IMG/VR virus record: IMGVR_UViG_3300022902_000064
Span: 1-26,200 of that record
DNA length: 26,200 nucleotides
Strand: one strand, 5' to 3'
From: a virus
The notes beneath the pieces were generated by a model. The model worked only from the letters and a program-made list of their open reading frames with translations, did not search any database and was not told the origin of the DNA. The translations under genes and the position numbers were made by a program. Shown here piece by piece: positions 1 through 26,200 of the stretch. Numbering within the stretch: the stretch's first letter is position 1; each line of letters opens with the position of its first letter.

Positions 1-64
1 CGTTGATTGACTGTACTGCGAAAGCAAACTTGCCCTCTATGTCCCCCCTGTAGTATCTACCCAT
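1..64 (-). CDS. Partial small phage protein of unknown function (C-terminus cut by window edge)
   Basis: An ATG at 62-64 opens a frame that stays open to the left edge, so only the first 21 residues are visible, beginning MGRYYRGDIEGKF. The start is chosen because TTAACC sits 9 bases upstream, the same start motif seen before most genes here. It follows the DUF2958 gene by 18 bases and probably shares its promoter at 407-435. The MGRYY-GDIEGKF opening resembles hypothetical proteins I have seen in other phages, but I know no function. Confidence 0.6.
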   Translation of the reverse strand, partial: MGRYYRGDIEGKFAFAVQSIN

Positions 65-82
65 TTTATAATTGGTTAAGAT

Positions 83-376
83 TTATAAATTTTTAAATAG
101 TGTCGGTTCAAAATACAGATCCCTTTCAATGTGTAATCCAAGCTTTCCTGTTGCCTGTTCAAGTTCTTTTAAAGAGAAATACCCCCACTCTTTCTCAAAC
201 CCATCAACAAGACCGAAAAACATTTCTTCTTCTGGATCAAACTCTGTTGGGTACCATTCCCAACTAGAATCAGGTGTAAAGAACTTGCACATTAGAACCT
301 TGTCCCCAAGTTCAACTTCCTCTGTCTCATACAGCTTTGGAAGTTTTTCCTTTAATGCTTTGGTAAGTAGTTTCAT
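83..376 (-). CDS. DUF2958 family protein
   Basis: This 97-residue protein matches the DUF2958 family along its whole length. It opens [16 protein letters not shown], has the [16 protein letters not shown] core around residues 32-47, then [17 protein letters not shown], and a [12 protein letters not shown] ending. The family is common on phages, plasmids and integrative elements and has no established biochemical role. It is the first gene after the non-coding RNA locus. It has its own promoter (407-435), giving a 24-base leader, so it is transcribed separately from the late operon. The weak start motif TTAATC lies 9 bases before the ATG, with no Shine-Dalgarno. The stop is TAA. Confidence is high for the family; the function is unknown. 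Confidence 0.88.
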
Positions 377-406
377 TTTGGTTGTGATTAAGATTAACTT
401 GTCTCT

Positions 407-435
407 ATTATATCAAACTTTACTAAACATTACAA
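407..435 (-). promoter_or_regulatory. Sigma-70-type promoter for the DUF2958 gene
   Basis: On the minus strand a perfect -10 box TATAAT (407-412) lies 17 bases downstream of TTGTAA (430-435, 4 of 6 matches to TTGACA). A-rich tracts just upstream of the -35 (about 440-470) resemble an UP element. The predicted start is near 400, about 24 bases before the ATG at 376. Confidence 0.75.
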
Positions 436-471
436 CCCTTTTTTAAAGTTTTTTTAATTATTGTTTATCAC

Positions 472-661
472 TGGCAGTAGATTCGAGTCCTCGCCTTACT
501 CCCCTCCACACTTGACTGCATGGAAAAGAGTAAATCAAGTTTATCACTGTATAGTGAGTTCTCATCCTACCAAACACTTGATCCCCTGGAAGCCCTACTT
601 CCCATCACATACTAGCTCCGTAATTCAAGCAACGAACTAGACCTTTCGGCTGTGACTGCCA
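472..661 (-). ncRNA. Candidate structured RNA, multi-helix fold closed by a 7-bp helix
   Basis: No coding frame fits this stretch, but the minus strand can form a dense nested fold. A closing helix UGGCAGU/ACUGCCA (655-661 with 472-478) encloses UCACA/UGUGA (651-655 with 605-609, which competes with the closing helix for position 655), GCC-GAAA-GGU with a GNRA loop (641-650), and CUAGUUCGU/ACGGAGCUAG with one bulge (632-640 with 612-621). It also encloses GGAAG/CUUCC (598-602 with 588-592), AUCAAGU/ACUUGAU (576-582 with 534-540) with an inner UCACU/AGUGA hairpin (544-557), and a 13-bp stem (521-533 with 496-508). Five pairs are G-U on this strand and would be C-A mismatches on the other, which fixes the orientation. 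I see no clear promoter of its own. It may be the 3' part of a longer transcript from 876. It matches no RNA family I recognise. Confidence 0.5.
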
Positions 662-687
662 CCTGTTAATTCAGGTTTCTTTTTTTG
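661..687 (+). terminator. Possible weak rho-independent terminator on the plus strand
   Basis: A small hairpin ACCTG/CAGGT with a 6-base loop (661-676) is followed on the plus strand by TTCTTTTTTT (677-686). The stem is only 5 bp. No plus-strand gene ends here, so it may only stop antisense transcription or may be coincidental. Confidence 0.25.
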
Positions 688-717
688 AAATTATGTCATT
701 TTCTACACTTTTACGCT

Positions 718-768
718 CCACCCTTTGGCGGCTTATAAAGCTGATAGCGGTAGTTTCCTAGTCGTATC
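718..768 (-). other. Cluster of small hairpins between the two RNA candidates
   Basis: The minus strand holds CCGCC-AAAG-GGUGG (718-731, with one G-U that would be A-C on the plus strand), GCUU-UAU-AAGC (731-741, sharing one base with its neighbour) and an interrupted hairpin GAUA...UAUC (743-768). There is no coding frame. These may join the 472-661 fold into one larger RNA. Nothing else is visible between 662 and 780. Confidence 0.35.
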
Positions 769-780
769 ATTTAGGGTCAG

Positions 781-876
781 AAAAAGCCCTATGTAGTAGG
801 TGAGGGTGCAAAGTACGCAGGGATTTCTCTCCCTACCATTCACCCACTACATAAGGCTCTAGGTCTTGTACTTTGC
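781..876 (-). ncRNA. Pseudoknotted small RNA with its own promoter and terminator
   Basis: The expected transcription start (G at 876, seven bases past the -10 box) is the first base of GCAAAGUAC (868-876). This is perfectly complementary to GUACUUUGC (808-816), which lies in the loop of a long hairpin. That hairpin is a 19-bp stem (840-858 with 785-803) whose only irregularities are two G-U pairs; both would be C-A mismatches on the plus strand. A further AGGGA/UCCCU hairpin (819-834) sits in the loop. The interleaved order makes a classical H-type pseudoknot. UUUU (781-784) follows the stem, so the hairpin can also act as the terminator, giving an RNA of about 96 nt. I recognise no known family. 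Confidence 0.7.
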
Positions 877-882
877 AAACCC

Positions 883-910
883 ATTATACATCACCTTTTA
901 AAAAAATCAA
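883..910 (-). promoter_or_regulatory. Sigma-70-type promoter of the pseudoknotted RNA
   Basis: On the minus strand a perfect TATAAT (883-888) lies 16 bases downstream of TTGATT (905-910, 4 of 6 matches to TTGACA). The start is predicted at G876. Its -35 lies in the T-rich tail of the terminator of the upstream late operon. Confidence 0.75.
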
Positions 911-947
911 ACATAAAAACAAAGAGCGACCCTAGAGCCGCCCTTTG
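895..947 (-). terminator. Rho-independent terminator of the late operon
   Basis: Downstream of the M23 gene the minus strand forms CAAAGGGCG/CGCUCUUUG (939-947 with 920-928, nine pairs with one G-U) with a 10-base loop. UUUUUAUGUUUGAUUUUUUU follows. The single wobble would be A-C on the plus strand, so it works towards the left. It closes the roughly 25-kb leftward morphogenesis operon. Confidence 0.85.
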
Positions 948-991
948 CAATCTTAACCATCAACCCATAACGGGGAGAGGTCGACCATATT

Positions 992-1687
992 TTAAAACAA
1001 ATCACTTAATTTATCAATCACAACCATCGCCCTATAGGCTGGCATCTTGTCCACACTCCCTATAATCTTTAAGTTTTTAAGTATCTTTTGAAACTCCAAC
1101 ATGTCTATTTCAGCATTCGGATCTTTAGGTGCAAGCCCTAACTTCATTGCCTTCTCCCAAGAATCCCTAGCCCATTCGGGTATTATTTCTTGTTTACTCA
1201 ACCATACCCAAGGATCTAAATAATAACTCTGAACATATTGCTTTGACTTCCCAGATGGGTAATAACACCACTTACGCCAATGTTTAGCCTGTTTTATAGC
1301 CATGTCACGATTAAATACCTCAAAGTGCAAATGAGGACTGTTAGTGCCACTGTTTCCTAAATACCCAATCAATTCTCCTTCTTTTACATACTTTGCAACC
1401 TTTATCCCATCAGCAGGTTCTTTCAAGTGTGCATATCGTGTATAATTGCCGTCTGCGTGGATTATAATCACAAACCACCCTAGACCTCCATTATTGTTAT
1501 TCTTCCACGTAGGAGCGGGTGAAACATACTCTATATGCCCTGCTCGTGCCGACACTACATCTTGTCCATAATCTTTCCATCCATACGACCAATTGAAGTC
1601 TATTCCAGGATGGTAGACTTTGTGTTTGCCATAATACTCCAGCCAATCAAGACCAGTTAACGGCATTGAATACTTTGTTGGATACAT
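992..1687 (-). CDS. M23 family peptidoglycan endopeptidase (endolysin or tail-associated lysin)
   Basis: This 231-residue protein carries a LytM/M23 zinc peptidase domain in about residues 20-130. HPGID supplies H26 and D30, YAHL has H87, and SPHLHFEV has H119 and H121, the standard zinc and catalytic set. Such enzymes cut peptide cross-bridges in peptidoglycan. There is no signal peptide. About 60 C-terminal residues (after WVWLSKQE) are helical and of unknown role, perhaps wall binding. It is the last gene of the late operon, directly after the tail fibre gene and before the terminator. It could therefore be the lysis endolysin or a virion peptidase used on entry. TTAACC lies 7 bases before the ATG. 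Confidence 0.88.
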   Translation of the reverse strand: MYPTKYSMPLTGLDWLEYYGKHKVYHPGIDFNWSYGWKDYGQDVVSARAGHIEYVSPAPTWKNNNNGGLGWFVIIIHADGNYTRYAHLKEPADGIKVAKYVKEGELIGYLGNSGTNSPHLHFEVFNRDMAIKQAKHWRKWCYYPSGKSKQYVQSYYLDPWVWLSKQEIIPEWARDSWEKAMKLGLAPKDPNAEIDMLEFQKILKNLKIIGSVDKMPAYRAMVVIDKLSDLF

Positions 1688-1702
1688 ATAAATTGGTTAA
1701 AT

Positions 1703-3862
1703 TTAATCTGTGACCTCTAGCAGCCCATGCCATTGTTCGCTTCCAGCATAGGTTGAGAAATTAAGATCAACATACATGCTTGTAACATCAACAATTGTCC
1801 CAGAACAACCACCCGCAGCCCCAGCGGTGGAAAGAAAATCAAGAGAAGTTGAGAAACCAGATACTTCAGAGTTGTCAGCCCCAGCCCTATTAGCATCGCT
1901 TGAGTACCAATATGTGCAATAGCTAATACTCCCAACCTTTTTACCTACCGACCATCCAGTATATCCAGACCCATATCTTTGAGCATTAAGGGTGACAGTT
2001 TTTGGCAAGACTCCAAGATTATGATAAATTCTTTGATACCCTGTTCCTATCGCCCCATTTCTCTCTGTTGTCCCTAGTGCAGCAGCCGTTTCTAAATCAA
2101 GATTTATATCAAGTTCATCCGTATCAGTAGCAATCCCAAAACATTTGCCCGAAACTGTATCTGTTAAATCATAAGTATGATTCTCCATATATTGTCGATC
2201 ACCAACGGTAAACCCAGCAAATCCAGTTAACTTTCCCCGACTTCTGGCAGCAACATCTTCTGTTGCAGATGCAGAATTTAAAGCAAACCCCACACAATAG
2301 CCAGTATTGTCATATTCTTGATGCATCCATCCAGTAGCACTTGCGCCATAGTGGACAACAAACAGGGTTCTGTCGTAGTCAACACTTGAAACAGCCATGT
2401 CAGGAGTAGCTCCTGCATAATAAGAACCATCTGCTGCCACACAATATATAGCAGTCCCAACTACACTAATCTCCATCCATTGAACATAGCCAGTTCCCGA
2501 AGATCTTGCTAGTATAACCGCTCTGTGAAGGCCTACTACATCCATGACAATATCCGTGGAGAGTGTTCCTATACTAGCATCTGGCTCTGTATCTGTTATA
2601 TTTTTAGTGGTTCCCGTTGATGCCCCCGCAGTTGTTAACAGCTCTGCCATAATATCATTCCCATCCCCTCTAAAAACGACTAAATAATAATTCCCCTCCC
2701 AGCTTATATTTACATAGTTTGCAATCATCCCTCCAAGAGTAGCAGTTGCCCCACTCGAAGGAGTATTCCCCGAAAACGAAACCTTCCAAGTCCTTAATAT
2801 CGCACCCGAATCATAAACGATCTGCACCTCATCATCTGTATAAGAGGCTATGTCAACTTTCCTGTCTCCATAATTTGCATCAGTGCGAGTTATAACATTC
2901 GCAAAGTAAGAAGTGATTGTTGTTCCCGACACCGTTACATTGAATATGTGAACGTAATCATTTGCACCCCCAGAATCTTCAAGGAATGTAACAGCGATTT
3001 TGTCAGTACCTATCATGCACATCGCACAACCCCTAGAACTACCCCCTGGAGTGTCTAAAACAACCTCTGTCCCCAAAGTGACAACTGTTCCGCTCACAGT
3101 TCCAATCCTCATTCGTATATCCGTTGCATTGATAAAATACAAAAATGCAATCTTGTCATCTTCCATGTAAAGAACCTGCGTTAAATATCCAGTACCAACA
3201 GAAGCCCCACTCACAAGATAACTTGTCCCATAAGTATCGTCCAAAGTTTCTGGATCTACTGTTGCAATTTTTACCCGTGCATATCCTCCAACACTATCTC
3301 TGTAAAATAAAGCAAACTTCAAGTCCGTAACCTTTGAACCTGAATAATCCGAAGATGACGCCGCATTCCCCAAAGATACAGGATCATCCATGCTGTGCTT
3401 TCTAGTTAACTCAACACTATCCGCAGTCCCTTCTATCATCGAAACAGCCTCATTAGCCGCAATCGTTTCAGAAGCGGTCCAAGACCTATCAATTACCTCT
3501 GCTCTTTTCCCAGTAGTAAGGATTTGGAAGTTCGTACCATCATATCCAAGTTCTATAATTGCTCCAGCAAGTATGTCTCCAAAAATAGGATCAGTACCAT
3601 CAGTTGATTTAATATTTACAGCCCCAATAGCATTCACATTTATAGTGCAAGCACCTGTATTAGTAAAACCTGCTTTAAATTTAATCACATCTCCAGCCAC
3701 ATAAGCTACATATTGAGCATCTATTGACAGAGTTTGAACATCGGCAGCACCTCCAGAAGTTGCATAAAATCCGCTATTACTCAAAGTGTCTAATCTCAAA
3801 GCATTTCTTTCGGCAGCAGTTATGATTTGATTAGCCGCTACGGTTGATGAATTCATTGCCAT
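1703..3862 (-). CDS. Tail fibre / receptor-binding-like structural protein
   Basis: This is a 719-residue beta-rich protein without cysteine-rich or membrane segments. The first 125 residues resemble the N-terminal region of many phage fibres: AAERNALRLDTLSNSGFY, then SIDAQYVAYVAGDVIKFKAG and YDGTNFQIL. The middle (about 150-560) has repeated strand-rich blocks of the kind ...VGTA/...RVKIATVDPETLDDTYG, suggesting a propeller or solenoid. The last 120 residues begin GYQRIYHNLGVLPKTVTL, a typical C-terminal domain of tail proteins. It sits between a tail protein and the M23 peptidase at the distal end of the tail module, where receptor-binding proteins lie. The start motif TTAACT is 9 bases before the ATG. 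Its exact ligand cannot be read from sequence. Confidence 0.6.
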   Translation of the reverse strand: MAMNSSTVAANQIITAAERNALRLDTLSNSGFYATSGGAADVQTLSIDAQYVAYVAGDVIKFKAGFTNTGACTINVNAIGAVNIKSTDGTDPIFGDILAGAIIELGYDGTNFQILTTGKRAEVIDRSWTASETIAANEAVSMIEGTADSVELTRKHSMDDPVSLGNAASSSDYSGSKVTDLKFALFYRDSVGGYARVKIATVDPETLDDTYGTSYLVSGASVGTGYLTQVLYMEDDKIAFLYFINATDIRMRIGTVSGTVVTLGTEVVLDTPGGSSRGCAMCMIGTDKIAVTFLEDSGGANDYVHIFNVTVSGTTITSYFANVITRTDANYGDRKVDIASYTDDEVQIVYDSGAILRTWKVSFSGNTPSSGATATLGGMIANYVNISWEGNYYLVVFRGDGNDIMAELLTTAGASTGTTKNITDTEPDASIGTLSTDIVMDVVGLHRAVILARSSGTGYVQWMEISVVGTAIYCVAADGSYYAGATPDMAVSSVDYDRTLFVVHYGASATGWMHQEYDNTGYCVGFALNSASATEDVAARSRGKLTGFAGFTVGDRQYMENHTYDLTDTVSGKCFGIATDTDELDINLDLETAAALGTTERNGAIGTGYQRIYHNLGVLPKTVTLNAQRYGSGYTGWSVGKKVGSISYCTYWYSSDANRAGADNSEVSGFSTSLDFLSTAGAAGGCSGTIVDVTSMYVDLNFSTYAGSEQWHGLLEVTD

Positions 3863-3880
3863 ATTTTATAAAGTTAATTT

Positions 3881-4486
3881 CTACGCATCATTCAGAGTTA
3901 TTATGCTCTGGACATTTAAAGTTTCTACATTCGATTTAGTTATCGACTGTGTAAACCTATTAAATAACTGACCAGTATCAGCACCAGCACCTCCATCTAT
4001 AAACATCCCATATTCTTCATAAGTTCCAGTTGTTTCGGTAGCAGTAAAGAAAGTTTCAACATAAGCAATATTGCTTGCATCCGTTCCACTACTCAAAGCC
4101 TTTCGATATACTTCTGTCCCTAAAGTCGCATCAGCAACAGTAGGTGCAGCATTACTAGACCCCAACGCTGTATAATTGACATTCCCTGTGTATGTATTAT
4201 CACCACCTAACCTTTGAGCTAAAACACTCCTTCCGACTGTAGTGGTTATGTTATTCACTACAAACTCCTGTGTCTTAAATTTATGTAAACGATCAATATG
4301 GAATCTATATTCATCCCACAACTGTTTTAACAGTCCTCTGGTGGCTTCACCCGTTTTAATCAACAACTGTCGTGCTAGGTGGCATTCCTCGAGCCTACGC
4401 TCACATTCTTGGGCCTTCTCATTGCGAACATCACATAAGGTAATTATATGAGTTCCTTTCGTCTTTAAAGTTTCATTGGTTTCCAT
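3881..4486 (-). CDS. Tail structural protein of unknown function
   Basis: A 201-residue protein with two parts. Residues 1-75 are helical and charged, with CERRLEECHLARQLL and LWDEYRFHIDRLHKFKT, and probably form a coiled coil or adaptor. Residues 76-201 are beta-rich and contain TTVGRSVLAQRLGGDNTYTG, followed by NYTALGSSNAAP, a pattern I associate with phage tail or baseplate accessory proteins. It lies between the hub-like protein and the long fibre, which suggests an attachment or chaperone role. GTAACA is 7 bases before the ATG. The stop is TAG, one of few in the window. I cannot name a family with certainty. Confidence 0.5.
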   Translation of the reverse strand: METNETLKTKGTHIITLCDVRNEKAQECERRLEECHLARQLLIKTGEATRGLLKQLWDEYRFHIDRLHKFKTQEFVVNNITTTVGRSVLAQRLGGDNTYTGNVNYTALGSSNAAPTVADATLGTEVYRKALSSGTDASNIAYVETFFTATETTGTYEEYGMFIDGGAGADTGQLFNRFTQSITKSNVETLNVQSIITLNDA

Positions 4487-4518
4487 AATAGTTTGTTACA
4501 TTATATATTTTAGCACTT

Positions 4519-6939
4519 TTAACCGAAATCGGCTAGATCGAATCTGGTTGTCAATGGTTGTCCCACCGAGGTTTCAAACTTCCAAGTTCCTGCTGGGTAA
4601 TCAACTGCGGTATTGACATCAGCACTTTCAACGGTTTCACCAATAGTTGCCCTTTCATCCCCACCTTCAATAGTTGCAGTGCTTACATCATCACAATCAA
4701 CATCTTCATCGGTACTTACATAAGTTTCGACTATATCATCAATATTTAATTCAATCTTGTCTTGAGTAGCCAAAAGCTTCTGCATAAATTCTATCCATCC
4801 AAACAGCGTTGTTCCAAACGTAATATTATAAGTGAGGTAATCGGAAAACTCACCACCAGCCTCTTTTATAGAGATCTTTTGCACGACATAAGTTTCATCA
4901 ATCCCCCTGTTAGAATCTGTTATAGTTAAAAGTTGTCCAGCACTTATTCCATGTTGATCAGTCGTTGCACTCCCCAAGATAGTCGCATTAGAAAATTCAC
5001 TCACCCTTGCCTGTGCTATCGCCAAAGCAGTCCCAACATCTTCAATATTCCTGTCCGTTATCGGATCAAGGTCAAAAACTCCATCCCCTAAACCGAGAGC
5101 TTTCAATGCGTTCACGCTTCCGTTGTCCTGATATTGTAATTGAATAGGCACTCTTTCATAGTACTGTAAAAGAATCCCATCCCCGGCGTTAAGAGTTGTC
5201 TCGCTTTCAGTTGCACGAATAGACTTTTCATTTGAATTATAGACGTAATCGACAGTTGTTTCGTCAACCAGCCCCTCGACCCCCCCGGTCTTCGCAACAG
5301 TAAAGAAGGTTATAGTATCTGTATTCGTCTGCCCCGCTATCGCTTCAACGGTAAAATTATCAGGATCAACGTAAGTAATTTCTCTCACCTCCGCAGCTCT
5401 AGTTTGATTTGTAATATAATCACCAGTCACTAAAGTATGTCCTGTGACTTTTATATTCGTCGTATTAGTCCCCGCCTCGGCGGCATGAGTGTCCGACTGA
5501 TCGTCAATAGTTATTATCAGTCCGGAGAATTTACTCTTTAAAAGCCAATCCCTTAAAACCCCATCACCAGGAAACGCTTGTGAGTAAATATTGTCCGAGA
5601 TCTTCTCGCCACCTCTTACAATAACTCTATTTCCTATTTGGCTCGCATCCACCCCGACCTTTAGTTTTGTAAAATTGTCAGAAGTATCAGTGAACGCAAT
5701 CGGCGAAGGGTCCGCCTCTTTGTCCTTAAAATGGATTAGTCTTAAGTAATCGATCCACCACACATATTCCCACGTTTTAGCCAAACTCTGCATAAAGCCA
5801 GTAGGTTTTAATTGCGGACTTCTAATATCGTCAAATTCAGGAGTTTCTTCTACGCTCGGATAGTGGTTGAAAAATTTGTTATCCATAAACCGAAACCCAT
5901 CAAACAGGACCCCAGAGTCAGCAGTTTCCACAATATAGATCTCTATAAAATCCATCGCAGTCCAATCGGGAGTTCCTGTAACTCCAGTATTGTCGGCAAG
6001 CCTCGCCGTTACGTAAACCCATTCGTTGTCAGTAGGCACGATTTGATAGTTGGTAAAATGAGCAGCAGCACTTCCGATCCGAACATCAAAGCTAGTCACT
6101 TTTGTATAGTCGGTGCATTTATACCAGAACCCCAGGATTCCTTGAGTGGGTAGCCCAGAAGCAGTTCCTGTGTAGTCGGAAACATCCATGCTTGAAGGTG
6201 AAGCTGTAAAGGTCGCATTACCGCCGACAAACGTCCAGTTAAAATCTCCACAAGTATCACCTTCCCTATAATTAGTTGCCTCTAAATCTGGGTTATCACC
6301 ATCTCCAGCTTCTATCCATTCAGCCCTCAAAGCAGTCACATTCTCGTACTCCATCGAATCTATTACCCTGTTCCGGTTTATAGTCGTATTGCAAAAATCA
6401 TTTATAATATACCTCGAATCCCGGTCTTCCCAAGAGTCCGATATTAACTTTTTGTCGAATATTTTTGAGTAGTCAACCCCGGTCACATCGTATTCAATTT
6501 GATCCAAAGAGTACACATTCCGATCCTTCACCCTACCAACCACGCCCCCGAATATAATCTCGCCAATCTTGTCTCCTTGCACAACCGACCCGCTAGGTGC
6601 AGCCTCTAAAACTATCTGCAAGGTTGCCTCATCGTAACTCTGCACAATAACAGTTTCTTCATCAGCATCTCCAACCCGGATCCTTAACTCTTGCCCGGCC
6701 CGAAACATCCCGACATCTGTTTGAAAATCACCGTCAAGAGTAACAGTCGCACCGCCAAAACTCGCTATAGTATCTCCTTTATAAATCCTCAAATCCGTAT
6801 TCTCGATAGGCTGTGTCGCCCCATTGACTAGTTTAAAATTACACGAATCTGCTCTTTGTTGGATCTCGTTATTGATCCGGAGAGAGCCTGATTGGTAATC
6901 CGTAGTGTTGTCAACATCGTCAATGTAAAGGTATAGCAT
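4519..6939 (-). CDS. Tail hub / tail-tip protein with an inserted beta-sandwich
   Basis: An 806-residue protein encoded directly after the tape measure gene, the usual place of distal tail or hub proteins. The N-terminal 160 residues (NEIQQRADSCNFKLVNG, then GGVVGRVKDRNVY and YDVTGVDYSKIF) look like the hub beta-barrel of siphophage tail-tip proteins. A smaller beta domain interrupts it at about 60-128. Residues about 205-352 form a glycine- and aromatic-rich block ending GVLFDGFRFMD, resembling a carbohydrate-binding beta-sandwich. After it the hub-like part resumes, followed by a C-terminal region with LAIAQARVSEFSNATILG and a final extension. The start codon follows the tape measure stop without a gap, so translation is probably coupled. 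No peptidase motif is visible. Confidence 0.6.
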   Translation of the reverse strand: MLYLYIDDVDNTTDYQSGSLRINNEIQQRADSCNFKLVNGATQPIENTDLRIYKGDTIASFGGATVTLDGDFQTDVGMFRAGQELRIRVGDADEETVIVQSYDEATLQIVLEAAPSGSVVQGDKIGEIIFGGVVGRVKDRNVYSLDQIEYDVTGVDYSKIFDKKLISDSWEDRDSRYIINDFCNTTINRNRVIDSMEYENVTALRAEWIEAGDGDNPDLEATNYREGDTCGDFNWTFVGGNATFTASPSSMDVSDYTGTASGLPTQGILGFWYKCTDYTKVTSFDVRIGSAAAHFTNYQIVPTDNEWVYVTARLADNTGVTGTPDWTAMDFIEIYIVETADSGVLFDGFRFMDNKFFNHYPSVEETPEFDDIRSPQLKPTGFMQSLAKTWEYVWWIDYLRLIHFKDKEADPSPIAFTDTSDNFTKLKVGVDASQIGNRVIVRGGEKISDNIYSQAFPGDGVLRDWLLKSKFSGLIITIDDQSDTHAAEAGTNTTNIKVTGHTLVTGDYITNQTRAAEVREITYVDPDNFTVEAIAGQTNTDTITFFTVAKTGGVEGLVDETTVDYVYNSNEKSIRATESETTLNAGDGILLQYYERVPIQLQYQDNGSVNALKALGLGDGVFDLDPITDRNIEDVGTALAIAQARVSEFSNATILGSATTDQHGISAGQLLTITDSNRGIDETYVVQKISIKEAGGEFSDYLTYNITFGTTLFGWIEFMQKLLATQDKIELNIDDIVETYVSTDEDVDCDDVSTATIEGGDERATIGETVESADVNTAVDYPAGTWKFETSVGQPLTTRFDLADFG

Positions 6940-8472
6940 TTAGACAACTTTAGTCGATAATTGTAATTTTTGAGTTATAATATCAGCATATTCCTCGGCG
7001 ACTTCGGCACTAGAGATTATGCTATTGTAAAGGTTCACCACAACACCGCCAAGTGCGTGGTTAGGTATAATCTTTCCGCTATTACTAGGAACAAAAACCT
7101 CGGGACCTTTTTCTCCAACAATTGAAGGCATACCACCAAACACAGGTCCGCCAGCCGCATTTCGAGGCATCGAAAACTCCATCGGTATGTCTTTTAATTG
7201 TCGAGGAGCAGGATTAAAAGTTTCAGTTTCCGCCATCCCTAAAGTTGCAAGTTCAGCGATAGCATCTCTTGTCCATTTTAACAGCGATTTTATACTCTCA
7301 ATTATTCCGTCAATTATAGTCCCAAGAGTTGAAGCAATTCCTTCCCAAATACTTATCAGGATAGTTTTAAACCCCTCCCACACCATGTCCCAGTCGCCCC
7401 TCAATAACCCCATCGCAACTTCAATTATTCCCCTCAAGATTCCAAGAGCCATCGTTACAACGCCCTTTATTAGTTCCCACGCAGTTGTTAGTGCAGTTCT
7501 AATAGCAAGCCAATCCCCTTCCCACGCCTTTTTTATTAGGACCATTATTTCAGCAAATAACGCAACCAGAGCCATTATTGTCGGAAAAACATTTTCCTGG
7601 ATCCACGCCCACGCCGTTTCTATAGTCGTCCTTATCCCATACCAATCTTCTTCCCACATCTCTTTTATCAACCCCATCTGCCATTGTAATTCTTGAGCAA
7701 CGCCAGAGATCCAGCCGGCAATACTCGCCAGCATAGGTGCCAGGAGTTGTCCGACAGTTTCCTTAAAATCGCCCCAATCGTTAGCCGCAGCAGTCAAAGC
7801 CCCGGCGGTTGTGTTCCGCAATTCCTCGGCAGCACCCCCAAAGTTATCTGTCAAAATTTTAACCAATAACTCTGTTTTCTCAACCCCGGTCGCTAGATTG
7901 AACTGTTCTTTCTGAACATCTGTTAAGGTTATTCCGTAACGCCCCAAAGCTCCAGCCCCGGTGGTCATAGCTTTACCCATAGCAATTGCAAGGTCATTCA
8001 AGTCCGCCACTTGCCCGCTAGTCTTTTCCGTACTCGCCGCCATGTCTAACAAGGCAGGAGTTAAGTTCATTATCTCGTTTCCTGTTAATTGAAAAGTTCC
8101 GAGCATAGCCTGTGCAGAAATGATCTGCTCATCCCCAAAGGTTGTTGTTTTTTGTAAAGCCTTCGCATACTCCTTCAAATCCCAGATCAAAAACTCGGCA
8201 CTTTGTTCCGCCCCTTGAAACGTCTTTCCCAAAACTTTCAGATTGTTTATAGAAGCTGTCAGTCTCGCCTCGGCTTTTTCCTGTACTCCATAAAGTCTTA
8301 TTGATTCAGTAATAAATTGTTTAATCTTCACAACCCCAAAGGCAGCTCCAAAAGCAGCTCCCAACTTGAGAGCGGAACTCTTTAAACTCCCGGTGGTTTT
8401 CTTAACCTTATTGATCTTACCAGAAGCCGTGTCTTTGGCCTTGATATTGATTGTTAAGTTACTTGTTGCCAT
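6940..8472 (-). CDS. Tape measure protein
   Basis: A 510-residue helical protein with a lysine-rich N-terminus, alanine-rich helices, and hydrophobic segments around residues 295-315 and 335-357. A WEEDW...WEGDW...LRGDW series (W277, W321, W361) gives three loose repeats of about 40-44 residues. The C-terminal motif GGPVFGGMPSIVGEKGPEVFVPS (about 441-463) followed by KIIPNH is highly typical of siphophage tape measures. The protein sets tail length and may pass through the host membrane. At 0.15 nm per residue it predicts a tail of about 75-80 nm. It lies directly after the frameshifted chaperone pair, and its start overlaps the end of the T frame. The start motif is weak, suggesting coupling. 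Confidence 0.9.
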   Translation of the reverse strand: MATSNLTINIKAKDTASGKINKVKKTTGSLKSSALKLGAAFGAAFGVVKIKQFITESIRLYGVQEKAEARLTASINNLKVLGKTFQGAEQSAEFLIWDLKEYAKALQKTTTFGDEQIISAQAMLGTFQLTGNEIMNLTPALLDMAASTEKTSGQVADLNDLAIAMGKAMTTGAGALGRYGITLTDVQKEQFNLATGVEKTELLVKILTDNFGGAAEELRNTTAGALTAAANDWGDFKETVGQLLAPMLASIAGWISGVAQELQWQMGLIKEMWEEDWYGIRTTIETAWAWIQENVFPTIMALVALFAEIMVLIKKAWEGDWLAIRTALTTAWELIKGVVTMALGILRGIIEVAMGLLRGDWDMVWEGFKTILISIWEGIASTLGTIIDGIIESIKSLLKWTRDAIAELATLGMAETETFNPAPRQLKDIPMEFSMPRNAAGGPVFGGMPSIVGEKGPEVFVPSNSGKIIPNHALGGVVVNLYNSIISSAEVAEEYADIITQKLQLSTKVV

Positions 8473-8967
8473 GCTTTTTTGATTGTTTTATAGTTCGCTG
8501 ATTCTCACAGCTTATAATTTCCATCAGGTAGGTCATTCTTTTAGCATCGTACTTTTCCCACTCAAGCCCGAATCTCTTTGACATCTCGTAATCTGCGAAT
8601 TGCTGCTCCGCCCCTTTCCGGGTCTTTTCGTAAACAACATTAGCCTTTATGACTTCGAGCTTTTTTTTTCTGGCACATAGATTGGCAAGACAGGTGTGGC
8701 AATTTCCACGATAGACGACATTGACAGCCTTTCGATATTTTCAGGAGTACATTCGATCTTTTCCCCATCCTGTTCAAAACTCCAAGCCGTCAGCACGATC
8801 TTTAAAAGAGGTAAAGCGAGTCCGATATTACTCATAGCATCATTGGCATCGGCTTTCCCAAAGATCTCCTTGAACTGTTCAAAACTCATTTGCTCTTTCA
8901 CCTCCACCCAATCCCCATCGGATAAATCGATTCTTATAACTTTGTCAGATATAAATCTGTTCTTCAT
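8459..8967 (-). CDS. Tail assembly chaperone GT fusion made by -1 frameshift
   Basis: The upstream frame (8647-8967) reaches GAA AAA AAA AGC at 8670-8659, within a run of nine A residues (8661-8669). A -1 slip on A-AAA-AAA continues into a frame that stays open for 67 codons (KLEVIKANVVYEK... to ...KKHGNK) and stops with TAA at 8459-8461, 12 bases inside the tape measure gene. The fusion would be 169 residues. The second frame has no start codon near its beginning, so it depends on slippage. The arrangement, between tail tube and tape measure genes, is that of lambda G/GT chaperones, which coat the tape measure during tail assembly. The product is seen only by conceptual translation. Confidence 0.82.
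8647..8967 (-). CDS. Tail assembly chaperone (G-type, unshifted product)
   Basis: This 106-residue protein lies between the tail tube and tape measure genes. It has a beta-rich N-terminus (MKNRFISDKVIRIDLSDGDWVEVKEQ), then a helical part with EQFKEIFGKADANDAMSN and VLTAWSFEQDGEKIECTPENIERL, the shape of phage tail chaperone G analogues. It ends EKKSSKS four codons after the slippery A run. Most ribosomes should make this short form and a minority the GT form. TTAACC lies 10 bases before the ATG. The family assignment rests on position, size and the frameshift rather than on a strong motif. Confidence 0.8.
   Translation of the reverse strand: MKNRFISDKVIRIDLSDGDWVEVKEQMSFEQFKEIFGKADANDAMSNIGLALPLLKIVLTAWSFEQDGEKIECTPENIERLSMSSIVEIATPVLPIYVPEKKSSKS
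8659..8670 (-). promoter_or_regulatory. Slippery site for programmed -1 frameshift
   Basis: In the zero frame the minus strand reads GAA AAA AAA AGC. The heptamer A-AAA-AAA allows a -1 shift of both tRNAs with full re-pairing. The shifted frame then reads AAG CTC GAA. A +1 shift would end after a few codons, so only -1 gives the long product. Confidence 0.8.
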
Positions 8968-8991
8968 AATACTGTTTGGTTAAGATATTTT

Positions 8992-10401
8992 TTAATAAGT
9001 AGCCACGTCATTCACGAGCAATAGCAAGTGGGAAATCCCGAGAGATGCGTTGTAGAAAGAAGTAAAAGGAATCTCCTCACCAACAATGTCGTCCTGTGCT
9101 AGTGATAGTTGGTAAGAGTCAAACTGCACTTCCGGATATAAGCTCCTTAATTGGAAGTACATCCCGGACGTAGAAATCTGGTTCCCGGTAGTTGTCACCT
9201 CAACAGATTGTGCGGTATTTACCCTCAAGTGTCTATAATAATTTTCGTCCTCGTTGTGCAAAGTCAAAGTTCCTCCTCCAGTAAACCCTTTCTGTAATAG
9301 GTCCGATGGAAATAAATCCTGGAAGTCCGAACCGGTCGCAGCATGTCGAGCCTCGAATTCGTTATTTACAACCATTGTGAAGTCCTGGCAGTCAAACGCC
9401 GCCATATTGTCAACGTCATCCCCAATGTTCGCATCAGCACCACCGATCCAGCAGAATTCTTCGTCTAAAGTGTAGGAAGGTGTTTGAGGTGCAAGCACTA
9501 TCAGATCCCCGACAGCAGTTGAAGTCTCAAGAGCAGTCACAACGAATTGAGTTGAGTTAGTTACAGAATCTATAGCATGTTCATAAACCGCAGCCGAAGG
9601 GAAAGCCAAGAAGCCTGTCCCAGGTCTATAAAGTTTAATTGCGTCAGCAGCAACCAACCCAAGTGTTTGGTCCACAGTAATTGTTTGTGCGCCTCCAGCA
9701 GCAACAGTGACCGCAGTTACTCTTGCGTGTCGGAATTCACTTTGAGCCATCATGTTAATGTCCGCAGTAATAATATTGTCAGCCTGTCCGATCGCATCGA
9801 TACTATGAAACTGAACGCCCATATATCTTACGGCCCGATCAGTATAATTCTTTTGAAGTGTGTAAGTTTGGTCAAGAGTAGTAGGTGCAGATCCAACGTG
9901 TCCGTATACCGAATTGTTTGAAGCAACCACAACCGCAGTTTTGTTTCCAACCACCGTTTCAGTAATCGTTTCCCCATCCGTAAATTCACCAGAAGGTGAA
10001 GTGATTAAGATAAATTCTTGGTTGAAGTGATACGCAACTGTCGCAGTTTTAGCCGATACTGATCCTGTTATAGTAGATCCAACAGAAAAGTCACCACTAA
10101 AAGTATTCGCAGTCATGTAATTCCCGGAAGTAATTCCGCCATACAGCCCGTTGACAATGTGTCCAAATGTTTTAGGCTCTACGTTGACGGTGATAGCTCC
10201 GGCGGGTGCAGGGACCTTGTTCTTAATAGCCCGCAAATTCATCGCCCTATTCCCCGACACAGGTGTCGATGGACTATTGGGATATTCAGAAGTGATACTT
10301 TCACTCTGAAATGGAATAAAAGTAGTAGGCGTTAAGGCTACGTTCGCAGTCGCTTCCTTTATTAGCGACATCGATCCAACCCTTGAGTATGTTTCTGACA
10401 T
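8992..10401 (-). CDS. Major tail tube protein
   Basis: A 469-residue beta-rich protein directly upstream of the tail chaperone, the position of the tail tube gene. The N-terminus (YSRVGSMSLIKEATANVALTPTTFIPFQSESI) and the C-terminal part (QDFTMVVNNEFEARHAATGSDFQDLFPS, SVEVTTTGNQIS) fit a tube protein. Segments around 95-170 (TANTFSGDFSVGSTITG, GEFTDGETI) and 230-300 (VAAGGAQTITVDQTLGL) look like inserted beta domains that would decorate the tube exterior. That explains the length, as simple tube proteins are about 150-250 residues. ATAACA lies 9 bases before the ATG. There is no sheath gene beside it, which supports a non-contractile tail. Confidence 0.72.
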   Translation of the reverse strand: MSETYSRVGSMSLIKEATANVALTPTTFIPFQSESITSEYPNSPSTPVSGNRAMNLRAIKNKVPAPAGAITVNVEPKTFGHIVNGLYGGITSGNYMTANTFSGDFSVGSTITGSVSAKTATVAYHFNQEFILITSPSGEFTDGETITETVVGNKTAVVVASNNSVYGHVGSAPTTLDQTYTLQKNYTDRAVRYMGVQFHSIDAIGQADNIITADINMMAQSEFRHARVTAVTVAAGGAQTITVDQTLGLVAADAIKLYRPGTGFLAFPSAAVYEHAIDSVTNSTQFVVTALETSTAVGDLIVLAPQTPSYTLDEEFCWIGGADANIGDDVDNMAAFDCQDFTMVVNNEFEARHAATGSDFQDLFPSDLLQKGFTGGGTLTLHNEDENYYRHLRVNTAQSVEVTTTGNQISTSGMYFQLRSLYPEVQFDSYQLSLAQDDIVGEEIPFTSFYNASLGISHLLLLVNDVATY

Positions 10402-10419
10402 GATAGTTTATGTTATAAA

Positions 10420-10629
10420 TTATTTTTTAAGTTTATCCTTTTCCTCTTTCTCATGCTCCTTTTTCAGTTCTTTAGTCTCTTTTCTAGCATTTTCCTTCTT
10501 TACAAGCTTTGCATGCCCCCGGCTAATAAGCAGGTCGGCGAGCGTGTCATTGATACGAACCTCTTGCCCCTTTTTAAAAGATGGACTGTTGGGGATCATT
10601 ACATTCTCTTTTAGCAATACAAGTTTCAT
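10420..10629 (-). CDS. Small conserved phage protein with basic tail
   Basis: A 69-residue protein. Residues 1-42 have the pattern KENVMIPNSPSFKKGQEVRI...LADLLISRGHAKLV, a short beta-barrel-like module that recurs in small phage structural-region proteins. The rest is a charged tail of Lys and Glu. The module resembles that of the 18118-18315 protein (KGETYKV...AKLFKDKKFI), so the two may be paralogues. It lies between the tail terminator candidate and the tail tube gene, and CTAACC is 9 bases before the ATG. The function is unknown. Confidence 0.6.
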   Translation of the reverse strand: MKLVLLKENVMIPNSPSFKKGQEVRINDTLADLLISRGHAKLVKKENARKETKELKKEHEKEEKDKLKK

Positions 10630-10663
10630 ATTGTTTTGGGTTAGTTTTTACGAGTATATAATA

Positions 10664-10677
10664 GCACAATACTGTGC
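10664..10677 (-). repeat. Small inverted repeat between two tail genes
   Basis: GCACA-GTAT-TGTGC forms a perfect 5-bp hairpin in the intergenic gap, followed on the minus strand by TATTATATAC. It is too weak and lacks a U-tract for a confident terminator call. It might be a processing or pausing site. Confidence 0.3.
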
Positions 10678-10682
10678 AATAA

Positions 10683-11174
10683 TTAAGACCTGTTCGTCAA
10701 TTGCGTCACCATACTAAAGTTCAAAGTCCCTTTCATGTAAAGAGTATCATTCACAATATTATCAAAATCATAATCTATTGAGATGTCATTGTTGAACAAA
10801 TAATTAGTACCCTGAATATTTCTCCTCAAAGTCCCCAGTATAGTCGCAGCTTTTGGAGTCCCATTAGCATCCCTTTCTTCCATAAGGTCTATTAGAGCCT
10901 TTTGAGCATCCAAAATAGAGTCAGCCTCAACTCCGGTGGTAGAAACCTTCTCAAACCCACTCATTATCAGATCTATACCTATTGTGTATCTATACTTGTC
11001 TCTCGCTGTCCCTAGCTGGTCACTCACAAGCTCCGTTGCTTCCGCATACACGCAAACAACAGGTAAGTATGCCAAAGGAGGTGTTTTAACCTTCCCAACA
11101 TAGTATTTTTTTACAGCAGTCGCACTCATTGCAGTCGCTATAATTCCTTTAATTTCTGCTAGTGCTAGTTGCAT
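10683..11174 (-). CDS. Tail terminator / tail completion protein candidate
   Basis: A 163-residue protein placed between the gpG-like gene and the tail tube gene, where tail terminator proteins are encoded. It opens with a helix (QLALAEIKGIIATAMSA), then KVKTPPLAYLPVVCVY, a charged strand region (DKYRYTIGIDLIMSG), a helix with ILDAQKALIDLMEERD, and closing strands (NNDISIDYDFD, LYMKGTLNFSMV). This alternation matches the alpha/beta layout of gpU-like terminators. Sequence alone gives no diagnostic motif, so the call is mainly positional. The start motif is weak (AAAACT 11 bases upstream). Confidence 0.5.
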   Translation of the reverse strand: MQLALAEIKGIIATAMSATAVKKYYVGKVKTPPLAYLPVVCVYAEATELVSDQLGTARDKYRYTIGIDLIMSGFEKVSTTGVEADSILDAQKALIDLMEERDANGTPKAATILGTLRRNIQGTNYLFNNDISIDYDFDNIVNDTLYMKGTLNFSMVTQLTNRS

Positions 11175-11175
11175 A

Positions 11176-11619
11176 TTATTTTATTAGTTTTTTAATATAT
11201 TTTTCAAACCCTTCCATCACTATATTGATCACCTCTTTGTTTATCCCGAGCATCGGCCTTTTCTTCTGGTTGTATTTAAAGTATTTAACATTATTCTTTA
11301 TCGTAAGTTTGAACTTCGAGACAGTTTTTCTGAATCCTTTTTTTAGTGTCCCGGTCCAAATCAAGATCTTGTTAGTAATAATCGGCGATTTAGAGTAATG
11401 TCCCCGGCGATCCAGCCTCGCCTCTATAGTGGAAGCACTTAAACCTCTCCAAGGAGATCCGATAGCACGACCTTGAGTGTCAAAAACCTTCTTGCCATAG
11501 AACTCTATCAGGTCATTTCCGACATTAGTTAGTGGTACTTTGAAGCTTTTAACACCTTTAGCCATTGTGTTAAATTTTTTAACCACCTTTTTGTCGTCCA
11601 CAGTCATGCTGATTTCCAT
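11176..11619 (-). CDS. Virion morphogenesis protein, Mu gpG-like / HK97 gp10-like
   Basis: A 147-residue protein with the hallmarks of the phage virion morphogenesis family. A helical N-terminus with FKVPLTNVGNDLIEFYGKK is followed by GSPWRGLSASTIEARLDRRGH, then PIITNKILIWTGTLKKGF, where the G-x-PW and TG-x-L segments are conserved. The C-terminal third is very basic, with many Lys. Members act at the head-tail joint or in tail completion. The gene overlaps the DUF1320 gene by one base (TAATG), indicating translational coupling. Confidence 0.78.
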   Translation of the reverse strand: MEISMTVDDKKVVKKFNTMAKGVKSFKVPLTNVGNDLIEFYGKKVFDTQGRAIGSPWRGLSASTIEARLDRRGHYSKSPIITNKILIWTGTLKKGFRKTVSKFKLTIKNNVKYFKYNQKKRPMLGINKEVINIVMEGFEKYIKKLIK

Positions 11620-12065
11620 TAGAATTGTTTGTTCATTGTAAATTTTGGAGCGGTGCTGTTAGTTGCGGTAGCAGCAGAACTCGCATCGGTAGGGTAAAAC
11701 GCCGGCAGCAAAACATCACTAATAGCCAGTTCGTCCCCATTGCTATCGTATAGCTTGATTTTTCTAGTCCGGATCTGTTCGAGTAGTTCTAGTTGTCGGT
11801 TGAATTCGTCCACCACATCGACCCCCGGCATAACTTCAATGTTCGTGTTTTGATCCATAAAAATCAAATAACACGCAATCTTGATACTCGCCATCCGAAT
11901 CAAAGGCGGAGTTTCAGATAAAGGCAAAGAATAAGCATCCCCGATCTTTCCATCAATAATTCCATCAGCTTCCTCAATACGATCATCCATGTAAGAGCCA
12001 GGAATCAATGTGTCATTTTTGAACGGACTAGCCGCTCTCACTTCTGCTTCTAAAGAATAAGCCAT
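11619..12065 (-). CDS. DUF1320 head-tail connector protein (Mu gp36-like)
   Basis: A 148-residue protein with the DUF1320 layout. An N-terminal helical segment is followed by DDRIEEADGIIDGKIGDAYSLPL around residues 27-49, then TPPLIRMASIKIACYLIF and a helix with NRQLELLEQIRTRKIKL. Family members are small head-completion or adaptor proteins that bind beneath the portal. In Mu-like phages the gene normally follows the major capsid gene. Here about 8.2 kb separate them. The C-terminus is rich in Ala, Ser and Thr. ATAACC lies 11 bases before the ATG. It is coupled to the gpG-like gene. Confidence 0.8.
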   Translation of the reverse strand: MAYSLEAEVRAASPFKNDTLIPGSYMDDRIEEADGIIDGKIGDAYSLPLSETPPLIRMASIKIACYLIFMDQNTNIEVMPGVDVVDEFNRQLELLEQIRTRKIKLYDSNGDELAISDVLLPAFYPTDASSAATATNSTAPKFTMNKQF

Positions 12066-12067
12066 TA

Positions 12068-12280
12068 TTATTTTAAGGTTATAGGTTCTACAGTTTTAAA
12101 TCTGTTATAAACATCCCAGCATCCTTTTAAGAAAGCACCAACACTCATCAACATCATTTCGGTATTGATCTCCCCAAGAAGAAGTTGAGCGATAGCGGTA
12201 AACAATCCTGCCAAGGCAAGAAAGAATCCACCCCACACTGTCTTGGACTTGAACATTTGTTTTGCTGTTTTTTTAGCCAT
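12068..12280 (-). CDS. Small holin-like membrane protein
   Basis: A 70-residue protein with a basic N-terminus (MAKKTAKQMFKSK), a strong hydrophobic segment at about residues 15-36 (VWGGFFLALAGLFTAIAQLLLG), a short polar link, and a second weaker segment at about 43-58 (MLMSVGAFLKGCW), ending in a short polar tail. This pattern is common in small phage holin-like proteins. There is no direct proof of lysis function, and it lies far from the M23 gene, in a block of structural genes. ATAACC is 9 bases before the ATG. Confidence 0.55.
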   Translation of the reverse strand: MAKKTAKQMFKSKTVWGGFFLALAGLFTAIAQLLLGEINTEMMLMSVGAFLKGCWDVYNRFKTVEPITLK

Positions 12281-12291
12281 TGTTTTATTGG

Positions 12292-12528
12292 TTATTTAAT
12301 TAATATAGCTTCTATCCTATACGCAATCGCTGTAACCTCATCCAACTTCGCCTGTAAATGTGGCAAGTGATTATCCATTATCTTCTCAATCGCTACTTGG
12401 TTGGCTTCAATAGCCACTTGGTTGAGAGCGATATTCTTATCCACTGTGGCAAGGAATATGCAGAACATAATCACCAACGGGATTAGCCTGACCGTTTCAT
12501 GCCATAGATTTATTTTTGGCGTTTCCAT
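12292..12528 (-). CDS. Small membrane-anchored coiled-coil protein
   Basis: A 78-residue protein with one membrane segment (about residues 14-28, LIPLVIMFCIFLATV) followed by a predicted coiled coil. The coil starts with a heptad duplication NQVAIEA-NQVAIEK, visible in DNA as two similar 21-bp units near 12391-12432. It is adjacent to the holin-like gene. Such proteins often act as holin partners, spanin-like factors or virion membrane-contact proteins, but none of these is established here. The start motif is weak (ATAATC 7 bases upstream). Confidence 0.5.
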   Translation of the reverse strand: METPKINLWHETVRLIPLVIMFCIFLATVDKNIALNQVAIEANQVAIEKIMDNHLPHLQAKLDEVTAIAYRIEAILIK

Positions 12529-12537
12529 ATTTATTGA

Positions 12538-14235
12538 TTATTGGATTATTGGTGAAAATTTAAAGTTACGATACTTGCCTCCTACTGCTGTTGACCAAGC
12601 AAATGCAACATTAGAAGATGTGTGTGGTGCAGCATCAGCTACGGAATATCCTAGTGGAGTAGCAGTATATGTCTGTCCATTATCTGTTGAGTGATACATT
12701 GTCCAAGTTGTTCCATCACGAGTTAATCTAATTCTATACCAAGTGTTCAAAGAGAATGTTCCACTAGATTGTTGTAATAATGTTGCCCCAGACGTATCTC
12801 TGTAAAGCTCGAATTTCTCTGTACTAGCAAAGTTGAAATAATACGAATTAGTATTAGTCCCCAGAGTGCCAACAATATCTGACATCAGGACGAAGACACT
12901 AGAACCTGCATCTGCTGTCTTGTAAATATCAAACTCCCAAGCCCCATAGGCTTGCTTTGAATCCCTGAATACCTTGCCTGTCGCTATACAATCTATGTGC
13001 TTCTTGCCATCACTGCCTCCATTATTGACAACCTTCCATGTCCCTGAATCAATCTCCCAATCCGCATTACTTAAAAACCCTGTAGTTTCATTCGCTACAC
13101 TTTCGTTCCACCCTTTACCATCAGCTATGTAAACTGGGTCGGAATTAGGTATTTCTTGTACAGTTATGTCATCCCAAGCCGTATATCCTGATGTTTGTCC
13201 AGAATGATATAATAAAAAATCTTTAGCAGAATTATCCCAAGTCTTAACAAAATCAAAATACTGCCAGTCAGTCGATAATGTTCCAGTCCACAAAGTTGTT
13301 GTGAAGTCATTTATCTGTGGTGTCCAAGTGCCATCACTTTTCGCCCAACCTGTTATTCTATAGGTTTTACCAACTTCTACTGTATTATTCACTCTAGCTC
13401 CTGGACCAGGAGAACCGTTATAAGCCACCTTCAAATACTGACTACCTGAATGTGGAGTATCTGTTTCCTTTGTCAATGTAGCACTCTGCCACGCTACATA
13501 GTCTGTTGTCCCTACTGCTTCCATATCACCATCTGGCATTAGGTTTCTTTCTGGGTTACTCAATCGCTGTATGTCTACTCTGTCGTAATGTCCTTCTTGT
13601 AACCCTTCTTCGTATAATTGAGAGGCTTCTGCACCTGTAAGTTCTACACCTTTCCAGATAATAGCGTCTTGTACGTAACCATCAATCCATTGTGCACCTC
13701 CATTGTTTTCTGTTCCTAACCCCACTAAATCTGAAGCATCTTCAACATAAGCCTTTGAACCAGTAGCTGCAAATACACCGTCTATGTAAAAATTCATCGC
13801 CCCTGTTGATTCATTGTGAGTACCAACAAGATGAACCCATCTATTATAAGCGATTGCACCAGTTATACTTGTTGAAGTACCATTACCAATAGTGAATCCA
13901 AAACTGCCACCGTTAGAACAATAAAATCTCCAACCATTGTTGGTGCTATGCCTTGCAAATATACAATCAAATGCTGACGCACTTCTCAAATAAACCCAAC
14001 AACTCAAACTAAAATCTACTCCAGTGACATTATAAGCTGTATTAGCTGGGTCGACTAGAATTTCAGTCGCAGCTCCGTCCATATTAGGCACTCTACCTCG
14101 TTCGGTATTCACCCAATAAGTTGAACCAGAAGACAATGTAGCAGGATTTCCTTTACCAGAAAGGTCAGCAAGTGACCCGTCTCCCAGCCAGTTACCAACT
14201 ATCTTTTCTAGGTATTTGTCCTTAATTTTTGTCAT
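12538..14235 (-). CDS. LamG / carbohydrate-binding-domain structural protein
   Basis: A 565-residue protein made of adhesin-type beta-sandwich domains. Residues about 10-205 are a LamG/concanavalin-like domain (DFSLSCWVYLRSASAFD, WVHLVGTHNESTGAMNFYIDG, GYVQDAIIWKG). Residues about 225-365 resemble a CBM4/9-type module (LMPDGDMEAVGTTDYVAW, HSGSQYLKVAYNG, GKTYRITGWAKSDG). Residues about 375-565 are another lectin-like sandwich (YGAWEFDIYKTADAGSSVF, RIRLTRDGTTWTMYHSTDNG). It is a likely virion surface protein that binds glycans on the host or in mucus. It lies between capsid and connector genes and beside a second LamG protein. TTAACT lies 8 bases before the ATG. Confidence 0.7.
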   Translation of the reverse strand: MTKIKDKYLEKIVGNWLGDGSLADLSGKGNPATLSSGSTYWVNTERGRVPNMDGAATEILVDPANTAYNVTGVDFSLSCWVYLRSASAFDCIFARHSTNNGWRFYCSNGGSFGFTIGNGTSTSITGAIAYNRWVHLVGTHNESTGAMNFYIDGVFAATGSKAYVEDASDLVGLGTENNGGAQWIDGYVQDAIIWKGVELTGAEASQLYEEGLQEGHYDRVDIQRLSNPERNLMPDGDMEAVGTTDYVAWQSATLTKETDTPHSGSQYLKVAYNGSPGPGARVNNTVEVGKTYRITGWAKSDGTWTPQINDFTTTLWTGTLSTDWQYFDFVKTWDNSAKDFLLYHSGQTSGYTAWDDITVQEIPNSDPVYIADGKGWNESVANETTGFLSNADWEIDSGTWKVVNNGGSDGKKHIDCIATGKVFRDSKQAYGAWEFDIYKTADAGSSVFVLMSDIVGTLGTNTNSYYFNFASTEKFELYRDTSGATLLQQSSGTFSLNTWYRIRLTRDGTTWTMYHSTDNGQTYTATPLGYSVADAAPHTSSNVAFAWSTAVGGKYRNFKFSPIIQ

Positions 14236-14238
14236 ATT

Positions 14239-15591
14239 TTATAAGTTAATTTGTCTGAACATGTAATCGTGCAACCATTTAGCTTGCGTTTCAGTTACCT
14301 CGTAAGGAAATACAATCGGGAATTTTAATCCTCCATCAAAATTCAAACCTCCATAAGAAGCTTCTCCTATCCACATATCTGCTGTGTTCACTATGCTTCC
14401 AGTAAATCCAGAAAGCCCATCGTTTGTTTGTGCTTGTTTCCCTCCATCCACATAGAAACCAATTCCTGCTTCTGTCTCGCTTCCATCATAAGTAATAGTA
14501 GCACTATGCCACTGTCCGTCATTCCAAACAGTGTCAGTATGCGCTCTAATTCCTGTCAATGTTCCATTCTCATAAGCCCTATACTCAATCAAACCACTAG
14601 CACTAAAATTAACGGCCACACCTTTGTAGGTAGCTGCTGGGTCAGATTTACTAAACATAACCGAAACAGCCGTATTGGTTGTTCTGAATAAGAAAGAAAA
14701 ACTATGAGCATGGTCTTTCTCGAAAACTGCGTTAAATTCTGTGCTCTGTCCTATTTCCAAATGGTCATCTGTACCATCTAACTCTATTCCATTATTCTCT
14801 AATAAGGTAGGTTCTTCGGCTCCTGCACCTGTACCCCAATAACATTGGTCACTCCTTACATGCCCCAAATTTGATGTAATCTCATTAGAACCATCGTTAT
14901 AGTGTGTTCTTAAAGGCAACCATATCTCTGAATTTTTAGGCGTAGGTTCTTTGAAAGTATCTCCAGTAAATTTATCTAAAGCTTCTGCTCCCGTTAAAAC
15001 TCTGTCGTACATCTCGACAAATCGCACAACCCCATCGCCTGACGCTGTACCTGACGCTGTACCACCTATAAAAAGCCCTGCTGAATCTCCGACCATCCCA
15101 GATAAGTCTTGTATCCCAGTACCAGTCCAAGTAGTCAAAACTCCATCTAAATAGGCTGCCCAAGTTGTTCCATCACAAGTGATAACTAGTTCATGGTAGC
15201 CGTTAGACAATGCGGTCCCGCTAGCGACTAAAGCTCCACCGCCATTTACATTGGCAATTGTTCTCCATGCTGAATTCCCAGCCCTGGGAAAATCCAAGTA
15301 CCACCTGTTGTTGGCATCAGCGTACCATCCAATCATCGCTCCCCCGTCAGTTCCTACATTGCTCATAATACTCCCAATCCTGAAACTAAAGACTCCTGTC
15401 TTGAAAACTTGGTTAAGTCTTGTGTCGCTATAATCAACAACCAAGTTGTTGGCGAAAGTTAGACCTTTGTCAGCGGTGGAAAAATCCCCCACACTAGGCA
15501 CACCTCCGTTATCAGTGACATACTGTGGATTCGTGAAGTTTTCTCGAAAAACGAGTCCTTCTGCATTTATTTTTGGGTATTGTAGTCCCAT
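14239..15591 (-). CDS. Tandem LamG-domain structural protein
   Basis: A 450-residue protein with two LamG-like domains. The first (about 25-205) includes GVFSFRIGSIMSN, YHELVITCDGTTWAAYLDG and VVRFVEMYDRVLTGAEA. The second (about 215-445) includes IELDGTDDHLEIGQ, HSFSFLFRTTN and QWHSATITYDGSETEAGIGFYVDG. Both carry the strand patterns of laminin-G/concanavalin folds, known for glycan or protein binding. There is no signal peptide, as expected for a virion protein. It is followed directly by the other LamG gene, and the two N-terminal regions are similar in plan. The start follows TTAACC at 10 bases. A 12-bp tandem duplication (15039-15062) encodes SGTASGTA in domain one. Confidence 0.72.
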   Translation of the reverse strand: MGLQYPKINAEGLVFRENFTNPQYVTDNGGVPSVGDFSTADKGLTFANNLVVDYSDTRLNQVFKTGVFSFRIGSIMSNVGTDGGAMIGWYADANNRWYLDFPRAGNSAWRTIANVNGGGALVASGTALSNGYHELVITCDGTTWAAYLDGVLTTWTGTGIQDLSGMVGDSAGLFIGGTASGTASGDGVVRFVEMYDRVLTGAEALDKFTGDTFKEPTPKNSEIWLPLRTHYNDGSNEITSNLGHVRSDQCYWGTGAGAEEPTLLENNGIELDGTDDHLEIGQSTEFNAVFEKDHAHSFSFLFRTTNTAVSVMFSKSDPAATYKGVAVNFSASGLIEYRAYENGTLTGIRAHTDTVWNDGQWHSATITYDGSETEAGIGFYVDGGKQAQTNDGLSGFTGSIVNTADMWIGEASYGGLNFDGGLKFPIVFPYEVTETQAKWLHDYMFRQINL

Positions 15592-15610
15592 ACTATTTTA
15601 AGGTTAATTT

Positions 15611-15919
15611 CTATTCAGGTATCGCAACCGTGCCGTCCTCTTTCAATCCCCAAGTCGCTACAGCTTCAGAGTAAATTGTTTTTACCTGTGCTGTTGTGCA
15701 TCCTGTTTCTCTCGCCAATTTTCCAAAAGAATGACCGAGCTTAATCCCATCAAGGGCAGCTTCAGCTTTCGCTTTTGTAAGCACTGGAGACGGAGTAGGT
15801 TCAGGACCTGGCTCTGGTTTGTCTTTATCAACAAACGCTTCTGTAACACCCAAGTCATACAACACTGGTGCCACATCTTTGTACTTCTTTTCTGGTTTCA
15901 CTTCTTTTATTTTCGCCAT
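15611..15919 (-). CDS. Small protein with Pro-rich linker and helical C-terminus
   Basis: A 102-residue protein. A lysine-rich start (MAKIKEVKPEKKYKDVAP) and a short segment with VLYDLGVTEAFVDK are followed by a proline linker (PEPGPEPTPSPV, about 36-47). A C-terminal helical part ends AKAEAALDGIKLGHSFGKLARETGCTTAQVKTIY, which could form a helix-turn-helix (GKLARETGCTTAQVKTI). It lies among structural genes, so it may be an adaptor rather than a regulator. ATAACC is 10 bases before the ATG, and the stop is TAG. I do not recognise the family. Confidence 0.5.
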   Translation of the reverse strand: MAKIKEVKPEKKYKDVAPVLYDLGVTEAFVDKDKPEPGPEPTPSPVLTKAKAEAALDGIKLGHSFGKLARETGCTTAQVKTIYSEAVATWGLKEDGTVAIPE

Positions 15920-15942
15920 GTTAATTATTGGTTATAAAATTA

Positions 15943-16551
15943 TTAAGCTACTACTAATGTCGCTCCTGGTGCTACTGGTCTCCAAACAATTGCCCATTGG
16001 ATTTGTCCAGTAGAACTCGCTACGCAGCTCATGTCAATAGTCCCCCCTGAAACTAGGAAGGAGGTTCCACCTTCCCATGCTGCACCTGTAGTCTCCTGCA
16101 AAGCATCTGTGAACGTACCTGTCACAGAATACTGTGTTCCTGGCCCATCGTTATCAATATCAAGAGTCGCACATAGGTCTATGTCTGCCCCACCCGTAGG
16201 ATTCGCTACTAGCTTTGTGGCATTCGGCTGGTTCTGAATCGCATCTGTTACGAATCCGTAAATGTGTAATACCTCTACAACTCCCGTCACTGTAAACAAA
16301 GGTAGCAATCCTCCTTGAGCAATATTTCCTGGAGCTCTACCTGTGGCTATAGTAAAAGAGTTGGTCAACAGTGACTGCATAATCCCATACAAAGAATCAC
16401 CAGCCTCTGTGTCCGTCTTGTTCCCGATGACATCACTCATCACCACATTGTCAGCACTATCTGCTGAAGGTACATCGTGAAAACCGTCTATTGTGTCGAT
16501 TTTAGGCTCGACTGTGCCTTTTAGATATGCGTCATAACTATTATTTGACAT
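15943..16551 (-). CDS. Beta-rich virion structural protein, unknown
   Basis: A 202-residue protein. The N-terminal 65 residues are mixed and polar (DAYLKGTVEPKIDTIDGF, EAGDSLYGIMQSLLTN). The rest is beta-rich with low charge (LPLFTVTGVVEVLHIYGFV, QYSVTGTFTDALQET, QIQWAIVWRPVAPG), the look of a jelly-roll or capsid-decoration domain. I recognise this type from phage structural clusters but can assign no name. It is encoded between the 511-residue protein and the Pro-rich protein. TTAACC is 10 bases before the ATG. Confidence 0.5.
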   Translation of the reverse strand: MSNNSYDAYLKGTVEPKIDTIDGFHDVPSADSADNVVMSDVIGNKTDTEAGDSLYGIMQSLLTNSFTIATGRAPGNIAQGGLLPLFTVTGVVEVLHIYGFVTDAIQNQPNATKLVANPTGGADIDLCATLDIDNDGPGTQYSVTGTFTDALQETTGAAWEGGTSFLVSGGTIDMSCVASSTGQIQWAIVWRPVAPGATLVVA

Positions 16552-16570
16552 ATTATTTTTTGGTTAAAAA

Positions 16571-18106
16571 TTAAGCGTAGAATCCATTGAAGTAAATATC
16601 CCAAGCACCATCTGTTCCTCCACCATCATTTGCTCGGACCACTACAACCTTTAAGTATTTATACCCCTTCCCATTAGACTCATTTATCATCGCATCAAGG
16701 TTTGCGTCTGCTGTACTCCACTGCCCTGCTGCATCGTAATCTGCTGCAATGTCGATGTAATCACAGGAAGCTGCTGCTGTGCCGTCATCCTGTGCTGTTG
16801 CAAAAAGAGTGTAAGTATTGTCTCCAGCTCCACCGTCAGTATTCATAATCTGCAAACTCCATTTAGGATAAGTACCTGCACTTATGTAATAAGTTGTTGT
16901 GCCATTGCCTTGAGTGGTAGCACTTATTGTTTGAGGCAAAACATGTTGGAAGGTCGGACTTACCTCATAAACTTTCTGTGAATCTGTACCTGAATCGTAA
17001 CCTTTAGTTTGTACCATCATATGCCTATCAATCGTCATCCCCAAAACCCCAGTTTCTCCATCGGCTACATTATCTCCTGCTGCTGTATATTGACCGAATA
17101 TTGGTTGTCCAGAACTTGTCCCTAGAGTAAATGCAGACTCATCTACAAACACCGAAGGTTCTAGCCCATCTACTGCTTCTCCTATATATCTCAATTGTCC
17201 ATGTATATCACCATCAACATCTGCTGCTGCTCCTACTGCTCCAAATTGAGTATCATCAGTAGCGAGAGTGAAAGGTGAAGATGCTGCCATTGCTGCTGTT
17301 CCTAAAGCTGGCATTTTTGCATCCATCGAAGTTGTGTCCCCGGCTATTGTTGTTGTGTCTCCAAATATCGAAACCTGTGTTGCTTCTGTTAAAACATCAC
17401 CTGCTGCATCTATATTTTGAACTATCAAAACATTGTCAGTAGCATTTCTCGCAACATTAGCAGCTCCGATCAAACATCTAGTGTCTGTAGCAGCGTCTTT
17501 CAACTCAACCGCTCCGATCTCAATGTCCGCTTCACTTAATTCAACATTTATAAGATTTGCTGGATTAAACATATCCGACTCTGACACTTCTAAAGAAGCA
17601 AGATCTAAATTATCAGCATCCCCATTCACAACATACAAATTCATTGGGAATATAGGTCTATTATCAGCCTTTTCGTGAGTCGCCACAATAGTGCCAGCTA
17701 CTAAAAACTGCACATAATCTTCTCTCCAAACGATCTCATACAAGATGTCATTTGTATGCCATCCAGCCAACCAAGTGATCGGGGTGGTTGTTGAATTTCC
17801 ATCCTTATCCACAGTTACTGCCTTGAAAACATCTTCCGCTATTTCAAATCTAGCAGCCTCTCCTAAAGCAGCATTTTCTATACCCCACTCTTTCGCTTGT
17901 CCTGCTACTGGTGCAACAGGTACGTTAATAGTCATTCTGTAACCTCCATATCTGAAAGTTCTGTAAGTCTTTAATGCTGCACTTGTTAATCTAATCTTAT
18001 CGCTCGCAACAGCAGGTGTTCCAGTAATGACTTTCCAGAAACTATCATCAATCCCATATAAAGCAGGATCGTATGAAAGACTATTTAATAATTGATTTCT
18101 AGCCAT
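16571..18106 (-). CDS. Beta-rich virion structural protein, unknown (possible head fibre)
   Basis: A 511-residue protein. Residues 1-190 look like a lectin-type sandwich (FRYGGYRMTINVPVAPV, ILYEIVWREDYVQFLVAGTIVATHEK, PMNLYVVNGDADN). Residues about 190-330 are polar, alanine- and aspartate-rich (AAVDGDIHGQLRYIGEA). The C-terminal 150 residues form another beta domain (YYISAGTYPKWSLQIMNTDGG, GYKYLKVVVVRAND, WDIYFNGFYA). It may be an extended surface protein of the head. ATAACA is 9 bases before the ATG. Its neighbours are likewise beta-rich structural genes. There are no enzymatic motifs. Confidence 0.5.
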   Translation of the reverse strand: MARNQLLNSLSYDPALYGIDDSFWKVITGTPAVASDKIRLTSAALKTYRTFRYGGYRMTINVPVAPVAGQAKEWGIENAALGEAARFEIAEDVFKAVTVDKDGNSTTTPITWLAGWHTNDILYEIVWREDYVQFLVAGTIVATHEKADNRPIFPMNLYVVNGDADNLDLASLEVSESDMFNPANLINVELSEADIEIGAVELKDAATDTRCLIGAANVARNATDNVLIVQNIDAAGDVLTEATQVSIFGDTTTIAGDTTSMDAKMPALGTAAMAASSPFTLATDDTQFGAVGAAADVDGDIHGQLRYIGEAVDGLEPSVFVDESAFTLGTSSGQPIFGQYTAAGDNVADGETGVLGMTIDRHMMVQTKGYDSGTDSQKVYEVSPTFQHVLPQTISATTQGNGTTTYYISAGTYPKWSLQIMNTDGGAGDNTYTLFATAQDDGTAAASCDYIDIAADYDAAGQWSTADANLDAMINESNGKGYKYLKVVVVRANDGGGTDGAWDIYFNGFYA

Positions 18107-18117
18107 GGTTTACTTTG

Positions 18118-18315
18118 TTATATGATAAATTTTTTATCTTTAAATAATTTCGCTATATTCGGAGCAACTTTGTAAGTCTCCCCTTTAAGATAGTTTTTTC
18201 CACATTTTACATTTCGTGCCATCGTGATTTCAATCTTTTTCACTGCTTTCCTTACAGGATCTTTTCCTTCAACTTTTGTTTTTTTAGCCTTTGCTGGCTC
18301 TTTTGTCTTTTCCAT
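18118..18315 (-). CDS. Small basic phage protein, similar in plan to the 10420-10629 protein
   Basis: I choose the ATG at 18313-18315 (65 residues). CTAACC lies 9 bases upstream, whereas the longer frame begins with TTG inside a hairpin. The first 30 residues are Lys/Glu/Ala-rich (MEKTKEPAKAKKTKVEG). The C-terminal part is a compact module (ARNVKCGKNYLKGETYKVAPNIAKLFKDKKFII) like the first half of the 10420-10629 protein but in opposite order relative to the charged tail. The frame upstream is open to a TGA at 18379-18381 that ends the previous gene, so the two genes share a frame. The function is unknown. Confidence 0.55.
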   Translation of the reverse strand: MEKTKEPAKAKKTKVEGKDPVRKAVKKIEITMARNVKCGKNYLKGETYKVAPNIAKLFKDKKFII

Positions 18316-18348
18316 AGTTGTAATGGTTAGTAGTTTTAATCTCTCGGA

Positions 18349-18368
18349 GGAAGGCTCGAAAGCCCTCC
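18349..18368 (-). repeat. UUCG-looped hairpin between two small genes
   Basis: On the minus strand GGAGGGCU-UUCG-AGCCUUCC forms an 8-bp stem with one G-U pair and a UUCG tetraloop, just after the stop at 18379. No U-tract follows, so it is more likely a stabiliser, processing site or translational element than a terminator. Confidence 0.55.
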
Positions 18369-18378
18369 ATCCCAAAGA

Positions 18379-18648
18379 TCATTTCTTTGACTTCTTTGGA
18401 TCGCTCGAATCCTTCCCTTTTTTCGGCTTCATAATCTTCTGTTGTTCTCCCAAAGGATCAATCCCCAAGGTTTCACAGATAGACTCGAAACTTCCATTGA
18501 GCTGATGTCGCCTAATTGAAATCTCATTAAGCCGTTGTTGCATAAGTTTGCTTCGATCTATCAAGGCTTTTTCTTCCTCAAACAAGATTTTAGCTTCCTT
18601 TTCAATTGCGACTTTTTGACCTTCCAATTTTGCTTTTAGATCAGTCAT
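18379..18648 (-). CDS. Small coiled-coil protein
   Basis: An 89-residue protein, almost wholly helical. Residues 1-55 (LKAKLEGQKVAIEKEAKILF, KALIDRSKLMQQRLNEISIR) form a heptad-like coiled coil. A short link with ICETLGIDPLGEQQ leads to a basic Lys/Ser tail (KKGKDSSDPKKSKK). It could be an oligomeric accessory or chaperone of the neighbouring fibre-like protein, by position only. TTAACC is 8 bases before the ATG. It ends in TGA, rare in this window, and the same frame stays open beyond it. Confidence 0.55.
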   Translation of the reverse strand: MTDLKAKLEGQKVAIEKEAKILFEEEKALIDRSKLMQQRLNEISIRRHQLNGSFESICETLGIDPLGEQQKIMKPKKGKDSSDPKKSKK

Positions 18649-18675
18649 GTCTTATAGGTTAAGAAATAAATATCT

Positions 18676-20244
18676 TTATACTCTCACGCACATTACATAA
18701 AGTTCAATATCGAGTGTTCCACCTCCATCACCAACAGCAACAAGCGAACCGCTACCAGCGATTTCGTGTTCTGCATTATCAACAGAAGTAGCTCTATCTA
18801 AATCATTATCACTAGCTGCAACTGTTACAGTATTAGTGATTGCATTTCCTAATGCTCCGACTTTACCTTTGTTTAGTGACCAAGATCCACCATTAGCAGA
18901 TGTAGCCACACTCCAAACATCCAATACTCTAAACCCAAACGGTGCATTGTCTGTATAGATGTCAACACCAGTCGCATCAAGGTTAGTAAACGCTTTTCTA
19001 ATTACAAAAGGTATTCCATGTCCACCATCGGCAGCAGCTTTAACTTCCGCACCATCAAGATTGCTAATTACGTTTCCTGTTCCATCAGCATCAAGAGTCT
19101 TATTAGTAAGAGCATCTGTTGTAGCTTTACCAACAAGAGTATCTGTAGCATCTGGGAAGGTTACGTTTCTATTATCTGTATGAGCCGAAGTCATAGTGAG
19201 CTTCTTATCAGCAGTCGCACCACTTAAATCAAATCCAGCAGTCTTTGTTAACGCTCCAGTTGAGCCAATAATACAAGTGTCATCAGTAAGTGTTTTGTTT
19301 GTAAGAGTGTCAGTAGTAGCCAAACAAACGAATGTATCAGTTGCATTTGGAATTGTGAGTGTTTGAGCTGTTCCAGCCGCAGCAGATAAAGTAATCTTGT
19401 TTGCAGCGGTAAGAGCAGACAAATCAAATCCTAGAGTTTTGGTCAACGCTCCTGTCGCTCCAAAGACACAAGTATCATCGGTAAGAGTCTTGTTGAGTAG
19501 TGTGCTTGCAAGCGTATTAAATGTATAAACATCATCTACATTTGCAAAATCTGGGATTGTAAGTTCTGGTGATCCAACCGTTTGAGTTGTTACCGCATGA
19601 ACTACGTCATTCGTTCCAGCTTCAATTTGATAAGTTTGTGTAAGCTTTGAGGCAATTCCAGTAGGTAGAGTTGTTGGATCAGCCCAGACAGGATCTGCCG
19701 CAGCTCCTTGAGCTTGCAATACATATCCACTTGTTCCAGGTGCCAATACAACCCAGTTAGTCCCATCAAAATAAAGGACATTCCCTTGAGCTTCTCCAGT
19801 CATTGTAAGATCTGTTACTGTGAACGCTCCTAGAGCATCCATAGCAGCATCCCCGCTCGGAGTTACTAATTCAATAGCAGTTCCCCCTGTGTTCACTTTA
19901 CAGATCTTGTCTCCTTGTCCAACTAGAGTTGCAGCAGTATCAGTTAGTTGGATCCAGGCTGTTGCCCCTCCTCCTGATCCAATAGCATCGAAATCAGCAG
20001 CCGTAATTGTTCCCACATTTTCATAGATACCTGTTGAACCTGCTCCAACATCAGTATCAATAAAGAAACAACCTTTTGCAAATCCAGCTTCTCCGTCCCC
20101 TGGTACAGTCAGTCCAGTACATTTCAAGACCATTCCGCTTCTGTCTTTTTCTAATACTGTAACTGCTGTTGTATCCGGAGTCTCCAGATTTCCCAAAGGC
20201 TGAAAGCTAGTCGCAATGACTTTTGTTCTAAATCTTTTAGCCAT
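18676..20244 (-). CDS. Fibre-like structural protein with 65-residue repeats
   Basis: A 522-residue protein directly downstream of the major capsid gene. Residues 1-200 contain patterns common in phage fibres: GYVLQAQGAAADPVWADP at about 173-190, and NVLYFDGTNWVVLAPG at 155-170. Residues 251-381 hold two full copies of a 65-residue unit beginning NKTLTDDT-C, with a third start at 381, and TDTLTNKTL at the boundaries. The C-terminal 100 residues (GIPFVIRKAFTNLDATG, DIELYVMCVRV) form a closing beta domain. Position next to the capsid suggests a head fibre, although this repeat type also occurs in tail fibres. The start motif is weak (AAAACT), 7 bases from the ATG. Confidence 0.6.
   Translation of the reverse strand: MAKRFRTKVIATSFQPLGNLETPDTTAVTVLEKDRSGMVLKCTGLTVPGDGEAGFAKGCFFIDTDVGAGSTGIYENVGTITAADFDAIGSGGGATAWIQLTDTAATLVGQGDKICKVNTGGTAIELVTPSGDAAMDALGAFTVTDLTMTGEAQGNVLYFDGTNWVVLAPGTSGYVLQAQGAAADPVWADPTTLPTGIASKLTQTYQIEAGTNDVVHAVTTQTVGSPELTIPDFANVDDVYTFNTLASTLLNKTLTDDTCVFGATGALTKTLGFDLSALTAANKITLSAAAGTAQTLTIPNATDTFVCLATTDTLTNKTLTDDTCIIGSTGALTKTAGFDLSGATADKKLTMTSAHTDNRNVTFPDATDTLVGKATTDALTNKTLDADGTGNVISNLDGAEVKAAADGGHGIPFVIRKAFTNLDATGVDIYTDNAPFGFRVLDVWSVATSANGGSWSLNKGKVGALGNAITNTVTVAASDNDLDRATSVDNAEHEIAGSGSLVAVGDGGGTLDIELYVMCVRV
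19105..19494 (-). repeat. Two tandem 195-bp units in the fibre-like gene
   Basis: Units 19300-19494 and 19105-19299 encode the 65-residue NKTLTDDT repeats. The DNA copies have diverged, so this is an old duplication rather than a fresh one. A partial third unit begins at 19104. Confidence 0.7.
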
Positions 20245-20272
20245 GTTAATAAGTTTTTAAAATATAATGTTT

Positions 20273-20299
20273 GGGGCGTTAGTTTCTGGGCAACACCCC
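20273..20299 (-). terminator. Hairpin between major capsid and fibre-like genes (attenuator or processing site)
   Basis: The minus strand forms GGGGUGUU/AACGCCCC (eight pairs, one U-G) with an 11-base loop, followed by AAACATTATATTTT rather than a clean U-tract. It lies in the 83-base gap after the major capsid stop. It could reduce read-through or protect the capsid mRNA end. Confidence 0.5.
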
Positions 20300-20327
20300 G
20301 GGAATCCCTATATTTGAGGTTCAAACA

Positions 20328-21266
20328 TTAAGCAATTGCGTTCTCGATCAAGTAGGCCAGATTTACATCCATTAAATTCTGATCGTAACTAGAACGAACA
20401 CGTACAACATCAGAAACATGAGATTCTTCTCTGTAAGTTTCTACTTTTCTTGGAGTATCTGTGAATGTATATCCGAAAGCAGATCCCATTAGAGATGGTC
20501 GTGTTGCTTGGTGCATTAGCCAGAAGTCTTTAGTCCAGATTGAAGCAAGACTCGCAGCCTGTCCTTCGTCAGCCTTATCGTAAACAGCAGTTCCAACAAA
20601 AACCTTTTCAAGATTGAAAAACTCTTTAAGGAAAGATCCGAGGTCAGCATCGCTCAATTTAGCGTTTCCTGTATATCGGACTTGTTCACGAATCTCTGGG
20701 TGGTATTTCAATTTCATCATTACATCCAACCCCATTGTCGCTGTGTTCGGTCTTTTACCTGTCAAAGCCTGGATCGCAGTGATACCAGTTTCGATGTCAG
20801 AAAGCGGACTTGAGTTGTCGTAATCACTCCATTGACTAATACCAGCAAGAGTTGTGTTGTTAGTCAAGATAGCATTGTCAGCCATTACAGTCTGCAACGC
20901 TTTTTCTTGGTTGATCCATAGGTTGTCCATAAGAGTTGCAACCGCATCTCTTTTAGGATCGTAAGGATCGTCTGTGTTGTTTATATACTCATCAGGAACC
21001 CTCTTTTCGAGCGATCTTTCCTGGCAAACATACGAACCTTGCGAAACGCTGTAGTCAACGCTGTTCGCACGAGTTCCGGGTGCCCTAACAATTTGATCAG
21101 AGTAAACCCTTAAATTTTCTGTTCCATATTTCGCAAACTTTCCTGTCTTTTCTTTTACCTTCATTGCGGGCAGGATAAGCTCTGAAATGTAGGAATCATT
21201 TGTATACTTCTGTGAAAACTGCGATAACAGCTTGTCCACTTTAGCATCTCCTATATTCGGTAGCAT
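20328..21266 (-). CDS. Major capsid protein
   Basis: A 312-residue protein, the usual size for an HK97-fold capsid protein without a delta domain. Features include the N-terminal KVDKLLSQFSQKYTNDSYIS, the region VSQGSYVCQERSLEKRVPDE with the polar helix around residues 75-115 (PKRDAVATLMDNLWINQEKAL), SDIETGITAIQALTGKRPNT, MMKLKYHPEIREQVRY, and the C-terminal RKVETYREESHVSDVVRVRS. These are typical of Mu-type (T-like) capsid proteins. It forms the shell that the nested scaffold and protease help to build. It follows the decoration protein gene. ATAACA lies 10 bases before the ATG. Confidence 0.9.
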   Translation of the reverse strand: MLPNIGDAKVDKLLSQFSQKYTNDSYISELILPAMKVKEKTGKFAKYGTENLRVYSDQIVRAPGTRANSVDYSVSQGSYVCQERSLEKRVPDEYINNTDDPYDPKRDAVATLMDNLWINQEKALQTVMADNAILTNNTTLAGISQWSDYDNSSPLSDIETGITAIQALTGKRPNTATMGLDVMMKLKYHPEIREQVRYTGNAKLSDADLGSFLKEFFNLEKVFVGTAVYDKADEGQAASLASIWTKDFWLMHQATRPSLMGSAFGYTFTDTPRKVETYREESHVSDVVRVRSSYDQNLMDVNLAYLIENAIA

Positions 21267-21295
21267 ATTAGTTAGTTGTTATAAAATAAAAATTA

Positions 21296-21700
21296 TTATG
21301 CATCAGTAGCTTCCACTTCACCACGCATAATTGTAACCGCAGCCAAATCTCCTGAATTAGCAGCAGTAAGTGCAACAGCACCATATTCTTCACCAGCAGC
21401 ATCACAAATCTCCGCTGCCCCAGCGGCAGTTGAAGTAAGGAAGTTTCCTTGAGCGATTGTTTCTGTCTGGATAAGTTTCGAGTTTCCGAAAGTTCTAACG
21501 ATTGCAGCAGCACGTGCGGTTGATCCGTCAGGTGCGTTTTGCAGAATCCCGAGCATTTTTTCATTAGCACCACAAGCAACAACCAATCCACTTGAAAGCT
21601 TTACATAGTAATACTGCTTTCCAGACAGGTCTGATTCAGTTGGGAAACTTAAGTCTCCTTCTGAATTCTCTGGTACTAAAGTTCTATCAGCGATAGCCAT
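21296..21700 (-). CDS. Head decoration / capsid cement protein (DUF2190-like)
   Basis: A 134-residue low-charge, alanine-rich beta protein between the protease and capsid genes, exactly where DUF2190 or head-stabilising proteins are encoded. Features include YYYVKLSSGLVVACGANEKM around residues 30-49, LGILQNAPDGSTARAAAIVR at 50-69, and GEEYGAVALTAANSGDLAAV at 102-121. Such proteins bind the outside of the shell at three-fold axes and stiffen it. ATAACA lies 10 bases before the ATG. Confidence 0.78.
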   Translation of the reverse strand: MAIADRTLVPENSEGDLSFPTESDLSGKQYYYVKLSSGLVVACGANEKMLGILQNAPDGSTARAAAIVRTFGNSKLIQTETIAQGNFLTSTAAGAAEICDAAGEEYGAVALTAANSGDLAAVTIMRGEVEATDA

Positions 21701-21729
21701 AGTAGTTCGTTGTTATATAATAAAGAGTG

Positions 21730-22398
21730 TTACTTTCCGAGCAATTCAGCAATAGCCATCTTTTGAGCAGCTTCGATGTCTTTAGCCTTACCTTCTTCAA
21801 GAAGTTTTTCAGCTAATGCAACAACGCTATCTGCATCAAATCCAGCTTTAGAGCTTTTAATTGATCCGATTGTTGACAGGTCTACTGTTCGGACTTTCCC
21901 AATCAGCCCCTTGAAGGCTTCTCTTTGTTCCTCTGATAAACCAATCATAAAATTAACGACATCCTCAATGTTGTCATCGAGAAAGCCAACCGTATTTCCT
22001 TGTGATAGTACAAGACTATCCTCAACATCTTCTGTCAAATCCTTAACCTCAAGTTTTCCTTGTAGATCATTTAATTTTTCCTCAAGCTTTTGATATTCAG
22101 TCAATGTTACTGTTTCAATCTTTTCTTCCAGTTCTTCCTTTACTTCCTCTTTTGGTTCTTCTTCAACCTCTTTTTCTTCTTCCTCTTTTTCTTCTTCTTT
22201 CACTTCTTCTTCAAGGTCTTCCTTTTCTTCTTCTGTTTCTTCAACCTTATCTTCTTCCTCAACTACTTCTTCTTCCTCAACTTTTTCTTCCACTTCTTCC
22301 ACCTTTTCTTCTTCTACTGCTTCCACTTCTTTTTCTTCTACTTCCTCAACAACTTCTTCTTTTACTTCTTCTTCAAGAAGTTCTTTTTTCTTTGTCAT
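21730..22398 (-). CDS. Nested in-frame scaffold protein (internal start in the protease gene)
   Basis: Methionine 172 of the protease frame is preceded by CTAACC at 22407-22412, 8 bases upstream, as good a start motif as any in the window. Translation there would give 222 residues with the acidic region and the helical C-terminus but no protease. This matches the known plan in Mu (gene Z inside gene I) and lambda (Nu3 inside C), where the scaffold is made from an internal start. The product begins MTKKKELLEEEVKEEV and is rich in Glu, Val and Lys up to about residue 100. The C-terminal part (KLEEKLNDLQGKLEVKD and following) would bind the capsid protein. Confidence 0.68.
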   Translation of the reverse strand: MTKKKELLEEEVKEEVVEEVEEKEVEAVEEEKVEEVEEKVEEEEVVEEEDKVEETEEEKEDLEEEVKEEEKEEEEKEVEEEPKEEVKEELEEKIETVTLTEYQKLEEKLNDLQGKLEVKDLTEDVEDSLVLSQGNTVGFLDDNIEDVVNFMIGLSEEQREAFKGLIGKVRTVDLSTIGSIKSSKAGFDADSVVALAEKLLEEGKAKDIEAAQKMAIAELLGK

Positions 22399-22911
22399 AC
22401 TGTCTTGGTTAGTTAAATAAGTAAGCACCTGTTCGCTTAATTGAACAGGAGCAAGCCCTTTTACTGCTGGTATATTGGTAAGAGCAATCCCAATCAGCAC
22501 ATTTTTGATCTTCTCACCAGTTGAATAGTGAGGATAGCTAATAGCAAGCTCCGAACTTATAAAACGAAACTGCTTGCTTTTGATCTTCTCAATCCCTATT
22601 GGAGTCCATTCAACCTCTGCCAAAAGAACATCGCCCTCTACAAAGACATCTTTAATCCATCCTGCGGCTTCTCCATCACGGTCATGGCTAAAGTTCACTT
22701 GAACATCAGTCCCATAAACTCCTTCATTAAAATTACTAACGAAATCTTCCATCATCTTTTTAGTAATCTTTAATCCTCTATCGTGAATGGTTCCGACTTT
22801 TAATATCTCAATAGTAGAAAGCCTTTCTTCTTTCAAAAGCTTTATGTCTACCATGCTAACATAATCGAGAATGTTTGAGTTTTGCACCTCTGGGGTATCT
22901 TGTTTTTTCAT
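21730..22911 (-). CDS. Mu I-like prohead protease fused to scaffold
   Basis: A 393-residue protein. Residues 1-155 form a Mu gpI-type protease domain: FVSNFNEGVYGTDVQVNFSHD with H76, then GEAAGWIKDVF, VLLAEVEWTPIGIEKI, and FRFISSELAISY with S119/S120 as the probable nucleophile. Residues 170-275 are a low-complexity acidic stretch of Glu, Val and Lys. Residues 275-393 are helical and scaffold-like. The enzyme would cleave scaffold and itself inside the prohead. A second, internal start probably yields the free scaffold. An 8-bp hairpin lies immediately before the start codon and places TTAACA across its loop, so initiation may be controlled. The gene follows the Com-like gene. Confidence 0.85.
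   Translation of the reverse strand: MKKQDTPEVQNSNILDYVSMVDIKLLKEERLSTIEILKVGTIHDRGLKITKKMMEDFVSNFNEGVYGTDVQVNFSHDRDGEAAGWIKDVFVEGDVLLAEVEWTPIGIEKIKSKQFRFISSELAISYPHYSTGEKIKNVLIGIALTNIPAVKGLAPVQLSEQVLTYLTNQDSMTKKKELLEEEVKEEVVEEVEEKEVEAVEEEKVEEVEEKVEEEEVVEEEDKVEETEEEKEDLEEEVKEEEKEEEEKEVEEEPKEEVKEELEEKIETVTLTEYQKLEEKLNDLQGKLEVKDLTEDVEDSLVLSQGNTVGFLDDNIEDVVNFMIGLSEEQREAFKGLIGKVRTVDLSTIGSIKSSKAGFDADSVVALAEKLLEEGKAKDIEAAQKMAIAELLGK
22407..22412 (-). promoter_or_regulatory. Internal translation-start motif for the scaffold
   Basis: CTAACC on the minus strand, 8 bases before the ATG of codon 172 of the protease gene. It equals the motif found before most genes here, and it decides the scaffold start. 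Confidence 0.65.
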
Positions 22912-22914
22912 ATC

Positions 22915-22940
22915 AGGCTCATGTTAAATTATATGAGCCT
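22915..22940 (-). promoter_or_regulatory. Hairpin in the protease translation-initiation region
   Basis: A perfect inverted repeat AGGCTCAT...ATGAGCCT (8 bp) with the 10-base loop ATAATTTAAC ends three bases before the protease ATG. The start motif TTAACA spans the loop and the first base of the 3' arm. A four-codon minicistron (ATG AGC CTG ATA TGA) in the 3' arm ends overlapping the real start as ATGA. There is no U-tract, so it is not a terminator. The Com-like gene just upstream encodes a plausible binder. Confidence 0.6.
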
Positions 22941-22958
22941 CGGGGACTTCTAAAAGCA

Positions 22959-23135
22959 TTATAGGTTATTCACACTCTTATTGCAAATCAAATTGCTCAT
23001 AGCTCCACACCTCTTACATTTAATCACAACAACCCCTTTGCCAATCTCATACATAAAAAGCAATTTTTTACACTTATTGCACCGAAACTCATTGGTTTTT
23101 GAGTCTTCTTTTGATTTCTTCTTGGACTGCTTCAT
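22959..23135 (-). CDS. com: Com-like zinc-finger protein
   Basis: A 58-residue protein. Its start ATG lies 47 bases inside the portal gene, with TTAACA 6 bases upstream, in a different frame. After a basic Lys/Ser leader come FRCNKCKKLLF (C19, C22) and IKCKRCGAMSNLIC (C40, C43), giving a C-x2-C...C-x2-C zinc finger. The pattern and the KLLF and IKCKRC words closely follow Com of phage Mu, which binds a stem-loop in mom mRNA and frees its ribosome site. No mom gene is visible here, but a hairpin sits directly downstream at the protease start (22915-22940), so that is a candidate target. The stop is TAA. The family call is strong; the target is inference. Confidence 0.82.
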   Translation of the reverse strand: MKQSKKKSKEDSKTNEFRCNKCKKLLFMYEIGKGVVVIKCKRCGAMSNLICNKSVNNL

Positions 23136-25293
23136 TTGATCTGTTAATTGGTTTTTTAAGTTGAGTAAAGCTATTTATCGCTGGGACCCCACCAACAGTT
23201 TCAAGCCTATCGGTTATAGTCTTTGGCAATCCAAAACTCCCTTTAAAACTTTCATCACCCATTATCGGCACCCATATACCCCTACAGTGAGTATGTACCA
23301 GATCCATCTTCGCCATCGGATCATCAGCTCTTACAACTCTTTGATCCAAACTCATACACATAGCACAAGTACGGTCATCTAATATCTCGCTTCTCTGGTA
23401 TGCTTTTATGTTAAAAGAATTTTTATTAAAAACAGCCCTTCTTCCTTTATTAACATATTCACCAACAGCAGACCCACCTATGTTGGTTATCATTTTACTC
23501 GCTTGATTCTTCGCAATCTCATTTACTGCTATTGCTATCGCTGGTATTGCTACCTCTTTTGAATAACCTTCTTTGGCAACAGTCTTTGCAGCTACATTTA
23601 ATTCATTTACAAACCCACCGGCTATCTGTCCTGCCTCAAAATCTAACGATTGACTATCTATTGCAGGAGTAGGCGGTTTCCCAACATCCATTTCTGTACT
23701 AGCAGTTGTCTTTCCTGTTTCATAAGACTTCTTCATAGACTCTTTGACTATCTGCTTAATAGAATTTTTATTAGCAAAATCAATATCAGCAACTCCTTTA
23801 AGATCACCAGCTTTCAATTTCCCAGTCATTCTATTGATAGCCTTTTGCAATTTCTCCGATACAGCCAAAACCAACGCAGCTTTCAAAGCATCTTCTTCGG
23901 TATTAAACTCATCATTCAAAAATCGAAAGTCGACCCGTTTCTCTTGCAAGGTCAAGTCCCGAAATAATTTTAGGCTTTTTTTTTGAGCCAAATGTTCATG
24001 CATTTCTTCTTTAGGCCCCTCCATTTCTTTCGGTTCTTCAATCTCTGGCTTTTCAGGGGACTCATCTACTTCATCAAGTTCATCATCAGTAAGCTCTGGT
24101 AGTTTAAATGTATCATGCACAAATTTAGTCATCTTTCCACTATTCTTTATCAACCCAGATGTTTTAAGAGTATTCAACACTTCACTCATTTCTTTAAAGT
24201 CTACATCTCCCAAAGAAACGAATCTTAATTGTGGCATAACCTCCCTTGGTCCAAAGTTGATTTCAACCAATTCTGTTATAACCTGCTTTGTGAATTGTTC
24301 TGCTAAATAAGCAGCCTTATCTTCAACATGCTTTAAAAAGAAACTTGATTGATCTTTCGACAATGCAAAGCTTCCAGTCGAGTCAGTCCCCAACCCCAAA
24401 AACCCTGCAAGTACATTCATCAGGATCATCTTGTTATGATGTTGGATCTGTTGCTCTATTGCTTGACCTTGTGGATTTCCACTAGGAGTTACAATATCAA
24501 CAGTCCAATTCTGGTTCGGTACTATTATACGAGCCTGTTCATGGCTACGGATATTTTTAGCCATTTCCTCTGCTTCTGCTTTTTCATCATCACCTGCACC
24601 ATCTGGCATTACTATCTTCGGCACTCCCACTCCATATCTTTCAGCACTAATACTAGCAACCTTATAAAGAACATCTTTAATATAATAATGTTTCCAGGCT
24701 GGTCTTAATACACTCTGTCCTGTTAAGTCATCTCCTTCTTTATCATTAGTCAAAACCAATAACTTATTAGCGGGTATCTGGGCTTCCATTATATCCGTTT
24801 CATCACTATCAATTCTTTGCACAATCCCTCTGCGACCATCATCTAATTGCCAATTCTGAATTGACGCTGGAATCCTCGGCTCAAGATCTCGTAAATAAAT
24901 CTTTCCATCTCTTTTTTCATAAACCTTTTCAAAACAGTAATGTCCAAAATCTAAATAAGCCAAAGCCTCACGCAAAAAATCCTTCCATGTCCTCTGCATA
25001 GTATCAATATTCTCCTGCACAAAATCCTTAACCTCTTGATCCTTCGCATCATCACTTGCAATCTCTATATACCATTGAGTTGATAACATAGGTGCTTTAA
25101 TTGCATTAAGCACTCCTTTCACAGCACCATCACTTCTTCGCATTTCTTCAACTAGAGTGATTCTTGTTTCATCACGCCATTGAGCATTGGGTTCATCCTG
25201 AAAATAACCTCCATATCTTTCTGATCCAGAATCTCCAAGAGTCTTAATCAGATCCGAGATAGATAAAGGTTTTTGGTCTTTTAAAATTGCCAT
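23089..25293 (-). CDS. Portal protein fused to MuF head morphogenesis domain
   Basis: A 734-residue protein, longer than a Mu-like DUF935 portal alone (about 450-520). Residues 1-400 are portal-like: EMRRSDGAVKGVLNAIKAPM, FGHYCFEKVYEKRDGK, LVLTNDKEGDDLTGQSVLRP, and FLGLGTDSTGSFALSKDQ. An acidic linker with EESPEKPEIEEPKEM-type residues lies near 410-440. The C-terminal third carries a MuF (SPP1 gp7/Mu gp30) region with ILDDRTCAMCMSLDQRVV (C643, C646) and VHTHCRGIWVPI (H667, H669, C670), a probable zinc site. The portal forms the DNA gate at one capsid vertex, and MuF proteins enter the head with DNA. The start motif is weak (TTAAAC 7 bases upstream). The stop TGA is rare here and lies inside the Com-like gene. 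Confidence 0.85.
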   Translation of the reverse strand: MAILKDQKPLSISDLIKTLGDSGSERYGGYFQDEPNAQWRDETRITLVEEMRRSDGAVKGVLNAIKAPMLSTQWYIEIASDDAKDQEVKDFVQENIDTMQRTWKDFLREALAYLDFGHYCFEKVYEKRDGKIYLRDLEPRIPASIQNWQLDDGRRGIVQRIDSDETDIMEAQIPANKLLVLTNDKEGDDLTGQSVLRPAWKHYYIKDVLYKVASISAERYGVGVPKIVMPDGAGDDEKAEAEEMAKNIRSHEQARIIVPNQNWTVDIVTPSGNPQGQAIEQQIQHHNKMILMNVLAGFLGLGTDSTGSFALSKDQSSFFLKHVEDKAAYLAEQFTKQVITELVEINFGPREVMPQLRFVSLGDVDFKEMSEVLNTLKTSGLIKNSGKMTKFVHDTFKLPELTDDELDEVDESPEKPEIEEPKEMEGPKEEMHEHLAQKKSLKLFRDLTLQEKRVDFRFLNDEFNTEEDALKAALVLAVSEKLQKAINRMTGKLKAGDLKGVADIDFANKNSIKQIVKESMKKSYETGKTTASTEMDVGKPPTPAIDSQSLDFEAGQIAGGFVNELNVAAKTVAKEGYSKEVAIPAIAIAVNEIAKNQASKMITNIGGSAVGEYVNKGRRAVFNKNSFNIKAYQRSEILDDRTCAMCMSLDQRVVRADDPMAKMDLVHTHCRGIWVPIMGDESFKGSFGLPKTITDRLETVGGVPAINSFTQLKKPINRSNEAVQEEIKRRLKNQ

Positions 25294-25308
25294 ATTTAAA
25301 GTTTAATA

Positions 25309-26200
25309 TTAAAACTTCTTATTTCTGATGTTCCCAACAATCGTTCTGGGTGTATTATAGCCTATTTGACTGTTACTTGTAAAACTTGTTTTGTCTAAAT
25401 ACTCAAGGCTATACATCATCGAATCAATGTCGTCATCATGATCAACCTCTGGGAAACAAACTAAACTTTCAGTAAATCCCCTCAATCCTTCATGGAATAA
25501 TATGTTTCCATTCTCGAAATCTGGCTCATGCATTTGCATTCTGGCAATCTTGTCTTTCCCTTTAGGCTCTATCGCTATAAGTGGCATTGTCCTATCATCA
25601 TTGTTGACATTCGGTAAATCTATCCTTCCAGCCTTCCAGTCTAATAGTAATTGATACACAGCAACTTGAGCCATCACTTTCTCCACCCCAACTGTTCTTA
25701 TATTATCATGCTGTTGATACACCCTAGCAACTAAAGCTGCTTGATTTATTTGTGTGTCTCTACCACTCATTATTTCCAAAACGTACTTCTTGTTTTCATT
25801 TCTAAATTTACCAGCAACACAAAGCCCATAGTAATCTGCACTCTTTGACGCCCCTGCTTGTGGATCAAACATTAGAACCTTACTAAAAAACTCCCCCTCA
25901 TCCACATTAGAAAAGAACTTGATCCACTCTTTCTTGATCCTTGCTGTTTCTTCGTTGATAGGATTATTTAAGATCTCTTGCGAAAATATCCTGGTCCCCA
26001 ATTGCTTTTTCATTTCCATCAGCTTGTCCATTGTAAAAACCTCTTTCCAAATCGACTCCCCATCTTCTATTCCTTTTCTAAATATCCCTCCATGCTGTTT
26101 GTAAAACTTAAGTATCTGGCAATTAGGCGATATAATAGTACCAACCATTTTAATATAACCCTTTTCAGGATCTTTCGATGGAAAAATTACACTATACAAC
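25309..26200 (-). CDS. terL: Terminase large subunit, C-terminal nuclease (N-terminus beyond window)
   Basis: The frame is open to the right edge, so the ATPase half lies outside. The first codon seen (TTG) is internal, not a start. The visible 296 residues contain the RNase-H-like nuclease that cuts concatemeric DNA at packaging. VLMFDPQAG gives D112 (window numbering), the central GVEKVMAQVAVYQLL gives E173, and VDHDDDIDSMMYSLEYL gives D255-D259, the three acidic metal-binding positions. The upstream IFSQEILNNP motif and the RIKKEWIKFF segment lead into the domain, as in T4 gp17-type terminases. The gene precedes the portal with a 15-base gap and begins the morphogenesis order. Confidence 0.9.
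   Translation of the reverse strand, partial: LYSVIFPSKDPEKGYIKMVGTIISPNCQILKFYKQHGGIFRKGIEDGESIWKEVFTMDKLMEMKKQLGTRIFSQEILNNPINEETARIKKEWIKFFSNVDEGEFFSKVLMFDPQAGASKSADYYGLCVAGKFRNENKKYVLEIMSGRDTQINQAALVARVYQQHDNIRTVGVEKVMAQVAVYQLLLDWKAGRIDLPNVNNDDRTMPLIAIEPKGKDKIARMQMHEPDFENGNILFHEGLRGFTESLVCFPEVDHDDDIDSMMYSLEYLDKTSFTSNSQIGYNTPRTIVGNIRNKKF

Follow-up and report, generated by a model that had tools for sequence, protein, structure and literature searches.

A structured RNA under selection is very probably encoded on the minus strand at positions 781 to 876 of the window, by which we mean the whole stretch of 26,200 nucleotides of viral DNA analysed, and the comparison with two related phage lineages makes a strong case that this RNA is real. 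We favour the reading that it is a stand-alone small RNA of the phage, about 96 nt long, with its own sigma-70-type promoter and an end-sealed pseudoknot, which would act in trans by its shape; the chances that this reading is right are about even. Sequence comparison establishes the elements of the RNA, the covariation of its paired bases, a topology that recurs, a conserved promoter and a strand bias of the G-U pairs. Rapid drift makes phage small RNAs difficult to detect, and the present one offers a searchable signature, namely a promoter whose +1 base opens a segment that pairs with the loop of the terminator that follows.

Elements of the predicted small RNA

The window is a fragment from IMG/VR whose structural genes (terminase, portal, protease, capsid, tape measure and M23 peptidase) lie on the minus strand. 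The small RNA sits past the M23 gene and its terminator; beyond it come about 350 non-coding nt, then an early promoter and a DUF2958 gene. Its promoter region reads TTGATT-N16-TATAAT-GGGTTT-G876 in minus-strand letters, placing the predicted +1 at G876, 7 nt past the -10. The features are as follows.

919-948, minus strand: late-operon terminator that follows the M23 gene and immediately precedes the small-RNA promoter; conserved in both related lineages (G001 and G002)
883-910, minus strand: sigma-70-type promoter TTGATT-N16-TATAAT, with the -35 TTGATT at 910-905 and the -10 TATAAT at 888-883
781-876, minus strand: predicted small RNA of about 96 nt, from +1 at G876 to a 3' end in the U-tract 785-781
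868-876, minus strand: S1, the 5' pseudoknot arm GCAAAGUAC, beginning at +1
840-858, minus strand: S2, the 5' arm of the 19-bp terminator stem, reaching to 860
817-836, minus strand: hairpin H3, GUAGGG/CCCUGC (836-831/822-817), within the S2 loop and abutting S1'
808-816, minus strand: S1' arm GUACUUUGC, within the S2 loop, a perfect complement of S1
785-803, minus strand: S2' arm, followed by the U-tract
430-780, minus strand: non-coding, possibly structured stretch of about 350 nt that separates the small RNA from the early promoter
407-435, minus strand: separate promoter of the early (DUF2958) operon, TTGTAA-N17-TATAAT, present in G001 too

Read from G876, the RNA consists of S1 (GCAAAGUAC), a linker, the S2 5' arm, H3, S1' (GUACUUUGC), ACCC, the S2' arm and UUUUU. 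The original prediction had described the promoter, the start at G876, the 9-nt S1 match, the U-tailed stem of 19 bp and an RNA of about 96 nt, and every one of these was recovered in place. Two irregularities of the S2 stem (858-840/803-785) had been described as G-U pairs on the minus strand, and both are present; the third hairpin, H3, in the S2 loop refines the earlier description. Folded without the pseudoknot, the 96-nt strand reaches -43.8 kcal/mol (z = -6.2).

We estimated how often such an arrangement arises by chance with shuffle energies that are simplified stacking sums with several entries approximated, and that rank stability rather than measure it. For S1 and S2 in this order, ending at a U-tract, no shuffle matched the score among 400 dinucleotide shuffles for the window, for G001 or for G002. 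When 24,000 random starts were scored across both strands in the window and in G002, the best 15 scores all fell at these two RNA loci; 9 starts scored -50 or lower and 16 scored -44 or lower. With S2 held fixed and S1 considered alone, the score was matched by 24 of 3000 shuffles in the window, 84 of 3000 in G001 and 0 of 3000 in G002. By itself, S1 in the window is thus just moderately unlikely, and the relatives carry the case. The window value is what speaks for an ordinary terminator or DNA inverted repeat with an S1 match by chance, an explanation that is strongly disfavoured and in our estimate very improbable, since S1 is compensated in G001 and recurs in G002 and the G-U pairs show a strand bias.

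Covariation and recurrence in related phages

Three lineages in all carry the RNA locus: that of the window, which has a near-identical copy (L005), G001 (L002/L015) and G002 (L003/L013). Positions 880-12567 of the window are 99.4 % identical to positions 3278-14967 of L015 (G001). Identity drops from about position 1180 downward, over the end of M23, the RNA and DUF2958 (73 %), so that the comparison of the RNA is informative despite the near-identical late genes. Judged from this alignment, the shared late genes and diverged early module, with the switch inside M23, represent a recent and ordinary module exchange. We rejected the idea that the small RNA marks the exact site of a swapped hypervariable cassette, as the fall in identity begins within M23 and the early genes differ too.

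The pseudoknot stem S1 is GAATAATAC/GTATTATTC in G001 and GCAAAGTAC/GTACTTTGC in the window; 6 pairs are unchanged, 3 are double compensatory and 0 are broken. For the 21 pairs of S2 the corresponding counts are 9 unchanged, 6 double compensatory, 5 compatible single and 1 broken. All pair counts were taken on ungapped stems registered by hand, because MAFFT, in aligning the window with G001, shifts S2' by one base. Relatives that break the 868-876/808-816 or 840-858/785-803 pairings without compensation had been named as evidence against the RNA; the result is the opposite, with 9 double compensatory changes and 5 compatible single changes against 1 broken pair over both stems. On the RNA strand, S2 contains 3 G-U pairs in the window and 3 in G001 versus 0 and 1 A-C pairs, an excess that points to selection on the minus strand. 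The pairing sequence of H3 is retained in G001, where its loop is longer. Promoter spacing is the same, the -35 being TTGTCT. The U-tract of G001 is short (UUUUAU), and termination may therefore be weak there.

The RNA of G002 shares little sequence with the other two, yet the order S1, S2, hairpin, S1', S2' and U-tract recurs. Promoter spacing is again the same (-35 TTGACT). S1 comprises 18 bp (1-22/58-78) and begins at the predicted +1, and S2 comprises 13 bp (24-36/81-93), its final three pairs lying within the U-tract. The inner hairpin UGCGAC-UUACC-GUCGCA (6 bp) occupies the same place as H3 with a different sequence, and the tail is U7. The predicted topology thus holds in a phage whose letters are new, and S1 starts at +1 in all three phages. 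In G002, S2 can alternatively be extended by pairing 39-43 with 74-78, and this RNA may have two states.

Mode of action and known systems

The original prediction knew of no family with this shape. The proposed search with cmscan against Rfam gave no match at the gathering threshold and none of note at relaxed thresholds, and the HDV-type covariance models gave none either, whether at gathering or with E relaxed to 10. The strand order itself is known. HDV-like ribozymes are arranged as P1, P2, P3 hairpin, P1', P2', with P1 starting at nucleotide 1, and all three RNAs share this order. Unlike in those ribozymes, nucleotide 1 here is the predicted transcription start with no upstream sequence to cut, and a junction of 2-5 nt between S1' and S2' replaces P1.1, P4 and the J4/2 that carries the catalytic C. 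The small RNA would accordingly share the order alone and not be an HDV-like ribozyme, the ribozyme features being absent.

We propose that during elongation the 5' end of the RNA would be captured by S1' (nt 61-69), that S2 would close next, and that the U-tract would free the transcript, yielding a pseudoknot. Folds of successive prefixes agree with this order, with S1 closing at nt 70-88 and S2 afterwards. No base belongs to both S1 and S2, so the final RNA can contain the two stems at once, provided that their helices lie alongside each other. Given the short linkers (about 8-9 nt in the window and in G001; 1-3 nt in G002), such packing is the only way for the stems to coexist, and by our estimate these lengths permit it. 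With its first nucleotides inside a helix and its 3' end formed by the terminator stem, the RNA would be sealed at both ends against end-dependent nucleases. In view of RppH, RNase E/J and the 3' exonucleases, a paired 5' end together with a terminator 3' end should make the predicted product stable. Because the letters drift while the pairing stays, we infer that the RNA works in trans by its shape, with a host or phage protein as the most likely binding partner, and not by antisense pairing; transcription, stability, protein binding and a target are all part of that inference.

The same order of folding also speaks for the main rival, a cis-acting terminator switch of the kind seen in the lambda pR' or put leader or in attenuators, which we consider possible but distinctly less probable. 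S1 would here pair first and alter termination at S2, so that polymerase could read through the roughly 350 non-coding nt and enter the early operon. In its favour, the transcript begins exactly with S1, which pairs into the terminator loop, every gene is located downstream in the same orientation, and in G002 nested folds without the pseudoknot favour the S1 form (-30.7 kcal/mol) over S2 alone (-21.0 and -18.8 kcal/mol for its two forms). Against a switch, the lack of shared bases leaves S1 and S2 without direct competition in the window or G001, and the first 350 nt downstream hold no conserved gene. The early operon has a separate promoter, and therefore the small-RNA promoter is not needed for a gene. 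Short structured RNAs located right at phage promoters are known from the lambda pR' leader, which ends at an intrinsic terminator, and from HK022 put. The likeness extends to the position directly at a phage promoter; here, in contrast, the pseudoknot takes in +1, the promoter of the next operon is separate and no Q- or N-like gene was identified.

For the stand-alone small RNA, a parallel in kind is the ToxI system. Tandem repeats give rise to ToxI, a 36-nt pseudoknot whose partner is the ToxN endoribonuclease, and pseudo-ToxI of phage PhiTE is a phage-encoded pseudoknot RNA that neutralises a protein by mimicry (PMC3475682). The likeness is that of a phage-encoded pseudoknot RNA; in contrast to ToxI, the RNA here is one 96-nt unit without repeats and with no toxin neighbour recognised. 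A test for a type III toxin-antitoxin system found a single unit on direct reading, DUF2958 and M23 as neighbours and no recognised ToxN-like toxin, and the ten early proteins scanned gave 0 matches to a defence library. A more specific proposal by analogy, which we regard as unlikely, is that these RNAs would form a fast-drifting phage family, sealed at both ends, whose shape alone inhibits a host protein, for instance a toxin or a defence nuclease; pseudo-ToxI inhibits a protein too, but via a quite different fold. Should the RNA be transcribed and bind a protein, phages would possess a compact natural scaffold that resists nucleases at both ends, and perhaps a protein-free means of acting on hosts. 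Among open-licence papers, a query on phage-encoded small RNAs with a pseudoknot returned none, and broader queries yielded no description of this RNA.

Genomic setting and further observations

Several searches looked for additional carriers of the locus. DNA similarity of positions 380-1000 in phage and plasmid records gave short chance matches only, and a pattern scan on the conserved H3 core returned no contigs beyond the known ones. Relatives found by exonuclease, portal and capsid in viral contigs included no further contig reaching the RNA locus, and genome scans for a prophage found none. Two relatives by DUF2958 (L006, L007) have no such RNA in the 700 nt upstream, as read by eye. Three candidates from a terminator-plus-promoter pattern scan (L027, L029 and L030) were rejected as chance matches inside genes.

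The non-coding stretch at 430-780 folds better than shuffles on the minus strand (z = -2.66; -1.85 in G001 and 0.13 in G002) but not on the other strand (z = -0.17), and could contain a second structured RNA. That this stretch is AT-rich, and that no polymerase, helicase or primase was recognised among the early proteins scanned, would suit a replication RNA, that is, one that primes or controls an origin in the adjoining DNA. We consider this improbable, since the GC skew of G002 and of the window has no switch here and the small RNA ends before the non-coding stretch.

The G002 genome (L013, L014) is 36,836 bases long and apparently complete because it has a 127-base end repeat. Its RNA locus likewise follows M23, with no DUF2958 gene adjoining, and no integrase, polymerase, helicase or primase was recognised among its proteins scanned. 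A TET-associated glycosyltransferase and a ParB-like protein are encoded upstream of its terminase.

Few Shine-Dalgarno sequences precede the genes of the window (most genes, e.g. starts 8967, 15591 and 16551, minus strand) or those of L013. In their place stands TAAC or TTAACCAA, about 6-14 nt before the ATG, a pattern that suggests a host with an unusual ribosome-binding signal; a literature search found nothing. The three small RNAs contain AUG-started frames of 16, 18 and 22 codons. Chance alone would give frames of this length in about half of cases, and these frames lack the TAAC motif seen at other genes. A tiny leader peptide from them is possible.

Two short sequence matches lie near the RNA. 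With one bulge, GACCUAGAGCC in the small RNA (856-866) is a complement of GGCUCUAGGGUC in the M23 terminator hairpin (919-948); this match is not kept in G001 and is probably chance. The early promoter (407-435 in the window, 4231-4259 in L002, near 4231 in L003) overlaps the short repeats TTTAGTAAA, GTTTATTAAAC and, twice, CTTGTAAACA, which look like a repressor operator.

Follow-up and report, generated by a model that had tools for sequence, protein, structure and literature searches.

A Com-like zinc ribbon and a candidate Com-binding element overlapping the hairpin before a phage prohead protease gene

What a Com-like zinc ribbon does between the portal and the capsid genes of a phage, and on which RNA hairpin it might act, is the question raised by the locus described here. 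The window, that is, the whole stretch of DNA analysed, is an entire virus record of 26.2 kb, and its minus strand carries the structural genes (terminase, portal, Com-like ORF, Mu I-like protease, cement-like protein and major capsid protein). The portal gene (23089..25293, minus strand; Portal_Mu PF06074, E 9.4e-52) is the upstream neighbour of the Com-like ORF (22959..23135, minus strand, 58 aa), the 5' part of which shares 47 nt with the portal 3' end. The proposed target gene encodes a Mu I-like prohead protease with an acidic region (21730..22911, minus strand; PF10123, E 1.7e-18).

Regarding the protein, its four cysteines are arranged as CxxC...CxxC, and it matches PHROG 6417 ('translational regulator') with an E-value of 7.8e-6. 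The Pfam profile Zn_ribbon_Com (PF10122) gives 18.9 bits (E 0.001), below the curated cut-off of 22.9. The 58-residue ORF which the earlier note had placed before the protease is present, but 'strongly resembling Mu Com', as it was described there, claims too much for this protein taken alone. The link to Mu comes from the clade, as a profile built without Mu retrieved Mu Com at E 2.5e-6 with 4/4 of the CxxC cysteines aligned, and among the 16 members of the clade alignment PHROG 6417 is matched by 10 and PF10122 by 8 (E 0.01). Both marks of the family, profile-detectable homology to Mu Com and two CxxC knuckles, are found in the window protein. Its predicted fold has five strands (pLDDT 79) and showed no match with E < 0.001 among PDB structures; a PDB sequence search gave no convincing relative, and tblastn in isolated phages no matches. 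At the level of sequence, the Com homology of this small zinc ribbon is well supported, the window member being a divergent one.

Relatives were gathered with portal, protease and capsid profiles. A Com-like gene follows the portal directly in some 20 distinct leaders, with portal identity down to about 42%, and the portal-Com-protease order is kept in a diverse phage clade, with one extra gene before the protease in some relatives. No Com match was found behind the portal in L009, L112, L113, L037, L038, L023, L116 and L143. Another small four-cysteine protein is encoded in L009 upstream of the terminase genes (1833-2039). Several of the Com-negative relatives (L112, L113, L037, L038, L143) have two consecutive ORFs matched by the portal profile, as if the portal and a head-morphogenesis part were separate genes. 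Just before the protease, the distant Com-negative relatives L163, L166, L170 and L180 carry a TTGAC-type promoter-like sequence, and others a purine-rich SD-like sequence.

The earlier note had seen no mom gene, and this was borne out, as a Mu Mom query had no match in the long Com-positive records searched, the window itself being a 26.2-kb fragment. A Mom-like protein (E 1.4e-11 to Mu Mom) is encoded from L182 1444 onward (record G005, locus L143), in a relative without detectable Com; the product of the preceding gene ends in KCPDCGNIFSP.

Upstream of the protease, the hairpin that the earlier note had described was confirmed: it occupies 22915..22940 (minus strand; 5' arm AGGCUCAU, loop AUAAUUUAAC, 3' arm AUGAGCCU), with eight base pairs, 3 nt upstream of the protease ATG at 22911, and its loop carries the translation-start motif TTTAAC (22923..22928, minus strand). 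TAAC stands 7-24 nt upstream of 18 of the 26 starts in the window, against 4.6 in shuffles, and an SD-like sequence precedes none of the 26 minus-strand window genes; Such a motif, unusual as a start signal, is thus real in this genome. The covariation check proposed with the hairpin also came out positively, since the hairpin is kept in close relatives and one of its A-U pairs is a G-C pair in L004/L012, a compensatory change which argues that the structure is more than chance. Intrinsic termination was considered for the window hairpin and rejected, as it has no U-run and was not called by the terminator scan, and the window thus has no attenuator composed of a U-run hairpin with an overlapping alternative. 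Without a U-run, its inhibitory effect would rest on its position. The minicistron ATGAGCCTGATATGA (22908..22922, minus strand), formerly taken as a hint of translational control, does exist and is kept in L003, but it is lost in L004/L012; translational coupling through it was therefore dismissed, and it probably has no function.

The proposed co-occurrence of hairpin and Com was also found, as a hairpin precedes the protease start in Com-positive relatives. Its type varies among them. An intrinsic terminator was called at the protease leader in 10 of 21 Com-positive rows, compared with 1 of 59 rows without Com. Leaders of this terminator type, with a U-run, are L016, L022, L027, L028, L029, L031, L034, L098, L101 and L181, and relatives such as L027, L028, L029 and L098 do combine the terminator with an overlapping alternative. 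A hairpin without U-run lies over the start region in the window, L003, L012, L015, L035, L044, L115, L118 and L144, in some cases including the ATG. Since the hairpin is a terminator in many relatives, the control need not be translational.

As described for Mu, Com is an activator of mom that binds a short hairpin beside a translation inhibition structure, and SELEX with Com from H. sputorum gave the motif GAGNNCC(N)2-3GAGNNCC (PMC6483171). A candidate element of that kind is found in the window at 22935..22950 (minus strand), GA-AGUC[CCCGA]GGCU-C, with a 4-bp stem, a C-N2-GA loop and flanking GA and C, its stem-loop AGUC[CCCGA]GGCU being at 22948-22936. The element consensus, GA-N4-C-N(2-5)-GA-N4'-C, includes the published SELEX motif. 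From the sequences, the Com site is most likely this short hairpin (22950-22935), and the 8-bp hairpin is probably an inhibitory structure and not the Com site. The expectation of a Com site by the protease start was therefore partly right, as the leader carries the SELEX motif, but in the shorter, competing hairpin.

In a strict search, demanding four pairs and a C-N2-4-GA loop but not the flanking GA and C, the element was found in 12 of 14 Com-positive leaders, where shuffling predicts about 5% for each. The leaders are interrelated, and these 14 loci were those on which the element had been defined; the latter is offset only in part by the loci examined after the strict search had been fixed, of which L098, L115, L118 and L144 have the element and L101 and L181 do not. 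A first Fisher test counted one locus twice (L015/L055) and took in a chance element located within coding sequence (L181), so that the count of 20 against 60 leaders is preferred. There, the motif GA-N4-C-N(2-5)-GA-N4-C, searched by sequence only and with no pairing demanded, occurs in 17 of 20 Com-positive and 3 of 60 Com-negative leaders, and with all four pairs in 15 of 20 and 0 of 60, respectively. The exceptions are L101 and L181, with Com and no element, L022, where it is mismatched, and L016, with three of the four pairs. L016, L056 and L144 carry the exact SELEX motif in their leaders, and none of the control leaders does. Phages JD024 and Chuche also have it, next to mom-like and methyltransferase genes.

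The pairing itself is also preserved through sequence change, as the element reads ACUC..GAGU in L044 and ACCC..GGGU in the homologous leader of L115, a compensatory exchange. A second candidate element, GA-UACC[CCAGA]GGUG-C (22884..22899, minus strand), begins 12 nt within the protease ORF; its TACC[CCAGA]GGTG becomes TTCC[CTGGA]GGAA in L003, with two pairs changed and the pairing kept, and it is not present in L012. As MAFFT lost register among elements of differing loop length, pairs were counted with the variable loop bases omitted, resulting in 97.5% of cells paired and a covariation of 1.09 compared to 0.38 when shuffled; this count is partly circular, most rows having been found by pairing, and the sequence-only test is the fair one. 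Rfam returned no family at cut-off, and for the window only matches at chance level.

The two hairpins are not independent. The 5' arm of the 8-bp hairpin shares 22940-22935 with the candidate element, and the 3' arm of the element overlaps the terminator or start hairpin on its 5' side in the window and in all other paired leaders except L056, where the element and the second hairpin do not overlap; the two structures therefore exclude each other. The free window leader has a minimum free energy of -11.0 kcal/mol and, with the element enforced, of -2.1 kcal/mol, a cost of about 9 kcal/mol, and the element alone is weak (-0.9 kcal/mol). The inhibitory hairpin is thus the predicted default, and something would have to stabilise the element in order to open the leader.

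Upstream of the element there is a promoter-like sequence, TTGCAA-17-TATAAT (22958..22986, minus strand), separated by 9 nt from the stem; in number, sites of this kind do not exceed in the window what shuffling predicts. The 9-nt distance from TATAAT to the stem is shared by L003 (identical in sequence to L007), L012 and L015, and it is 11 nt in L044 and L115; as the TATAAT of L015 lies inside the com ORF, it follows the element and not the com stop. The element may accordingly lie near the 5' end of a capsid transcript, as judged from these positions.

Compared with Mu com/mom, the locus shares a gene for a Com-homologous zinc ribbon just upstream of the proposed target and a hairpin with a C-N-GA loop adjoining a hairpin with start signals; in the Mu leader, these are AUGC[CUGCGA]GCAU followed by a CCCAC..GUGGG hairpin. 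Both constituents, the inhibitory hairpin over start signals and the Com hairpin next to it, are found in the window. However, the Com hairpin of Mu lies beside the inhibitory hairpin, whereas the candidate element of the window overlaps its 5' arm and excludes it. The proposed target is a prohead protease and capsid operon, with no mom found, and in many relatives of the window, unlike in Mu, the inhibitory hairpin is a terminator. The com-DNA methyltransferase pairs of phages such as B3 and Phipami28 are similar in that com overlaps the start of its neighbour and has the same element in its 3' end; they differ by their DNA-modification target and by having two elements per leader. Among phages with com-mom or com-methylase pairs, B3, JD024, Phipami28 and Mcat5 (L120, L122, L123, L124) each have two copies of the strict element, located at the 3' end of com. 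In antitermination of the LicT/BglG type, an intrinsic terminator is preceded by a hairpin that overlaps it with its 3' arm and is stabilised by a protein. The action proposed for Com is alike, with an upstream hairpin stabilised and overlapping the competing one by its 3' arm; the protein, a zinc ribbon, and the RNA element are unrelated, however, and the competing hairpin of the window lacks a U-run.

The explanation that best fits these sequences is anti-termination or anti-sequestration dependent on Com. By default, the 8-bp hairpin would form and cover the protease start region, its place being taken by a terminator in many relatives. The short hairpin GA-N4-C-N(2-5)-GA-N4'-C would be transcribed first, and Com would bind there, tying up the 5' arm of the inhibitory hairpin; once that hairpin is blocked, the protease gene could be expressed, together with the cement and capsid genes that follow. 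As Com would be made with the upstream portal, a feed-forward delay would result, with capsid production following portal and Com. That a Com-family protein binds the element, frees the leader and switches on the protease operon with such a portal-to-capsid delay is considered reasonably likely. The gene order, the element, its exclusivity with the hairpin, its co-occurrence with Com and its enrichment are read from the DNA; from there, we infer that the window Com would bind the element, would activate and not repress the protease operon, and would set its timing, with the promoter-like site in use. The earlier suggestion that Com controls its neighbouring gene is upheld to this extent by the synteny, the SELEX motif in the leader and the association of hairpin and Com, and the translational mode is not required.

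It is unlikely that the hairpin is a mere terminator, or a decayed one, dividing the portal operon from a separately promoted capsid operon, with the zinc ribbon as a bystander. The U-run of the hairpin in 10 Com-positive rows and the TATAAT just upstream of the element would agree with this, but the GA-N4-C repeats, the agreement with SELEX, the overlap and the association with com in unrelated settings are left unexplained; moreover, as the promoter-like site precedes the hairpin both in the window and in close relatives, the hairpin would end the operon's own transcript. Low probability is likewise given to a Com that, once bound to the element, acts as a repressor of the protease operon or regulates its own expression, for instance when capsid proteins are in excess. 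Protein and site would be the same, and the second candidate site just inside the window protease ORF could let the bound protein block ribosomes; however, since element and inhibitory hairpin are mutually exclusive, the leader should be opened by binding, and Mu Com activates (PMC6483171). The earlier proposal, in which Com binds and opens the 8-bp hairpin itself, is very improbable even though this hairpin is adjacent and covaries in close relatives, because its stem and loop sequence change completely across the clade while the GA-N4-C repeats persist, and the SELEX motif sits in the other hairpin. Finally, that the element is a chance pattern from the inspection of many hairpins, as its first description from 14 loci and its strict form in about 5% of shuffled leaders might suggest, is largely refuted and hardly credible, as later loci, controls, host genomes and the independent SELEX motif concur.

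Patescibacteria are the likely hosts of the phage clade, because a 5.3-kb contig from a Candidatus Magasanikbacteria MAG carries a portal relative (L181); the capsid profile found nothing in genome contigs, nor in 86 genomes belonging to the same order as this MAG. When the Com profile was run on 379 and 380 genomes (Patescibacteria phylum and class, respectively), 42 further com-like loci were examined, and a complete paired element was found directly 3' of the com-like gene in 24 of them. The density amounts to 24 elements per 5,880 nt behind com versus 12 per 240,818 nt in the remainder of these loci. Among these 24 leaders, the 3' arm of the element pairs downstream in 21, as seen in the MFE structures, and a U-run is present in 22. 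The downstream gene encodes NrdD, the anaerobic ribonucleoside-triphosphate reductase, in 14 of 20 cases by Pfam (5/10 and 9/10). Some of the host zinc ribbons are fused to one or two PAS domains (L187, L190, L195, L196, L215 and L222), and the PAS-fused proteins L187, L190 and L196 exceed the PF10122 cut-off (30.3 bits in L187). A PAS-fused Com is possibly a sensor-RNA-switch protein.

An open-access literature search, with subscription journals outside its scope, found no paper on this Com-element arrangement. The Com protein family and its motif have been described before. What appears to be new is the set of targets, the two-state design with its overlap, and the presence in Patescibacteria. 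One protein family and one RNA motif concordant with SELEX thus recur before phage capsid genes and before nrdD of Patescibacteria. It is somewhat more probable than not that Com proteins are widespread anti-terminators or anti-sequesters in Patescibacteria and phages, acting through one element on cellular nrdD, in some cases fused to PAS, and on the timing of phage capsid genes. This would give many small zinc-ribbon genes a specific, testable function, and would point to a regulatory system in a phylum difficult to work with, as well as to a switch at the portal/capsid boundary. If true, Mu com/mom would be one special case of a broader Com RNA switch.
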